A DNA stretch of 64,000 bases from Klebsiella pneumoniae (GTDB lineage Bacteria > Pseudomonadota > Gammaproteobacteria > Eutrophobiales > Eutrophobiaceae). The notes under the pieces were generated by a model, which was not told the origin of the DNA, did not search any database, and worked only from the letters and a program-made list of their open reading frames with translations. Location: positions 1-64,000 of the forward strand of contig CAMDWI010000015.1 of NCBI GenBank assembly GCA_945878555.1, in the 5' to 3' direction. Both the position numbers and the translations under genes were made by a program. Positions 1 through 64,000 of the stretch are shown one piece after another (position 1 is the first letter of the stretch; each line of letters begins with the position of its first letter).

Positions 1-150
1 ACACGCTGTGAATACATCCATGTACGCTCGAGCGCCGCTTTCGTCGCTGCGCATCCTGCTCCGCTAGAAAGTCCAGCCGTTACATCCCTGTAACGGCGCA
101 AACGGCTCCTTAACCCGCCGTTTGCCCATGCGGCTAACGGTCTTTCACAA
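1..150. repeat. Dispersed repeat: row of short hairpins
   Basis: This non-coding stretch contains several short palindromes in a row. TACAT/ATGTA with a CC spacer lies at 13-24. A 9-bp stem GCCGTTACA/TGTAACGGC with loop TCCC lies at 76-97. AACGG/CCGTT follows near 103-124. Bases 1-29 match the reverse complement of about 55363-55391 with one mismatch, so this is a repeat family. The element may continue beyond the window edge. Confidence 0.6.
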
Positions 151-271
151 TTATAACCAGACAGCTGATTCCAAACTTTACAGCAGCCTGAAACAATCTT
201 TGTAGGGAAGTAGCGGTGCCTCCTCAATCCATGCAAGCACCGCTGCGGAATTTAGGTCCCGGGTCTCCGAC

Positions 272-1255
272 CTATTTCAAATCCAGCTTGAACAGATTGA
301 TCGCGTTGGTGCGACCAATCTTCAGCTTTTCTTCGTCCGTGATCACGCTGGTGTTGTCATACCAGTCTGCAGCATCTTCCATCTGCTCGAATGGATAGTC
401 AGCACAGAAGTAGATCTTGTCATTGTCTATCGTATCGAGCGTGCAACGGAAGGCCGGGTCGTTGAAGTTGCCGCTGGTGGTGATATGAAAATGTTTTTTG
501 AAATAATCACCCAGTGGCTTGTTGCCGCGATAACCACGCGGAGAGAAACGCATGCGTGCATCAATACGCCACAGACCAAACGGGATGTTCTCGCCCAGAT
601 GACCGATACAGATCTTCAGGTTCGGGAATTCATCAAACAGACCTGAACCACACAGACGCAACGAGTGGATCGAGGTCTCGACCGCAAAGCCCCAGGGCGC
701 ACTCATCAGCCACGGATGACCGTCATAGTTTTTGGCCTGCGACGGGGCCTGCATGCGCGGGTGCAGGTAAAACGGCACATCGAGCTGGGATACAGTCGCC
801 CAGAAGCTGCGGTATTCCGGGATATCGTAATACTTGATATTGTCCGGGCTATCGACCTGCTGGAAACCATTGACCAGCGCACCTTTGAACCCGAGTTCCT
901 TCACACAACGTGTCAGTTCGCGGGCAGCCGCGTCAGGATCGTGCATTGGCAAGGCAGCCAGCGCGCCATAACGGGTCGGATGATCCGAGACGGCCTTTGC
1001 CATCCTGTCATTCGCCTTTTTTGCCAGATACATCCCCTCATCGGTATTCAATACCTTTTGCAAGGCAGGGGCATTAAGCGACAGCAGCGCAAACTCGATA
1101 CCGGTCTTGTCCATGCGTTCAATACGCTCATGATCCAGATCGAGGATCTGCTTGCTGAAAAATTCCCACTTGCCTGAATCACCCGCAAAATCACGGGCAC
1201 CCTCCAGTGTCTCCTCCAGTGAAAAGTGCTCTTCAAATGCAATCTTGCCTTTCAT
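272..1255 (-). CDS. Amidohydrolase-2 family decarboxylase (gamma-resorcylate / 2,3-dihydroxybenzoate decarboxylase-like)
   Basis: This 327-aa cytoplasmic protein has the length and layout of the ACMSD-type amidohydrolases that remove a carboxyl group from hydroxybenzoates without oxidation. The N-terminal EEH (residues 8-10), FYLHPR (H165), GHLGE (about 220) and ADYPFE (Asp near 287) supply the expected Glu/His/His/Asp metal-site residues. The last segment, KIGRTNAINLFKL, is also typical of the family. The ATG is preceded by GGCAGGA. It is the last gene of the leftward aromatic-acid cluster, 60 bp after an exported hydrolase. The substrate is inferred only; a hydrolytic rather than decarboxylating relative is possible. 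Confidence 0.82.
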   Translation of the reverse strand: MKGKIAFEEHFSLEETLEGARDFAGDSGKWEFFSKQILDLDHERIERMDKTGIEFALLSLNAPALQKVLNTDEGMYLAKKANDRMAKAVSDHPTRYGALAALPMHDPDAAARELTRCVKELGFKGALVNGFQQVDSPDNIKYYDIPEYRSFWATVSQLDVPFYLHPRMQAPSQAKNYDGHPWLMSAPWGFAVETSIHSLRLCGSGLFDEFPNLKICIGHLGENIPFGLWRIDARMRFSPRGYRGNKPLGDYFKKHFHITTSGNFNDPAFRCTLDTIDNDKIYFCADYPFEQMEDAADWYDNTSVITDEEKLKIGRTNAINLFKLDLK

Positions 1256-1315
1256 GTTCCTGCCGTCCTGATTCCGTTTATTTATGTGTGTTGGTATTAC
1301 AGTTGCCCGCCACGA

Positions 1316-2710
1316 TTACTCATAGGACTTCAGGTTATTATGGTAATACCCGCCCAGAATCGCATCCCGCCATAACTTTGCAACCGACGGGAACGTTCCC
1401 ATCGGCAAATCCTGCTGCGGAGCAGAATAACCATGCGTGCCTGCCCTGAACTGGATCACACGGACCTTCGGAGGCGGATCCATCGCAGCATACATCGGCA
1501 GGGTGACCTGCTGGTAACGTTCAAACATGTGATCGGCACTGGCCTCGGCCACACCAAACAGGATCGGTGGTACGCGTTTTACATTGGCACCCTGCAACTC
1601 GCGTGAATAGCCGATGTACTGACGGACCAGTTCTTCCGTGTCCTTGATGTTCAGCTCCAGCCGCTTTGCTGTAGCCCGGGCGGCATTTGCCAGCTGATGC
1701 ACACTGCCAAAATGCACCGGACCTTCCGACTTGAAGTTCGGCTGGGCCTTGCCTTTTTCCCAGCGGGCAAAAACGCGGTCCATCAGGTTCGGCAGCGCCA
1801 TCAACGCCTCCGGGCCTTCCAGCATCAAGGCCTCCGGGCCTTCATAACGTGCACCGTCACGCCAGGTCCTCACATGCAGACAATTAAATGGCAGGTCGCC
1901 GTATTGTTTGCCGGTCGGATTGCCAGACGAACGCGTTTGCACCCGGAAGATATAACCAAAAGGTGAGTTCTCCATGCCGACGACACCAACGATATTATCT
2001 ACGCGCTGTGACAACATGAATGCAAACGGACCACCGGTTGAATGGCCATGGATGTAAATCGAAAAATCTTTTTCAGGCAGGTTGCGTTTCATCATCTCCT
2101 TGCCACCAACCTCAATTGCCACTTCCCAGCCCGCCATACGGTTATACATCTCGGTGCCTTCCTTCGCACAGGCCAGTGTCAGCTTGCCGTACTTGATCCC
2201 GAGTGAATCATCTTCGCGGATTTCATATTGATCACGGGTAATCACGCTCTCCTTGGACCAGGCCGGCGTGCGCACCGAGCCATCTGCATGGATAGTATCA
2301 TCGGGCCAGTTACGGCTGGGGTCATGCAGGTTTATCCTGCCCGGATAGGAAAAGGTCACCACCTTGAAGCCAAACTTGCTGGCGAGCAACCTTGCCTCCT
2401 TTTCCTTTGAACGATGGTCACCCGAGCCGCCGTGTATCAGGAACAGCCCTATCTTTTTTCCATCCGGTCCGCGCGGGATTTTACTTTCATCTTCAGGCTG
2501 GAATACAGCACCGCCGACGTCCCAGTCCATTTCCACCGCACGAATACGGAAGATGTCTTCCTTGACCGTGATCGGTATGTCCGGCATGCCGAAGACTTCG
2601 TTCGAGTCCGCAATCATCTGTTCCCGGGTGACCTCGACCGGTGGCTCCCATCCCTCTGCCGCTACCACCGTCGGCAGTATAAACAGGCACAGCATCAGAA
2701 TTTTAAACAT
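1316..2710 (-). CDS. Exported alpha/beta-hydrolase
   Basis: This 464-aa protein begins with a signal peptide ending about VVAAEG, so it is probably periplasmic. An oxyanion-loop motif LIHGGSGD lies near residues 91-98. The nucleophile elbow is GHSTGG with Ser224. A candidate catalytic His lies in GTHGYSAP near the C-terminus (about 434). It is larger than a minimal alpha/beta-hydrolase, with an insert between strands. An AGGGGGA ribosome site precedes the ATG. Its place beside a decarboxylase, an amidohydrolase and Rieske proteins suggests ester or amide cleavage before uptake of an aromatic acid, but the substrate is unknown. Confidence 0.75.
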   Translation of the reverse strand: MFKILMLCLFILPTVVAAEGWEPPVEVTREQMIADSNEVFGMPDIPITVKEDIFRIRAVEMDWDVGGAVFQPEDESKIPRGPDGKKIGLFLIHGGSGDHRSKEKEARLLASKFGFKVVTFSYPGRINLHDPSRNWPDDTIHADGSVRTPAWSKESVITRDQYEIREDDSLGIKYGKLTLACAKEGTEMYNRMAGWEVAIEVGGKEMMKRNLPEKDFSIYIHGHSTGGPFAFMLSQRVDNIVGVVGMENSPFGYIFRVQTRSSGNPTGKQYGDLPFNCLHVRTWRDGARYEGPEALMLEGPEALMALPNLMDRVFARWEKGKAQPNFKSEGPVHFGSVHQLANAARATAKRLELNIKDTEELVRQYIGYSRELQGANVKRVPPILFGVAEASADHMFERYQQVTLPMYAAMDPPPKVRVIQFRAGTHGYSAPQQDLPMGTFPSVAKLWRDAILGGYYHNNLKSYE

Positions 2711-2793
2711 TTCACAGTCCCCCTAATGAGATTAACAGAATAATTATTCACGGATTTTCCCTGATGTCTGATCCTGCAAGAGGCAGTAGAACA

Positions 2794-3219
2794 TCAGGCA
2801 ACTGCCAGTTCCAGCATATGATCCAGACAGGTCTGATCCGGCGTAATCACGATAATATCGGATGAGCCCTGCAGGATCCCGCTGGTACCTCTGTGTTCTA
2901 CTACACCATGCTCCGGACGGTTGATTACAATGACCGTGACCAGTTTATGCAGTTCGATCGCATGATTATAGATGGCCGGAACCGGTGACATATCATCTCC
3001 CGGACAAGCAACGATAATAATCGACTGCAAGTGTCGGCTCGTGCCATTGCCCGGCTGTGCGGCGAGTTTTTCCAGCTCGTCTGCCCGATCCAGCAAGGCC
3101 ACACCCTTGCGTACGGCCCCGCACGCGAGCATTCGTCCACGTGGCTCCATACCAAACAAGGCAACGGTACTACCGGAAAGATCCATGTCGACTTTCCGGT
3201 GTGAAACTGTCATGTACAC
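2794..3219 (-). CDS. Hypothetical 141-aa protein, possibly a frameshifted P-loop GTPase remnant
   Basis: I do not recognise this protein with confidence. It has alternating hydrophobic strands (SIIIVACPGDD, LVTVIVINRPEHG, SDIIVITPDQ) as in a Rossmann-like or P-loop fold. DLSG could be a G3 motif and NRPE a decayed G4. Immediately upstream in another frame (start about 3319) lies GRIGNAGAGKAD, which resembles a Walker A loop. Together these could be a EutP/PduV-sized GTPase broken by a frameshift. It shares direction with its neighbours. The opposite strand also has open frames here, so even coding status is uncertain. Confidence 0.35.
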   Translation of the reverse strand: MYMTVSHRKVDMDLSGSTVALFGMEPRGRMLACGAVRKGVALLDRADELEKLAAQPGNGTSRHLQSIIIVACPGDDMSPVPAIYNHAIELHKLVTVIVINRPEHGVVEHRGTSGILQGSSDIIVITPDQTCLDHMLELAVA

Positions 3220-3583
3220 CTGGCAACTGTTTTCCGGCTACAGTATGTAACGCCATGCAGACGTCGGCTTTACCTGCCCCGGCATTTCCAATCCGGCCTG
3301 CTTTGGCTGCATTCAACATTACAACAGACTCCCTGATTAACTGGTCACAAATGAATATAGCAAACAACCGGATAAATGTAATCGCATTCGTAAAACAGGT
3401 AATGTCTCAATTTGAACTTCAATCTGCAGGCCTCCTGCAACCAATCCGATTCGGCCAGTATGCAAGAAACTGTCATGCCAGGGGAAACACCGACAGGGAT
3501 CGGGTATAACCTGATCCCTGTCGGGGCAACTACTGAAGGACTACTTTAATCTTGCATCAGTCCGGAACGACTACAGCCTGTGT
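3220..3583. other. Intergenic stretch with no secure gene
   Basis: This stretch lies between the uncertain 141-aa frame and the exported amidohydrolase. The minus strand at about 3170-3319 has an open frame with a GNAGAGK motif that may be the lost N-terminus of the downstream frame. A strong hairpin sits at 3490-3524. A plus-strand frame at 3057-3509 has no start signal or recognisable composition. Confidence 0.4.
3490..3524 (-). terminator. Hairpin downstream of the exported amidohydrolase
   Basis: The perfect 12-bp stem CCGACAGGGATC/GATCCCTGTCGG with an 11-nt loop lies about 60 bp past the leftward amidohydrolase stop. Read leftward it is followed only by the weak U-tract TGTTTCC. It is therefore a probable terminator or mRNA-end hairpin, less certain than the others. 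Confidence 0.5.
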
Positions 3584-5440
3584 TTACCACTTCCACAGCT
3601 TGCTTTCTGTCTTCACGTCCTTTTCCCACTTTGCCGTTTCGGTATTGAAGCGCAGGGTATTACCACGCAGCTGCGGGTCTTCAAATACAATCTTGCCCTG
3701 CACCATCGTCATGATTGGCTTGATGGTCGGAACCTCTTCAAGCGGCACATCCATCAGGTGCTTGTCGAGCACGGTCAGATCCGCAAGATTACCCGGTTCA
3801 ATCGAGCCGAGACCTTTCTTCATCATCGTTGGTGAGGCCCAGCGGGTCATCATCAGCAACATGGTCATGCGATCCGGTATCGCCTCTTCCGGCACACCCA
3901 TCGGGATCTTGCCATCCAGACTCCTGCGGGTCAGGAAGATATAGCCATATTCAAACGGGGAGTTCCGGACACTGGACTGGCTACCAAACTCACTGATCAT
4001 CGGTTTGATACCGGCCTTCAGCATGGAGGCAAACGGCGCATATCTGGCCTGGTATTCATCACCGTAATCGCGGGTGATGACGGTTGAAACCTCAACGGAG
4101 GCGTCACAGCTGAAGGTCACACCCAGTCTGGCGGCGCGCTCAACCTGATCCGGACGAACCTGATGGCAATGATCGGTTTGCAGTGCGAGTGCGCGGATCT
4201 TTTCAATTGGCAGTCCGGATTGTTCAATCGCGTCCTGGTAATAATCCAGCGCCTTGTCACCGGCGACATGGTGACCGGCGATGTTCAGGCCGTTCTTGAT
4301 AGCGGCCTTTAATGCGCGCAGACGCAGGATACCAACATCACGTTCATCGCTGGTGCAGCGTTCATTGTCCTTGACCTCCTGTTTCGCATTGATTGTCGTA
4401 CACATGGCAATTGCACCACCATCAAGACTGACAGGGTTCATACCTATATTCCAGAGGAAGTCGGAACCGTAACCGGCCTCATCGGGCATGCGATTGTAAT
4501 AGTCTTCCGGATTTTCGTTAAAGATATGGGCCCAACCCAGACTCCATGCCCAGCGTATCGGCATCTCACCGGCACGATCCAGCATCAACCCGGCGAGATA
4601 ACCGTTCTTCGACTGGGCATGGGTACCGTGTGTGGTGATACCGTTCTGTGCATTGACCTGTAACACGGTCTTGAATTGCGCAGCATATTTTTCCATCTGG
4701 TTCTCCATCACCAGATCGATCGCCATCGAACGCGGGAAATCGACATACTGCCTGGACCAGCCGAGTTCTGCATCTTCTACCCAGTACACATCCGGTATCT
4801 TGTTGCCGAAGTACGTTTCAAATGCCTCGATTCCTTTCGAGTTAAGAACCACAGAGGCACGGGTACGTATCATTACAGGATTCTCGGGTGCCCACTGGTC
4901 CATTACGCGGCGGGTAATCCGACGACCATACAAGGCATGGGCAATATTGGAAGGATTCATTGAAACCTCGATCCATTTACCGGGACCAATACCCTTCGCC
5001 CGCGCGCGGATGGCCGCTTCGGCCAGCGCAAAACCCTCGTCCTCTGATTTTGCGACCAGTGCAATACTGAGCAATTGCGGATCAACATCGGCTGCCCAGG
5101 GGAAACCCAGCGAGGTTTCATACAGGTGAGAGTGTGTGTCTATCAGGCCGGGTACCACCGTGCGTGAATCAAGATCCACGATCTCGGTTTCCTTGATCGC
5201 CATCGCCTTGATATCGGCATTGCTGCCAGTCGCGATGATTTTGCCGTCAAAGATCGCTATTGCCTCGACGACCGATACCTTGGTCGGATCATCATTATCC
5301 GCCGTGATGATCTTGCCGTTGACCAGAATGGTATCCGGTTTGACGAATGGCGACTGTGCCAGGACTGGCTGGGCCAGCGTGAGCATTGCCGATACTGCCA
5401 GCAAGCAGAGTGAAACTAACGAACGACCAGACTTATACAT
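3584..5440 (-). CDS. Exported amidohydrolase family 3 (YtcJ-like)
   Basis: This 618-aa protein has a signal peptide cleaved near VLAQSP. It then has the split beta-sandwich and TIM barrel of YtcJ-type metal-dependent amidohydrolases. DTILVNGKIITAD opens the sandwich and GLIDTHSHLYE carries the HxH metal motif. Further candidate ligands occur in GHHVAGD and TDHCHQ. The C-terminal GSIEPGNLADLTVLD is the usual closing motif. A GGGGGG ribosome site precedes the ATG. It lies 45 bp after the Rieske gene in the same direction. A paralogue is at 49553-51463. It probably hydrolyses an amide or ester in the periplasm; the substrate is unknown. Confidence 0.85.
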   Translation of the reverse strand: MYKSGRSLVSLCLLAVSAMLTLAQPVLAQSPFVKPDTILVNGKIITADNDDPTKVSVVEAIAIFDGKIIATGSNADIKAMAIKETEIVDLDSRTVVPGLIDTHSHLYETSLGFPWAADVDPQLLSIALVAKSEDEGFALAEAAIRARAKGIGPGKWIEVSMNPSNIAHALYGRRITRRVMDQWAPENPVMIRTRASVVLNSKGIEAFETYFGNKIPDVYWVEDAELGWSRQYVDFPRSMAIDLVMENQMEKYAAQFKTVLQVNAQNGITTHGTHAQSKNGYLAGLMLDRAGEMPIRWAWSLGWAHIFNENPEDYYNRMPDEAGYGSDFLWNIGMNPVSLDGGAIAMCTTINAKQEVKDNERCTSDERDVGILRLRALKAAIKNGLNIAGHHVAGDKALDYYQDAIEQSGLPIEKIRALALQTDHCHQVRPDQVERAARLGVTFSCDASVEVSTVITRDYGDEYQARYAPFASMLKAGIKPMISEFGSQSSVRNSPFEYGYIFLTRRSLDGKIPMGVPEEAIPDRMTMLLMMTRWASPTMMKKGLGSIEPGNLADLTVLDKHLMDVPLEEVPTIKPIMTMVQGKIVFEDPQLRGNTLRFNTETAKWEKDVKTESKLWKW

Positions 5441-5485
5441 GGAATACCCCCCGAGTTTACAAAAAATAACACGCGTGAACCAAAT

Positions 5486-6769
5486 CTATATCGAGGTATG
5501 CCCTACCCCGACCTTCACCTTGAATATATCCGCCATCTCTTCATGAAACACCTTTTCCACTGGCAGGGTGAACGAGGCCGACCTGACCCGATGTGTCTCC
5601 GGCGCTACGCCGGGAGGTGAAACACCGTCCGTTTCCAGCGCTTGCGCCGCCTTGAACAGATTCCGGCGTGCCATCATGATCGCCGCATCGGTGGACACCA
5701 GATGCTCCTTGCTACGGTTCTGTAATGGTCCCATGCTCTCCTGCAAGGACGCGTCCTGCATTGCAATACCGTGTACACCACTATAGGTGCGCCCGGACCG
5801 TTGGGCGGCGCGATCGATAAGGTAGTCATTGTCCTTGTTCATGACCGGACGATAGGTACCGGGGATCAACTCAACATGCATACCGCCACCCTTGTTCATC
5901 GTTTTGACCTCGCTGTCAGACAGCGGGCGACCGGCATGATAGGTTAAAGACCAGACAAAACAGTTTTCATCATCAATCGGCACAAAGGCATGACCATTCA
6001 TCGCGTTATGACCGTACGGCGGGATCATCGTCCACCACGGCATGATCCACTGCGACACACGCCAGTAATATTCACCCGGATCGGCATTGCGTCGGGCGCC
6101 GATCAACAGGCCACCTTCAGATTCTACAATCTCGAATTTCGGCATGCGGTCACGCTGGTATTGCGCACCACGTGTACCCTTGTGCAAGGGGTCCTTGTCC
6201 AGCTCGCCCGAATGCAGGAAGGACACATGACTCGAATCAATTCCGCCTTCCATCGCCTGCAGATAATTTGACTCCTGCCAGCGCTTGGCCACATAACGGT
6301 TTTCCGGAGGCAGCGACATCCATTCGAAGTCCGGGATTTCCGGTTGATGTTCCGGTGGCCCCATGTAGGTCCAGATCACGCCGCCCTTTTCGATACAGGG
6401 ATAGGACACCAGCTTGATGCTCTTGCAGCGATCACTGCCCGGGGGCTCTGATGGCAGCTCGACACATTGGCCGGTCACATCGAATTTCCAGCCGTGGTAG
6501 GGGCAGCGCAGTCCGGACTCTTCATTGCGGCCGAACCACAAGGAAACACCACGGTGGGCACAATAACGATCCATCAGACCAAGACGTCCCTGGGTATCAC
6601 GGAATGCAATCAGCTCTTCCGATAACAGCTTGACCCTGACCGGGTCACAATCCGGTGCAGGCAACTCCTCTGACAATAGAAACGGAATCCAGTAACGCCG
6701 CATCATCGAGCCCATGGCGGTGCCCGGTCCTGTGTGTACGATTACGTCCAGCTGCTGTAATTTATTCAC
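5486..6769 (-). CDS. Rieske non-heme iron oxygenase, phthalate 4,5-dioxygenase-like
   Basis: This protein resembles the single-component (alpha-only) oxygenases of the phthalate/vanillate group. The Rieske cluster ligands are C70 and H72 (CAHRG) and C89 and H92 (CPYHGW), with the usual 16-residue spacing. The mononuclear iron site is visible as GGIDSSHVSFLH. The GTG start at 6769 is chosen because GGGGGGAG precedes it; a TTG six codons upstream is the alternative. These enzymes need a separate reductase, and none is encoded nearby. Regiochemistry and substrate cannot be read from sequence, but an aromatic acid fits the context. Confidence 0.85.
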   Translation of the reverse strand: MNKLQQLDVIVHTGPGTAMGSMMRRYWIPFLLSEELPAPDCDPVRVKLLSEELIAFRDTQGRLGLMDRYCAHRGVSLWFGRNEESGLRCPYHGWKFDVTGQCVELPSEPPGSDRCKSIKLVSYPCIEKGGVIWTYMGPPEHQPEIPDFEWMSLPPENRYVAKRWQESNYLQAMEGGIDSSHVSFLHSGELDKDPLHKGTRGAQYQRDRMPKFEIVESEGGLLIGARRNADPGEYYWRVSQWIMPWWTMIPPYGHNAMNGHAFVPIDDENCFVWSLTYHAGRPLSDSEVKTMNKGGGMHVELIPGTYRPVMNKDNDYLIDRAAQRSGRTYSGVHGIAMQDASLQESMGPLQNRSKEHLVSTDAAIMMARRNLFKAAQALETDGVSPPGVAPETHRVRSASFTLPVEKVFHEEMADIFKVKVGVGHTSI

Positions 6770-6873
6770 TTTGTACTCCCCCCGCAAAATTCATTAACAC
6801 TGTTGTATATACTCTCACCATGCTTTCGTGATTTCAATCTATCTAATCGGTGATTCGACAGTTTGAGTCAAAC

Positions 6874-6935
6874 GCTGCGGGAGGCCCGCCCTCGGGCTGA
6901 TTTGTCGCGGCGGGGTTGCCGCTCCTGCGACAGCT
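6874..6935. repeat. REP/BIME-like intergenic repeat
   Basis: This GC-rich palindromic block contains GGAGGCCCGCC (6880-6890) followed by CGGGCTGAT. It is followed by an inverted second half GTCGCGGC...GCCGCTCCTGCGAC. The GGAGGCCCGCC core recurs at 10161-10171. The arrangement is like REP pairs of gammaproteobacteria. It lies between two leftward genes, upstream of the Rieske gene. Confidence 0.6.
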
Positions 6936-7016
6936 GTATTCAAACCAGGCAACTACCCGTCAGTGTGATTGCAACGCACAAAAGCGGTAACAAAAACTTT
7001 CACAAAATTTCCCTGA

Positions 7017-8030
7017 TTACCTCTGCATCAACAGACCATTTTGTAGTTTTTCCAGCATCGGCGTCCACACGTTTTTCTCTGTAAAATAGCGGATTGCACC
7101 CGGATGGAACGGTATCAAGGGATTGGTCATCGTATTTTTCAACGTCCATGCCTTTGCCTCTGCGTGCAGTGCACCAAATTCCTCAAGATTATCAAACAGC
7201 GTCGAGGTCATCAGATAGACCTGCTCCTCCGGTGCATCGGCAGAAGCGACGAGATACGTATTCAGGCCAAATACGACCATTTCCTTTTCCTGCCCCTCAA
7301 AGTGCCCCGGAGGAATTGACCGGGTAAACATGTAGTCCGGGAGCGAGGCCTGCATTTTTTCAACTGTTTCGGGGTCCAGATACAGCGGGTCAACCAGCCC
7401 GTCCCTGAACATCTGCACAACGGCCGGCAGGCGTAAACCACCCGGTATTATGATTCCATCTACCGTGCCAGAGGCGATATGGCGCAGTGACTCTTTTGTG
7501 TCCTTGGTCGAGACGATACGCAAATCGGTCAGCCCGGCAGCCTTGATCAGTGCATTCGATAGCTGTGCCATTTCCGGTAAGGCCGGACGTGCACCGATTA
7601 TGATCTTGCCATTCAGATCTGCGAGCGTCTTGATGTTCGAGTCCCGGCGTACCAAGATAAACCGCAAGCTGGTCTGGCCCTGCGCTATCAAACCTATCTG
7701 TGCGCGTTCCTTGAATGGCGGGATGGCCTGAAATCCATCGACCGCCGCACCGGAGTTGGTGATGGCATAATCTATCTTGCCCGCGACCATCGTGAAGATA
7801 TTTGCGTAGGAACCACCAATCGGCTCAACCGACATATTGATATTGGCATTCTTGTGCAGCAACTCACCCAGACCGTTTGCTATCACATAATAGGTACTGC
7901 CCACACTGGAGGTTCCCATTCTGGCAATGGATAACGAGGGCTCGGCGGCCTGCGACACCGGCCCGAAATATAGCAGCGCACAGGTCAGCAGGACAGATAA
8001 CAGTCGGTCACGCTTTAGCTCAGATAACAT
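7017..8030 (-). CDS. TAXI-family TRAP transporter solute receptor
   Basis: This 337-aa protein has a signal peptide ending near SQAAEP. It then has the TAXI receptor pattern: SIARMGTSSVGSTYY near residues 34-48 and ITNSGAAVDG near 110. The middle segments DLNGKIIIGAR and GTVDGIIIPGG are also typical. It would bind the substrate in the periplasm and hand it to the fused permease encoded just upstream; only 2 bp separate the two genes. TAXI systems import small organic acids, so an aromatic or alicyclic acid processed by the neighbouring oxygenases is the likely cargo. Confidence 0.87.
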   Translation of the reverse strand: MLSELKRDRLLSVLLTCALLYFGPVSQAAEPSLSIARMGTSSVGSTYYVIANGLGELLHKNANINMSVEPIGGSYANIFTMVAGKIDYAITNSGAAVDGFQAIPPFKERAQIGLIAQGQTSLRFILVRRDSNIKTLADLNGKIIIGARPALPEMAQLSNALIKAAGLTDLRIVSTKDTKESLRHIASGTVDGIIIPGGLRLPAVVQMFRDGLVDPLYLDPETVEKMQASLPDYMFTRSIPPGHFEGQEKEMVVFGLNTYLVASADAPEEQVYLMTSTLFDNLEEFGALHAEAKAWTLKNTMTNPLIPFHPGAIRYFTEKNVWTPMLEKLQNGLLMQR

Positions 8031-8032
8031 CT

Positions 8033-9949
8033 TCAGCTCCGGATTTTTCGGGTATAGATAAATCGTTGTGATACCAGTGTCAGTACCAGTAGACCCAGGC
8101 CGATCAGTTTGTCATCCGGTGTAATCAGCATAAAGGCGATCACCCCGAGCACAATACGGGAAAACACGCCCAGATGATTAAAGGCATACCCTCGTATTGC
8201 CGCCGCCAGTGTAACCGCGCCGATGGCCGCCGTACCAAAGGCGATCGCAATGTGCGTAGGCGTACCCTTCATCAACAGTGCCTCATCCAGTACAAAGGCA
8301 AACGGGATGATAAACGCGGCGATACCCACCTTGACCGCCTCCCAGCCGGTTTCCCAGAGACGTGAACCACTGATCGAAATGGCCACAAACACGGCGAGAC
8401 ACATCGGCGGGGTAAAGAACGAGGCCAGGCCCCAGTAGATCACAAACAGGTGCGCGGCCACATCGGACACGCCGAGTGCCACCAGTGCCGGTGCCATCAG
8501 TGTCGCCAGTGTCAGATACGCCGGTATGGCGTCCAGCCCCATACCGAGGATCAGGCTGGCAACGCCGATCATCGCGAGCGTCATGATCAGGTGTCCATCC
8601 GACAATTCCAGCACAAAGGTCGACAGTTTTACACCGACACCGGACAACTCCAGTGCGCCTATCATCAGACCTACCGAGGTGGTGATAACGACGATACCGA
8701 CCCAACGCAGCACAGTCTGGTGACAGGCCCCAACAATATTCGGCCAGGTGACCCAGCTGCTGCGGTCGCGGGTAAAATAACTGCACACTATCGCGACGAC
8801 AGTGGCATAGACACCGGCAATCTCCGGAGGTAAGGCACTAACAAACAGAAAATACAGCAAGGCCAGGATCGGTGCCACGTATCGCGCACCCTTTGCCAGC
8901 AGCGGCCGCAACTTCGGTAATTCGGACGCGGGCAACAGCGTCACATCGTCCTTGTACGCCTGGAAATGGGTCGAGGCAAACAGCACCAGATAATACAGTA
9001 TCGCTGGCAAGGTTGCGGCGATCACCACTTCTGCATAACTCTTGCCTATCCAGTCTGCCATCACAAATGCTATCGCACCCATGACCGGTGGCAGGATCTG
9101 CCCGCCAGTCGAGGCAACAGATTCTACTGCACCCGCAAATGCCGGTTTATATCCTATAGATTTCATTAACGGTATGGTAAACACACCGGTTGTGGCGACA
9201 TTACTGGAGGGTGAACCGGAGATCGAACCGAACATCGCACTCGACAAGACTGCCGCCTTGGCCGCCCCACCCTTGCTCCTGCCGGTCAGAGCCATCGCTA
9301 CATCAATACACCACTGTCCCGCACCGGTCACCTGCATGATGGCGCCGAAAAAAAGATATACGATGATGACCGAGCTCGCTATCTGTAACGGTTGTCCAAA
9401 AAAGCCCGCCTCACCCGCATAGGCCGCGTAGAGGATCCGATCCAGCGAACCACCCGCCCCGTAGAGCACGCCCGGCAAATACTGCTGGAATACCGTAATC
9501 AGTACAAAAAAGATAATCAGCGCGGGCAGGATGATACCGGCCGCCCGTCGCACCGCCTCCAGCACACCTATCGCCATGAGACAGGCGAGCACAATGCCCT
9601 TCGTATCCAGATAACCATACATTGCATACTCATCCAGACTACTGTTAAAGAAGATCACGTACAGCGAGCCCATTAATAATGCACCCAGAAATACATAATT
9701 AATGATCGGCACACCTGCAATGGCGTATTTGCCGGAATGCTTGTCTGCGCGGGTGTGTCCGGGTTGGGTTGAACCACTGTCTCTCGCCAGAAAAATAATC
9801 AGACCGGCACACGTCAGGCTGACCGCAGACAATATCTGTCCGGGGATGAAAAAGCCGAGCCAGGCAGGGATGTTCCCTACGACAATCAAATGGTAGATAA
9901 CGATAAGTGTTGCGAAGATGGCCGGTCTGGAATAGGCAGTCTGGTTCAT
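8033..9949 (-). CDS. TRAP transporter permease, fused 4TM/12TM (DctQM-like)
   Basis: This 638-aa integral membrane protein combines the small DctQ-type and large DctM-type subunits, as usual for TAXI systems. About 16 hydrophobic segments are visible. The DctM signatures GSISGSPSSNVATTG near residue 243 and ASTGGQILPPVMGAIAFVM near 283 are present. It is the first gene of the leftward cluster and faces the Pht5-like gene across a 325-bp divergent region. It is probably co-transcribed with the receptor gene that follows it directly. Confidence 0.9.
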   Translation of the reverse strand: MNQTAYSRPAIFATLIVIYHLIVVGNIPAWLGFFIPGQILSAVSLTCAGLIIFLARDSGSTQPGHTRADKHSGKYAIAGVPIINYVFLGALLMGSLYVIFFNSSLDEYAMYGYLDTKGIVLACLMAIGVLEAVRRAAGIILPALIIFFVLITVFQQYLPGVLYGAGGSLDRILYAAYAGEAGFFGQPLQIASSVIIVYLFFGAIMQVTGAGQWCIDVAMALTGRSKGGAAKAAVLSSAMFGSISGSPSSNVATTGVFTIPLMKSIGYKPAFAGAVESVASTGGQILPPVMGAIAFVMADWIGKSYAEVVIAATLPAILYYLVLFASTHFQAYKDDVTLLPASELPKLRPLLAKGARYVAPILALLYFLFVSALPPEIAGVYATVVAIVCSYFTRDRSSWVTWPNIVGACHQTVLRWVGIVVITTSVGLMIGALELSGVGVKLSTFVLELSDGHLIMTLAMIGVASLILGMGLDAIPAYLTLATLMAPALVALGVSDVAAHLFVIYWGLASFFTPPMCLAVFVAISISGSRLWETGWEAVKVGIAAFIIPFAFVLDEALLMKGTPTHIAIAFGTAAIGAVTLAAAIRGYAFNHLGVFSRIVLGVIAFMLITPDDKLIGLGLLVLTLVSQRFIYTRKIRS

Positions 9950-10274
9950 TCCGGGGAAATCCTGGCTAGATTACAAAGACAATGGCTGAGGGTAACAGGC
10001 GGTGCCTGGCAGATTCATGATCAAGCAGCCTCTGCATCGCAATAAACAACATGGAAATCCCCCCGGATATATAACTGTTAAACCACTGGCGCAGGAAGTT
10101 TAACACTTTTCCCGATTGTCTCAACAAACGGATATTTGCCAGGCGTCAACCCAGACCGCAGGAGGCCCGCCCCGGGCCGATAGTATGACTGCATCTTCCC
10201 AAACCGGACGACCTTATATATATTCACACCAAGGCTATACCACTTTCTGTTTACAGCTAACCCGGAGATTATTC
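9950..10274. other. Divergent intergenic region between the two aromatic-acid operons
   Basis: No gene is supported here; the long open frame that runs through 10116-10274 lacks a start signal. The region must hold the promoters of both operons. AT-rich TATATATATT at about 10213 could be part of a rightward promoter, but no convincing -35 box was found. A REP-like unit lies at 10157-10182. Confidence 0.5.
10157..10182. repeat. REP-like unit, second copy
   Basis: GGAGGCCCGCC at 10161-10171 followed by CCGGGCCGATA matches the core of the repeat at 6874-6935. The unit can fold on itself as GGCCCG/CGGGCC. It lies in the divergent promoter region. Confidence 0.55.
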
Positions 10275-11261
10275 ATGGCAAACCTGAAGTTGAGTGTCGG
10301 ATGTGGTCCCTATGATCGTACAGAGGCGTTACGCAGCGGTATCGTGCAGCCGGAAGGCATCGACCTCACCTATGTGCCGGTGCAATCGCCCCCGGAGATC
10401 TTCGCCCGCATGATCAAGAACAATGCGTTTGATTTCGCCGAGATGTCGACCGCGATGTACCTGACGCTGCGTGCCAAGAATGAATTCCCGTTTATCGCAC
10501 TGCCGATCTTCCCCTCGAAGGTATTCCGCCACGGCTTTATCTTTATCAACACGAAGTCCGGGATCAAGACGGCGAAGGATCTCGAAGGCAAGCGTGTTGG
10601 TGTACCGGAATACCGCCAGACCGCCGCAATCTGGATCAAGGGCATCCTGCAGCATGAATATGGTGTGAATCTGGATTCGATCCACTGGTTTGAGGGCGGC
10701 GCCAATGTCCCGCGTGAACCGGACATACTCGACCTGCGCCCGAATTACCAGGTGGATATCGAGTTCATCGGCCCGGAAAAATCCTTGAACCAGATGCTGG
10801 AGGCCGGTGAGATCGACGCGATGATCGGCGCACGCAAACCGTTCTCGCTCGACACCAGCCCGCATGTAAAACGTCTGTTCCCGGATTACCGCGAGGTGGA
10901 GAAGGCATTTTACAAAAAGACCGGTATCTTCCCGATCATGCATACACTGGTCGTCAACGAAGCGCTCTACCGCGAACACCCGTGGGTCGCCGAGAGCATG
11001 TACAAGGCCTTTGTGCAGTCGAAAGACTGGTGTCTGGAGCAGATGCGCTTCTCCGGCACGATGCGCTACACCCTGCCCTGGCTGTTTGCCGACATCGACG
11101 AGATGCACGACGTGTTCGGCGCCGACCCCTGGGCCTACGGCCTCGAACCAAACCGGGCCACGCTGGAGGCATTGATCATGTATCTGCACGATCAACAGTT
11201 CCTGGAAAAACGCGTCCGTGTCGAAGACATGTTTGCACCTATCGTGACGAGTAATGAGTAA
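10275..11261 (+). CDS. 4,5-dihydroxyphthalate decarboxylase-like protein (Pht5 family)
   Basis: This 328-aa protein has no signal peptide and has the periplasmic-binding-protein-like fold of the Pht5 decarboxylase family. VPVQSPPEIFARM, FDFAEMSTAMYL, LEGKRVGVPEYRQTAA and EIDAMIGARKP are characteristic. The start at 10275 is chosen because GGAGA lies just upstream and homologues begin with this MANLKLSVGCG segment; the frame itself extends 53 codons further upstream. It overlaps the dioxygenase alpha gene by 8 bp, so the two products should be made together. In known phthalate pathways the enzyme gives protocatechuate. Some family members may act on other acids. Confidence 0.8.
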   Translation: MANLKLSVGCGPYDRTEALRSGIVQPEGIDLTYVPVQSPPEIFARMIKNNAFDFAEMSTAMYLTLRAKNEFPFIALPIFPSKVFRHGFIFINTKSGIKTAKDLEGKRVGVPEYRQTAAIWIKGILQHEYGVNLDSIHWFEGGANVPREPDILDLRPNYQVDIEFIGPEKSLNQMLEAGEIDAMIGARKPFSLDTSPHVKRLFPDYREVEKAFYKKTGIFPIMHTLVVNEALYREHPWVAESMYKAFVQSKDWCLEQMRFSGTMRYTLPWLFADIDEMHDVFGADPWAYGLEPNRATLEALIMYLHDQQFLEKRVRVEDMFAPIVTSNE

Positions 11262-12513
11262 GGTCGATACACAAACGGACAGCTACACCGACCTCATACG
11301 GGAGACGCCGACTGACTTTTCCGTGCACAACCGCGTCTATACTGATCCTGCGATCTTCGACGCTGAGATGCATCACCTGTTTGAGAACGGTTGGTGTTAT
11401 GTCGCACACGAGAGCGAGATCGAAAAGCCGGGCGACTTTCGCACCTCGGCGATAGGCCGTATTCCGGTCATCGTCAGTCGCGGTGATGATAACCAGGTCT
11501 ATGTAAACATGAACGCCTGCCGCCACCGCGGCACGCTGGTCTGCCGCGAGGAGCGCGGCAATACACGCTACTTTACCTGCCCGTACCACGGATGGTCGTA
11601 TCACAAGGACGGCAAGCTAAACCACATCACCGACCGCGACAATTTTCCGGACGGCTGGGGTGAGGACATTACCGGACTCATCCCTGCCGAACGCGTCGCC
11701 CTCTATCGCGGCATGATCTTCGCCAGCTTTAACAAGGACGTGCCGACGATTGAACAGTATCTCGGGCCACTGAAGACCTATGTCGATTACTGGTTCGACC
11801 ATGCGCTGAAAGGCACGGTCAAGGTATTGAAACCCTGGCGCGCCACCTACCAGGGCAACTGGAAATATCAGCTGGAAAACTCTACCGATGGCTGGCATGC
11901 CCGTTATGTACACATCTCTGCGTTAAAGACGATCTCGCATTACGGCACCTACGCCAGCAACACTGGCTGGAGCGGCTGTACCCGCGGTTTTGATGGTGGC
12001 CACGGGATCCTCGAACGCCCGCGCACCGACATCCCGCCGGACCTGCAACCGGACTTTGAACAGTTCAGATTGGCCTTGCGCACCCATTATGGCGAGGAGC
12101 GTGGTAACCGGATGTTTGTCCGTCGCCATATCACCCTGTTCCCGAACATCCAGTTGATGGAGTTCAAGCTGCGCGTGATCCAGCCGGTCAGCGTGGATCG
12201 GACCATCGTTTACGAGTTTCCGGTCGAACTGGAAGGCACCGATGCGGTATTCAACAAGGCGATCCGCACGCGGTTGCTGAAGGAGATCTCCATTTCGTCC
12301 GGCTCGCCCGTGTCCGGCATGGTCAATGCAGACGATGTGGAGATCTATGCTCGCACCCAGTCCGGACTTGCCTCCGGGCAGATGGAATGGATACGCCTCG
12401 CACGCGGGATCCATCGCGAGGTCGAGGAACGCAAACACGAATGGAGCGGACAAGACATGGATGAACTGCCCCAACGCTCTATCTATCGCGAATGGGCGAG
12501 GCGGATGAAATGA
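11254..12513 (+). CDS. Ring-hydroxylating dioxygenase alpha subunit (benzoate/anthranilate type)
   Basis: This 419-aa Rieske oxygenase large subunit has ligands C89 and H91 (CRHRG) and C109 and H112 (CPYHGW). The catalytic domain carries TDGWHARYVH, matching the Asp-Gly-x-His-x4-His iron site of BenA/AntA relatives. The following ATGA overlap with the small-subunit gene supports an alpha-beta enzyme. It would insert two hydroxyl groups into an aromatic acid, needing electrons from a reductase not present in this window. It differs clearly from the phthalate-type Rieske protein at 5486-6769, so the cluster has two separate oxygenases. Confidence 0.88.
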   Translation: MSKVDTQTDSYTDLIRETPTDFSVHNRVYTDPAIFDAEMHHLFENGWCYVAHESEIEKPGDFRTSAIGRIPVIVSRGDDNQVYVNMNACRHRGTLVCREERGNTRYFTCPYHGWSYHKDGKLNHITDRDNFPDGWGEDITGLIPAERVALYRGMIFASFNKDVPTIEQYLGPLKTYVDYWFDHALKGTVKVLKPWRATYQGNWKYQLENSTDGWHARYVHISALKTISHYGTYASNTGWSGCTRGFDGGHGILERPRTDIPPDLQPDFEQFRLALRTHYGEERGNRMFVRRHITLFPNIQLMEFKLRVIQPVSVDRTIVYEFPVELEGTDAVFNKAIRTRLLKEISISSGSPVSGMVNADDVEIYARTQSGLASGQMEWIRLARGIHREVEERKHEWSGQDMDELPQRSIYREWARRMK

Positions 12514-13019
12514 CCACTACCGTACTGACCCGCAGCGCCGCCGAAGACCTGCTTTACGTTGAGGCGCAGTTAATCGACGAGGACAAACTCGAACAATGGC
12601 TGCAACTGTTCACAAGCGATGGCATCTACTGGGTCCCCAGCGACGAACACGCCGACCCCGAGGTCGAGACCTCGATCATCCACGACGATACCTTGCAACT
12701 TGAGAAACGCATCTTCCAGTTACGCAACAAACACCTGGCACAGGACCCGCGCTCACGCACGGTCCATCTCGTCTCCAATGTGCAGGTATTCCCCGGCGAC
12801 AAACCGGATGAAGTCATCATCCACTGTAACCAACTGATCACAGAAATGCGCCCCGGCGATCACCAGTACCTGCAATCCGGCCTCGGTCAACCACGCACGT
12901 TTGCTGCCCGCTGCAAATATATCGTCCGCAACGTAGACGGCGAATGGCGCATCGCGCAAAAACTAGTCCTGCTGATCAACCGCGACCTGCCGTTGGAAAA
13001 TATCAGTTTTATCTTGTAG
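12510..13019 (+). CDS. Ring-hydroxylating dioxygenase beta subunit
   Basis: This 169-aa protein has the SnoaL-like cone fold of dioxygenase small subunits: EAQLIDEDKLEQWLQLF then DGIYWVP near the N-terminus, and SNVQVFPGDK and FAARCKYIVRNVDGEWRIAQK in the second half. The start at 12510 is chosen because it overlaps the alpha stop codon as ATGA; an ATG six codons upstream is possible. It probably forms an alpha3beta3 complex with the preceding product. It closes the rightward operon, and the composition becomes AT-richer directly after it. Confidence 0.87.
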   Translation: MTTTVLTRSAAEDLLYVEAQLIDEDKLEQWLQLFTSDGIYWVPSDEHADPEVETSIIHDDTLQLEKRIFQLRNKHLAQDPRSRTVHLVSNVQVFPGDKPDEVIIHCNQLITEMRPGDHQYLQSGLGQPRTFAARCKYIVRNVDGEWRIAQKLVLLINRDLPLENISFIL

Positions 13020-13176
13020 GCGCCCTACCGATACTTTTCTGTGTTTATTTTGGTTGCGGGATCTATATTATGTATAGCGCGTCCGGTTTGAACTGATAAT
13101 ATCTGATATTGGCTGTGGACCAATCTGAATAACAACGAATCGGTGGAGCGGGCGTGATGATGAAAATCCAATTAAA

Positions 13177-13764
13177 ATGACGCAATCAGAATTCCTGAAG
13201 GCTTTTAAAAGTTTAGCCCTTTCTCTAGATCGGGTACATGCCAGTTTTGGTCAAGTGTCGATTTGCCTTGCCGAGAAATTGAGGATTTTAAGTGGACCTC
13301 TCCCTTTTACGATTAGAGATGAGATCGAGCTGAACAGGAAGACTCTTGATAATGTAGATGCTTCAATTTCGCTGATTTCTGCACTGCAAAAGGTTGATCT
13401 TATAGGGCGTTTAGAATTGCCCTTGGGCCATAACCTATTACGTTTATATAGAAATGAAAACCATCATGTAGGTTATGTGCCATTTAAGCCAGTATTATGT
13501 TCTGGAAAAATCGATTTTTACGTATGGGCTAGTTTATATCATCTGGCATCAGTCAAAGCCGAACATTCAGAGTGGACTCAAACACCAACCGCCTTAACTC
13601 TAATGAAACTACTCCATGACAATCATGAGTATATTCTTGGCATCTCAGAGGAAGCAGAAAAGAGACTCTCGTCGTCTGGCTATTCGGGGCTGTTCGTTTC
13701 TGACTATACAGTCGGCGAGTTAGCACTTGGCAAAGATGATCTTGATTCGTGGACTCGGGTCTAA
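13177..13764 (+). CDS. Hypothetical protein, AT-rich orphan
   Basis: This 195-aa soluble protein is not recognised. It is largely alpha-helical by appearance, with no signal peptide or membrane segment and a His-containing centre (NENHHVGYVPF). Its composition is more AT-rich than the flanking genes, suggesting a different origin. The ATG has no Shine-Dalgarno sequence of its own. A 7-codon frame at 13157-13180 with GGAG upstream ends in an ATGA that overlaps this start, so translation may be coupled. No neighbour clarifies its role. Confidence 0.6.
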   Translation: MTQSEFLKAFKSLALSLDRVHASFGQVSICLAEKLRILSGPLPFTIRDEIELNRKTLDNVDASISLISALQKVDLIGRLELPLGHNLLRLYRNENHHVGYVPFKPVLCSGKIDFYVWASLYHLASVKAEHSEWTQTPTALTLMKLLHDNHEYILGISEEAEKRLSSSGYSGLFVSDYTVGELALGKDDLDSWTRV

Positions 13765-13889
13765 CCTTTGAGGAAATCAATGGGTCAGAAAACTTGAAGT
13801 TTTATAATCGGCTGTCTTATTCAATCATCAATTTCTCTACCCTTTTAAATTCAGCCGCAGCTACTCCGTATTTATTGAGTTGAGGACGC

Positions 13890-14186
13890 CTATCCAGTTT
13901 TCGAACTTCTGTGCCTGCCTGAACCTGTTTTATCCTGCTTTTCTGGATTGATATCGCGTTCCTGGCTTTCTGTATAGATGTCCAGCAAACGGCGGATCAT
14001 TTTCTGATACTGGGTATTGTTTCTTTTTGCTTCCCGCTTGAAAAACTCAATACTGCTTCGGCTCAAGGCTATCGTTACCTTCACTGTATCGTCACGAAAC
14101 ACCAGCTTGTCTGCCGTCGGTAGAAAGTTCGGTATCACCTTCAGTTTGCCCAATGGTTCATTTGTATATCTGGTTTTCGCGTTCAT
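13890..14186 (-). CDS. CopG/BrnA-like antitoxin
   Basis: This small protein (98 aa from the chosen start) has the C-terminal ribbon-helix-helix pattern of CopG/BrnA-type antitoxins. VTIALSRSSIEFFKREA is the strand and first helix, and QYQKMIRRLLDIY is the second helix. The tail is charged and degenerate. The ATG at 14186 is preferred over one 11 codons upstream because the family starts near this point. The gene overlaps a short frame that looks like the end of a toxin gene. It would bind DNA and neutralise the toxin if one were intact. Confidence 0.65.
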   Translation of the reverse strand: MNAKTRYTNEPLGKLKVIPNFLPTADKLVFRDDTVKVTIALSRSSIEFFKREAKRNNTQYQKMIRRLLDIYTESQERDINPEKQDKTGSGRHRSSKTG

Positions 14187-14361
14187 ATATTCGTTTTCTC
14201 TTGCGCCAGTACCCGGCACCTGTAATGCGATTGTTTAATTTTATCCGGGTTTGGATAGTTAGCCATATAAAAATATGGTATTTCTTATGTTCGAGAATGT
14301 GGTTGAATGTTATAAAACGCGCTCTGGATTCATCTATCGGTGAGACATGTGAGTAAAACAA
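14158..14361 (-). pseudogene. Probable truncated toxin of a type II toxin-antitoxin pair
   Basis: This short 67-codon frame ends with GAGYWRKRKRIYERENQ, which resembles the C-terminal strand and helix of RelE-fold (BrnT/DUF4258-type) toxins as I recall them. It has no ATG start and the frame is closed by TGA just upstream at about 14370. It lacks the N-terminal half expected for a 90-aa toxin. The toxin-before-antitoxin order and the 29-bp overlap fit a TA operon. I infer an inactivated toxin. Confidence 0.4.
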
Positions 14362-14404
14362 GAACCATCATCCGCCAGAAACAGACCCTCAGGGACAATG
14401 TCTG

Positions 14405-14740
14405 GTGAGTGAATTCACCACGTATCTGACGGACCTGTTCGCCCCACTCGGGGCTGTCAGCATACGCAGGATGTTCGGCGGGTTCGGAGTGTTTCACGAG
14501 GGGCTGATGTTTGCCCTCGTCGTGGACGAGACCTTGTATCTTAAGACCGATGCCAGTGGCGTGCAGGCGTTTGAGGCGCTTGGGCTGGGTCCGTTTGAAT
14601 ATCTCCGGGCGGGCAAGACGGTCAAGCTGTCCTATTATCTGGCACCCTCGGAACTACTGGATGATCCTGATGCCTTGCTGGTATGGTCCAGACGTTCGAT
14701 TGAGGCGGCATTACGTGCCAAAAAATCCAGGCAGAATTAA
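14405..14740 (+). CDS. TfoX N-terminal domain protein
   Basis: This 111-aa protein consists of one TfoX-N domain. SIRRMFGGFGVFHEGLMFAL near residues 19-38 and LYLKTDASG near 44 are the hallmark segments, and YYLAPSELLDDPDAL follows. The start is GTG at 14405, since the upstream ATG frame stops within four codons. Free-standing TfoX-N proteins are common in proteobacteria and their biochemical role is unsettled; TfoX itself is linked to competence. The C-terminal TfoX domain is absent. Confidence 0.8.
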   Translation: MSEFTTYLTDLFAPLGAVSIRRMFGGFGVFHEGLMFALVVDETLYLKTDASGVQAFEALGLGPFEYLRAGKTVKLSYYLAPSELLDDPDALLVWSRRSIEAALRAKKSRQN

Positions 14741-14971
14741 CTTTTGCAACTGAACCAAGGAAGCTCTGATTCAGTGTCATTTCGACCAAAGTGGAGAAAT
14801 CCTGTATATACTTATCTGCATGGTAATGAATTAGTTAAAGATGCCTCCACGTTGGTCGGCATGACATGATGTACATACCTGCGGCGCTGGCTTAATAAAG
14901 CGGCGGAGATTCATTAGGATTAATAGAATATCGTCCGGCGTAAAGGGCGACTGGAGCCGAGGACAAGATTT

Positions 14972-15346
14972 ATGTCTGACTTGAAGGACCCACGAGTACT
15001 GTTTGCGGCCGAGCGTACGCTGCTTGCCTGGAACAGGACAAGTCTGTCGCTGATTGCCTTCGGTTTTGTGGTGGAACGGTCAGGCATGTTAATTCAGGTC
15101 ATTGCCCCTTCATCAACTGACGCCAGCAATAATATCTTTACTTTTCTCACCGGAATTGCCTTCATCATTCTGGGCTCTGTTGCAGCGATATACTCTGCAA
15201 GACAGTACGGGGCGGTATTGCGCACATTGACCCCTGCCGAGTTTCCGCCAGGCTATAATACGAGGTGGGGACTATTGGTCAATTATATCGTTGGTTTGCT
15301 GGGTTTTTTGCTGGCGATTGCCCTGTCCGGCTGGATGATGCCCTGA
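14972..15346 (+). CDS. DUF202 family membrane protein (YidH-like)
   Basis: This 124-aa inner-membrane protein carries the DUF202 signature FAAERTLLAWNRTSLSLIAF near residues 11-30. Three transmembrane segments are visible, at about 25-45, 54-75 and 98-121. GAGGA lies 8-12 bp before the ATG. Its role is not established in the family. It is flanked by unrelated single genes and no operon is evident. Confidence 0.82.
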   Translation: MSDLKDPRVLFAAERTLLAWNRTSLSLIAFGFVVERSGMLIQVIAPSSTDASNNIFTFLTGIAFIILGSVAAIYSARQYGAVLRTLTPAEFPPGYNTRWGLLVNYIVGLLGFLLAIALSGWMMP

Positions 15347-15406
15347 GGCTGCCGCACTGATAATTCACCCCCTTACGCACCCATGGGATAAAGTCCGGTA
15401 TTCATC

Positions 15407-15820
15407 ATGAACATCCACTACTCCAATAACCACCCCATCACCGAAGCCGCATTCATCGATTTATTACAGCGCTCCACGCTGGCTGCGCGGCGTCCGGTGG
15501 AATCGCCCGAATGTATCAAGGCAATGCTGCAACATGCCAATCTGCTGTGCACCGCCTGGGATGATGATGTGTTGATCGGTGTAGCACGTTCGGTCACGGA
15601 CTTTGAATACTGTTGTTATCTCTCTGATCTGGCGGTTGATGTGAAATACCAGCACCAGGGTGTCGGGCGTGAATTGATCCGGCTGACGCAGGCACGGCTG
15701 GGCAAGCATGCGAAGATTGTGCTGCTGGCCGCGCCGCTGGCACGGGACTATTATCCCAGACTGGGTTTTGAAGCTCATGACTCGGCGTGGGTGATTCCGG
15801 CGACGCGGGAGTTAACATAA
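15407..15820 (+). CDS. GNAT family N-acetyltransferase
   Basis: This 137-aa protein has one GNAT domain. DLAVDVKYQHQGVGRELI near residues 71-88 is motif A, with the acetyl-CoA pyrophosphate loop Q-H-Q-G-V-G. DYYPRLGFEAHDSAW is the usual C-terminal strand region. It would acetylate a small molecule or protein amine in the cytoplasm. The acceptor cannot be predicted. The gene is followed 16 bp later by a membrane-protein gene in the same direction. Confidence 0.85.
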   Translation: MNIHYSNNHPITEAAFIDLLQRSTLAARRPVESPECIKAMLQHANLLCTAWDDDVLIGVARSVTDFEYCCYLSDLAVDVKYQHQGVGRELIRLTQARLGKHAKIVLLAAPLARDYYPRLGFEAHDSAWVIPATRELT

Positions 15821-15836
15821 TCATCGCGTCGATATA

Positions 15837-16280
15837 ATGCCCGCCATGTCAGATTTTGTCCTGATACCCAAAAACCAGCTGATGTTACTTGCCGGGCTGG
15901 TCTGGTGTGTGGCCGGGGGCATGGTCAGTTTTATCGGGCTACCACTGCTTTGGCAACTCGGTGCCGAACAAATACTCCTTTATCCGGCGGCGGTGCTGAT
16001 ATTTCTGATCTTCTACCGGCGGATTTTCTCGCGGCTGGTCGTGAAACACACGCTGCGGATCCGCCTGACCGCTACGCCAACGATGCCGTTCTGGAGTTTC
16101 TTCGACCGGTCTTCGTATATCGTCATGAGCATCATGATTGCAGGCGGGATGTGGTTGCGGCTCGGGCATATCGCGGCGGACTGGATGATTGCGTTTTTCT
16201 ATAGTGGGCTCGGCCTTGCGCTGTTTTCCTGCGGGGTGAAGTTTATCCTTGGCTATATACGCCGGGACGTCGAACAATGA
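15837..16280 (+). CDS. Hypothetical four-helix inner-membrane protein
   Basis: This 147-aa protein has four predicted membrane segments, at about residues 13-37, 46-64, 90-108 and 118-140. A second ATG three codons downstream is an equally good start. I do not recognise the family with certainty. It may be co-transcribed with the acetyltransferase just upstream, and a short GC hairpin followed by T residues lies 50 bp downstream. Confidence 0.7.
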   Translation: MPAMSDFVLIPKNQLMLLAGLVWCVAGGMVSFIGLPLLWQLGAEQILLYPAAVLIFLIFYRRIFSRLVVKHTLRIRLTATPTMPFWSFFDRSSYIVMSIMIAGGMWLRLGHIAADWMIAFFYSGLGLALFSCGVKFILGYIRRDVEQ

Positions 16281-16329
16281 TCAGCAAGTAATCCGCTATT
16301 ATTTGAAACTGAACTTAAATAAGTATACT

Positions 16330-16348
16330 GTCCCCACGGGACGATTTT
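16330..16348 (+). terminator. Short terminator-like hairpin
   Basis: GTCCC-CAC-GGGAC followed by GATTTTT forms a short stem with a T-run 50 bp after the membrane-protein gene. The stem is only 5 bp, so confidence is modest. Confidence 0.4.
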
Positions 16349-16530
16349 TGTGCGCTAGAATGTCGAACAGTGATGGGGAGTGACCAGACTGTTTTCCTGT
16401 TTATACGAAATAGCTACTGAATTAAATGCTCTGCGCTCCGATTTCTGCTGTCGGTGTTGATATAAATCAAGGTTAATCCTGTAACAACGGATTATTCTGA
16501 AACTGTTTTAACAGAGGGTGGTAATTATTA

Positions 16531-17637
16531 ATGGCAGCATTTCAGTGGAACGATAATTTTTTGACCGGTATTGCGACGGTAGACAAACAGCATCACCACC
16601 TGGTTGATTTGATCAATCAACTTGAAAACCGGCTGGCAGAAAACACTTCTGCGGATGACTCTAACGACGGACTGTTCACGGAGTTGCTTGATTATGCGGC
16701 TTATCATTTCCGCAATGAAGAACAGATCATGGCCGACTCGGGTATAGATACCCGTCATATTGAAAGTCACAAACAGGCCCACCGGATTTTTCTGCAGGAC
16801 ATTACCCTGCAACGCAACATGACAACATCCTCAAAACCGGAAACATCTCAGATGCTCCTGGATTTTCTGGTGCATTGGCTGGCCTACCATATCCTCGGTA
16901 TAGATCAGAACATGGCAAGACAAGTGTTGGCCATACAGCGTGGCCATACCGCTGCGGAGGCCTACGAAGCCGAGGAAAAGGCCAGTGCGAGTAATACTGA
17001 ACCCTTGTTGACCGCGCTGACGGGGCTGGTACACCAGATATCCATACGTAACCAGCAGTTGTACGAACTGACAGTTTCGCTCGAACAAAAAGTGCAGGAA
17101 CGCACCCGGCAGTTACATGAGGCCAATGAACAGCTTCAGGAACTTGCGCTGACAGATACACTGACCGGATTACCGAATCGGCGCCAGGCAATGCGCCAGT
17201 TATCCCTGTACTGGGAGGATGCGGAGCAGCGGCAGACGCCACTGGCATGCATGATGATCGATGCCGACCATTTCAAGGAGGTAAATGATCAGTACGGGCA
17301 TGATGCAGGCGATTCTGTATTAATTAACCTTGCCAGCACACTGAAAGACTCGGTCAGAAATGATGACATTGTCTGTCGGCTGGGAGGTGATGAGTTTTTT
17401 ATCATTTGTGTCCATACCACGATGGACGGCGCTTACCATCTGGCAGAGCAGCTTCGAAAAAGGGTCTCTGCATTGCGAGTACAAACCGGGTCTGGTGTCT
17501 GGAACGGCAGTATCAGTATCGGAGTAGCTGAAAAAATGGCGGGGATGCAGGCGTATGAAGAATTAATCAAACGCAGTGATACTGCCTTGTATCTGGCCAA
17601 GGAAGCCGGCAAAAACTGCGTGAGGAAATTCCAGTGA
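16531..17637 (+). CDS. Bacteriohemerythrin-GGDEF diguanylate cyclase
   Basis: This 368-aa soluble protein fuses an oxygen-binding hemerythrin domain to a cyclic-di-GMP synthase. In residues 1-130 the diiron ligands are recognisable as H22, H59, E63, H76, H80, H115 or H120, and D125. A coiled linker follows at about 165-205. The GGDEF domain (207-368) has DTLTGLPNRR, the active-site GGDEF at 285-289 and an inhibitory I-site RNDD at 276-279 at the canonical spacing. It should therefore be catalytically active and feedback-inhibited. Oxygen or redox state would tune c-di-GMP output. AGAGGGTGG precedes the ATG. Confidence 0.92.
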   Translation: MAAFQWNDNFLTGIATVDKQHHHLVDLINQLENRLAENTSADDSNDGLFTELLDYAAYHFRNEEQIMADSGIDTRHIESHKQAHRIFLQDITLQRNMTTSSKPETSQMLLDFLVHWLAYHILGIDQNMARQVLAIQRGHTAAEAYEAEEKASASNTEPLLTALTGLVHQISIRNQQLYELTVSLEQKVQERTRQLHEANEQLQELALTDTLTGLPNRRQAMRQLSLYWEDAEQRQTPLACMMIDADHFKEVNDQYGHDAGDSVLINLASTLKDSVRNDDIVCRLGGDEFFIICVHTTMDGAYHLAEQLRKRVSALRVQTGSGVWNGSISIGVAEKMAGMQAYEELIKRSDTALYLAKEAGKNCVRKFQ

Positions 17638-17892
17638 TCATTGCAGTGCAACAAATCCCGGGTAACTGACCAATACCTTTTTTCTACGTTTATTCCTGTA
17701 GCCAGCAAACTACCCCTCGTGTCTGGGCGCACACTTTTCGACGCCTGTTTACATCAGAATTGCGGGATTTCTCATGTGATAGCAACACTCTGTCCGGGGC
17801 TGCTAAATACATTTGGTTCCAGATATGTAACGACTGAAAATAGTCACCTTAATCTGACCAAATATTAAAATATTCCAGATTTTTCAATCATC
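17638..17892. other. Intergenic, no gene seen
   Basis: This AT-rich spacer lies between the diguanylate cyclase gene and the promoter of the TonB-dependent receptor. I find no riboswitch-like conserved motif and no open frame with a ribosome site. Confidence 0.5.
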
Positions 17893-17920
17893 TTGACATT
17901 GTGGCTTAAAGAAATACGAT
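17893..17920 (+). promoter_or_regulatory. Sigma70-type promoter for the TonB-dependent receptor gene
   Basis: TTGACA at 17893-17898 matches the -35 consensus exactly. TACGAT at 17915-17920 is a good -10 box with 16-bp spacing. The predicted start site would be about 45 bp before the receptor ATG. No clear Fur box overlaps it. Confidence 0.55.
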
Positions 17921-17970
17921 ATGGCTGTTTTACAACATTTCTGTATCCACATTATTGGGGGGGCGCCAGT

Positions 17971-20430
17971 ATGGGTAGTTCAATCAAATCGTTTATTTTA
18001 TCTCCGTTAGCCGCATCACTATTGCTGTCTGGTGTACATGCACCCGATGTGTTTGCTCAGGACGCGCTGGAAGAAGTCATCGTTACCGCACAAAGACGTC
18101 AGCAGAGTCTGCAGGACGTACCACTCTCTATCGAATCGTTCAGTGGTGTTGATATCGCCGCGCAGGGTTTCAGGGATCTGGGCTCCATGTCCCAGTTTAC
18201 CCCTTCGCTCTCTGTCAGCGACCAGCAGCAGAACAGCCAGGGTATTTCGATACGCGGCGTAGGCACGAGCACTAACGTATTGGCGATCGAACAATCTGTT
18301 GCGATGTTCCTTGATGGAATCCATCAGGGGCGCGGTTCGAATATCTTCGGCGTATTTATGGATGTAGACCGCGTCGAAATGTTACGCGGTCCACAGCCAG
18401 TTTACTTCGGTCAGAATGCATCTGCCGGCGCTATCAGTATAGTTTCGCGAAAACCGACCGACGTATGGGCAGGTAATCTGTCGCTGGAGGCGGGCAATAA
18501 CAAGACCTATATGGGTGAAGGTGGTTTTGGTGGCCCGATCTCCGACACACTGGGTATACGCCTTTCAGGTAAATATGATTCCAGCGAAGGTTACATGACC
18601 GATATCATTACACTGAAGAAATACCCGGCCCGTGAATCCTACGCGGGCAGGATGGTCCTGCAATGGGAGCCTATGGAAAACTTCGAGGCGACCGCCATGC
18701 TGTCTTATGCGAATGTACAACGCGATGGCGACGCCAGGACACCGATTGCGTGTGTTGCTCGTGATGACAAGAAGATAGGATCCATGCTCTCAGGGGCATT
18801 CAATGCGGTTGATGTCGTGTCACTGGCCGAGAAATACGATCTGTGCGAAATGAACAAATATGGCCTCAATAATGCTGCGCCGTGGTTCAAGGCTCCGCTG
18901 ACCGTCCGCGACAGTATCGGAGCACCGCCGACAAATTCGGTGGACCTGTCGCAGATTGCAAACGATTTGCCGGTAGGGCCCTTTGCAGTTCTGGAACAGT
19001 ACAATTCATCTCTCGAGATGAACTACACGTTTGCAAACGATATCCTGCTCACATCGCAGACCGCCTTCACCAAAGTCGACCGCGATTTTGCCCGCGATGG
19101 CCAGGGTATCGGGCCATTCCTGACCACCGGCAACAATCGCTGGGAAATGCTGAACCAGTGGAGCCAGGAACTGCGCCTGACCTCCCCTTCAGGTGGATTC
19201 CTTGAATGGATGGTCGGACTGTTCGCCCAGGACGTTAACCTGAATACCGGATCAAACTCCTATCGTGCCAGTGTCGATGGTCTGACGGTTGCTCGTTCAA
19301 ATATCCAGGGTAACCGTCATGGCGAGGATGATCGCTGGTACAGTGCCTTCGCCGGACTCACGTTCAACCTGAACGAGCAATGGTCGCTTGATCTGGGTGC
19401 GCGCTACACGGACATCCAGAAAGACGGTATTGTGCGTGGTATCCGTGCCTACTGGCTGGGAGCGACTGGTAACATCCTGACCGGTGCAACAGCACATGGC
19501 GTTACCGCCTTTGGGCACACGCCAATATTCTTCACAGGTGCGATGACCGAGGGCGAATTCAACGACAAGAAACTGAACCCGCAAATTGTATTACGGTGGC
19601 GCCCAAACAGCGAGATGTCGACCTATGCCCGTTATGCCACCGGTATGAAGGCAGGCGGCTTTGACTCCTCGGTAACCAACGTCGTAGCAGACGGGGCCTT
19701 TGTATTTGACTCAGAAGAAGCGGAAAACTGGGAAATCGGTATGAAAGGCAGCCTGCTGGAAGGTACGGCGAATTACAGTGTCAACGCGTTCTGGACCGAG
19801 TTCACCAATATGCAGGTTTCAGCCACGAACCAGGACACCGGTCTGACCGCCACAACGAACGTTGCCTCCCAGCGTGTACGTGGTCTGGAATTTGACGGGC
19901 GGTATGCGTACAGCGATCAGCTGTCGTTCGGCATGTCCGGGGCGATTATGGACAGCCAGATCCTCAGTTATCCCGGCGCGAACTGTACCGAGGATGAAGT
20001 ATTTCGCCATGGTCAGGGCGATCTGGATGCCTGTCCAGGTCGTAATTTGACTCCGGCCCGTTCCATTACGGATCGTTCCGGCGAAACCCCGCCGGATGTA
20101 CCGACCTGGTCTGTCAACCTGAGGACAAATTACTGGCTGCCGATACTGGACACGTACAAGGCAACTTTAAATATCAACGGTATGATTTCCGATGGTTACA
20201 AGCTGGGCTTTGACGGCATCTTCCAGATGAAGACCCACGGTGACATGAACCTGACGCTCGGGTTTGGTCCACAGGATGATGCCTGGCATGTGGCTGCCTT
20301 CGCGCGCAATATCTTCCATCCGCGTCAGGTGTATTTCCCGGAATTCAATCATTCCACCGATACCGTATCGACCTTCTTCAGCGCGCGTAACTTCATGACG
20401 TACGGGTTAAATTTCAAATACGACTACTGA
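17971..20430 (+). CDS. TonB-dependent outer-membrane receptor
   Basis: This 819-aa protein has a signal peptide ending at VFAQDA, followed directly by a TonB box-like EEVIVTAQRR. The plug domain shows ISIRGVGT and VEMLRGPQPVYFGQNASAGAI. The beta-barrel ends in the aromatic strand FMTYGLNFKYDY. The ATG at 17971 follows a run of eight G residues and is preferred to a TTG 26 codons upstream that is the -35 box itself. It resembles the large receptor group of marine and sphingomonad-type bacteria, with unknown ligand. It is monocistronic, with its own promoter and terminator. The TonB operon at 39.8-46.7 kb could energise it. Confidence 0.92.
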   Translation: MGSSIKSFILSPLAASLLLSGVHAPDVFAQDALEEVIVTAQRRQQSLQDVPLSIESFSGVDIAAQGFRDLGSMSQFTPSLSVSDQQQNSQGISIRGVGTSTNVLAIEQSVAMFLDGIHQGRGSNIFGVFMDVDRVEMLRGPQPVYFGQNASAGAISIVSRKPTDVWAGNLSLEAGNNKTYMGEGGFGGPISDTLGIRLSGKYDSSEGYMTDIITLKKYPARESYAGRMVLQWEPMENFEATAMLSYANVQRDGDARTPIACVARDDKKIGSMLSGAFNAVDVVSLAEKYDLCEMNKYGLNNAAPWFKAPLTVRDSIGAPPTNSVDLSQIANDLPVGPFAVLEQYNSSLEMNYTFANDILLTSQTAFTKVDRDFARDGQGIGPFLTTGNNRWEMLNQWSQELRLTSPSGGFLEWMVGLFAQDVNLNTGSNSYRASVDGLTVARSNIQGNRHGEDDRWYSAFAGLTFNLNEQWSLDLGARYTDIQKDGIVRGIRAYWLGATGNILTGATAHGVTAFGHTPIFFTGAMTEGEFNDKKLNPQIVLRWRPNSEMSTYARYATGMKAGGFDSSVTNVVADGAFVFDSEEAENWEIGMKGSLLEGTANYSVNAFWTEFTNMQVSATNQDTGLTATTNVASQRVRGLEFDGRYAYSDQLSFGMSGAIMDSQILSYPGANCTEDEVFRHGQGDLDACPGRNLTPARSITDRSGETPPDVPTWSVNLRTNYWLPILDTYKATLNINGMISDGYKLGFDGIFQMKTHGDMNLTLGFGPQDDAWHVAAFARNIFHPRQVYFPEFNHSTDTVSTFFSARNFMTYGLNFKYDY

Positions 20431-20460
20431 AGTTACCGCAAAGGTTCAGGTCTTCAATCA

Positions 20461-20498
20461 TCCGGGAACGACGACCTGTCGTTCCCGGATTTTTTTTC
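20461..20498 (+). terminator. Rho-independent terminator of the receptor gene
   Basis: The perfect 12-bp stem TCCGGGAACGAC/GTCGTTCCCGGA with loop GACCT is followed by eight T residues. It lies 30 bp past the receptor stop. Confidence 0.93.
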
Positions 20499-20521
20499 GA
20501 GAGAGAAAGCGGGCGCTGATG

Positions 20522-21415
20522 TCAGGATAAATGTCCCATCTTGCCACTCTGGTAATCCTTGATGGCCTGATGGATTTCCTGTTCGGTGTTCATCACAAAC
20601 GGACCGTGACCGACGATGGGCTCATGAATCGGTTCACCACACAGCAGCAAGGCCCTGACCTCATCCGCCCCTTCAATTTCAAGTGAGCTGCCTTCGAGGC
20701 CAAATACACCCATCTCGGCAGAACGGATCGGACTGGTCATGTCCTTCAGCAATAACACGCCACTGAGTACAACGATTGCGGTGGTAAAACCTTCCCGCAG
20801 GGGAATACTGAATGGTTCACTGCTCGACAAACGCAGATCCAGCACATTGATCGGCGTGAACGTCCGCGCAGCACCTTTGACCCCGGCGAACTCACCGGCA
20901 ATAACACGGACAGTGCCCGCACCGTTGTCCAGTGTAACAACCGGTATCTGCTCACGCGTGATCGCCTGATAACCCGGAGGTGACATCTTGTCTTTGGCAG
21001 GCAGGTTGACCCACAACTGCACGACCTCGAACTTGCCACCCTGCTTTGCAAATTCCCGGCCGTGGAATTCTTCATGGACGAGGCCAGACGCCGCCGTCAT
21101 CCATTGCACATCACCAGGGCCTATCTTGCCGCCGCCACCGGAGGAATCCCGGTGCTCGACTTCTCCCGAATATACGATGGTGACAGTCTCAAAGCCTCGA
21201 TGCGGATGTTCACCCACACCAAGCCGGGCCTGGGTCGGCGGGAAGTCTTTTGGACCTGCATAGTCAAGTAACAGGAACGGACTGAGGTGCTTGCCGAGGT
21301 CAGAATAGGAAAACAGCGTCCGTACCGGGAAGCCGTTGCCGACCCAGTGATTGCTGATACTGCCCTGGATGTGTTTCAGGGTTTTCGGCAGCGTTGCTGT
21401 GCTTGTGGTCGTCAT
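20522..21415 (-). CDS. Pirin family protein
   Basis: This 297-aa bicupin has the pirin metal site in its first half. HPHRGFETVTIV supplies two His ligands, GLVHEEF a third His and the Glu. SVGVLLLKD-like strands and an FGLEGSSLEIEG cupin belong to the second half. Pirins are cytoplasmic iron proteins; some act as quercetinases and others as redox-sensing regulators. The gene converges with the receptor terminator on one side. It diverges from a cytochrome b561 gene across 288 bp on the other, in which I see no further gene. Confidence 0.88.
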   Translation of the reverse strand: MTTTSTATLPKTLKHIQGSISNHWVGNGFPVRTLFSYSDLGKHLSPFLLLDYAGPKDFPPTQARLGVGEHPHRGFETVTIVYSGEVEHRDSSGGGGKIGPGDVQWMTAASGLVHEEFHGREFAKQGGKFEVVQLWVNLPAKDKMSPPGYQAITREQIPVVTLDNGAGTVRVIAGEFAGVKGAARTFTPINVLDLRLSSSEPFSIPLREGFTTAIVVLSGVLLLKDMTSPIRSAEMGVFGLEGSSLEIEGADEVRALLLCGEPIHEPIVGHGPFVMNTEQEIHQAIKDYQSGKMGHLS

Positions 21416-21703
21416 CGCAATCTCCTCGTTTATTACAGTGGTGTCCTGGATTCAGCCTGCGAGCGTCCATACTATACCCGAAACCGCACACACACCGAGC
21501 ACCTTCAGAATGTCCGGCCTTAGCTTATCTGATACCTGTGTCCGCTATCCACCAATCGAAATGGTAAGTATTGTCATTCTCCGGCCAGTATAAACCTTGT
21601 CTGTATCCCGCGCTGCATGTGCGATAATATCCATGACGCACAGGCGTTTTATCCTTAAAATAAAACCTGATATTCATACACCCTATACATACAGGCACCG
21701 AAA

Positions 21704-22432
21704 ATGACGACCGAAATCAAACGTTATAAAGTCTGGGACCGTACCACCCGCCTTTTTCACTGGATCAATGCTACAACTGTTATCCTGTTGATGTTACTCG
21801 GCACACTTATTCTAAACGCGGACCGGTTTCAATTCGAAAGCGAAGTCTTTCTGAAAACTGTCCACTCCATTGTAGGTTATGTCTTTGTGATAAACCTGTT
21901 GTGGCGGTTGATCTGGGGATTTGTCGGTGGTCATTATGCGCGGTGGCGGCAGGTACTGCCTGTCGGGCCTGCCGAGATCAAGGCCTTTCTGTCCAGCCTG
22001 TCTGCGGGCAAACCCAAACAATATCTGGGCCATAATCCGCTGGCCCGGCTGATTATCACTGCATTTTTCCTGGTGCTGACAGTTCAGGGTGCAACCGGTC
22101 TTGTTATTGCCGGTACCGATTTGTACTCGGGACCGTTCGGCAGCTATTTTGCTAACTGGGTGACCGAGGGCGATCCGGCCAGACTGGCAGCCCTGCAACC
22201 AGGTGATCGTAGCCAGACCGTGGAAAGCGCCTATACTGAAATGCGTGCCTTCCGCAGGCCCATAATCTCAACGCATGTGTATGGTTTTTATACCATCCTG
22301 GTATTGTTCCTGGTGCATTTAATCGGTGTCATCGTTGCGGAAAACCGCGAAAAGAACGGCCTGGTCTCGGCGATGATTACGGGTGAGAAGGTACTGGACG
22401 ATAAGCCTGCGGACGGTGGCAACAGAAACTAG
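21704..22432 (+). CDS. Cytochrome b561-type membrane protein
   Basis: This 242-aa inner-membrane protein opens with KVWDRTTRLFHWINATTVI, the start of the cytochrome b561/hydrogenase cytochrome b family. Several membrane helices carry His candidates for two b hemes: FHW near residue 23, VHSIVGY near 52 and STHVYGF and FLVHLIG near the C-terminus. It would pass electrons between the quinone pool and a partner. It is followed 28 bp later by an exported TPR protein gene, probably in the same transcript. The partner is not evident. Confidence 0.85.
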   Translation: MTTEIKRYKVWDRTTRLFHWINATTVILLMLLGTLILNADRFQFESEVFLKTVHSIVGYVFVINLLWRLIWGFVGGHYARWRQVLPVGPAEIKAFLSSLSAGKPKQYLGHNPLARLIITAFFLVLTVQGATGLVIAGTDLYSGPFGSYFANWVTEGDPARLAALQPGDRSQTVESAYTEMRAFRRPIISTHVYGFYTILVLFLVHLIGVIVAENREKNGLVSAMITGEKVLDDKPADGGNRN

Positions 22433-22460
22433 ACCGGGTCTCGTTCCGGAGGGGGTGTTT

Positions 22461-24053
22461 ATGATGAAACAACTATGTGTTGTGACGGCGTTGCTGTATT
22501 GCCTGCCAATTTATGCACAGGATAATACTAACGTCAGCGATGCCGATTACCGCTCACGTTATGGTCATGCCGAGATGAATATCTCCTGTACACCAGCGGC
22601 ACGTTCTCCCTTTGAACGTGGGCTGTTACAGATGCATTCATTTGCCTGGGAGGAAGCCCGTCAAAGTTTCACTGAAGTAACACAAATCGATCCTGATTGC
22701 GCGATGGCCTGGTGGGGTATCAGCATGACCTATTATGATGGACTGCATGAGCACCCGTCTGCGGAAGAGGTGGAGCTTGCCCGGGCAGCGCTTGCAAGTG
22801 CGTGGAAGGCAAAGACCCGCAATGAGCGCGAGGCCGGTTATATCTCCGCCGCAGAGGAAATATTCCGCGGTTATCCTGATGTCGCACGTGTGGATCGTGA
22901 CCAGAAATACAGCGAAGCGATGTCTGAACTGTACCGGAGTAATCCCGAGGATCATGAGGCTGCAGCGTTTTACTCCCTGTCACTGTTATCACTGGCCCGA
23001 CGCAAGGCCAATGACCACACCTTGCAGATGCAGGCGGCCGCGATACTGGAACCGTTGTTAAAAACGCTGCCGGACCATCCCGGTGTCGCCCATTATCTGA
23101 TCCACGCCTACGACGATGCCGGACAACGCGCCCCGGGCCTGGAGGCAGCGCGGCGTTATGCCGGTATCGCGCCGGTATTGACGCATCCCCAGCATATGCC
23201 TGCCCATATCTTTGCCGGGCTTGGCATGTGGAAGGAAAACAATCTGTCGAATGCGAAGGCACTGGAGGCGGATCCCGCCTACTACCACTCTTTGATGTAT
23301 CTCGTTTACGGCAAGATGCAACTGGGTCAACGCAAGGAGGCCGCTGCACTGGTGGAAAACCTGCGTCAGCATACCTTGACGCCGGAGGCAAAACGCGCCG
23401 CGTTCCGAGGCCTGCATTCAGCAAATACCTGGCTATTACTCGAAGGCCGTGACTGGCAGGCCGCTGCGAACGCCCCTGCCATATCCGATGCGGCGCTCGA
23501 CATGCTGGATACATTTTATGTCCGTGGGATCGGCGCCGCCCGCAGCGAAAACCCGGACCAGGCCGCAGCGGCATTGAAGTCTTTGCAGGATCTGGCCTTG
23601 CAGATTGAACAACAGAATGACCCTGACAACAAGGTCAGACTGCTGCTGGCCCAGGTCCAGATAAAACAGATCGAGGCCTTGAGTCAGGTCGCCAGCGGAA
23701 ATCTGGAAGAGGCAGTCGCAACGATGCGTCAGGCTGTCGAGATTGCAGACGACCCCGGCATTAATCGCGCACAACCGGATTCCGGTACCGGTCTGCCTGC
23801 ACATGAGTTGTTTGGCGAAATATTACTGAGTGCTGGTATGTACACTGAAGCCATGCAGGCATTCAGGAATGCCTTGCAACGTACTCCGAATCGCCTGTAT
23901 TCAGAACTGGGGCTGGCACGCGCAGCGGCGGCCGCCGGTGACAAGGCAGTCGCCACCGCACAATACCAGAAGGTACTTGAACAGCTATCAGAGGCCGACC
24001 CGGCACTGGCCGAGATAACCGAGGCACGGGCCTACACCGGCCAGCAACCCTGA
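22461..24053 (+). CDS. Exported TPR-repeat protein
   Basis: This 530-aa protein has a signal peptide ending near PIYAQDN and then tandem helical repeats of TPR type. ERGLLQMHSFAWEEARQSF and MAWWGISMTYYDGLH lie near the N-terminus. HYLIHAYDD and MPAHIFAGLGMWKE in the middle, and YTEAMQAFRNAL near the end, are also repeat segments. GGAGGGGG precedes the double ATG at 22461; an earlier in-frame ATG lies inside the upstream gene. Proteins of this build are common in the periplasm with no settled biochemical role. It may assist the cytochrome b561 encoded just before it. Confidence 0.82.
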   Translation: MMKQLCVVTALLYCLPIYAQDNTNVSDADYRSRYGHAEMNISCTPAARSPFERGLLQMHSFAWEEARQSFTEVTQIDPDCAMAWWGISMTYYDGLHEHPSAEEVELARAALASAWKAKTRNEREAGYISAAEEIFRGYPDVARVDRDQKYSEAMSELYRSNPEDHEAAAFYSLSLLSLARRKANDHTLQMQAAAILEPLLKTLPDHPGVAHYLIHAYDDAGQRAPGLEAARRYAGIAPVLTHPQHMPAHIFAGLGMWKENNLSNAKALEADPAYYHSLMYLVYGKMQLGQRKEAAALVENLRQHTLTPEAKRAAFRGLHSANTWLLLEGRDWQAAANAPAISDAALDMLDTFYVRGIGAARSENPDQAAAALKSLQDLALQIEQQNDPDNKVRLLLAQVQIKQIEALSQVASGNLEEAVATMRQAVEIADDPGINRAQPDSGTGLPAHELFGEILLSAGMYTEAMQAFRNALQRTPNRLYSELGLARAAAAAGDKAVATAQYQKVLEQLSEADPALAEITEARAYTGQQP

Positions 24054-24133
24054 TCAACGGGTCCGGATCGCCTGGGGATTTCCCGGCGTAATATGCTAGG
24101 CTATGGCAAAAATTTTCTGATGGTTAAAAGTAC

Positions 24134-25390
24134 ATGAACAAACTGAAACGTTACCTGAAAATCATCGGCCCAGGCATGTTAACCGCGGCCACCGGTGTGG
24201 GTGCCGGTGACCTCGCAACCGGCAGCTTTGCCGGCAGCATGCTGGGTACGGCCATCCTGTGGGCCGTTATTGTGGGTGCCTATATGAAGTTTGTGGTAAC
24301 GGAGGGCATCGCCCGCTGGCAGTTGGCAACGGGTACAACGCTGCTGGAAGGTATGACCATACATCTCGGCAGGGGTGCCGCCTGGATATTCCTGCCCTAC
24401 CTGCTGTTGTTCTCCTATTTTATCGGTACGGCGATGATGAGCGCCTGCGGTGTTACGCTCCACGCGATGATCCCGATCTTTGATAATGCAGCAGACGGCA
24501 AGCTGTACTTTGGTATCGCCTGCAGTGTGGTCGGCCTGATCATGGTCTACAAGGGTGGCTATGCCTTGTTTGAAAAGTGTATGCATGTGTGTGCCGGCGT
24601 GATGTTCCTGTCCGGCGTGATTACGGCCGGCATGTTGTGGCCCGGTACGGATGCGGTGCTTGCAGGCATGTTGATCCCGACCATCCCGGATTTCAGTGGT
24701 CAGGGACTGATCTGGACCATCGCGCTGATAGGTGGCGTTGGTGGCACCGTGACTGTGCTTAGTTATGGCTACTGGATACGTGAAGAAGGCCGGTTGACCG
24801 AGGCCGATCTGCCTGACTGCCGCATTGATCTTGCCGTTGGTTATTTTATGACGGCGCTGTTCTGCCTGTCGATGGTCGTCATCGGCAGCAATCTGACCAT
24901 TGAGGGCGAAGGCGCGACCCTGCTGGTCAGGTTATCGGATCAACTCGGCAACCAGTTGGGCCCGGTCGGGAAATGGCTGTTTCTGATTGGATCGTTTGGG
25001 GCGGTGTTCAGTAGCCTGCTCGGTGTCTGGCAGTCGATCCCGTATATCTTTGCCGATACCTGGATGCTGGCGACCAACAAGATGGATGCAGAGACAATCA
25101 AGGACAGGTCGCTCAAATCCGGCCAGAGCAATTCCGTCTACCGGCTGTACATGTTGCTGATTGCATTTATACCGATGCTGGGGCTGTTTACCAGTTTTCA
25201 GCAGGCACAGAAATTCTACACCGTGACTGGCGCCTACTTTTTCCCGTTACTGGCCATTACACTGTTGTTGCTGAACAGCCGTGGCAAATGGATTGGTGAA
25301 AAATTCAAATATGGCTGGCCTTCCAAAATCAGTCTGGGCGTCACCCTCGCATTTTTCCTGTGGGCAACCGCAATGAATGTCACCTTCTGA
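24134..25390 (+). CDS. Divergent Nramp-family transporter
   Basis: This 418-aa protein has about 11 membrane segments and clear Nramp homology. GPGMLTAATGVGAGDLATGS is helix 1 and GTVTVLSYGYW is helix 6. The canonical helix-1 metal motif DPGN reads GAGD and the helix-6 motif MPH reads TVL. The residues that bind manganese and iron in classical Nramp/MntH proteins are therefore missing. The substrate may be another cation or even a different solute. The ATG has only a weak ribosome site. The gene stands alone, with no Mn-type riboswitch seen upstream. Confidence 0.85.
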   Translation: MNKLKRYLKIIGPGMLTAATGVGAGDLATGSFAGSMLGTAILWAVIVGAYMKFVVTEGIARWQLATGTTLLEGMTIHLGRGAAWIFLPYLLLFSYFIGTAMMSACGVTLHAMIPIFDNAADGKLYFGIACSVVGLIMVYKGGYALFEKCMHVCAGVMFLSGVITAGMLWPGTDAVLAGMLIPTIPDFSGQGLIWTIALIGGVGGTVTVLSYGYWIREEGRLTEADLPDCRIDLAVGYFMTALFCLSMVVIGSNLTIEGEGATLLVRLSDQLGNQLGPVGKWLFLIGSFGAVFSSLLGVWQSIPYIFADTWMLATNKMDAETIKDRSLKSGQSNSVYRLYMLLIAFIPMLGLFTSFQQAQKFYTVTGAYFFPLLAITLLLLNSRGKWIGEKFKYGWPSKISLGVTLAFFLWATAMNVTF

Positions 25391-25472
25391 TTTTAGTGCT
25401 GATCAAAACAACTGCTGACTTGCACTTTTCGGCAGTATGCAGGCAAACGTATACCGCTCTTGCCCCGGAAAA

Positions 25473-25510
25473 GAAAAACCCGGAACATCTTCCTGAAAGA
25501 TGTTCCGGGT
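25473..25510 (-). terminator. Terminator of slyD
   Basis: Read leftward, the 14-bp stem ACCCGGAACATCTT/AAGATGTTCCGGGT with loop of five bases is followed by TTTTTCTTTT. It lies 13 bp past the slyD stop. Confidence 0.9.
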
Positions 25511-25523
25511 ATAGTTATACCAA

Positions 25524-26012
25524 TCAATGGTGATGGTTGTGGCCGTCGTGCGGGTGGCCATGATCGCGTTCTTCCTGGGTTGAATCCCGGACGGCCTCAA
25601 CGGTCACATCGAAATGCAAGGTCTTGCCTGCGAGCGGGTGATTTCCATCCACGGTCACTTCCTTGTCGCTGACCTCGGTTACAATGATTAATTCCACACC
25701 GTTCTCGCCCTGGGTCTCAAATTGCATACCGGGTTTGATATCATCAACGCCTTTGAACAGGTCACGCGGTACGACCTGTACCAGCTCTTCCTCGTAGGTG
25801 CCATAGGCCTCGTCTGGCGGTACACTGACCTTGAACGCCGCACCCACGGCCTTGCCAGTCAGCTCATTTTCAAGTCCGGGTATCAGATTGTCGGAACCAT
25901 GCAGATAGGTCAGGGGCTCACCACCGATAGAGGCATCCAGCACATTGCCGGCATCGTCTGTAAGCTTGTAGTGGATGGAGACAACACAATTTTTGCCGAT
26001 CAAAATACCCAT
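25524..26012 (-). CDS. slyD: FKBP-type peptidyl-prolyl isomerase SlyD
   Basis: This 162-aa cytoplasmic folding helper has the SlyD layout. An FKBP part (LTDDAGNVLDAS, PLTYLHGSDNLIPGLENEL) is followed by an insert-in-flap domain (about 70-130, with VPRDLF and GNHPLAGKTL). A metal-binding tail rich in His (GHPHDGHNHHH) closes the protein. SlyD isomerises proline bonds and delivers nickel in some bacteria. No hydrogenase or urease is in the window, although two HupE/UreJ proteins are at 48-49 kb. It is monocistronic with a strong terminator. Confidence 0.93.
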   Translation of the reverse strand: MGILIGKNCVVSIHYKLTDDAGNVLDASIGGEPLTYLHGSDNLIPGLENELTGKAVGAAFKVSVPPDEAYGTYEEELVQVVPRDLFKGVDDIKPGMQFETQGENGVELIIVTEVSDKEVTVDGNHPLAGKTLHFDVTVEAVRDSTQEERDHGHPHDGHNHHH

Positions 26013-26182
26013 ATTTCATTTTCCTGTCAGTGGCGTGTTCGTTTAGGGATAGAAACATGGTTGTGTGAACTATGCATCTGCCGTACCCCGATTGTAGTCC
26101 GGGAAGTTTACCATTTTCCTCATTCTGCCTCGCAACATTTTTTCCCTGCGACAAGGTACGGGCAGGGTCTGGAAAACCGCCT

Positions 26183-27661
26183 TTAGCGTCGATAAAAACG
26201 GGCCAGTGGCACGGCAATCAGGGCGATCAGGGCCAGAGCGAGCAGGCTGGCAGATATCGGTCTTTCGATAAATATCGATAATTCCCCTTGTGAAATCGCG
26301 AGTGTGCGGCGGAATTGTTGTTCCGCCATCGGCCCCAGAATCATTCCAATGACGGCGGGGGCAACCGGTATATCTGTGCAACGCATAAAAAAGCCGACCA
26401 GCCCGATCAGATACATCATGCCAACGTCAAATACCGAGTTGTTCAGGCTGTACGTCCCCAGTGTGGCAAAAACGAGTATCCCCCCGTAGAGCAGCGGGGC
26501 CGGAATCTTCAGCAGGCGTGCCCACAAAGGCGCCAGCGGCAGGTTCAGTAACAGCAACATGAAATTACCGATATACAGACTGGCAATCAGTCCCCAGATC
26601 AGTTCGGGATTACTGGTAAATATCAGCGGGCCAGGTTGCAGGTTGAATTGCTGAAACGCGGCCAGCAGGATCGCGGCCGTCGCCGATGTGGGCAGGCCCA
26701 GTGTCAGCAAGGGTACCAGCACGCCGGCGGCTGCTGCGTTATTGGCGGCCTCCGGCCCGGCAACGCCCTCGATTGCACCATGACCGAATTCCTCGGGTTT
26801 ACGACTGAGCCTGCGCTCTATGGCATAGGACAGAAACGTCGGGATCTCGGTACCGCCGGTCGGCAGGCCACCGATCGGAAATCCGAGCAGTGTGCCCCGG
26901 AGCCAGGGCTTCCAGGAGCGGGCGAGATCCTCACGTGACATCCAGGTCCACCCACTGATTTTGATAATTTCACCCGGTCCGCCGGAGCGGGTCGCCAGAA
27001 ACAACGTTTCACCGACCGCGAACAAGCCGACGGCCACGACAACTACATGGAATCCATCCAGCATCTGCGGTACACCCAGTGTAAATCGGGCCTGCCCGGT
27101 TTGCAGGTCGATACCGACCAGTCCCAGTCCCAGACCAAAAAACAGGCTGAGCATGCCACGCGCCGGGGTCTTGCCCAGCACCGAGGCAATGGTGGTAAAA
27201 CCGAGCACAATCAATGCAAAATATTCGGCCGGTCCGAACACCAGCGCGAGATCGGCGAGGGCGGGGGCGACAAAGGTCAGCGCGATTGTGCCGAGCGTGC
27301 CGGCAACGAAAGAACCCAATGCCGCAGTGGCCAGGGCCGCAGAGGCCCGCCCTGCCCGAGCCATCTTGTTGCCTTCGATAGCGGTGATAATGCTGCCGCT
27401 CTCCCCCGGTGTATTTAACAGGATGGAAGTGGTTGAACCGCCATACATGCCGCCATAATAAATGCCAGCGAACATGATGAAGGCGGAGACCGGTTCCAGA
27501 CCGTAGGTGACCGGCAGCAACAGGGCCACGGTCAGTGCCGGGCCGATGCCTGGCAAAATGCCTACCGCCGTACCGAGCAACACGCCCAGAAATGCCCACA
27601 TCAGGTTGTCAGGTTGCATGGCAACCCCAAACCCCTGTATCAGTAGTTGCAGTGAATCCAT
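26183..27661 (-). CDS. tctA: Tripartite tricarboxylate transporter, large permease TctA
   Basis: This 492-aa membrane protein is a full-length Tct[21 protein letters not shown] near residues 27-46 and [19 protein letters not shown] near 73-91 are the family signatures. A second repeat [21 protein letters not shown] lies near 255. About 11-12 helices are visible. It directly abuts tctB with no spacer and ends the operon tcuA-tcuB-tctC-tctB-tctA. It carries a di- or tricarboxylate inward, driven by an ion gradient, after delivery by TctC. Confidence 0.93.
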
Positions 27662-28132
27662 TCAGAACAGTCCGGTAAAGATACCCTGGGGCAACACCAG
27701 ACCGAGACCACGGGTAAAGATGAAATAGACACTGGCTGACAGTATGACGGCAATGACAGCATCACGCAGGGTACGGGTACTGTTGAATGCGCGGGCAATC
27801 AACCAGAACTGGATGGAGGCGGCGATAATAAAACCGGCGGGCTTCAGCAACAGGATACAGGACACCAGACCCAACAGGAGTATGCCGAATGACTTCAGGT
27901 TAACAGGCTCGACCTCACGCCGGTTGCTGCCACGTAACACTTCGATCAGCATCATCAGGCCGGTGACCAGTAACCCGGTGGCGATGACGAGGGGAAAAAA
28001 CCGCGGGCCGATCCGGTCATAACCGCTACCCAGCTTTATCACAAAACTGTCACCCAGGATAAACAGGCCGACAATGATCGCGCCGGTGGCGATGCCAAGT
28101 TCCATCCTGTCGGCGTGTTTAAACGAGAACAT
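27662..28132 (-). CDS. tctB: Tripartite tricarboxylate transporter, small permease TctB
   Basis: This 156-aa membrane protein has the four-helix TctB arrangement. ATGAIIVGLFILGDSFVI is the first helix and SFGILLLGLVSCILLLKPAGF forms the third. YDRIGPRFFPLVIATGL in between is a family motif. It lies directly upstream of tctA and 41 bp after tctC. It is the small membrane partner of the TctA channel. Confidence 0.88.
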   Translation of the reverse strand: MFSFKHADRMELGIATGAIIVGLFILGDSFVIKLGSGYDRIGPRFFPLVIATGLLVTGLMMLIEVLRGSNRREVEPVNLKSFGILLLGLVSCILLLKPAGFIIAASIQFWLIARAFNSTRTLRDAVIAVILSASVYFIFTRGLGLVLPQGIFTGLF

Positions 28133-28173
28133 ACACCGACCTGTACGACCTTATGATCCGGGTCCCGGCCTGC

Positions 28174-29235
28174 TTATTTCACCAGTCCGATCGATTTGAG
28201 TACGGCCGTCACCCGGATCGTCTCTTCCTTCATGAACGCGTCATACGCAGGACCGTTCAAATACATATCGATCCAGTTATTTGCCTTCATCTCGTTCTTC
28301 CACGATTCCGTGTTATAGACCTTGTCGATCAGACTGACCATTCCGGCCTTTTGCTCCGGGGTAATACCAGGAGGTGCGACCACACTGCGCCAGTTGGCCA
28401 GGCTGACATTGACACCCTGTTCGATAAACGTGGGGATATCGACACCCTCGACACGCGCCTCACTGGAAAAAGCCAGTGCACGCAGACGGCCCGCCTGGAT
28501 GAATGAGGCCAACTCGGCATAGCCATTTAACCCGGCAGCCACATGCCCACCCAGTAACGAGGCCAGTGATTCACCGCCACCCGAATGCGGGATATAGTTT
28601 ACCTTGCTCACATCTATACCCAGCTCCTGTGCCAGCAATCCGGCCAGCATATGGTCAGTTCCACCGGCGGAACCTCCGGCGATAGCGGTTGCACCCGGGT
28701 CAGCCTTCCATGCGGCCGTGAAATCCGCCAGCGTCTGGTAGGGTGATTCAGCGGGAACGACCAGCACCTCATATTCACCAATCAATCTGGCCAGCGGTGT
28801 GACCTGATCCAGAGTGACGGCAGATTCGTTGGTCAGGATGGCGCCGAGCATGATAAGACCAGTCACCATCAGGTAATCACCTTCACCCTGGTGCGCATTG
28901 ACCAGCTGGGACAAACCGATCGTGCCACCCGCGCCATTAACATTTATTACCTGCGTATTGGCAGCCAGACCATTCTCCTGGATGACCTTTTGCAACGTAC
29001 GTGCTGTCTGGTCCCAGCCACCACCGGGGGCAGCGGGGGCCATGATGGTCAGACTGCGATCAGATGACGCCGGGGAGGCTGTCTCAGCAACAGCGGCCGG
29101 TTGAACTGGCTCTACGGCGGACTGCGGCGGTGTCTGTTCCGGGGCGGGTGTCGGGGTTCCACCGTCACATCCGACCAGTGTCAACATCAGTGCGAATATT
29201 CCTGCGACTGATGCACCACGCATGGTATTAATCAT
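28174..29235 (-). CDS. tctC: Tripartite tricarboxylate transporter substrate-binding lipoprotein TctC
   Basis: This 353-aa protein has a lipoprotein signal (LTLVGCDGG, lipid-modified Cys near residue 23) and a Pro/Thr/Ala linker up to about residue 55. The TctC/Bug-type binding domain follows. TIMAPAAPGGGWDQTARTLQ is the first loop, NVNGAGGTIGLSQLV the second, and GSAGGTDHMLAGLLAQ follows. The gene overlaps tcuB by 8 bp. The start is supported by this coupling. Its ligand is inferred to be the acid oxidised by TcuA, that is tricarballylate or a similar molecule. Confidence 0.9.
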   Translation of the reverse strand: MINTMRGASVAGIFALMLTLVGCDGGTPTPAPEQTPPQSAVEPVQPAAVAETASPASSDRSLTIMAPAAPGGGWDQTARTLQKVIQENGLAANTQVINVNGAGGTIGLSQLVNAHQGEGDYLMVTGLIMLGAILTNESAVTLDQVTPLARLIGEYEVLVVPAESPYQTLADFTAAWKADPGATAIAGGSAGGTDHMLAGLLAQELGIDVSKVNYIPHSGGGESLASLLGGHVAAGLNGYAELASFIQAGRLRALAFSSEARVEGVDIPTFIEQGVNVSLANWRSVVAPPGITPEQKAGMVSLIDKVYNTESWKNEMKANNWIDMYLNGPAYDAFMKEETIRVTAVLKSIGLVK

Positions 29236-30355
29236 GATTACCCCCCTCCTCTTTTGTATATTTTATAAGTGCGGCGAACCGGTAGATCCCGTGCACAAAC
29301 TTGCCATACGGCATGGTCAGGAACAGCCCCATGACCAGTCCGAGATGGATGAGTAACATTATACCCATTGCTGCGGTCTCGCGCAGGAACAAGAGCAATA
29401 ATCCGGTCAGACTGGTCGTAAACAGCAAGACCAGAAATGAAATGTCCATGCGCGTCTGGCGGTCATCGGCAGGCTCCGGGTCGCGTATACGTTTCAGCCA
29501 CAACAAACCGACCGGCCCTATCATCAGCATGATACCGCCGACCAGACCAAACAGGACAGGAAGGCTGCTCATCGGATAAGGCGCATACAGACCCAGGCCA
29601 TAATGGTATACGGTCGCGGTCGAGGTTGCCGCAAAACACAGCATAAACCCGTAAAAGGTCAGATGATGGAAGCGCCGTCGCAGGTTGGACTCGCGTTCCT
29701 CCGGATAGGCACAACCGTTCCCGTCTGCCCCGCCGAGATACCGTAACTTCATCGCATCGTGCAGGGCCTGACCGAACTGACGCAGATTGAATGGCGTCGT
29801 TTTACCCTCGCTGATATCAGCACGAAACCGCAACCAGCCCATGACCATCGCAAGAATGGCAAACAGGAACACGGAGCCAAAGCCCCAGACCATCATATTG
29901 TGCGAGATCAGGGCATAGAATGAACCCTGTGCATCGGAATAGGCAGTGAACAAGGCCGCAGGCCCGATCAACAGCAACGCCGCCAGCAAAAACAGCGCCG
30001 GGATCACAACGGCGCTGATCAGCAACGCACGCATGCTGTTACTGAACAGGCTGACCATAAAACCGGGCCAGGCATATTCCTTGTAGGTCTGTTGCCGGAT
30101 CCCGGCAAATACCTTCGGTACATTCAGCTGAAACTCATGCGGTGGCGCATACTGGCAGGAGTAATAACACTCACGACAATCATGGCACAGGTTGGCGAGG
30201 TATTTCAGATCACCCGAGGCAAAATCGAAGCGTTTTTCCATCGCCGGAAACACAGCACAGAATCCTTCGCAGTAGCGACAGGAATTACAAATCTGCATAA
30301 CCCGCCTGCCCTCGTCGAGTAAGGGGTTTGCATTGTTATCATTTATTGACTGCAA
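29228..30355 (-). CDS. tcuB: TcuB-type iron-sulfur/cytochrome b electron-transfer protein
   Basis: This 375-aa protein has an N-terminal pair of Cys clusters, CNSCRYCEGFC near residues 18-28 and CHDCRECYYSC near 58-68, fitting two 4Fe-4S centres. Six or so membrane helices with His residues follow (HHLTFYGFML, VYHYGLGLY, LLIHLGLVMG). This is the CobZ/TcuB layout, which passes electrons from the reduced FAD of TcuA to quinone. It overlaps tcuA by 17 bp and tctC by 8 bp. Confidence 0.92.
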   Translation of the reverse strand: MQSINDNNANPLLDEGRRVMQICNSCRYCEGFCAVFPAMEKRFDFASGDLKYLANLCHDCRECYYSCQYAPPHEFQLNVPKVFAGIRQQTYKEYAWPGFMVSLFSNSMRALLISAVVIPALFLLAALLLIGPAALFTAYSDAQGSFYALISHNMMVWGFGSVFLFAILAMVMGWLRFRADISEGKTTPFNLRQFGQALHDAMKLRYLGGADGNGCAYPEERESNLRRRFHHLTFYGFMLCFAATSTATVYHYGLGLYAPYPMSSLPVLFGLVGGIMLMIGPVGLLWLKRIRDPEPADDRQTRMDISFLVLLFTTSLTGLLLLFLRETAAMGIMLLIHLGLVMGLFLTMPYGKFVHGIYRFAALIKYTKEEGGNHD

Positions 30356-31736
30356 TCGCGGCCTCCTTTCCTGCTATACGCCCGAATACGGTGCCGATGG
30401 TCATGCCTATGCCGGCCAGATATCCCTTGCCGAGGATATTGCCCGCCATGATCTCACCGGCCGCCAGGATATTTGTGGCCGGGCGATCGTCCTGCATCAG
30501 GACCTGCGCCTTCTCATTCACAGCCACACCGAGATAGGTAAAGGTGATACCGGGGCGGAGTGGGTAGGCATGGTAAGGCGCGGTATCGATCCGGCGCGCC
30601 CAGTGGCTTTTTACCGGAGTTACACCTGACGTATGACAATTGTCCTTGCGGGTAATGTCAAAATCGCCTGCCTGTACACCGGCATTAAATGTCGTGATAG
30701 TATTTTCCAGCGTCACCGGATCCAGTGACAGCTTGCTGGCCAGTTCACGTATTGATTCTGCACGTACCGGCGGGAAGACCGGTGGCAGGAATGCGCCTGC
30801 CGATTTCGCATCAATGATGGCGTAGGCTATCTGTCCCGGTTGCTGCGCAATCAACCTGCCCCAGATCGCATAACGCTTCGGCCAGAAATCCTCACCCTCA
30901 TCATAAAAGCGGACGGCGTCACGATTGACCACCACGCCAAAGGAGACACAGTCCACGCGTGTGGCGATCCCGCCATCAAACCGCGGGGAATCCGCATGCA
31001 CGGCAACCGCATGACATTGCGAAGGTTCGCCGATGGTCTTCACGCCGTTGTCCATCAACAGACGTAATATCTTGCCCTGGTCATAGGGCGTGCCGCGGAT
31101 AATGAAGTTCTCAGCCGCCTCACCCCAGGCCTCCTTTAGCCACGCGATATTGCCCTGGAATCCACCCGAACTTGCGACCAGCACACTGGCGTGTATCTGC
31201 TCTGTCGTGTTGTTGCGCAAGACGGTGGCCGAGCGGAACTGACCATCGATGATCTCAAGTCCGGTCACCTCGGCATCGTATTCAACATCAATGTCGAGCG
31301 TTACAGCGGAACGATAATAGGCATTGATCAGTGACTTGCCGCCACCGAGGAAAAAGGCATTGGTACGGGAAAGTTGCAGCGTGCCACCGAGTGCTGGCTG
31401 GAACCTTGCACCGTGTTTGCGCATCCAGCCTCGGCAATGCGCTGATTCCTGCAGCATCATCCGCGCCAGAGGCTCATTTGTCTTGCCGCCCGTCACCTGC
31501 AGCAGGTCTTCCCAGTATTCAGCCAATGGATACGAACCGAGTAACACATCTTCCGGTGCATCATGCACACAACGCAGATTACGGACGTGACGACTGTTTC
31601 CGCCACGGAAATGGATCGGGGCCGCTTCCAGTACCAGCACACTGGCACCGGCCTCGCGTGCGGTAAGGGCGGCGCACAATCCCGCATTACCGCCACCGAT
31701 GACCAGCACATCGTATTTTTTACCTGTTTGTATCAT
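30339..31736 (-). CDS. tcuA: FAD-dependent tricarballylate dehydrogenase TcuA
   Basis: This 465-aa flavoprotein belongs to the fumarate-reductase/succinate-dehydrogenase superfamily. The dinucleotide-binding loop VIGGGNAGLCAALTAREAGA lies at residues 12-31. VASSGGFQGNIAWL near 190 and AGEIMAGNILGKGYLAGIG near the end are typical of TcuA. In Salmonella, TcuA oxidises tricarballylate to cis-aconitate, with TcuB reoxidising the flavin. It is the first gene of the operon. The substrate of this homologue is inferred from the gene pairing and could be a related acid. Confidence 0.9.
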   Translation of the reverse strand: MIQTGKKYDVLVIGGGNAGLCAALTAREAGASVLVLEAAPIHFRGGNSRHVRNLRCVHDAPEDVLLGSYPLAEYWEDLLQVTGGKTNEPLARMMLQESAHCRGWMRKHGARFQPALGGTLQLSRTNAFFLGGGKSLINAYYRSAVTLDIDVEYDAEVTGLEIIDGQFRSATVLRNNTTEQIHASVLVASSGGFQGNIAWLKEAWGEAAENFIIRGTPYDQGKILRLLMDNGVKTIGEPSQCHAVAVHADSPRFDGGIATRVDCVSFGVVVNRDAVRFYDEGEDFWPKRYAIWGRLIAQQPGQIAYAIIDAKSAGAFLPPVFPPVRAESIRELASKLSLDPVTLENTITTFNAGVQAGDFDITRKDNCHTSGVTPVKSHWARRIDTAPYHAYPLRPGITFTYLGVAVNEKAQVLMQDDRPATNILAAGEIMAGNILGKGYLAGIGMTIGTVFGRIAGKEAAIAVNK

Positions 31737-31913
31737 GTATCGCTGCTTTTTTTCACTGTAAACACCAGGCTGGAAGCATAAACATCCTGCCAGTGAAAGT
31801 CACGTCCCGGCTATCGAAATTCAGGATAATCGCGCTCCCGGTGAGGCAGGTGAATAAGGCGATTTTTTGATATAGTAACAACCATATTTCCACTACGCAT
31901 GATCAGGACAAGA

Positions 31914-32279
31914 ATGATGAACACACTGGATCTGTTCAGGAACGAAGATAATCTGCTTGAATATAAAAAAGGCGATGTCATTTTCCGTGAAGGCGATGCG
32001 GCAGAGTCGATGTATATTATCAAGGAAGGCAAGGTGGAGATCCGTGCCGCTGGTAAATCCATCATCACTGCAGACACGGGTGAAATTTTCGGAGAAATGG
32101 CTCTGATTGATGAGAGCCCCCGCAGCGCCATGGCCAGGGCAGCCACTGACTGTACCTTGATCCCGATAGACCAGCGCCGCTTCAATTTTATGGTACAACA
32201 AACCCCGTTCTTCTCACTTTATGTTATGCGTATCCTGGTAGAACGAATACGCAAACTGAATGAAAAGATGTCATGTTAG
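31914..32279 (+). CDS. Small cyclic-nucleotide-binding domain protein
   Basis: This 121-aa protein is a single cNMP-binding domain. YKKGDVIFREGDAAESMYII is the first half and GEIFGEMALIDESPRSAMAR near residues 61-80 is the phosphate-binding cassette with the conserved Glu and Arg. There is no DNA-binding helix-turn-helix. The ATG at 31914 follows AGGAC; another five codons earlier is possible. It converges with the HD-GYP gene, with only 12 bp between the two stops. It could be a regulatory subunit; its partner is not obvious. Confidence 0.87.
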   Translation: MMNTLDLFRNEDNLLEYKKGDVIFREGDAAESMYIIKEGKVEIRAAGKSIITADTGEIFGEMALIDESPRSAMARAATDCTLIPIDQRRFNFMVQQTPFFSLYVMRILVERIRKLNEKMSC

Positions 32280-32291
32280 CCAGGATCACGG

Positions 32292-33524
32292 TTATCGATC
32301 CGGTTCTCCCGTAAAGGAAAACCTGTTTTCACCAAACAACTTCAGACAGGCATCCACTGCTGCGGCGTCGTATAACGTCCCTTTACCCTCCGAAATTTCC
32401 TTTAATGCGACCTCCCGTCCAAGTGCGGGCCGGTAGGGTCGATGAGATGTGATAGCCTCTACCACATCTGCTATCGCCACGATACGTGCTGACATGCAGA
32501 TCTCAGTGGCGGTAAGGCCGTAGGGGTAACCCGTCCCGTTGAGTCGCTCATGATGTTGTAAAACAATGTCACGGATATTCCAGGGCGACTGGATGTTTTT
32601 GATAATATCGTAGCCAACTTCGGGATGTGTCTTGATCAGATCCATTTCCGGCGGGGAGAGCCTGCCTGGCCTGGACAGGATATCACTGGGTATCGATATT
32701 TTTCCTATATCATGGATCAACGCACCTATTCTGATCTCTTCGATACTGTTTTCATCCATTTGCAGTTCCGTGGCGATGGCAGTAGCCAGATCTGAAACAC
32801 GATGCTGATGACCCGAGGTGTACGGATCACGTTTTTCAAAGAAGGTGGCTATCGCTTCTATCGCCTTGAATGCGTATTGCTTTTCCAGAGCAAGACCGCT
32901 TGCAATAAACTTCTCGATACGCCTGCCCTTCGAGATATCAACTATCATCCCGGTAATCATGATGTCACCGGGATATTCAATATACGTATTCTTGTGTATA
33001 TTTTTCAGCGTCCTCCTGTCTCCCGTTTTCAGGATGATATCGAATTCAAAATCGCTGATATCCGGCTGCTGATTAAAGATTTTCTCAAAGTGGCCCCGGA
33101 CAGCTTTTCGTTGTTCGGGACTGACCCTGGCCAACAGTTCGTCCAGTGAAGGCTCTACCTCAAAGGGTTCAAAATCAAAAATGGCGTAGGCCTGTGAGGA
33201 CCAGGACATTCTCCCGGTAGTACGAGCATAACTCCAAAGGCAGGAAGAGGTTTCAAGCAAGGCCACATCCAGCAGGGTTTCCCGATTCTGTAACCTGCTT
33301 TTCAGTAAATTCGATTCGCGATTGTTAATCCATTCGATAAAATAAATCAGTGCGGTACTGCACACAACAAACAGGATGCCTTTGTAGGTCTGGATATTCA
33401 GCGAGTCTGGAAACATTGCCGCGAGTTGATCCGTAGTCAATATCCAGACAGCTCCGAATATCAGATAAATCGTGGATATCCTTGATTTTCCTTTCGGCAG
33501 AATCTTCAATTTATCTCCTGACAT
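32292..33524 (-). CDS. Membrane PAS/HD-GYP protein, probable cyclic-di-GMP phosphodiesterase
   Basis: This 410-aa protein has two N-terminal membrane helices (about residues 15-35 and 48-68). A PAS sensor follows at about 85-195, with PEQRKAVRGHFEKIF near its end. The HD-GYP domain spans about 215-400. GALIHDIGKISIP carries the HD pair and HHERLNGTGYP the GYP loop, so it should be active in cleaving c-di-GMP. The annotated ATG has no ribosome site; AGGAG inside the first codons would fit a TTG start at 33509. It could oppose the hemerythrin-GGDEF cyclase at 16.5 kb. Confidence 0.9.
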   Translation of the reverse strand: MSGDKLKILPKGKSRISTIYLIFGAVWILTTDQLAAMFPDSLNIQTYKGILFVVCSTALIYFIEWINNRESNLLKSRLQNRETLLDVALLETSSCLWSYARTTGRMSWSSQAYAIFDFEPFEVEPSLDELLARVSPEQRKAVRGHFEKIFNQQPDISDFEFDIILKTGDRRTLKNIHKNTYIEYPGDIMITGMIVDISKGRRIEKFIASGLALEKQYAFKAIEAIATFFEKRDPYTSGHQHRVSDLATAIATELQMDENSIEEIRIGALIHDIGKISIPSDILSRPGRLSPPEMDLIKTHPEVGYDIIKNIQSPWNIRDIVLQHHERLNGTGYPYGLTATEICMSARIVAIADVVEAITSHRPYRPALGREVALKEISEGKGTLYDAAAVDACLKLFGENRFSFTGEPDR

Positions 33525-33663
33525 CGCTTGGCAGTTATCGCAGATTATAAGCCATATCGGGATACTAAAATAAATTAATATATTACCCTCATTCTAATAT
33601 TGTGTGTGGCATCAAGCAGGCGTACATTTGCATTAATTTCCCGGGACAGGACACCCTACACAG

Positions 33664-34503
33664 ATGCGGATTTTACTATCAATACTTTTACTTGGTCTGT
33701 CGCTCCCAGCGGCACAAGCACAGAGCCTTTATGATTTAGGCGAAACCGATAGCGATACGGTCAGCGATGTAACTGAAGCCGTTGTGACACCGGGTGTATC
33801 GAACATACGTCTGGGGCTAGGCCCGATAACCAGTCCGGATTATGACGGTGATGACAACTATGATATAAAACCGGCACCGATGGTCTCGCTGCATTATCGC
33901 GACCTGATCCTGATCGATAATAACAATATACGCATCAACCTGTTTGGCAAAGATGGTCTGTTTGACAGTACCCGCTACCGGGCCGGCCCCCTTTTAAAAC
34001 TGGACCGGGGCCGGGATGAATCAGACAGCAAGGACCTGACCGGACTCGGTGATGTCGGAACCAGCATTGAAGTCGGGGTCTTCGCAAGTTATACGTACGA
34101 GCGCACACGAGTACGTCTCCGTATGCAACATGATGTCATCAGCGGGCACCGGGGGCTGAGAGTAATCGGTGACCTGCGCTATATATTTCTCAATATCAAG
34201 GATCTCGTGGTCACTACTTCAGCGAGTATCGAATGGGCCAATAATGACTATATGGACTCGTATTTCAGCATTACACCGGAGCAGTCATTCAACTCAGATC
34301 TTCCTGGCTTTGATGCCGGCTCGGGACTAAAGGCGGCCAGTCTATCCGTCGGTGCAAACTACAGTATTTCAAGACACTGGGCGTTGGTTGCGAGTGTGGG
34401 CTACAGTCGTCTGCTCGGTGATGCGCATACCAGTCCACTCATAGCAGAGCGCGGCTCATCAAACCAGTTTCGGAACGGTTTGTTCGCCGTCTACGTATTC
34501 TAG
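33664..34503 (+). CDS. MipA/OmpV family outer-membrane protein
   Basis: This 279-aa protein has a signal peptide ending near PAAQAQS. It is a MipA/OmpV-type beta-barrel. SNIRLGLGPITSPDYDGDDN and VSLHYRDLILIDNN are the opening strands. RYRAGPLLKLDRGRDESD and a C-terminal aromatic strand FRNGLFAVYVF follow. Members act as scaffolds for murein synthesis or as outer-membrane porin-like proteins. AGGAC precedes the ATG. It is divergent from the HD-GYP gene and convergent with the ABC permease gene. Confidence 0.87.
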   Translation: MRILLSILLLGLSLPAAQAQSLYDLGETDSDTVSDVTEAVVTPGVSNIRLGLGPITSPDYDGDDNYDIKPAPMVSLHYRDLILIDNNNIRINLFGKDGLFDSTRYRAGPLLKLDRGRDESDSKDLTGLGDVGTSIEVGVFASYTYERTRVRLRMQHDVISGHRGLRVIGDLRYIFLNIKDLVVTTSASIEWANNDYMDSYFSITPEQSFNSDLPGFDAGSGLKAASLSVGANYSISRHWALVASVGYSRLLGDAHTSPLIAERGSSNQFRNGLFAVYVF

Positions 34504-34523
34504 CGCTGACGCATTAAATCGTT

Positions 34524-37043
34524 CTATGCCGGATTACGCAGCAGAACTGCCGGGCGGATACGCAGACGCCTGAGCAGATATCTCGCGCCCAGTCCGAGAG
34601 ATATGATACTGATGGACAGTGCTGTTATCGCACCCAGCCAGAGCAGATCAGTCGAGGGCAATTTCAGTCTGTATTCAAGCAATGGCAAGGCCAGCGCGGA
34701 TCCCAGCAGGATGGCAAATAACGAGGTAATCAAGGCCAGCATGATGTATTCCAGGTGCAGACTGCGTCTGATGTCGGCCATTCTGGCCCCGAGTGCATGC
34801 AGGACTGTGGCATCATAAATCTGTCGTGCCCGGCCGGTAGCCATCACACTGATCAGCACCAGCAGGCTCGCGGCCAGACTGGTACCGGCAACGACGGCCA
34901 AACCGGCGCTGGCCTTGCCCAGCAGTTCACGTGCGGCAGCCAATAGTGAGGCCGTCCTGACTGTAATGACATTCGGGGCGACCGCCGCAATCCGGTTCTG
35001 CGCACCGACGGCCTCGTTATCATCCATATAAGCCGCACCCACATGCCGGTTAATAAACGGATCCAGCGCACCATCTGACAGTATCCCCTCAAACCAGAAG
35101 CGTGTCTGCACACCCTTCTGGCTGTAGATTGCGACTATCTCTGCCTCCAGGTTCCTGCCCTCTATAGCAAAACTGACTCTATCCCCGATATCCAGATCGA
35201 GCTGCTCGGCCTCCCGGTCCTCCATTGCCAGTTTAGGCAAGGATTCCGCCCCGTCCTGCCACCATTCGCCCTTGACCAGCGTCACATCATCAATATTGCC
35301 GGAGGAGTAACCCAGTTTGTATTCATCCTGGCTCGCGTCGCGTAGCTGCTTGTGGTCCAGATCATAGGCCTCATCCAGCGATTTGCCATTGATGGCCGCA
35401 ATCCGGGATCTTACCAGGGGTGTGGTTTCGACGCGTGCGCCACCTGCAGATTGTGTAATTGCATCGTTTACACTGGCAAGCTGATCAGTCGAGATGTCGT
35501 ACAGAACCAGCGCAGGTGACTCTGCCGGGATGGTTGTACTGATCGTACGTACCAGTGACCCGACCACCAGCGTACAGGCTACCAGCAGCGTGAGTGCGGA
35601 CCCCAGGGATAACAGTGAGGTACGCAAGGGACTTCCGGGGCGATGCAGGTTTGACAGTGCGAGGCGCAATACAAAATAGCGTGAAAGTCCGGGCCTCGCA
35701 TCCAGTCGTCGCGCTACATGCTGTATCCAGCGTACCAGCACATCCAGTAGCAACAGCAATACTGCAACCGTCAGTATAAACCCGGCACCAAACAGCGTAT
35801 CTGGTAAGGCAATCAGTACCATCGTTATAATACACAGTCCACAGACCAGTGTTGCCAGTCGCCAGGCGCCTGGTGCTGTTGAACTGACGATGTCACTGCC
35901 CCGGAACAGTGACGCCGGCTGTACGGACAAGGCCATACCCAGCGCGGGCAAGGCGAAGGTATACGCTGTCAATATTCCGAATCCGGAGGCCAACAGGTTC
36001 GGGAGGATCAGGCCGGACAATGTGGTCACCACGGGCACCTGATCAACGATCAGCGTGGCACCCATCAGCGCCATCATGCTACCAGCCACGCAGCCGAGCA
36101 GACTGGCACCACCGCTGAGTATTCCGACCTGCAGCAGATAGACCATGGACAGTCTCGTATTACGCAGGCCCAACGCGCGCAGCGTGGCAATTGTCTTTAG
36201 CTTGCCACGTAAATAGGCCTGTATACTGTTATACACACCCAGTCCGCCTATAAACAGGGTGCTGAATCCGATGATCAACAGGCCGGAGGCAATCTGGCCC
36301 AGCCGCTCAGACAGGCGTCGGCTGCGATCATTGAATGTCCTGACTTCCCAGACTTCTTCCGGAAATTGTGCATAAAACTGGTCACGCCAAGTCTCCGCAT
36401 TGATGGACGTACGGACGTGGTATTCATATCCAACCCGACTGCCGGGTTGTATCAGTTCGGTAGCGTGCAATGCCGGTTCGGACAATAAAACCGGTGTGCC
36501 ACGCCAGTCAGCACTGAGGTTTCGATCCGGCTGATTACGGACGAGTGCACGCACCTTCATTACCAATGCACCGATATAAACTTCATCGCCAATTCCGATA
36601 CCGAGTCTGTCAGCGAGCACCGGATCCAGGGCCACGCCCCAGAAATTGTCGGTATATGCCGTTGCCGTTTGCAGGTCGATTGCAGGCTCAAGTTGCAATT
36701 CACCATACAGTGGATACAGCGCATCCATACTTTGCAGTTCTACCCGGGTAAAACCTCCGACATCTGTTCCCATCATTGTGTCCACTTCTGTCATCAGCGA
36801 AATTTCTCCGTGCTGACGCATCCAGTCGAGTATATGTTCGGGCAATCGCTCTTGCGCATCTACCTCCACATCACCGCCCATCAGCACCCGGGTATCTGCC
36901 AGCAGACCCACACTGATCATCCGGTACAGGCTGGAAGAAGCCGAGACCAGCGTCACCCCGAGCACCAGACACGCACAGAATATCCACAGTGACCGGCCGC
37001 TGGATCGCAGGTCACGCCATGCCAGATCAAGCAGAAATGGCAT
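34524..37043 (-). CDS. ybbP: ABC transporter permease YbbP-like (FtsX/MacB superfamily)
   Basis: This 839-aa protein has the YbbP layout: an N-terminal membrane helix, a periplasmic domain and two FtsX-type helix sets. A second periplasmic domain lies between the sets. LAWRDLRSSGRSLWIFCACL begins the protein, and LKTIATLRALGLRNTRLSMV and YDATVLHALGARMADIRRS are the FtsX coupling segments. The start overlaps the end of the ATPase gene by 17 bp. With YbbA it forms a non-transport-type ABC complex, thought to extract lipids or lipoproteins from the inner membrane. In E. coli the pair is linked to the esterase TesA, which is absent here. Confidence 0.92.
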   Translation of the reverse strand: MPFLLDLAWRDLRSSGRSLWIFCACLVLGVTLVSASSSLYRMISVGLLADTRVLMGGDVEVDAQERLPEHILDWMRQHGEISLMTEVDTMMGTDVGGFTRVELQSMDALYPLYGELQLEPAIDLQTATAYTDNFWGVALDPVLADRLGIGIGDEVYIGALVMKVRALVRNQPDRNLSADWRGTPVLLSEPALHATELIQPGSRVGYEYHVRTSINAETWRDQFYAQFPEEVWEVRTFNDRSRRLSERLGQIASGLLIIGFSTLFIGGLGVYNSIQAYLRGKLKTIATLRALGLRNTRLSMVYLLQVGILSGGASLLGCVAGSMMALMGATLIVDQVPVVTTLSGLILPNLLASGFGILTAYTFALPALGMALSVQPASLFRGSDIVSSTAPGAWRLATLVCGLCIITMVLIALPDTLFGAGFILTVAVLLLLLDVLVRWIQHVARRLDARPGLSRYFVLRLALSNLHRPGSPLRTSLLSLGSALTLLVACTLVVGSLVRTISTTIPAESPALVLYDISTDQLASVNDAITQSAGGARVETTPLVRSRIAAINGKSLDEAYDLDHKQLRDASQDEYKLGYSSGNIDDVTLVKGEWWQDGAESLPKLAMEDREAEQLDLDIGDRVSFAIEGRNLEAEIVAIYSQKGVQTRFWFEGILSDGALDPFINRHVGAAYMDDNEAVGAQNRIAAVAPNVITVRTASLLAAARELLGKASAGLAVVAGTSLAASLLVLISVMATGRARQIYDATVLHALGARMADIRRSLHLEYIMLALITSLFAILLGSALALPLLEYRLKLPSTDLLWLGAITALSISIISLGLGARYLLRRLRIRPAVLLRNPA

Positions 37044-37710
37044 GTTGTTCGTCCTCTACCAGCTTGCCTTCCTGCAAACGTAACACCCGCTGACACCTCC
37101 GCGCGATGGTTTCATCGTGGGTAACCAGTACCAGCGTGGAGCCGGCCTCGCGGTTCAGATCAAACAGGATGTCGGTAATGCGCGCACCGGTACGCAGGTC
37201 CAGGTTACCTGTAGGTTCGTCGGCCAGTACCAGCCCCGGTGCATGCACCAGTGCACGGGCGATGGCGACACGCTGCTGTTCGCCACCGGATAATTGGGAT
37301 GGATAATGATTTTCGCGCTGTCCCAGTCCCACCTTGTTCAGCATCATCCGGGCTGCTTCACGCGCTCCACTCTTGCCGGATATTTCAAGTGGCAAGGCGA
37401 CATTGCCGATAGCCGTTAGACTGGGTACCAGGTGAAATGACTGGAAGATGATACCGAGACGATCACGCCTTAAATCTGCCAACTGGTCACTGTCCAGACC
37501 GTCAAGCAGTGTTCCTCCCAGACTTATCTGCCCTGACCGCGGTTGTTCCAGCCCGGCCAGCAACAATAACAGGGTGGTCTTGCCAGAGCCGGAGGGACCG
37601 ATAATTGCAACCGTTTCACCGTTACCTATGACAATATCCACACCGGTAAGCACATTGACCTGCTCTTCGCCGAGCGTATAGGACATGGTCAGATTTTTCA
37701 GTTGTATCAT
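37027..37710 (-). CDS. ybbA: ABC transporter ATP-binding protein YbbA-like
   Basis: This 227-aa ATPase has Walker A GPSGSGKTT near residue 38, the ABC signature LSGGEQQRVAIARAL near 140 and Walker B LVLADEPTGNLD near 162. A final H-loop VTHDE is also present. The ATG at 37710 is chosen because AGGAG lies 5 bp before it and homologues start with MIQLKNL; the frame runs 23 codons further. It is in the LolD/MacB-like class that drives FtsX-type permeases. It is co-transcribed with the permease that overlaps its end. Confidence 0.92.
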   Translation of the reverse strand: MIQLKNLTMSYTLGEEQVNVLTGVDIVIGNGETVAIIGPSGSGKTTLLLLLAGLEQPRSGQISLGGTLLDGLDSDQLADLRRDRLGIIFQSFHLVPSLTAIGNVALPLEISGKSGAREAARMMLNKVGLGQRENHYPSQLSGGEQQRVAIARALVHAPGLVLADEPTGNLDLRTGARITDILFDLNREAGSTLVLVTHDETIARRCQRVLRLQEGKLVEDEQHAISA

Positions 37711-37952
37711 ATATCTCCTGTTATGACGTGTGACGACTACAGACCAGTATGCAGTGTGCCGTGTTTCCGGGTAAGTCATCCCTGTTTAAATTCATCATAT
37801 TTGCAAAATTGTGTACTAACAAGATTACGTTTATGTCATATATGCGGTTCAGTATTAACACCTGAAATGCGTGATACCGTTTTAACGGTATGAATGTACA
37901 ACTGATTTGATTATAGTTTTGTCCATATCGGTTCAATTCAGGGCATATCAAA

Positions 37953-39659
37953 GTGGAATTACTGAACACCATCGTTTTAATCAGCACTTTACTGCTGTTC
38001 GGCAGTATATTGATCAGTTCTGTATCCTCGCGTGTTGGCGCTCCGATTCTGCTGGTGTTTCTCGTGCTGGGTATGCTGGCGGGTGAGGATGGCCCTGGAC
38101 AGATCCAGTTTCACGATTTTGGTCTGGCCTATGTTATCGGCACAATCGCATTGGCCATCATCCTGCTGGATGGAGGCATGCGCACCCGAACCGAATCATT
38201 CCGGGTCGGATTGAAACCCGCCCTGTCACTGGCAACAGTCGGTGTGTTATTGACCAGTTCGATCACGGGTGTGTTTACATCCTGGCTGCTTGAACTGGAT
38301 CTGACCCAGGGACTGCTGATAGGTGCCATCGTCGGCTCTACAGACGCCGCCGCTGTTTTTTCCCTGTTACATGGTCGGGGGATCAATCTCGAACAACGCG
38401 TTGGTGCCACGCTTGAAATAGAGTCTGGCACCAATGACCCGATGGCCGTTTTTCTGACTGTCATACTTGTGTCGGCGATTTCAACCGGGGAGTCTGTGTT
38501 CGGTGGTGGGACCATCATCCACTTTTTTCAGCAAATGGGATTCGGTGTAATTGCCGGTTATGCAGGTGGCAAACTGTTGGTCAAACTGGTAAACAGTCTG
38601 ACCCTGCCTCCGGGGTTGTACCCCCTGCTGGTCACCACGGGTGGGCTGTCATTCTACGCCCTGACCAGTTATATCGGGGGTAGCGGATTTCTGGCTATTT
38701 ATCTGGTTGGGTTGATCCTGGGAAACAGCCAGATTCGTGCCTCCCAGAATATTATGCGGGTACACGATGGACTGGCATGGCTGGCCCAGATCAGCATGTT
38801 CCTTATCCTGGGACTACTGGTCACGCCCAGTGCGCTGATAATTTCTGCACCTTCTGCCATGCTGGTCGCCCTGATGCTGATATTCATCGCCAGACCTGTT
38901 GCTGTAGTAATCAGTCTGCTGCCTTTCCACTTCTCCTGGAAAGAACAACTCTATATCGCCTGGGTCGGTTTACGCGGAGCAGTCCCGATTATTCTTGCGT
39001 TATTCCCCTTGCTGGCGGGACTTGAAAATTCCGATTTATATTTCAATCTGGCATTTTTCGTCGTCCTCATCTCGCTATTGGTGCAAGGCTGGTCTGTTGC
39101 ACCGGTTGCGCATCTTTTAAAACTGGGGGTTCCACCCGGCCCGGAACCCGCCATGCGCATTGATACGGATATCCCTGGCCACCCATGTGATATTCTGGTG
39201 TATCACTTGATGTCTGGTAGCGTTTTGACTGGCCTTGCCCCTGCGCAACTGCACCTGCCCCAATCGGCACGTGTAACGGCGATTGTGCGCGATGGCGTCA
39301 TCCTTGATCCTGCCTTAATAGCCGGCCTGCAACAGGATGATTATTTACATATACTGATAGATTCATCAGAGGTTGCGAATCTGGATCAGATGTTTACCAG
39401 TATCGAATACGCTTCGGCACAGGACTTTTTTGGCAACTTTATCCTTGATGCAGATGCACGGGTAGCTGATATAGCGGGACTTTACGGTTTTTACGCGGTT
39501 CCCGGGGTAGCTGAAAAGACGATAGGTGAGTATCTGACCGGGTTGTTCAACCATACACCGGTCATAGGCGACCGTACACGGTTTGACAATATTGAACTCG
39601 TTGTACGGGAAATTGATCAAGGCAGGATCACCCGTGTTGGCTTGAAGATTCGTCGCTGA
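37953..39659 (+). CDS. cvrA: Potassium/proton antiporter CvrA (NhaP2) family
   Basis: This 568-aa protein has about 12 membrane helices of the CPA1 family, then a cytoplasmic C-terminal part of roughly 190 residues (TrkA-C and CorC-like). ILLDGGMRTRTESFRVGLKP, GAIVGSTDAAAVFSLL and IESGTNDPMAVFL near residue 155 are hallmark segments, the last with the transport Asp. YIAWVGLRGAVPIILALFP follows near 330. It starts with GTG. It exports potassium in exchange for protons and supports osmotic and pH balance. The gene stands alone, divergent from ybbA across 240 bp in which I see nothing definite. Confidence 0.92.
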   Translation: MELLNTIVLISTLLLFGSILISSVSSRVGAPILLVFLVLGMLAGEDGPGQIQFHDFGLAYVIGTIALAIILLDGGMRTRTESFRVGLKPALSLATVGVLLTSSITGVFTSWLLELDLTQGLLIGAIVGSTDAAAVFSLLHGRGINLEQRVGATLEIESGTNDPMAVFLTVILVSAISTGESVFGGGTIIHFFQQMGFGVIAGYAGGKLLVKLVNSLTLPPGLYPLLVTTGGLSFYALTSYIGGSGFLAIYLVGLILGNSQIRASQNIMRVHDGLAWLAQISMFLILGLLVTPSALIISAPSAMLVALMLIFIARPVAVVISLLPFHFSWKEQLYIAWVGLRGAVPIILALFPLLAGLENSDLYFNLAFFVVLISLLVQGWSVAPVAHLLKLGVPPGPEPAMRIDTDIPGHPCDILVYHLMSGSVLTGLAPAQLHLPQSARVTAIVRDGVILDPALIAGLQQDDYLHILIDSSEVANLDQMFTSIEYASAQDFFGNFILDADARVADIAGLYGFYAVPGVAEKTIGEYLTGLFNHTPVIGDRTRFDNIELVVREIDQGRITRVGLKIRR

Positions 39660-39720
39660 CTATAAATCTGCTACGAGTCCTGCCAGTCTGTACCCTGCAT
39701 AACCCAGGTCACCATATAAT

Positions 39721-39756
39721 AAAGAAGGCCCGGTAATCTTTCGACTACCGGGCCTT
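39721..39756 (-). terminator. Terminator of the TonB operon
   Basis: Read leftward, the stem AAGGCCCGGTA/TACCGGGCCTT is followed by CTTTATTAT. It lies 17 bp past the last gene of the operon and between convergent genes, so it could also serve cvrA. Confidence 0.85.
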
Positions 39757-39772
39757 GAAAAACAAACTGTTA

Positions 39773-41272
39773 CTACTTTTGCGCGTTAGTCAGCAGACGA
39801 TTGGCCAGTATCGATGTACTCTGTTCTTCCAGTACATGGACCACAGACCGTGATAATGCGGCCAGACCAGCATTTACGAACAGCAGCGGTATTGCGATAC
39901 CCAGACCCAATACGGTCGCGATCATCGCCATACCAATACCATGTGCCATCAGTTTTGGATCACTGGTACCGGACGCTGTAATACTCTGGAATGTCAGAAT
40001 CATACCTATAACCGTACCGATCAGACCCAGCAACGGGCCAGCCGCAACAGCGAGTCTCAGGAATGACTGGAAGCGCTCAAGTTTCGGAACTTCGCGCAAT
40101 ACTGACTCAGATATCCGCAGTTCTGTCAGTTCAGGAATATCATGTGTGTAGTCCTTGTTTCCGTCACCTATCGCTGCCTGTAACATACGCCCAAGCGGGT
40201 TGTTTTTAGTCGGCTTGTCGAGATGCTTAAGCTGTCTGTTCACGGCAATCTTGACTATGAACAGATAAATATACTGGAAGGCCGCTGCCAGTAAACCGAG
40301 CAAACCTACACCCAGAATCAACCAGTTCACCGACTCGCCATTCTGGATACGCTCCAACAGGTTCGGTCGTTCTGCAATTAGCGCAAGTAATACGCCGCGG
40401 GCAGGGTCCATCACAGACTGTATATAACCTGTACCAGCCGGTGCATTTTGCAGATTACGGGCCGACGCCATCGTAGCCAACTGCGGTGGCTGACGGGTCA
40501 TGACTGCCAGGGAGAACTTGCTGGGTATATAGGAAAGAAATACGCCATCACCTACCGCCAAAAATGAGCCTACACGAACAACCTCGGTTTCCTTGACTGT
40601 TTCGTCAAGCTGGGTAACCGGTGCAGTAAAGCGGGCGGTCTGGGTATCTGCGTTTATTTCATAGACCATTTCAAGCCACATTCTTTCGAGCTCAACTATC
40701 GAAGGCAACTCTTTGGCTGCTGCGACACGACGGAGGAAATCAACCCGATTTTCCTGGCCTTCAGGTAACTTTATCTGGGCATTTATCATTGAATTGTCGA
40801 GCACGCCAGCAGCATCACCTGCAATCTGGCGGGTTACACCGAACAATTCACCGAGGTTACCCTGATGCTGTTCAAGCAACAGTGTCATCTCACCAATGCG
40901 GTTATAGTTGTCATCATACTGTTTTGACAAACTGGCACTGCGAGCTTCGGCAGCGTTACGCTTGGCCTGGGTTTCCTTCGCCAGACTTTCCATATCCTGC
41001 ATAGCCTTGGTGAAATTGGCTTGTCTTTCCTTTGCAAGCTTTGCCTCTGCAGCATTCATGGCCTTGATTTTCGCCATTATGTCAGACATTGAGAACGCCG
41101 GTCCCTTGGGCTGTGCAGCCGGAGCAGGTGCTGCCGTTGCGGGTGCAGCTGCCGGGGCCGGATTTTGCTGCGCCTGGGCATAAATCATATTCGGCATACC
41201 CGACAGACAAACTGCGGTTATTGCCGATATGAATACCGGATAGATTTTTCCCTGTAACATTCTGTATATCAT
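39773..41272 (-). CDS. TtpC-like MotA/TolQ/ExbB proton-channel protein, second copy
   Basis: This 499-aa protein has a signal peptide (about 1-32), an Ala/Pro linker and a coiled-coil periplasmic domain rich in Glu and Lys (about 65-165). An ExbB-type proton-channel domain follows at about 310-499. FQSFLRLAVAAGPLLGLIGTVIGMILTFQSI and GIGMAMIATVLGLGIAIPLL-type helices match the paralogue at 44533-45924 almost residue by residue in this part. It is the last gene of the operon, after TonB and the TPR gene. TtpC proteins are required by TonB2-type systems in Vibrio. The duplicated position is unusual. Confidence 0.85.
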   Translation of the reverse strand: MIYRMLQGKIYPVFISAITAVCLSGMPNMIYAQAQQNPAPAAAPATAAPAPAAQPKGPAFSMSDIMAKIKAMNAAEAKLAKERQANFTKAMQDMESLAKETQAKRNAAEARSASLSKQYDDNYNRIGEMTLLLEQHQGNLGELFGVTRQIAGDAAGVLDNSMINAQIKLPEGQENRVDFLRRVAAAKELPSIVELERMWLEMVYEINADTQTARFTAPVTQLDETVKETEVVRVGSFLAVGDGVFLSYIPSKFSLAVMTRQPPQLATMASARNLQNAPAGTGYIQSVMDPARGVLLALIAERPNLLERIQNGESVNWLILGVGLLGLLAAAFQYIYLFIVKIAVNRQLKHLDKPTKNNPLGRMLQAAIGDGNKDYTHDIPELTELRISESVLREVPKLERFQSFLRLAVAAGPLLGLIGTVIGMILTFQSITASGTSDPKLMAHGIGMAMIATVLGLGIAIPLLFVNAGLAALSRSVVHVLEEQSTSILANRLLTNAQK

Positions 41273-41325
41273 CCTATAAATTGATTCATCTGCTGTTTCG
41301 GATCAAGTTCGATGTGTCGTGATGA

Positions 41326-42555
41326 CTAGCCGCCAGACTGGCTGTCAATCAGGGCGATATAACCACTTGCCGTTTTGCCGTGTACCTTGGAAGCCGTTGC
41401 ACGTTGTAACCAGGTTTTCGCTTCACCCATTTTTTTCTGGTTGAACAACGAAATCCCGATTAGCAACTGGGCATTGGCAGTATCCTTCAGACCACCCTTG
41501 CTAACGGCTGCCTGAAGCGCAGTGGCAGCGCCATCCCAGTCTTCAAGCTGCATATTGACTTCACCGATACGCATGAAGATATTTCCATCACCAGACATTT
41601 CAGCAGCTTTCTGTAATATTGGCAGAGACTTTTTGTATTCACGAGCAGCAATCCAGGCGTTTGCAAGCTTTTCATAGAGCTTGCCATCAACCTTGAGTTG
41701 CTTTTTCTCTATTGCAGCGGACATCAGTTCGGCAGAACGATACGGTACTCCCTGTACCATCATCATGTCAGCCAGACGGCGGATGTCAGAATCTTCAGTA
41801 ACCATACCCGCATGGTAGGCAATCTGCATGATTGCCAGTGCATTTGAATAATCTTCGAGTGTTCCGTATACCGAAGACAACTGCAGCCAGTAAACCTTTT
41901 TATCCGGGAACATGCCAATCAGCCGTTCCAATACAGGCACGGCTTCTTTATAGCTTTCCTTTTGTAGTAAAAGTGCGAGATACAACTGTATCCAGCTCTC
42001 CTGCGGTTTTTCGGTCAGGTCTATCGCCTTTTTGGCATTTGGAGCCGCCGCATCAAACTTTTCCTGCTGATAATATGCGACAGCCAGCAGATAATACGCA
42101 GCTGAACTTGGTTCCGCAGCGTTCTTGATCCACAGTTCCATCGCTGCAGCACCTTCGACCCATTTTTCCTCAGCCATGAACATCTGGGCAATCTGGTAGC
42201 TGGCCTGAGAGGCCTCCTGTGCATTCAGCCCACCTGAGTCGATTGCAGCCTGCATGTGTTTGCGTGCAGCGTCAAAATCACCCTCAGCGTATGTAATCGA
42301 GGCCATAATCTGTTCGACACGGCTTCTTTCATACGGACTCAATGTATCAACAACCAGACCTGCCAGAGCAGTCTTGGCATCCTGATACTTTTCAACATTC
42401 AGAAATTCAATGGCTGCATTCAGGGCCTTACCGGTTGCCTGATCAATCTGCGGTGGTGGTTCTTTCTTTTCCTGCGCGTACAGGGTTTGGGACATAAATA
42501 CAGCAAGGGCCAGACATATTACCTTGCAGATTCGGACATTCAATATGGATTTCAT
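41326..42555 (-). CDS. Exported TPR protein of the TonB operon
   Basis: This 409-aa protein has a signal peptide ending near TLYAQEK. It then has about eight TPR-like helical repeats, including YQDAKTALAGLVVD, AEGDFDAARKHMQAAIDSG, YYLLAVAYYQQEKFDAAA and SVYGTLEDYSNALAIMQIAY. TPR proteins follow tonB in TonB2-type operons of gammaproteobacteria, where they are thought to anchor or organise the complex in the periplasm. It starts 3 bp after the tonB stop, so translation is probably coupled. Confidence 0.85.
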   Translation of the reverse strand: MKSILNVRICKVICLALAVFMSQTLYAQEKKEPPPQIDQATGKALNAAIEFLNVEKYQDAKTALAGLVVDTLSPYERSRVEQIMASITYAEGDFDAARKHMQAAIDSGGLNAQEASQASYQIAQMFMAEEKWVEGAAAMELWIKNAAEPSSAAYYLLAVAYYQQEKFDAAAPNAKKAIDLTEKPQESWIQLYLALLLQKESYKEAVPVLERLIGMFPDKKVYWLQLSSVYGTLEDYSNALAIMQIAYHAGMVTEDSDIRRLADMMMVQGVPYRSAELMSAAIEKKQLKVDGKLYEKLANAWIAAREYKKSLPILQKAAEMSGDGNIFMRIGEVNMQLEDWDGAATALQAAVSKGGLKDTANAQLLIGISLFNQKKMGEAKTWLQRATASKVHGKTASGYIALIDSQSGG

Positions 42556-42558
42556 GGA

Positions 42559-43167
42559 TTAATCCTCCAGCTCGAATCGAAGTATCGTTTGCATACCTAC
42601 ACGTTCCACGCCTTCGCCATTTTCAATCTTTGGATTGTAACGCCAGCGTAATATTGCCTTGATCGCGGCCTCTTCAAACATCTGTGAGCTACTTTTAATA
42701 ACCACAGCATCTTTCACGGTACCGGTTGCGGTAATCGTAAACTGAATCTGAACCCAGCCCTCTATACCACGGCTGAGAGCACGTGGAGGATAGTCAGGAT
42801 TGATACGTACCAGTGGCATAACGTCACGATCAGAACCGCCACCCAGCTTGATACCTGTCATTGCACTGCTGGTATCAATTGTTGGTGCCAGTGTCATGAT
42901 GTTGTTATCCACACCACCGCTGGACACGGCCAACTTGGGTACATCCGGTGCAACCGGTGGTGGCTCAAGCTCAACTTTTTCTTCACGCCGACTGGCTGTC
43001 TGACTATCCTGACGCATACGGGTAAAGTCGATTCGTACTGCCTTTACCTCTTCAAGCTTGAACTCGACGGATGTCAGTGTCCACAGCGTCCAGAACAGAC
43101 TGCTGGCCAGGGTCAACGCAAATACGACTGCTACTGGAAAACGAACCATTGCGATAACATTGTTCAT
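42559..43167 (-). CDS. tonB: TonB family energy transducer
   Basis: This 202-aa protein has one N-terminal membrane helix (about residues 8-30). The periplasmic linker is short, with only a small proline patch EPPPVAPDVP. The C-terminal TonB domain follows (about 115-202): NPDYPPRALSRGIEGWVQI carries the YP motif and WRYNPKIENGEG closes it. GGGAGGAGG lies 9 bp before the ATG at 43167, which decides the start over one 23 codons earlier. It transmits the proton-motive force from ExbB/ExbD to outer-membrane receptors. TonB2-type proteins are similarly short. Confidence 0.92.
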   Translation of the reverse strand: MNNVIAMVRFPVAVVFALTLASSLFWTLWTLTSVEFKLEEVKAVRIDFTRMRQDSQTASRREEKVELEPPPVAPDVPKLAVSSGGVDNNIMTLAPTIDTSSAMTGIKLGGGSDRDVMPLVRINPDYPPRALSRGIEGWVQIQFTITATGTVKDAVVIKSSSQMFEEAAIKAILRWRYNPKIENGEGVERVGMQTILRFELED

Positions 43168-43171
43168 ATTA

Positions 43172-43588
43172 TTAACCTCCTCCCGGTGGGGCCGCAGCGA
43201 CTGAAACTTCCCGGATACCACCTGTCCTGATTTCATCCATCAGACGTGCCAGCACTTCAGCACGTGATGACTTGTCAGCAACAATTACAGCAGTGTCTTC
43301 CGGACGTTCAATATGCAGCTTTTCAATCAAGGCACGGACTTCACGCATATCCACGCGGCGGCGATCCATCCAGATCTCGCCGTTCTCCCGGATTGAGATC
43401 AGGATATTGCCTGAATCCCGGTGTTCGGCAGTCGTGGCCTCCGGTTTCACAACCGTGACTCCCGACTCCTTGATAAAGGAAGTTGTTATGATAAAAAAGA
43501 TCAACAGATTAATTGTAAAATCCAGCATTGGGGCCAGATCGATTGCATGATCTTCTGTTTCTTCTGAACCGTATTTATGTGTTTTCAT
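43172..43588 (-). CDS. exbD: ExbD family protein, second copy
   Basis: This 138-aa protein has a cytoplasmic start, one membrane helix (DLAPMLDFTINLLIFFIITT, about residues 18-37) and a periplasmic domain. The Asp in MLDF is the proton-carrying residue of ExbD/TolR. DTAVIVADKSSRAEVLARLM in the periplasmic part is typical. It follows a first exbD with 20 bp between them. Two ExbD genes side by side suggest a heteromeric stator or different partners. The stop lies 4 bp before tonB. Confidence 0.92.
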   Translation of the reverse strand: MKTHKYGSEETEDHAIDLAPMLDFTINLLIFFIITTSFIKESGVTVVKPEATTAEHRDSGNILISIRENGEIWMDRRRVDMREVRALIEKLHIERPEDTAVIVADKSSRAEVLARLMDEIRTGGIREVSVAAAPPGGG

Positions 43589-43608
43589 CTTGATCGTTTC
43601 CTGTTCAG

Positions 43609-44016
43609 CTAGCCTGAAGTACTGAAGGTGATGTTATAGATACCACCAAGACGTACCTGATCCACTACACCAACGATTACACCCGTCTGGGCACTATCAT
43701 CAGCAAGGATCAACGCACCGGCTTCCGGGTTCAGCGCCTTCAGACGTTCGACATTCGCACGTACTGCACGCATGTCAACAACGCGGTTATCGATGAATAT
43801 CTCACCGGTATCCAGGATCTGTATCTGGATACTCTTGCTATCCGATTCCGACGCATTGAATTCGGTCGGACGGTTGACCGTCAGACCAGACTCCTTGACG
43901 AAGATAGCGGTGATGATGAAAAAGATAAGCAGATTGATTACAAAATCAAGCATCGGAGCCAGATCGATACCGCTTGATGAATCATGTGCACTTGCATTAT
44001 GTCTACGCATTTTCAT
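43609..44016 (-). CDS. exbD: ExbD family protein, first copy
   Basis: This 135-aa protein shares the layout of the next gene, with a single helix DLAPMLDFVINLLIFFIITA and the same essential Asp. Its periplasmic part reads GALILADDSAQTGVIVGVVDQ. The helices of the two copies are nearly identical while the periplasmic parts diverge, as expected for paralogues with different periplasmic contacts. It starts 2 bp after the exbB stop. Confidence 0.92.
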   Translation of the reverse strand: MKMRRHNASAHDSSSGIDLAPMLDFVINLLIFFIITAIFVKESGLTVNRPTEFNASESDSKSIQIQILDTGEIFIDNRVVDMRAVRANVERLKALNPEAGALILADDSAQTGVIVGVVDQVRLGGIYNITFSTSG

Positions 44017-44018
44017 AA

Positions 44019-44540
44019 TTAGTATGTAAACCTGTCTGCTAGTAACTCGGTTTCAACTCGTGCCCGGGTACGGAAATAATGCACCGGATACAAGCCAGTT
44101 ATACTGACGGCCAGACCTGTCATCGTGCAGACCATTGCCTCTGACACGCCACTTGCCATCGAACGTGCATCTGCTGAACCACGCATTGCCATCGAGTCGA
44201 AAACCTCCAGCATACCGCTGACCGTACCGACAAGACCAAGCAAAGGTGATAACGGAACAAGTACCTGCAAGATTGGAAAACCTCTTGTCATCGATACGTT
44301 CAGTTTTGATATCATCATCTGCCGGATCTGTCTGGCACACCACGATGTGTGATCCTTTCTCGCTGCCCACTGCGCGTGCAGTACCTTTGATTCCTTCGGC
44401 AGTATCAGCATGAAATACCAGTAACGCTCGAATATCAGGGCCCACATCAACACACCGCTGCTGAATATCCAGATGACCCAAGGGCCACCCAGATTAATCA
44501 ACTCCTTGACAGCTAGATAGAGCGGCAGGTGTTCAAGCAT
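44019..44540 (-). CDS. exbB: ExbB-like proton-channel protein (MotA/TolQ/ExbB family)
   Basis: This 173-aa protein has three membrane helices: VIWIFSSGVLMWALIFERYW, then PILQVLVPLSPLLGLVGTVSG and SEAMVCTMTGLAVSITGLYP. The last two form the proton channel with ExbD. The ATG at 44540 overlaps the upstream stop codon and is preferred to one 17 codons earlier. It is a short ExbB2-type subunit. It probably forms the stator with one or both ExbD proteins. Confidence 0.9.
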   Translation of the reverse strand: MLEHLPLYLAVKELINLGGPWVIWIFSSGVLMWALIFERYWYFMLILPKESKVLHAQWAARKDHTSWCARQIRQMMISKLNVSMTRGFPILQVLVPLSPLLGLVGTVSGMLEVFDSMAMRGSADARSMASGVSEAMVCTMTGLAVSITGLYPVHYFRTRARVETELLADRFTY

Positions 44541-45924
44541 GACGGCGCTGCTTCTCAAGGTTTTCTGCCAGGATGCCCGTGCTCTGCTCATCCAGTGTCT
44601 GTACGATCGAGCGGGACAGAGATGTCAGCAATGCATTTGCAAACAGCAAGGGCACAGCGATACCCAGACCGAGTACAGTCGCGATCATGGCCGCACCGAT
44701 ACCGCCAGCCATCAACTTAGGATCGCTTGAACCTGACTCGGTGATACTCTGGAACGTCATGATCATACCTACAACCGTACCGACAAGACCGAGCAACGGA
44801 CCGGCAGCAACTGCCAGCCTCAGGAATGCCTGGAAGCGCTCAAGACTTGGAATTTCCTTTATAACAGCCTCGGATACGCGCAATTCAGCGATGTCAGAGT
44901 CTGCTTCAATATTCTTGGCATCACCCTTGAACGCCAACAGTACGCGACCCAACGGGTTGTTCTTCGTCGGCTTGTCCAGATGACGTAACTGGCTGGACAC
45001 TGCTATACGTACAAAGATCAGGTACAACAGCTGGAAGATAAATGCTATCGCTCCGGCAAAACCAACTACCAGGATCACATAGTTAATATGTTCACCATTT
45101 TCGATACGCTGAACCCAGGAAGGGCGCTCAACATAAAGGGCTGTTAATACACCACGAGTCGGGTCTACTGCTGTCCAGAGATAACCGGAAGTGGCCGACT
45201 GCAACCCACGCGCCTCTTGCAGGAAATCGTCCGGCAACTGACGTGGAAGTATATTCAGGCGTGACAGACTCGGCAGGTAAGCCAGATATCGGCCGTCTGC
45301 GATGGCAGTAAATGTACCTATGCGCGTAACCTTGGTCGAGAGCATGTCACCATTCGGAGATACAACCTTGCCGTCGTAGCTGGCAACCTGGCCAGACGCC
45401 ACGATTTCACGTTGTAATTCAAACCACAAACGCTCCAGATCTGCCGGGCTGACAATACCATCCGTGGCGGAAAGATTACGGAGAAAGTCAACACGATTAA
45501 CTGCGTCGGTCTCAGCAAACTGCGCGCTGGTCAATGACTGTTGCAATACGGAAGAACTGTCACCTGCAACCTGACGTGCCAGGCCAAATAATTCGCCCAG
45601 ACCCAAATCGCGCTCTTTCTGACGCAACTGGGTGTTCAGATCATTAATCGCCAGTTCATTCTGCGAATACAGATCTGTTTTCTGTTTTACCAGTACATCA
45701 ATTTCAGCGATCTTCGCCTCAGTTTCCGCCAGCATTCTTTCCTGGTCAGCAGGCGCTGCAGCATTAAATTCGCTCTCACGCTGCGCAAACACCTGTGCTT
45801 CCTGTTCACGTACGCTACGAGCCTGTTGCAGCAATTCATCCAGAGTCTGCGCCTGTACTAAAGGCACCAGACCGAGTGATAGCAATATCACTCCCTGGCA
45901 GACTTTCAGACTGAAATTTTTCAT
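44533..45924 (-). CDS. TtpC-like MotA/TolQ/ExbB proton-channel protein, first copy
   Basis: This 463-aa protein has a signal peptide ending near LVQAQTLDE. A long coiled-coil periplasmic domain follows (about 25-130), and the ExbB-type channel domain lies at about 280-463. FQAFLRLAVAAGPLLGLVGT and MIATVLGLGIAVPLLFANAL match its paralogue at 39773-41272. It overlaps the DUF3450 gene by 4 bp and the short exbB gene by 8 bp. In Vibrio TonB2 systems the equivalent TtpC is essential for uptake. Confidence 0.9.
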   Translation of the reverse strand: MKNFSLKVCQGVILLSLGLVPLVQAQTLDELLQQARSVREQEAQVFAQRESEFNAAAPADQERMLAETEAKIAEIDVLVKQKTDLYSQNELAINDLNTQLRQKERDLGLGELFGLARQVAGDSSSVLQQSLTSAQFAETDAVNRVDFLRNLSATDGIVSPADLERLWFELQREIVASGQVASYDGKVVSPNGDMLSTKVTRIGTFTAIADGRYLAYLPSLSRLNILPRQLPDDFLQEARGLQSATSGYLWTAVDPTRGVLTALYVERPSWVQRIENGEHINYVILVVGFAGAIAFIFQLLYLIFVRIAVSSQLRHLDKPTKNNPLGRVLLAFKGDAKNIEADSDIAELRVSEAVIKEIPSLERFQAFLRLAVAAGPLLGLVGTVVGMIMTFQSITESGSSDPKLMAGGIGAAMIATVLGLGIAVPLLFANALLTSLSRSIVQTLDEQSTGILAENLEKQRRHA

Positions 45925-46721
45925 GAACGTACCTCCGTCGGGGCCGGGACAGGTACACGGATAAGATCAGGTGCACCTTCTTTTCTGGCAACGGCCAGTG
46001 CATGACGAACTACGTCAGCGTATGAATTATCCTGTACCCAGGACTTCTGCTGTGCATCCCAGTAACCAGTTTCGCTGCCATCCAGCGTGCGGTACATCAG
46101 GGAAACACGACCCAGGCGGATAAACTGTACCGTACGGGTACTACCACCTTCACCCATTGAACCTTCGTAAGCGTCCATTGTGCGACCGTATTCAAGTTCA
46201 ATCTGGTAGGCTTCAAGAATCCGGCGATATTTTTCCGAGATAGCTACGTCGGCACGACCCATGATCTCTTTCAGTGTATTAACGCGGGTGGTACGCTCTT
46301 CAATAAAGAAAGGGCTGTCCGCTGCAACAAACTTGTCGAGCATGTCAACCATACGCTCCATCAATGGCATAACTTCACGATTGGTCGTTTCAATTTCGGT
46401 CAGCTGACGCGAGATAGAGGCCATTTCGCCCTGCTGTGCGTCAACCTGCTTCTGCAGACCTTCATTATATTTGTTCAGACTTTCGAGCTCGGCCAGTGCC
46501 TGCGCATACTTGTTGGCAGCATCCTGGGTGCGATCCACCATCTGGTTGATCCCCTCCTGGGCAGTGGCAGCGGCAGCGTCTGTCTGTGTCTGCGCATCTA
46601 CAGCGGCATCTATTGATTGGGCTGCGAGCTGGGACACAGGCATTGCCGAGATTAAGAGTGCCAATCCTGAAGCTATTGTGGATTTCACACCTGTTCTGTG
46701 AATGGATAGTCTTGTTACCAT
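45921..46721 (-). CDS. DUF3450 family periplasmic protein
   Basis: This 266-aa protein has a signal peptide ending near LAAQSID and a long coiled coil (about 40-110, AALAELESLNKYNEGLQ-like). A globular part with SLMYRTLDGSETGYWDAQ lies near residue 200. DUF3450 proteins precede TtpC genes in TonB2-type operons. It is the first gene of the operon, with AGGGGAG upstream. Its role is probably structural, bridging the periplasm. I see no definite Fur box upstream. Confidence 0.87.
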   Translation of the reverse strand: MVTRLSIHRTGVKSTIASGLALLISAMPVSQLAAQSIDAAVDAQTQTDAAAATAQEGINQMVDRTQDAANKYAQALAELESLNKYNEGLQKQVDAQQGEMASISRQLTEIETTNREVMPLMERMVDMLDKFVAADSPFFIEERTTRVNTLKEIMGRADVAISEKYRRILEAYQIELEYGRTMDAYEGSMGEGGSTRTVQFIRLGRVSLMYRTLDGSETGYWDAQQKSWVQDNSYADVVRHALAVARKEGAPDLIRVPVPAPTEVRS

Positions 46722-46847
46722 TTGATTTACTGTCTCCCCTAATAAATGAAGAAATGCCCGATATAATAATTAAAAAAAACCTGCACCAATCTGTATCGTT
46801 CGCTACAGGTTCGGAAAATTATTCCGAATCAGTGTTTATAGCGATAA

Positions 46848-47198
46848 TTATTGTTCAAGTGTAGCCGATAGGAAAATGAAAAAAAGTATTACAAACAAAC
46901 CGCGTCCGGATTGATAAATCCAGACCTGGGCATCCTGTGAACCTTGCTTCAGAATCCATTGAACAACACGCTGAATGAACCCATTAAAGCATAATTTAAG
47001 GACACGTAAAACTTTTTTTTGACGCCTGACTATCAACCCCTCTGCTGGCATTAGACCATACATAATGGCTTCAAACAAGGACGAATTGCCGCGAAAATAC
47101 CCTACCATCAGACGCGTAATATGCGGCACTGCGAGAAAACCACAGAACCCTTTATTAATGCGGTTTTTCACGTGTTTGTCTTCTATTATCGTGTTCAT
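46848..47198 (-). CDS. Uncertain hypothetical 116-aa protein
   Basis: This frame has a basic central region and a C-terminal hydrophobic stretch LFVILFFIFLSATL that could be a membrane anchor. The ribosome site before its ATG is weak and the composition is not clearly coding. It shares direction with the TonB operon, 126 bp upstream of DUF3450. I do not recognise it and it may be a chance frame. Confidence 0.25.
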   Translation of the reverse strand: MNTIIEDKHVKNRINKGFCGFLAVPHITRLMVGYFRGNSSLFEAIMYGLMPAEGLIVRRQKKVLRVLKLCFNGFIQRVVQWILKQGSQDAQVWIYQSGRGLFVILFFIFLSATLEQ

Positions 47199-47610
47199 GA
47201 AGTTTCTATCTGTAGTAGATACTTGATCATATCTATCATTGCTGAGACCACATGAAAAAACCTGTCACATTGGTCCTCATATCTGACAAGTTTCGGAATT
47301 ATTTTTTAATTCCTGATGAAGATTGTAGATCTGTCCCCTTTGCTGCATCAGTTTTATTAGCAATCTCCATATCAGGTCAATACTCCAACCAGCAGCAGGG
47401 TATCCAGGTCGCACCTGTTAATCGTAATGCAGGAATCAAAATGAGCAGTTAAGGTGAATTGGATTTAATGTATACTGGCGCCGCTTTTTAAAAGCAGTAA
47501 ACAAGACAAGTGATTCTGTACGTAAGCAGTGGTATCATAACCGCACGTAGCCCTGTTTAAATCTGCAGTGCCAGCACTGAACCGATTGTAACTGTCTGTT
47601 TTTTCATTAC
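47199..47610. other. Intergenic region upstream of tRNA-Arg
   Basis: No secure gene was found. A 66-codon rightward frame at 47252-47452 starts MKKPVTLVLIS, but has no ribosome site and no recognisable pattern. TATACT at 47471-47476 with TTAAGG 16 bp before it is a possible weak promoter for the tRNA. Confidence 0.4.
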
Positions 47611-47687
47611 GCGCCCGTAGCTCAGTTGGATAGAGTACCTGGCTACGAACTAGGGGGTCGGGAGTTCGAATCTCTCCGGGCGCGCCA
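47611..47687 (+). tRNA. tRNA-Arg(ACG)
   Basis: The 77-nt cloverleaf is complete. The acceptor stem GCGCCCG (47611-47617) pairs with CGGGCGC (47677-47683). The D-arm has GCTCAGTTGGATAGAGT, the anticodon loop is CTACGAA giving ACG, and the T-loop is GTTCGAATC. The discriminator is G and CCA is encoded. The first anticodon base A is normally converted to inosine to read CGU, CGC and CGA. Confidence 0.97.
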
Positions 47688-47763
47688 TATTCCCACAGTA
47701 CAACCTGACGCAAGGTCCGGAATGATAGACTGTATTGGTGATTGGGATTAACATTATTCCCCA

Positions 47764-48072
47764 ATGAAAAACGCGCTTTCATATGTAATATATATACTCG
47801 TCTGCACTGTGATGACAACAGTATCTACCGCCTATGCAGCAGACGAAGTAAAACCACCCGTAGAAACAGATCCTTCCGCTACACAAACAACCAGCTCAAC
47901 CCAGGCGCCTGCACTGAATGCGAAAGAAGCCGCTTTCCGGGAATTCTATAAAAGAGACCCAGCATGTGACTCGTTCAAGGATGACAATATGATGGATCGC
48001 TGCCGTCATGCGTATATGACTGCAAAAAAGGAATTTGAGAAGGTATGGGCAAACCGGAAACAAGACAGATAA
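47764..48072 (+). CDS. Small exported hypothetical protein
   Basis: This 102-aa protein has a signal peptide ending near TAYAADE, a Thr/Pro/Ser-rich stretch (about 30-55) and a short conserved-looking helical part. That part contains two Cys residues, in RDPACDSF and MDRCRHAY, that could form a disulfide. I do not recognise a family. It lies 15 bp before the first HupE/UreJ gene and is probably in the same transcript. Confidence 0.6.
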   Translation: MKNALSYVIYILVCTVMTTVSTAYAADEVKPPVETDPSATQTTSSTQAPALNAKEAAFREFYKRDPACDSFKDDNMMDRCRHAYMTAKKEFEKVWANRKQDR

Positions 48073-48087
48073 ATCCCAGGTGTCAGC

Positions 48088-48687
48088 ATGATAGCCACTA
48101 AAACCCGTTTGTTAGCCCTAGTATTGTCCATGCTGCTATGCAGCCTGTCTTTAAGCGCGCTGGCCCACACCGGTGAAGGCGCGGTGGGTGGATTCATCAG
48201 CGGATTTCTACATCCTATCTTCGGCTGGGACCACGTTATAGCAATGGTAGCAGTCGGTTTATGGGGGGCGTTTCTCGGCATGCCAGCCATGTGGGTATTA
48301 CCGGTCGTATTTCCGATGGTGATGGCGCTCGGCGGAGTACTGGGTATTCTGGGTATCGGGATTCCTGGCGTTGAAACCGGTATCGCTGCCTCGGCCATTG
48401 TCCTAGGCGGCTCGGTTGCACTGGCTGCCAGACCCCCGCTCTGGATTGCGGCGGTAATCGTCGGTATTTTTGCCATCTTTCACGGTCATGCCCATGGTAC
48501 CGAGTTACCGCAGGCAGCAAACCCGCTGGCATACAGTGTAGGTTTTGTCCTGTCCACCGGCCTGTTGCATCTATCCGGTATCGCCTTTGGCCTGCTGGTA
48601 CGCTGGCCCGGTGGTCGCTTAGTGGTGCGGGCGGGTGGTGCGATCATTTCGGTACTGGGTTGCGTGTTTCTTGCCAGGACACTATGA
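48088..48687 (+). CDS. HupE/UreJ family membrane protein
   Basis: This 199-aa protein has a signal-like first segment ending in SALAHTGEG. The family metal-binding motif HPIFGWDH lies near residues 46-53, followed by about six helices and a second motif FHGHAHGTELP. HupE/UreJ proteins are nickel or cobalt permeases associated with hydrogenase or urease. Neither enzyme is encoded in the window, so the metal and purpose are uncertain. AGGTG precedes the ATG. It overlaps the next gene as ATGA. Confidence 0.88.
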   Translation: MIATKTRLLALVLSMLLCSLSLSALAHTGEGAVGGFISGFLHPIFGWDHVIAMVAVGLWGAFLGMPAMWVLPVVFPMVMALGGVLGILGIGIPGVETGIAASAIVLGGSVALAARPPLWIAAVIVGIFAIFHGHAHGTELPQAANPLAYSVGFVLSTGLLHLSGIAFGLLVRWPGGRLVVRAGGAIISVLGCVFLARTL

Positions 48688-49274
48688 GGTTACACAAGAC
48701 TTGTTATGCATCAATACTGTTGACTGCCTCGGAATCGGCGCTGGCGCATGTCTCAGGCGGCGGTATAGTCGATTCGTATAGTGGGCTGCTGCACCCGTTT
48801 ACCGAACCTTTACATATCATCACCATACTTGGCCTGGGGCTGATGCTCAGTCAGCAAGGCCGTTCCGCACCGCCACGCGGCTGGATTGCTTACACGATCG
48901 CGGCGCTGATCGGATTAATCGCCAGTAATATCGGTCTGACACTGCCTGTCAATCTATTGTTATATATGCTAGCCCTGACGCTGGGCCTGCTGGTCGCCAG
49001 CAGGCCGACCATGCCGGGGCAGGTTTGTATCCTGCTCAGCCTGTTTGCCGGATTTACCCTCGGCGTTGATTCACAAATGGCGGCAGAAGGGATCGGCAAG
49101 CTGATCGTAACGATCTTCAGTACGACGACCGGGCTCGGCATCGCGCTGTTGATCGTGATTGGCTGGGGGGATTATTTCACCCGCGACTGGCAAAAGATCG
49201 GGATACGGGTTATCGGTTCCTGGATTGCTGCCAGCGCTCTGCTGGTATTTACGCTCAGTCTGAATACAAATTGA
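48684..49274 (+). CDS. Second HupE/UreJ-like membrane protein
   Basis: This 196-aa protein has a signal segment ending near ALAHVSGGG, and a degenerate version of the metal motif, HPFTEPLH, in place of HPxxGxDH. About six helices follow, including IAYTIAALIGLIASNIGLTL and LITIFSTTTGLGIALLIVIG-like segments. The second HGHAHG motif of the first copy is absent. The ATG at 48684 overlaps the preceding stop. The pair may form a hetero-complex, with only the first retaining full metal ligands. Confidence 0.75.
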   Translation: MRLHKTCYASILLTASESALAHVSGGGIVDSYSGLLHPFTEPLHIITILGLGLMLSQQGRSAPPRGWIAYTIAALIGLIASNIGLTLPVNLLLYMLALTLGLLVASRPTMPGQVCILLSLFAGFTLGVDSQMAAEGIGKLIVTIFSTTTGLGIALLIVIGWGDYFTRDWQKIGIRVIGSWIAASALLVFTLSLNTN

Positions 49275-49552
49275 TCGGTATGGTTACCTGACTTGTTTCC
49301 ATGAATCACATTTTGTCGAGCCGGGATCCCTCAGGCTGTAAATTCCACTGAAGCTGTAATCCCGAATCTATAGTATGTGACCCATCGCAGGGTAGTGGCC
49401 TCTCTATGTGCATGCCGCAGTGCGATAAGCCCGGGACAATTGTTGCTCACTACCACCAGATAATCGGTATCCTTGACCCACCAATCCCTTTACAATTAAC
49501 ATCACCTGGCAACAATGCCATTTTTCATCCAGATTCTTCGGGGGTAAAACTG

Positions 49553-51463
49553 ATGAAATCGTGTAAATTTACGTGGTTATTTTCAATTGTACTGATGGTT
49601 TTACCTTCAGTGTTGTGGGCCCAAAGTCCCTCTGTCGGTGAATTGCTCGGCTATCCTGATCAAATCTACTATAACGGCAAGATTGTTACGATGGACGATG
49701 AGTCGTTCACGTCTAATCCCGGGACGATTGCCCAGGCCTTTGCAGTTCGGGAAGACGAGATCCTCGCCGTCGGCAGCAATGAGCTGATGCGATCGCTGGC
49801 CGGACCGAAGACCAAAGTGGTTGACCTGAAAGGCCGCACGGTGCTGCCGGGTTTTATCCTGACCCATGAACACCCGACTGACTGGGCCTGGGCTGAACCG
49901 GAGGCGCTGAAACATGTGTTCCCGGAAGGTAATGAACATATCGTGATCCGTTTCCTTGAAGGTACCGCTGAAGAACAGATGGCCAACTGGGAAAATGTCC
50001 TGAAAGAGGCTGTCTCGGTTGCCAAACCTGGGCAATGGATACTGCTCAGCTCGGACTGGGGTGCAAATTATGAAAATATGGGCGACTTGTTCCCAAGGTT
50101 CCTCGGTCTGGTCACACGCGAGAAGATGGATGCACTGGCCCCGAACAATCCGCTGCGTGTCAAAAACAGCTGGGTAGATGGGCTGGTCAATACCAAGGCT
50201 CTCGAAGAGATAGACAAGATCTTCCCGGAGCAGAAGAAAGAGGGTCGCGGCAATCGTGGACCAACAGGTCGTCAGCTTGAGCCCGATGTCATGCTGCATC
50301 ACAAGGAAGACCTGAACGCGGAACTGCTGAAGTCGGAAATGGAGATATGGGCTGCGCATGGCGTGGTCACCTACGGGTCCTCACCCTACACGCTCGGTAA
50401 CCTGATGGCGCTGAACATGCTGGATCACTCAAAACAGATGCCTGGTCGCTTCGCCTGGAGCTATACCGGCCCGGATCTGCATTACGATACCTTCCGCCTG
50501 ATATCAAGCCTGTTACGCAGTGGTACCGATTATTTGTGGAATATAGGTGCCCACGGTGAACGATCCGGAGGCAGTTGTACCACCATCAATGCGCCGGAAC
50601 GGGTCAAGAAACAGGAAGATTGTCGTCTGGAGCCAGGTGATGATGGTCGCCGCGTGCAGGAAGATATCATCCGCAGCGGTGGTCGTATCGGTGCATTGCA
50701 TTCCGGTGGCGACATGGACATCGATCACCTGCTTGATGCGATCGAAACGAAGAGCAAGGAGGCAGGACTCACGCTGGAAGAAATCCGTTCACGCCGCCAC
50801 GGTTTTGACCATGCCTCGGGCGCCCCGCGTCCTGACCAGATCCCGCGTATCAAACGTCTGGGTATGGCTGTCAGTATGATCAACACGGTCATCTGGGAGA
50901 ACCGCACGGGCTACAACACCTCTTACCGCCTGCGCAACTACGGCGAAGAATACCTGCATTACGCCGTGCCGCGTAACAGCGTGACCAAGGCCGAAATCAT
51001 GAATACACAGGAAATCGACCGGCCCTTGCCGCACTTCCTGTTTTATAACATCTGGGTCGGTATGACGCGTATGAATGAGGCCCTGGGCCGTACGCTCGCC
51101 CCGGAGGAAGGCACCGATCTGATCACCCAGTTGAAGGCGCTGACGACCTGGGGTTCCTACTACATGCTGCGTGAACACCGGATAGGTTCGATTGAGCCGG
51201 GCAAGCTGGCAGACTTCGTGATCCTGGACAAGGACATATTGACGATCCCGCAGGATGATATCCCGCATGTCAAGGTCTTGATGACAGCGATAGGCGGCAA
51301 GACTGTTCATCTGTTGCCGGCGATGGCCAGCGAAATCGGAGCAGACCCGGTCGGTCCGGCCACCTGGCCGACCCGTCCGCTGGAAAACCGCTTCATATTC
51401 AAGGGGGCACCGCCACTGCCGTCCTATATGAAGGATCCGAACGCGCCGTTGTCAGCGGAATGA
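49553..51463 (+). CDS. Exported amidohydrolase, YtcJ-like, second paralogue
   Basis: This 636-aa protein has a signal peptide ending near VLWAQSP. The split sandwich opens with IYYNGKIVTMDDES, and the HxH metal motif is in GFILTHEHPTDW near residue 105. SCTTINAPE near 345, ALHSGGDMDID near 385 and GFDHASGAP near 425 are also seen. The segment IGSIEPGKLADFVILDKD closes the protein. The ATG at 49553 follows GGGGG; the frame extends 49 codons further but without support. The CTTINA motif is shared with the paralogue at 3584-5440. It is coupled to a small membrane protein gene. Confidence 0.85.
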   Translation: MKSCKFTWLFSIVLMVLPSVLWAQSPSVGELLGYPDQIYYNGKIVTMDDESFTSNPGTIAQAFAVREDEILAVGSNELMRSLAGPKTKVVDLKGRTVLPGFILTHEHPTDWAWAEPEALKHVFPEGNEHIVIRFLEGTAEEQMANWENVLKEAVSVAKPGQWILLSSDWGANYENMGDLFPRFLGLVTREKMDALAPNNPLRVKNSWVDGLVNTKALEEIDKIFPEQKKEGRGNRGPTGRQLEPDVMLHHKEDLNAELLKSEMEIWAAHGVVTYGSSPYTLGNLMALNMLDHSKQMPGRFAWSYTGPDLHYDTFRLISSLLRSGTDYLWNIGAHGERSGGSCTTINAPERVKKQEDCRLEPGDDGRRVQEDIIRSGGRIGALHSGGDMDIDHLLDAIETKSKEAGLTLEEIRSRRHGFDHASGAPRPDQIPRIKRLGMAVSMINTVIWENRTGYNTSYRLRNYGEEYLHYAVPRNSVTKAEIMNTQEIDRPLPHFLFYNIWVGMTRMNEALGRTLAPEEGTDLITQLKALTTWGSYYMLREHRIGSIEPGKLADFVILDKDILTIPQDDIPHVKVLMTAIGGKTVHLLPAMASEIGADPVGPATWPTRPLENRFIFKGAPPLPSYMKDPNAPLSAE

Positions 51464-51966
51464 TCCGGCAAAATTCTGTGTACCCGCAGTCGACCGAACC
51501 GGGGCAGTCATACTCTGGCTGCCCCCGGTTTTATATTGATCATCAGGGCAAGCCGGGGCAAAAAGAGACACGTCCTCTCCTGACCTTGCTTCGTATGGTG
51601 CTGCCTGCCATGCTGTCGTTACTGATGATTGCAAGCCCGGCCCAGGCGGGCGACGAGGAGTTTAATCCCTCTGCATACCAGATATTCGATCCGACTACGG
51701 GTTACTTTATTGATGTCGAACCACCGCCGGATGAGCAAGCGGCAGCAGGGACCCAGAACCACGCAGCGAGCACGACTGATCCAGCAAGTGTTGTGACCCC
51801 ATCGGGACAGCAAACCGCTGTCCCGGAACCTGTAGCCGCCACTGCAGAATCCGGCATGGTACAACCAAAAACTGCCTCTGCTAATTTACCGGTGCTGATA
51901 GGTGGAGGATTGCTGATAGTGCTTGCGGTATTTGCATTCCTCAAACGAAAGGGTGAACATAGGTAG
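51460..51966 (+). CDS. Small membrane-anchored hypothetical protein
   Basis: This 168-aa frame overlaps the amidohydrolase stop as ATGA. The first 45 residues look uncoded; a better start may be the ATG at 51595. From there a signal peptide ends near AQAGDEE. A Pro/Ala/Thr-rich stretch follows, then a C-terminal helix VLIGGGLLIVLAVFAFLKRK, as in a protein with its tail anchored in the inner membrane. I know no family. It probably accompanies the amidohydrolase. Confidence 0.6.
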   Translation: MIRQNSVYPQSTEPGQSYSGCPRFYIDHQGKPGQKETRPLLTLLRMVLPAMLSLLMIASPAQAGDEEFNPSAYQIFDPTTGYFIDVEPPPDEQAAAGTQNHAASTTDPASVVTPSGQQTAVPEPVAATAESGMVQPKTASANLPVLIGGGLLIVLAVFAFLKRKGEHR

Positions 51967-52048
51967 ACAGCAGTCAGAGTGAAGTGCTGCTACGGCATTA
52001 TAATCGTCAGTAACATAGACTATCCCAGAGGGGATGGAGGAACCAGAA

Positions 52049-52561
52049 ATGAAAAAACTCACCCGTATTCTGTCAGCGCTGGTATTTGGCATCGGCTGTT
52101 CGGCCGGCTTTGCACAGGATCACAGCCAGCATCAGGCCGGTGCCGCCACTGATCATATGGCTCATCTCGATGCGGATCTGGAAGAAATCCGCAATACCAC
52201 AGACACGGCCAAACGCAAGGAAATGCTCCAGCACCATCTGCAGATGATGCGTGAGAATATTCAGGCTATCACCGCCATGGAACACGGAGGTGGAGGCGGT
52301 ATGCAGGGAATGGATCACGGCGGCAAGGGTGAAGGTGCTGGTGGCATGCAGGGTATGGACCATAGTGGCAAGGGTGAGGGTGCTGGTGGCATGCAGGGTA
52401 TGGACCATAGTGGCAAGGGCGAAGGTGGTGCCGGTATGCAGGGCATGGGCCAGGGTGAAGGTGGTGGCGGCATGATGCAACATCACGACAAGATGGTGAA
52501 AGTCCTGCAACATATGCTCGAAACCCAGGAAATGATCCTCGGACTGATAGACAAAAAGTAA
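52049..52561 (+). CDS. Exported Gly/Met/His-rich repeat protein
   Basis: This 170-aa protein has a signal peptide ending near AGFAQDH. A His/Asp-rich stretch (about 25-75) follows, then 45-bp repeats encoding the unit MQGMDHSGKGEGAGG (about residues 85-140). The C-terminus is a helix MVKVLQHMLETQEMILGLI. Met, His and Asp pairs resemble copper- or other metal-binding Met-rich proteins. GGAGG lies before the ATG at 52049; another in-frame ATG is five codons earlier. It is unrelated in sequence to its neighbours and has a hairpin downstream. A role in metal handling is inferred. Confidence 0.75.
   Translation: MKKLTRILSALVFGIGCSAGFAQDHSQHQAGAATDHMAHLDADLEEIRNTTDTAKRKEMLQHHLQMMRENIQAITAMEHGGGGGMQGMDHGGKGEGAGGMQGMDHSGKGEGAGGMQGMDHSGKGEGGAGMQGMGQGEGGGGMMQHHDKMVKVLQHMLETQEMILGLIDKK
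52301..52471 (+). repeat. 45-bp tandem repeat inside the Gly/Met/His-rich gene
   Basis: Three nearly identical 45-bp units start at 52301, 52346 and 52391. A fourth, shortened unit begins at 52436. They encode a 15-residue Met/Asp/His/Gly unit. Units 1 and 2 differ at only a few bases, so copy number may vary by slippage. Confidence 0.88.
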
Positions 52562-52605
52562 CTATCTGCTGCCCGGCAGGCACGACGGCATAAAATAACA
52601 CGTGC

Positions 52606-52644
52606 TCCGGGACACGATATCAGACGATGATATTGTGTCCCGGA
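52606..52644 (+). terminator. Long hairpin after the repeat-protein gene
   Basis: A 17-bp stem TCCGGGACACGATATCA/TGATATTGTGTCCCGGA (one mismatch) closes a 5-nt loop. No T-run follows, so it may stabilise mRNA or act as a weak terminator. Confidence 0.6.
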
Positions 52645-52687
52645 CCATCCTTCGTGATCGTAATGTTGTCGATCAAAAGGCTCTTCA

Positions 52688-53938
52688 TTGACTGATTCGA
52701 ATTCTGTTTCCCCTCGCGCGCTCGATTACCCCAATTTTCGTAATTACGTAGCTGCAAGATTCCTGACCACCTTTGCGGTGCAGATGCAGAGTGTTGCTGT
52801 GGGATGGCAGGTCTATTCGACTACCAGAGACCCGATGGATCTGGGCCTGATTGGGCTGGCCCAGTTTCTTCCCTTTGTTTTTCTGATCCTGCCCGCAGGT
52901 CAGGTCGCCGACCGCCTGAACCGCCGGCTGATCCTGTCCCTGTGTTATTCCGTTGAGATGCTGTGCGCTGTCCTGCTGTTAATGTATACGGTAAGTGGCA
53001 TCAACGAGGTCTGGCCGGTATTCTTGGTGATGGTACTGTTTGGCTGCGCACGGGCATTTTCATTCCCGACCTCACAGGCAATCACACCTAACCTGGTCCC
53101 GCCTCCCGCGTTCTCCAATGCGGTTGCCCTGAATTCTTCCTTGGGCCAGATTGCCAGCATTGCCGGGCCGGCGGCGGGTGGGTTGTTGTACGTACTGGGC
53201 CCGACGACTGTCTATACCAGCGTGGCTGTCATACTGGCCATTTCTGTCACCATGATGATACGTGTCAGATTGCCAAACATAATCCGCGCCCCGGAGCCAG
53301 CCAGCTGGCATACCATCACCGAAGGTCTGCGTTTTGTAAGGTCCCGTCCCATTGTGCTTGGTGCCATCTCGCTGGATTTGTTTGCCGTGCTGTTTGGTGG
53401 TGCGACCGCCTTGTTACCCGCCTATGCCAGCGATATCCTGCACACCGGCCCGCAGGGACTTGGCCTGTTGCGTACCGCGCCCGCCATCGGTGCGGCCATC
53501 ACCGGTCTGCTACTGGCCTGGCATCCTGTGACGCGTCATGTTGGCCGCTGGTTATTCAGCAGCGTTGCCCTGTTTGGTGTCGCCATTCTGGTGTTTGGCA
53601 TCTCCGAAAATTTCATGTTGTCACTGGTGGCACTGATAGTGCTTGGTGCCTCCGATATGGTCAGTATTTATATCCGCCACATGCTGGTCCAGCTGGAGAC
53701 ACCGGATGCAATACGTGGCAGGGTCAGTGCGGTTAATGGTGTTTTTGTTGGTGCCTCAAATGAACTCGGCGAGTTTGAATCCGGTGTTACAGCCGCCTGG
53801 TTCGGGCTGGTGCCTGCTGTGATTATCGGCGGCGTGGCCACACTGGCGGTCACGGGAATCTGGATGAAACTGTTTCCCGATCTCAGCCGTATGCAGACCT
53901 TTCCGGATAATGCGAGTCGACACCAAAAAGACGGGTAA
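52688..53938 (+). CDS. MFS transporter (EntS-like, MFS_3 family)
   Basis: This 416-aa protein has 12 predicted helices. NYVAARFLTTFAVQMQSVAV and GQVADRLNRRLILSL show the conserved loop between helices 2 and 3. It is in the EntS/DUF894-type branch of exporters, with the N-terminus YPNFRNYVAARF typical of it. No cognate siderophore genes are nearby. The start is TTG at 52688, with no strong ribosome site, so the exact start is uncertain. It may export a small molecule or drug. Confidence 0.85.
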   Translation: MTDSNSVSPRALDYPNFRNYVAARFLTTFAVQMQSVAVGWQVYSTTRDPMDLGLIGLAQFLPFVFLILPAGQVADRLNRRLILSLCYSVEMLCAVLLLMYTVSGINEVWPVFLVMVLFGCARAFSFPTSQAITPNLVPPPAFSNAVALNSSLGQIASIAGPAAGGLLYVLGPTTVYTSVAVILAISVTMMIRVRLPNIIRAPEPASWHTITEGLRFVRSRPIVLGAISLDLFAVLFGGATALLPAYASDILHTGPQGLGLLRTAPAIGAAITGLLLAWHPVTRHVGRWLFSSVALFGVAILVFGISENFMLSLVALIVLGASDMVSIYIRHMLVQLETPDAIRGRVSAVNGVFVGASNELGEFESGVTAAWFGLVPAVIIGGVATLAVTGIWMKLFPDLSRMQTFPDNASRHQKDG

Positions 53939-53983
53939 CCGGGGTATAATGGTCGCACCCTAATCTGTAACAGGTCGAGGTCC

Positions 53984-55276
53984 ATGTCCATGTCGATTCC
54001 GAAGGATAACATCGCACCCCGCGCGAATGTCGTCATCATCGGCGCCGGCTTTGGCGGTCTGGCCGCCACCCGTGCGCTGGCCCACACTCACGTCAGTATC
54101 ACCCTGATTGATCGCAGCAATCATCACCTGTTTCAGCCCCTGTTATATCAGGTGGCAACCGCAGCGCTGTCACCCGCACAGATTGCCCAACCGATCCGTG
54201 CCATTGTCAAAAACCAGGATAACTGCACCGTGGCACTCGGAGAGGTGATCGCGATCGATACAATGGGCAAACAGGTACACGGACAACATTCTCAAATCGC
54301 CTATGATTATCTGATCATAGCAACCGGCGCGACCCATACATGGTTCAACCATCAGGAATGGGCGCCCTATGCACCGGGGCTAAAGTCGATTGATGATGCC
54401 CTGGGCATACGCCATCTGGTATTGCATGCATTCGAACAGGCAGAGTTATCACGTGATGAGGAAGAAAAAAAGGCCTTGCTTACGTTTGTGTTGGTCGGTG
54501 GTGGTCCAACCGGCGTCGAGATGGCCGGTGCAATTGCTGAACTTGCACGCCATACGCTGGCAGGTGAATTTCGGCATATCAATCCGGCGAGTGCCACTGT
54601 TATTCTGGTCGAAGCCGGGGAGCGGATACTACCGACGTTCCCCGAGGTTCTCTCTACCCGGGCCCGACAGGACCTGGAGCACCTCGGGGTCCGCGTGATA
54701 ACAGGGCAACCGGTCAATGCCTGCTCTGAATCCGGTGCCACCATAGGTAAGGATTTCGTTCCCGGTCGCACGATACTCTGGTGCGCCGGCGTCAAGGCCT
54801 CACCTGCCGCGCACTGGTTGAATGCGGCACACGACCCGGCCGGGCGTGTCCTGGTCAACCCGGACATGTCGGTTCCGGGTCATCCTGAAATTTTTGTGAT
54901 AGGTGATGCCGCCCGTATCGTAGATGGCAATGGTATTACCGTACCGGGGCTCTGCCCTGCTGCAAAACAACAGGGCGAATACGTAGCAAGCGTCATTGAA
55001 AACAAGACCCGAGGATTACCATCACCAGGGGCATTTATCTACAAGGATTACGGGACGATGGCGACGATTGGCCGTGGCAAGGCGGTTGCTGAAATACGCG
55101 GACACCGGTTTACCGGGCTGTTGGCCTGGGTATTATGGGGCGCGATACATCTGATGCCGCTGGTCGGATTCCGGAACCGGCTGGTAGTGGCACTGGACTG
55201 GTTCTGGTCGTATCTGACCCGGGCACGGGGTGTCAGGTTGATAACCGCCGGGCAGAGATCTGATACCGATATCTGA
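53984..55276 (+). CDS. ndh: Type II NADH dehydrogenase (NDH-2)
   Basis: This 430-aa flavoprotein has the FAD loop VIIGAGFGGLAATRAL near residues 17-32. The family motif NHHLFQPLLYQVATAAL lies near 45-61 and the NADH loop VLVGGGPTGVEMAGAI near 170. VIGDAAR lies near the FAD end. The C-terminal helix binds the inner membrane. It oxidises NADH and reduces quinone without pumping protons. AGGTCGAGG precedes the ATG. It is followed by a long inverted repeat between convergent genes. Confidence 0.92.
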   Translation: MSMSIPKDNIAPRANVVIIGAGFGGLAATRALAHTHVSITLIDRSNHHLFQPLLYQVATAALSPAQIAQPIRAIVKNQDNCTVALGEVIAIDTMGKQVHGQHSQIAYDYLIIATGATHTWFNHQEWAPYAPGLKSIDDALGIRHLVLHAFEQAELSRDEEEKKALLTFVLVGGGPTGVEMAGAIAELARHTLAGEFRHINPASATVILVEAGERILPTFPEVLSTRARQDLEHLGVRVITGQPVNACSESGATIGKDFVPGRTILWCAGVKASPAAHWLNAAHDPAGRVLVNPDMSVPGHPEIFVIGDAARIVDGNGITVPGLCPAAKQQGEYVASVIENKTRGLPSPGAFIYKDYGTMATIGRGKAVAEIRGHRFTGLLAWVLWGAIHLMPLVGFRNRLVVALDWFWSYLTRARGVRLITAGQRSDTDI

Positions 55277-55298
55277 ATTACTGTCAAGAAATCTACGG

Positions 55299-55426
55299 CT
55301 GTTCAGCTTTGTTGCGTGTGTATACTCGTGACAGACCGTGAGCCGCATGGATGCGGCGCCAGAGCGTACATGGACGTATTCACAGCGTGTCTGGAACGAG
55401 TATACACACACAACAAAGCTGAACAG
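55299..55426. repeat. 128-bp near-perfect inverted repeat element
   Basis: The arms at 55299-55329 and 55396-55426 are 31 bp each and pair with only one mismatch (read CTGTTCAGCTTTGTTG outwards). Between them lie a 7-bp hairpin GCCGCAT/ATGCGGC (55342-55357) and a copy of the motif found reversed at bases 1-29 of the window. It lies between convergent genes ending at 55276 and 55447. It is like a miniature inverted-repeat element, and would also act as a bidirectional terminator-like fold. Confidence 0.85.
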
Positions 55427-55446
55427 AGTTTCGTAACTCTTATTTA

Positions 55447-56388
55447 CTAAACGATCACATTGACCGGTTTACCGTCCAGCCAGGCAAGCAGGGTACGGTA
55501 GGTCTGCTCATAAAACACCTTGTAGGTACTGCGTGCCACATACCCCTTGTGCGGGGACAACAGCAGGTTCGGTAACGAGCGTATTTCACTGTCAATGGGC
55601 AATGGTTCGATTTCATACACGTCGAGTGCCGCATTTATCCTGCCGGTCCTGACCTCGGACAGTAATGCGTCCATGTCGATAATCTGCGCACGCGAGGTAT
55701 TCACGACCCAGCTACCCTCTTTCATCAGTGCCAGTTCATTTGTACCCACAAGGTTGCGGGTCCGATCTGAAAGCCGTAGATGGATGGTGATAAAATCCGA
55801 GCGCGTCATCAGCTCATCCCGGGACACGTGTTCCACACCGACCTCTCGCGCACGCTCACCGGTCAGGTTCTGGCTCCACGCAATCACGTGCATGCCAAAT
55901 GCCTGGGCATATCCGGCCACGATGCCACCGATACGTCCGAGGCCAATGATACCCAGCGTGCTGCCTTTAAGGTCTCCCGAGACCCGTGACTGCCAGCCAC
56001 CCCGCTGCATATCATTATGCTCGCTGACTATACCCTTTGCCGCCGCTGTGATCAGTGCGAAAGTCAGCTCGGCAGTGGAGTGTGGCGGAGAGTCGGTACC
56101 GCAGACGGTGATACCCGCTGCCTTGCAGGCGTCCATATCGACAACATCATTCCGCCGGCCGGTTGTGACAATCAGCTTCAGATTCGTCAGTTTTTTGATT
56201 AAGGAGGCCGGAAACGCTGTCCGTTCGCGCATGACCAGCAGCACATCAAACTCCGCCAACAGAGTTGGCAGCTCTTCATCTGCCAGCTTGTTGGTAAAGA
56301 CAGTCAGCTGATGTTGCTGCTCCAGCAGATCAAACGGTGCAAACTGTCTGGCACAGTCAAGATAATCATCAAGTATGGCAATTTTCAT
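55447..56388 (-). CDS. D-2-hydroxyacid dehydrogenase family protein
   Basis: This 313-aa protein has the NAD-binding loop GLGRIGGIVAGYAQAFGM near residues 150-167. The catalytic triad is visible: Arg in NTSRAQIID, Glu in DVYEIEPLP, and His in LSPHKGYVARS. It interconverts 2-hydroxy and 2-keto acids with NADH or NADPH and resembles the phosphoglycerate-dehydrogenase-like branch. The start ATG overlaps the stop of a 42-codon frame as TAATG. The substrate is unknown. Confidence 0.88.
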   Translation of the reverse strand: MKIAILDDYLDCARQFAPFDLLEQQHQLTVFTNKLADEELPTLLAEFDVLLVMRERTAFPASLIKKLTNLKLIVTTGRRNDVVDMDACKAAGITVCGTDSPPHSTAELTFALITAAAKGIVSEHNDMQRGGWQSRVSGDLKGSTLGIIGLGRIGGIVAGYAQAFGMHVIAWSQNLTGERAREVGVEHVSRDELMTRSDFITIHLRLSDRTRNLVGTNELALMKEGSWVVNTSRAQIIDMDALLSEVRTGRINAALDVYEIEPLPIDSEIRSLPNLLLSPHKGYVARSTYKVFYEQTYRTLLAWLDGKPVNVIV

Positions 56389-56516
56389 TACAGGATCCAG
56401 GGTACGGGTAACAAGGATTCACTTACACAGGGCAGGTGCGCATAGTCGCCGCCTGGACGAATACTGACTGCCAATAGCAAAAGGAAAGATCCTGATTTTT
56501 GCGCAGAGCTTTTCAT
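56388..56516 (-). CDS. Possible 42-aa small protein coupled to the dehydrogenase gene
   Basis: This frame begins at an ATG with GGGAGTGGGGG upstream and carries a short hydrophobic core GSFLLLLAVSI after a basic start. It ends in TAATG, overlapping the start of the downstream dehydrogenase gene. It may be a small membrane peptide or an upstream frame that controls translation. There is no homologue I recognise, and chance is possible. Confidence 0.35.
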   Translation of the reverse strand: MKSSAQKSGSFLLLLAVSIRPGGDYAHLPCVSESLLPVPWIL

Positions 56517-56668
56517 GCCCCCACTCCCGTTAGCTACAAGTGTGATAGTATTATATGCCGCATCCGGACAAAGTTCCTGCTGAATCGGCATACCGGATTA
56601 TTGCGTGGTCGTCCGGCCAGCGACAGCAATATAGAGCAATTTCAGACCCCGTAAATTAAGGAAAAAGT

Positions 56669-57595
56669 GTGCAACCGATTATCTCTGTAAAGGGACTTTG
56701 CAAGACTTATGCCTCCGGATTCGAGGCACTGAAAAACATCGATCTGGATATCCGCCGTGGTGAGATATTCGCCCTGCTCGGACCGAATGGTGCGGGTAAA
56801 ACCACCCTGATCAATATCATCTGCGGTATCGTCAATCCCGGCCAGGGTACCATACTCGCTGACGGTCACGACATTGTGGCAGACTATCGGGCAGCCCGTT
56901 CGCAGATAGGACTGGTACCACAGGAGTTATTTACCGATACATTCGAGACTGTCTGGAATACCGTCAACTTCAGCCGCGGTCTTTTCGGTAAAGCCCCAAA
57001 CCCGGCCTATATAGAAAAAATCCTCCGTGACCTCTCGCTGTGGGACAAACGCAAATCGAAGATGATGATGCTGTCCGGAGGCATGAAACGGCGAGTCATG
57101 ATCGCGAAAGCACTGTCGCACGAACCACAGATCCTGTTTCTGGACGAACCGACTGCAGGTGTGGACGTGGAACTGCGACGGGATATGTGGAACATGGTAC
57201 GACACCTGCGCGATACCGGCGTGACCATCATCCTCACTACCCATTATATTGATGAGGCCGAAGAAATGGCTGATCGTATCGGCATCATCAGTAATGGCAA
57301 GATTATCCTTGTCGACGAAAAAACCGTATTAATGCAAAAGCTTGGCAAGAAGCAGTTGCGTCTGCAATTACAAACACCCTTGTCGCGGATCCCGCCTGAA
57401 CTGGCAGGATACCCGGTTGAACTATCTGGAGATGGTTTTGACCTGATCTATACCTACGATACGCAGGGTGAACATACCGGGATTACGATGCTGCTGCGCC
57501 GACTGAATGAATACGGGATAGACTTCAAGGATCTGCAATCCAGCCAGAGCTCGCTTGAAGACATCTTTGTGAATCTCGTGAGAACAAGAACATGA
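56669..57595 (+). CDS. yadG: ABC-2 transporter ATP-binding protein (YadG-like)
   Basis: This 308-aa ATPase has the length of YadG. Walker [13 protein letters not shown] lies near residue 38, the signature [15 protein letters not shown] near 135, and Walker [12 protein letters not shown] near 155. The H-loop [11 protein letters not shown] follows. It starts with GTG. It overlaps the permease gene as ATGA. YadGH belongs to the ABC-2 exporters of unknown substrate, related to polysaccharide or drug exporters. Confidence 0.92.
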
Positions 57596-58353
57596 ATATA
57601 TACGCTATCCGTGCCATTTATCGCTTCGAGATGTCCCGTACCTGGCGGACGCTGATGCAGAGTATCGCCTCACCGGTATTGTCGACCTCGCTCTATTTCG
57701 TGGTATTCGGGGCCGCGATTGGCTCACGCGTAGGCCAGATTGATGGTATCAGTTATGCGGCATTCATTATCCCCGGCCTGGTCATGTTATCGATACTGAA
57801 TGAAAGCGTCTCCAATGCCGCATTTGGGATCTACCTGCCGAAGTTTATGGGGACGATATATGAGGTACTCTCTGCACCGGTCTCCCCTGTTGAAATCGTC
57901 GCCGGTTATGTTGGTGCGGCCGCAACGAAATCAATTGTTCTGGCACTGCTAATCCTGATTACCGCCCGGTTTTTTGTTGCCTACGAAATAGCACATCCGG
58001 TGTGGATGGTCTGTTTTCTGGTGCTGACCGCGCTGACCTTCTGCCTGTTCGGTTTCATCATCGGTATCTGGGCTGACGGTTTTGAAAAGTTGCAAATCGT
58101 ACCCTTGATGATAATCACACCATTAACCTTTCTTGGTGGCAGTTTCTATTCAATCAATATGTTGCCACCATTCTGGCAAAATGTGGCATTGATGAATCCC
58201 GTGGTCTATCTAATCAGTGGCTTTCGCTGGAGCTTTTACGGTGTGGCAGACGTGGACGTCAGCACCAGTGCCGGGATGATTTTGTTGTTTCTGGGTTTGC
58301 AGCTTGTAATCATCTGGAATATCTTCCGTACCGGCTACAAACTCAAAACGTAA
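57592..58353 (+). CDS. yadH: ABC-2 transporter permease (YadH-like)
   Basis: This 253-aa inner-membrane protein has six helices of the ABC-2 type. [25 protein letters not shown] opens it as an amphipathic and first helix. [21 protein letters not shown] and the signature-like [16 protein letters not shown] follow near residue 180. It overlaps the ATPase gene by 4 bp. A DsrE-like gene follows 53 bp later, with its own strong ribosome site. Confidence 0.92.
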
Positions 58354-58406
58354 CCCGCGACCAGACTTCTGGCCGCTCCAACTATTACTGACACAAGGAG
58401 ATAACC

Positions 58407-58760
58407 ATGCACTATGTCATTTCAGCCACCTGGGGCCCGACCGATCCGACGCGTGCGGCACTTCCTTTTATCTTTGCCGAGTCTGCACTCCAGGCAGGTG
58501 ATACCGTTATGATAATGCTGTTCCATGACTCCGTCTCAATTGCTGTGAAAGGGTCACATGAAAAGCTGATCCCGGTCGGTCCACCCCCCAAATTTGCACC
58601 GGTACTTGCGAACCCGAATGCCAGTGTAATTGTGTGCAAACCGTGCGCCGACGCCCGGGGCATTACTGCTGATATGTTGACTGGAGAATGTCGTCTGGGT
58701 GGCATGAATGATTTTCACAAGGAACTGGCTCGCCCGGACAGCAAGGCGATCACGTTTTGA
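58407..58760 (+). CDS. DsrE/DsrF-like family protein
   Basis: This 117-aa protein has the DsrE fold pattern. ISATWGPTDPTRAALPFIFA is the first strand and helix and GDTVMIMLFHDSVSI the second. CKPCADARGI near residue 72 carries two Cys residues. DsrE-like proteins carry sulfur or act in other cell processes, and the Cys positions here differ from the catalytic site of TusD. AAGGAGATAACC precedes the ATG. It may be part of the yadGH transcript. Confidence 0.8.
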   Translation: MHYVISATWGPTDPTRAALPFIFAESALQAGDTVMIMLFHDSVSIAVKGSHEKLIPVGPPPKFAPVLANPNASVIVCKPCADARGITADMLTGECRLGGMNDFHKELARPDSKAITF

Positions 58761-58804
58761 TCTGGTCCGGGTTGTAGATCAGGATCTGATTCTTCAGGTT
58801 TCAG

Positions 58805-58861
58805 GATAATTCCCGCGCTGTCACTTCACGATTACGTACAGCGGCTATTTCGGGAATTATC
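58805..58861. terminator. Hairpin between convergent genes
   Basis: GATAATTCCCG (58805-58815) and CGGGAATTATC (58851-58861) form an 11-bp outer stem, with an inner CGCTGT/ACAGCG pairing. It touches the ankyrin gene stop and lies 45 bp past the DsrE-like gene. It could end both transcripts; there is no long T-run. Confidence 0.5.
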
Positions 58862-60719
58862 ACATCCATTTTTGTTTCTTCTGTTCAAGTTTCTGTATCA
58901 CATCCTGTACCCTGTTCTTTACCAGGGCATTTTGCGATGCGTCAGCTTCCAGACCTCCCCGACCCAGAACACATTTACCTACCGGGGGTGATGGCGGGTT
59001 ATCCCCCGCACCCAGTTGCAGCAACAATTCTGCTGTTTCAGCCTGGGGCACAGCCCGATCTGGTATGCCCTCCTGATTGTTACCCAATGCGAGACTCATG
59101 GGAGTCTGGCCGCATCCGTTTGTTACATCAATTTCTGCACCTTTATTAACCAATAGACTGACCAGCCGCCTGGCACCTATAAATGAGGCGGCGTGCAAGG
59201 CTGTCCAGCCCGTGGCGTTTGTTGCATTAACATCTGCACCCAGGCTTATAAGCCTTTCAACAATCTGCACGGCAGCGTCCTCTTCCCGGATGGAAAATGC
59301 GTGTCTGCGACTTATACCGGCAGCTGCCATCAGCAGTGTTGCATTACCTATAACCTGGTTATCATCAGCATGTTTCAGGGTCTCGTTATTAAATGCATCT
59401 TCGTAAACCGCAGTAGACACCAGGGGATTGGCCCCTGCCTCCAGCATCATCTCCACAGCAACCTTGTCCTGTGATGCTGCGGCCAGGAAAAAAGGCGTGG
59501 CACCCATCAAGCTGAACCACGAATGCTCAAATCGCAGGTGGGGAGGTGGAAACTTCATGGCCGCATCCGGATTGGCACCCCGACTCAACAAGGCCTCTGC
59601 CAGGTCATGCATATTTTGCCGAGGTTTTGATTTTGGCTCGACGACAAACAGGTAGTAGGTAGGATCTTTTAACAGGGCATGTTCATCTTCACTCAATACC
59701 TCAAGGGGTTTACACAAGTGGTTTTCTCCACCAAATCCGCAAACCCGGGTATCTCCGATAATGGAGTCACCATGAAGTACTTTGAGACCATTATTCATCG
59801 CATAGTGCAGGGCGGTCATACCATTTGCATCAGCAACATTGGGATCAGCCCCATGCTCCACCAGAAACAGGGCAAGTTCTTCATGGCCTTTGGCACTGGC
59901 AATCACAAGGGCGCTTCCATCGGCGGCAGATACGAGATTTACATCAGCACCCTGTTCAATCAGTAGTCTTGAAGTAGCAAGATCACCCTTCAAGGCTGAA
60001 AACATCAGCGGGGAATAACCTCCCTCAAAGGTTCCGGCCACGCTGCTCCCGTACGCCTGGACTTCCATAGTCCTGAATTTTTCATTCAGTCTGGTCGTCC
60101 TTGCATTCACGTCCTCACCACTCTCGATCAATAGTCTGGCAACATCCTGATGTCCTGAATATATTGCCCACATCAGTGCACTTTGTCCGCGTCGTGACTC
60201 CTGGACTTTCACCTTTGCGCCATGATTCAGCAAGGAGTGTACCGCTTCGATGAAGCCGGTTCTGGCGGCAATCATCAATGGGGTCTGCCCGTTCCAGAGT
60301 GCCTTGTCGGGATCTGCCTTGCCTGACCCAAGCAATGTATCAACCACAGCGATACTACGGTTTTCACATGCAAGAATCAGCGGAGTTACACCATAGTCAT
60401 TCGCAGTGTCAGGATCAGCTCCCGCACCCAGCAAAAGTTTAACTATCTCATATTGATCCCAATAGGCTGCCCATGCCAGTGCAGTTGTACCATCTGCTTC
60501 GGCAGCATTAATATCCAGATTGCCGCCTTTTAACAAGGAACGGACTGAATCCCAATCCTGCTGCTTTGATGCTTCAACCAGTGTCTGATTTATCTGGGCA
60601 GCCGCTGCAAAACTTGAAGTACATAACACAACAACTATTAACAAGGCTGCTATAAATGTCCCTGTATTAAACGTTATTGACTGATCCGTCTTTATTTTAT
60701 CGACCATAAATATATACAT
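58860..60719 (-). CDS. Exported ankyrin-repeat protein
   Basis: This 619-aa protein has a basic start and a hydrophobic segment FIAALLIVVVLCTSSFAAAA near residues 20-40, a likely signal peptide. It is then made of about 11-12 ankyrin repeats, for example DGTTALAWAAYWDQYEIVKL, NGQTPLMIAARTGF, and TGWTALHAASFIGARRLVSL. It starts 13 bp after the DUF1552 gene stop and is probably in the same operon. An exported ankyrin scaffold following DUF1592/DUF1552 genes suggests a structural or binding partner for them. Confidence 0.87.
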   Translation of the reverse strand: MYIFMVDKIKTDQSITFNTGTFIAALLIVVVLCTSSFAAAAQINQTLVEASKQQDWDSVRSLLKGGNLDINAAEADGTTALAWAAYWDQYEIVKLLLGAGADPDTANDYGVTPLILACENRSIAVVDTLLGSGKADPDKALWNGQTPLMIAARTGFIEAVHSLLNHGAKVKVQESRRGQSALMWAIYSGHQDVARLLIESGEDVNARTTRLNEKFRTMEVQAYGSSVAGTFEGGYSPLMFSALKGDLATSRLLIEQGADVNLVSAADGSALVIASAKGHEELALFLVEHGADPNVADANGMTALHYAMNNGLKVLHGDSIIGDTRVCGFGGENHLCKPLEVLSEDEHALLKDPTYYLFVVEPKSKPRQNMHDLAEALLSRGANPDAAMKFPPPHLRFEHSWFSLMGATPFFLAAASQDKVAVEMMLEAGANPLVSTAVYEDAFNNETLKHADDNQVIGNATLLMAAAGISRRHAFSIREEDAAVQIVERLISLGADVNATNATGWTALHAASFIGARRLVSLLVNKGAEIDVTNGCGQTPMSLALGNNQEGIPDRAVPQAETAELLLQLGAGDNPPSPPVGKCVLGRGGLEADASQNALVKNRVQDVIQKLEQKKQKWM

Positions 60720-60732
60720 AATTCTGACTTTT

Positions 60733-62082
60733 TTATGCGGTACGACTCAGATCGAGTTCACCATCGGAGAACCCGAGTTCACCGCCGAATTTCTCGGTTT
60801 CAATTCCGATTTTGTTCAGCATGGCAACATGAAGATTTGCGAGTGGTGTACCCTCCTTGTACATGATATGGGTTCCGCCCCTGAGTCTACCGCCACCACT
60901 ACCCAATAGTGCTATCGGGACATTCCACTGACTATGGATATCTCCATCCCCCATGCCCGCACCATATACCAGCATGGAATTATCCAGCAGGGAGGAACCA
61001 TCCAGATCCTTTGCTGACCGCAACTTTGCCAGAAACTCGCCGAACAGCCTGGCGTGATACACATCAATCTCACCTGCCTGTTTCTTCTTTTTCAGATTAC
61101 CACGGTGATGGGTCATGGGGTGATAGGGTTCCTGGTGACCCAGCTGGGTAAAGACCAGTTCACTGAACTCTCGCGCTACCATGAACGTAAAAACTCGCGT
61201 CATATCTGTCTGGAATGCCATTAACATCAAGTCATACATCAAACGGACATGCTCTTCGTATGCAGGGATACCAACCGGCCGAGCCATCTCCGGTAACTCC
61301 ATGTCGACTTTTTCCTCTGCCTTCTGCACCCTTGATTCTACATTACGCAGAGTATCGGTGAAGTCGTCAAGCTTGGTCTTGTCCGCACCACCCAGCTTCT
61401 TTTTGGCACGATTGAAATCTTCCTTTACATAATCCAGTACACTCTTTTTTTCATTCAGCCGGGTCTTTCTGGCATCTGAATTTGTCCCTGCATCGCCAAA
61501 CAGGCGTTCAAACACATCCCGGGGACGATGAACCATCGGCATAGGTGAGGTTGGGCTACTCCATGAAATTGTATTTGTGTAGGCAGAGCTATAACCTGCG
61601 CCGGACTGCCCGGCCAACTCGGCGGCATTTTCAATACATAACTGCAAGGAACCCAATGGGGTCTGCTTGCCGAATTCCCTGGCAATGACCTGATCCACTG
61701 ATAAACCTGTACTTACTTCGCTGAGAGATTTATTTGGTTTGACGCCAGTCAGAAACATACCACTACCGCCCACGTGTCCGGCAACACTTTCTGATGCACC
61801 GTTGTTCAGATTACTCAATACCAGTAATTGATCCCGGAACGGCCCCCATTCTTTCAGGATATCCGTCATCTCATAATTCGTTCCAGCCACAGCAGGGCGG
61901 AATCTGTCACGTATCATTCCGTTCGGGGTATAGACATAACCGACGCGTAGTGGCATTTTATTCAGCGCCTCGGATGGACCGGCCAGGGCCGGAAACATCG
62001 AATCCAGGGCCGGCAGGGCAACTGATGCGCCAAGCCCGCGCAGGAATGTACGACGTGGTAGAGCCTTCTTGAATATAATCAT
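60733..62082 (-). CDS. DUF1552 family Tat-exported protein
   Basis: This 449-aa protein begins with a twin-arginine signal RRTFLRGLGASVALPALDS and belongs to DUF1552. GYVYTPNGMIRDRFRPA, FLTGVKPNKSLSEVSTGLSVD-like text and YGAGMGDGDIHSQWNVPIAL near the end are typical. DUF1552 proteins are found beside DUF1592-type proteins in planctomycetes and some proteobacteria. They resemble sulfatase/phosphatase-like (DUF1501) exported proteins. The start overlaps the DUF1592 gene stop as ATGA. The function is unknown. Confidence 0.88.
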   Translation of the reverse strand: MIIFKKALPRRTFLRGLGASVALPALDSMFPALAGPSEALNKMPLRVGYVYTPNGMIRDRFRPAVAGTNYEMTDILKEWGPFRDQLLVLSNLNNGASESVAGHVGGSGMFLTGVKPNKSLSEVSTGLSVDQVIAREFGKQTPLGSLQLCIENAAELAGQSGAGYSSAYTNTISWSSPTSPMPMVHRPRDVFERLFGDAGTNSDARKTRLNEKKSVLDYVKEDFNRAKKKLGGADKTKLDDFTDTLRNVESRVQKAEEKVDMELPEMARPVGIPAYEEHVRLMYDLMLMAFQTDMTRVFTFMVAREFSELVFTQLGHQEPYHPMTHHRGNLKKKKQAGEIDVYHARLFGEFLAKLRSAKDLDGSSLLDNSMLVYGAGMGDGDIHSQWNVPIALLGSGGGRLRGGTHIMYKEGTPLANLHVAMLNKIGIETEKFGGELGFSDGELDLSRTA

Positions 62083-64000
62083 GATCCTGTCCTCATCATT
62101 TGAAAAGGTACACTTTTTACTATACCAGTAACGATATCTGAAAAACGGTAATTACTCCTGACCGAGTTGGATAATATCTTGCGCACAGCCGGCATATCGT
62201 AGTATTCCACTGGTCTACCCAGCGCATAGGTGAGCAGTTTCTGGCTGAACGCATTGACAAAAACTTCGGGGTCTTTCAATAGTGCCTTTTGTAACTGGGC
62301 AGGCCCCTCAAAGGCGATACCGCTCGGAAGTCGTCCGGATGCATTGATAGGTTTCCCCTCATCCTCTGTACGCCACCTGCCAATTGCATCATAATTTTCA
62401 AGACCAAAACCGATGGGATCCATCTGGTTATGACACACAGCACAGACGGGGTTGGCAGGATGGAGCTCCATCCTCTGGCGTAATGTCAAGGTCTCTCCCG
62501 GTGCACCTTTGGTATCTTCAAGCGGCGGAATATTTACCGGTGGGGGTGGAGGTGGAGACGCCAGTATGTTTTCCAGCACCCATTTACCACGCAGGACTGT
62601 GGAATTCCTGTTTGGATAGGAGGTAATTGACAGTATCCCGGCGCGTGCCAGCAAACCACGCTGGTCCGCGTCGAGATTTACCCGACGGAACCGGTTTCCA
62701 TATATGCCCTTGATACCGTAATGTCGTGCCAGATTTTCATTAAGGTAAGAATAGTCTGCCTGAAACAAGTCCAGAATCGTGTGATCCTCTTTAAAAATAC
62801 TGCTCACAAACAGTTGTATCTCCTTGTACAAATCCCGACGCAGATTTTCATCGAACTCCGGAAATTCGGATTCACTTTTCTGGGTCTGGGGTAGATTTCT
62901 CAGTAATAACCACTGCTCGGCAAAGTTGTCCACCAGAGAGCTGGAACGTTTATCTGCAAGCATACGCCGAACCTGACTTTCAATCACTGCGGGCTCACGA
63001 AGCCTTCCCTGCTCAGCGATTGTTAGTAACTCATCATCGGGGATACTGCTCCAGAGGAAAAATGAAAGCCTGGATGCAAGAGCCAGATCGCTGACCGTAT
63101 AATTGTTTTGAGCCATGGCCTGTGCGGGTTCCTCTTCAATCCGGAATAAAAACTCGGCACTCATCAGTAATACCTCCAGTGCCTTCTTGATGCCGGCTTC
63201 AAATCCTCCCTGATACAGGGAAGCTTCCCGGTAAAAACCCAGTAGCGGATCGATATCTTCAACAGTGACCGGTCGTCGATATGCCAGACGTGCCAGATTG
63301 GAAAGTATTATTCTTGCGCAGGGATCTTCATCAGTCTTTCCAGCGGGATTACAGATGAAAATTTTCTCGCGACTCGCAGTCTGCCCGACTCCTTTGATAG
63401 TATATGGGCCTGAAATGGTCACGTTGCTGACAACCGGCTCAGCCCAGGCACGTTCATACAGCGCCTTGATTCTTGCGTCGTTAAAATTGGTGTATGAAGG
63501 TGGTGGAATTGAGGAACTTTCCCAGGCGTAGTCATCCTTCAGGAAAGCAATTTGCACTGTACGCATACCGGCCTGCATAGGAAACCGGACTTCCAGGTCA
63601 TCATCTGCCATACGTTCATACTGTAACTGATTGAAATCGGGAGTCACATCAACCCTGCCCCCCCTGGCCAGGCCCACATTCTCACCGCCAAACTTGAACA
63701 ATTTTACACGCTGGCCATCTACTCGCACATCCAGAATACCTGGCTGGGACAATCCAAGAACCATTTCACCTTCCCTTTGCAGGCGGATTTTTATCCCATA
63801 TTCACCATCGACCGGAAAGCGCTGCTTTATCGCCATACCGCCACGAGAACCAAATGGCAAGTCCTCACTCATGCGATTATGCTGGAGCAGTTTAGGATCG
63901 TTGGTGTATTGATAACTGTCTGCCTGGGCAGAGGTGTCACCCACAGCCAGCCCGCTAACCATACGTGCCACCGACATATACGTTTCCAGCAATACTTCTG
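62079..64000 (-). CDS. DUF1592/DUF1588/DUF1585 family protein (partial; 5' end beyond window)
   Basis: The frame stays open to the window edge, so the N-terminus is missing. Seen parts are, in order, a carbohydrate-binding-like region with YGIKIRLQREG, DUF1595 (CARIILSNLARLAYRRPV), DUF1592 (LALASRLSFFLWSSIPDDEL), DUF1588 (GILSITSYPNRNSTVLRGKW) and DUF1585 (KLLTYALGRPVEYYD). DUF1588 includes CAVCHNQMDPIGFGLENYD, whose CxxCH resembles a c-type heme site. Such proteins usually have a cytochrome-c domain near the start, lost here. It is the first visible gene of the operon with DUF1552 and the ankyrin protein. Confidence 0.9.
   Translation of the reverse strand, partial: EVLLETYMSVARMVSGLAVGDTSAQADSYQYTNDPKLLQHNRMSEDLPFGSRGGMAIKQRFPVDGEYGIKIRLQREGEMVLGLSQPGILDVRVDGQRVKLFKFGGENVGLARGGRVDVTPDFNQLQYERMADDDLEVRFPMQAGMRTVQIAFLKDDYAWESSSIPPPSYTNFNDARIKALYERAWAEPVVSNVTISGPYTIKGVGQTASREKIFICNPAGKTDEDPCARIILSNLARLAYRRPVTVEDIDPLLGFYREASLYQGGFEAGIKKALEVLLMSAEFLFRIEEEPAQAMAQNNYTVSDLALASRLSFFLWSSIPDDELLTIAEQGRLREPAVIESQVRRMLADKRSSSLVDNFAEQWLLLRNLPQTQKSESEFPEFDENLRRDLYKEIQLFVSSIFKEDHTILDLFQADYSYLNENLARHYGIKGIYGNRFRRVNLDADQRGLLARAGILSITSYPNRNSTVLRGKWVLENILASPPPPPPVNIPPLEDTKGAPGETLTLRQRMELHPANPVCAVCHNQMDPIGFGLENYDAIGRWRTEDEGKPINASGRLPSGIAFEGPAQLQKALLKDPEVFVNAFSQKLLTYALGRPVEYYDMPAVRKILSNSVRSNYRFSDIVTGIVKSVPFQMMRTGS

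Follow-up and report, generated by a model that had tools for sequence, protein, structure and literature searches.

This study focused on a group of genes for the catabolism of aromatic acids at the left end of the window, the whole stretch of 64,000 nucleotides that was analysed, where two independently inherited modules abut that probably feed phthalate-like aromatic dicarboxylates to protocatechuate. From the gene content, the conservation of the genes as two units, the position of the lig genes in two congeners (G007 and G008), and the conserved catalytic and carboxylate-binding residues, all of which are observed, we infer the substrates, the reaction steps, the reductase and the joining of contig C5 to the window. 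On the plus strand (module B), the BenAB oxygenase would hydroxylate an aromatic dicarboxylate of the phthalate type, after which the Pht5-like protein would decarboxylate the resulting dihydroxy-dicarboxylate to protocatechuate, which would then undergo 4,5-cleavage via LigAB, LigC, LigI, a tautomerase and LigK, predicted to be encoded just left of the window. On the minus strand (module A), exported hydrolases may release a meta-dicarboxylate-like aromatic acid that the TAXI-TRAP system would import, the isophthalate-dioxygenase-like oxygenase LIGXA would dihydroxylate, and the decarboxylase at 272–1255 would trim at the stage of a hydroxybenzoate-type intermediate. Electrons for the oxygenases would come from a distant, shared reductase. 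What appears to be new is that an alpha/beta Rieske oxygenase of a divergent kind is paired with a Pht5-type decarboxylase while the customary dihydrodiol dehydrogenase is missing; the rest is ordinary in outline.

Gene content and conservation of the two strands

The features of the region are listed in Table 1. All genes named in the earlier note are intact, lie at or near where it placed them, and have family matches that bear out the families it named. The start positions of LIGXA and of the Pht5-like gene were corrected from orthologues. A small protein absent from the earlier gene list (2794–3186) was added; it is 31% identical over 137 aa to a protein of the same operon in G007 (tblastn E 5e-12), has a relative in G008 as well, and gave no match in a Pfam search. 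The plus-strand genes are tightly packed, the alpha subunit start overlapping the Pht5 stop by 8 bp, and the beta subunit start overlapping the alpha stop by 22 bp.

Table 1. Features at the left end of the window, with strand and supporting matches.
Feature	Position	Strand	Remarks
Dispersed-repeat copy	1–190	.	Contig edge; bases 1–141 match the C5 terminus exactly
Gamma-resorcylate (2,6-dihydroxybenzoate) decarboxylase-like metal-dependent decarboxylase	272–1255	-	PF04909 (Amidohydro_2)
Exported alpha/beta-hydrolase-like protein (GHSTGG)	1316–2710	-	
Small conserved operon protein	2794–3186	-	tblastn
Exported Amidohydro_3 protein	3584–5440	-	PF07969; 74–77% orthologues in two congeners
Isophthalate-dioxygenase-like alpha-only Rieske oxygenase LIGXA	5486–6769	-	PF00355 + PF19301 (LigXa_C)
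TAXI-type TRAP solute-binding protein	7017–8030	-	TIGR02122, 164.5 bits, above cut-off
Fused TRAP permease	8033–9949	-	TIGR02123, 518 bits, above cut-off
Pht5-like (4,5-dihydroxyphthalate decarboxylase family) protein	10275–11261	+	229 bits, 35% to 9jp7
BenA-like Rieske oxygenase alpha subunit, divergent alpha/beta clade	11254–12513	+	
BenB-like Rieske oxygenase beta subunit	12492–13019	+	PF00866

Orthologues of LIGXA, the Amidohydro_3 protein, the TAXI and TRAP proteins and the exported hydrolase (61–81% identity) are grouped at G008:C2 and G007:C13, at both of which a Zn-dependent dehydrogenase lies beside the LIGXA orthologue. The Pht5-BenA-BenB genes of these congeners are found elsewhere in their genomes, beside lig genes. 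Since in each congener the counterparts of the two strands occupy different loci, the present neighbourhood joins two separately conserved sets, and the single cluster that had been proposed is not supported. The earlier remark that the mixture is unlike known operons holds insofar as the gene order fits no classical phthalate, terephthalate or isophthalate operon, but what it described consists of two independently conserved units. The gene of this genome that best matches the congener dehydrogenase, on C41, was rejected as its counterpart, as it belongs to another cluster and is 83% identical to a copy on C1 of G008 but 41% to the one adjacent to LIGXA.

In the window the genes form an unbroken divergent array with compatible functions, and LIGXA-type and Pht5-type genes lie within about 5–11 kb of one another in plasmids of Sinorhizobium, Caballeronia and Peribacillus. 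It could be argued from this that they form a single pathway for one substrate of an unusual kind, for example an aromatic polyacid in ester or amide form, with hydrolysis outside the cell, TRAP import, two Rieske oxidations and two decarboxylations. The separation of the two strands in both congeners makes this unlikely, as does the failure to find an orthologue of the 272–1255 decarboxylase at the congener loci, where there are only 24% relatives; position alone thus links this decarboxylase to module A. Catabolism of an aromatic (poly)carboxylate fits the gene content, but an esterified or amidated substrate is supported only by one exported hydrolase and one exported amidohydrolase.

The contig edge, ring cleavage and electron supply

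Base 1 of the window is base 1 of contig C15, and the first 141 bp, which are identical to the final 141 bp of C5, are part of a dispersed repeat (window 1–190). A genome-wide comparison gave 59 matches to it, of which 18 extend over about 141 bp or more. Because the repeat is common to four contig ends (the ends of C5 and C39, and the starts of C15 and, at 99%, C6), sequence alone permits two pairings. Near its right end, C5 carries genes for LigK, a LigI-like protein, 4-oxalomesaconate tautomerase, a LigC-like protein, LigB and LigA, and the orthologues of the congener lig set lie at C5:175–183k (70–85% identity). Three of the proteins pass their NCBIfam equivalog cut-offs: LigA (TIGR02792, 157 vs 108.6), LigK (TIGR02798, 369 vs 304.5) and the tautomerase (NF033377, 517 vs 440). 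In the congeners, the protocatechuate 4,5-cleavage set (LigA, LigB, LigK and 4-oxalomesaconate tautomerase) is found about 2.4 kb from Pht5-BenA-BenB (n = 2). The order in both is LigI-tautomerase-LigC-LigB-LigA-EamA, one TAXI gene and then Pht5-BenA-BenB, followed by orthologues of genes located further right in the window. No gene of C6 or C39 matched the compared congener stretches at 40% identity or more. The pairing of C5 with C15 is favoured because the genes at the end of C5 run into Pht5-BenA-BenB in both congeners. If C5 is so joined, as repeat and synteny indicate, LigA would end some 2.6 kb to the left of the first base of the window.

The reported lack of a ring-cleavage gene is, then, most likely an effect of the contig edge, as the lig set adjoins Pht5-BenA-BenB in the congeners and is presumably adjacent here. 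The set resembles the protocatechuate 4,5-cleavage (lig) pathway in having LigA, LigB, LigC-like, LigI-like, tautomerase and LigK genes that are adjacent in congeners, and differs in that the window does not include these genes, which are placed towards the end of C5. A second LigB-family match is present at C5:160.6k, and the genome has no intradiol dioxygenase. The case shows how a pathway cut by a contig edge can seem devoid of ring cleavage.

The genome search that had been advised for a reductase and ring-cleavage genes was fruitful for the latter, but gave a single reductase candidate. Genome-wide searches for NAD_binding_1, Fer2 and Rieske domains placed no gene with either of the first two, and no additional Rieske gene, within the window, in line with the earlier observation that no reductase lies there. 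In these searches only one protein, encoded on C18, had both of the first two domains. It adjoins genes that we read as truncated-globin-like and Rrf2-like, and because of these neighbours the C18 protein may serve in nitric oxide defence.

The isophthalate-dioxygenase-like oxygenase and its minus-strand neighbours

The closest solved relative of LIGXA is 9INA (477 bits, about 50% identity), the isophthalate dioxygenase IPDO_KF1 of Comamonas testosteroni KF1 (PMC12445078). In that enzyme, replacement of R234 or H257 abolished activity, and replacement of residue 249 together with V178A broadened specificity (PMC12445078). LIGXA carries the Rieske CXH-CXXH site (CAHRG...CPYH at 76) and an iron-binding DxxHxxxxH motif (D184, H187 and H192). 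Of ten pocket positions compared, five are kept (G172, V178, R234, I246 and H257), including both carboxylate anchors, R234 and H257, and five are changed (T175S, L198A, F249Y, I294M and F333I). In a tree with Pht3 as outgroup, LIGXA falls on the isophthalate dioxygenase side, the order of sub-clades not being fixed by this tree. The earlier label of phthalate-type needs correction accordingly: the nearest solved structure is an isophthalate dioxygenase, and LIGXA is not a Pht3-type phthalate 4,5-dioxygenase. The canonical phthalate 4,5 operon was also rejected as a model, LIGXA being 31% identical to a Pht3-type oxygenase and closer to IPDO, and no Pht4 having been found. Because LIGXA matches Pfam LigXa_C, and 5-carboxyvanillate decarboxylases (4icm/4inf) share a superfamily with the 272–1255 protein, LIGXA might be read as an O-demethylase or other LigXa-kind monooxygenase acting on lignin-derived dimers or methoxybenzoates, rather than as a dicarboxylate dioxygenase. 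With an isophthalate dioxygenase as nearest solved relative and both carboxylate-binding residues kept, we regard such an activity as quite improbable.

As a probable dicarboxylate dioxygenase, LIGXA is best compared with the iph operon of Comamonas, whose oxygenase it resembles in overall sequence and in R234, H257 and V178. In contrast to that operon, the surroundings of LIGXA lack an SDR dehydrogenase, a VanB reductase and an IclR regulator, and TRAP replaces TTT transport. On Rhodococcus plasmids, a 59% relative of LIGXA is accompanied by genes for a Zn-dehydrogenase, a VanB reductase and a small protein, and a terephthalate-type operon adjoins; more generally, relatives on plasmids of Rhodococcus, Arthrobacter, Caballeronia, Phyllobacterium and Rhizobium occur with combinations of Zn-dehydrogenase, small protein, reductase/ferredoxin and IclR regulators. 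Two further relatives of isophthalate dioxygenase, both carrying R at residue 249, are encoded at C10:76–95k and C10:106–124k; the latter region also encodes a Pht5-like protein, as well as an alpha/beta hydrolase that is 61% identical to one in a Phyllobacterium plasmid cluster. Three such relatives in one genome thus vary naturally at position 249 (Y, R and R).

The 272–1255 protein shares 50% identity with the gamma-resorcylate decarboxylase 3s4t (347 bits), and its residues E8, H10, H165 and D286 align with E8, H10, H164 and D287 of 3s4t, which we take to be metal ligands. The exported hydrolase has four copies in the genome (the three paralogues being 47–49% identical) and 73–75% orthologues in the two congeners, whereas a sample of 369 genomes from the class yielded no relatives. 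One paralogue match (L073) has an internal TAA. A single-sequence structure model of the hydrolase was too poor for use (mean pLDDT 33.6). Another paralogue lies in a second cluster, at C10:1–15000, together with two Amidohydro_3 genes and a Pht5 gene whose product shares 61% identity with 9jp7.

The Pht5-like protein and the alpha/beta oxygenase

The Pht5-like protein is 35–39% identical to canonical phthalate-operon Pht5 (9jp7 and its 78% Polaromonas relative), and 39–44% to Pht5 of plasmid phthalate-type operons. The low identity to the canonical enzyme speaks against the role proposed for module B, a different gene of this genome, on C10, being closer to 9jp7 (61%). Pfam and NCBIfam give only binding-protein models for the Pht5-like protein, and its homologues on plasmids frequently carry the annotation of ABC substrate-binding protein, so that it could be imagined as a cytosolic NMT1/PBP-fold protein that feeds substrate to BenAB without decarboxylating it. 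This is very unlikely, as fifty positions are invariant among the Pht5-like protein, 9jp7 and other relatives (YDR, E56, FRH, Y113, T116 and FPIMH being invariant across nine sequences that include the first two), and homologues are encoded alongside Rieske and Gfo/Idh genes in operons of the phthalate type. As a putative decarboxylase, it shares its family and its likely product, protocatechuate, with the o-phthalate 4,5-dioxygenase pathway (Pht3-Pht4-Pht5 / OphABC). The differences are the modest identity to canonical Pht5, a window oxygenase that is alpha/beta and not Pht3-type, and the lack of Pht4: when the genome was searched with Pht4, the sole match was the LigC-like gene (24%), and no Pht4-type dihydrodiol dehydrogenase was found. 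BenAB would call for such a dehydrogenase if it makes a dihydrodiol; one possibility is monooxygenation of a hydroxyphthalate by BenAB, which would dispense with the dehydrogenase.

The alpha subunit forms a small clade with its counterparts in G007, G008 and two Chloroflexota, with 53–89% identity inside and at most 37% to the other sequences compared. Among 53 genomes of the order, a close match was present only in this genome and the two congeners. Like the terephthalate (TphA2A3B) and benzoate (BenABC) systems, it is an alpha/beta Rieske oxygenase, and the Tph route also ends in protocatechuate. However, it is only 28% identical to a TphA2-like protein and has no PdxA-type TphB alongside, while its score against the NCBIfam BenA equivalog (227.1 bits) is far below the cut-off of 780.95, and no BenC lies alongside. 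The genome has a second Pht5-Rieske pairing at C3:184–203k, where a divergent Pht5-like gene (43%) lies beside another alpha/beta Rieske pair (29%).

Four of the five loci of the clade have a Pht5-type gene next to the oxygenase genes, and searches of open-access literature found nothing relevant to this pairing. It may be suggested, tentatively, that BenAB and its Pht5-type partner form an undescribed route from aromatic di- or tricarboxylates to protocatechuate in Gammaproteobacteria and Chloroflexota that are uncultured. In such a route, the oxygenase would hydroxylate the ring and the decarboxylase would finish the conversion, no dihydrodiol dehydrogenase being needed in between. The results point to a clade of alpha/beta Rieske oxygenases, of which we found no description, that travels with a Pht5-type decarboxylase.
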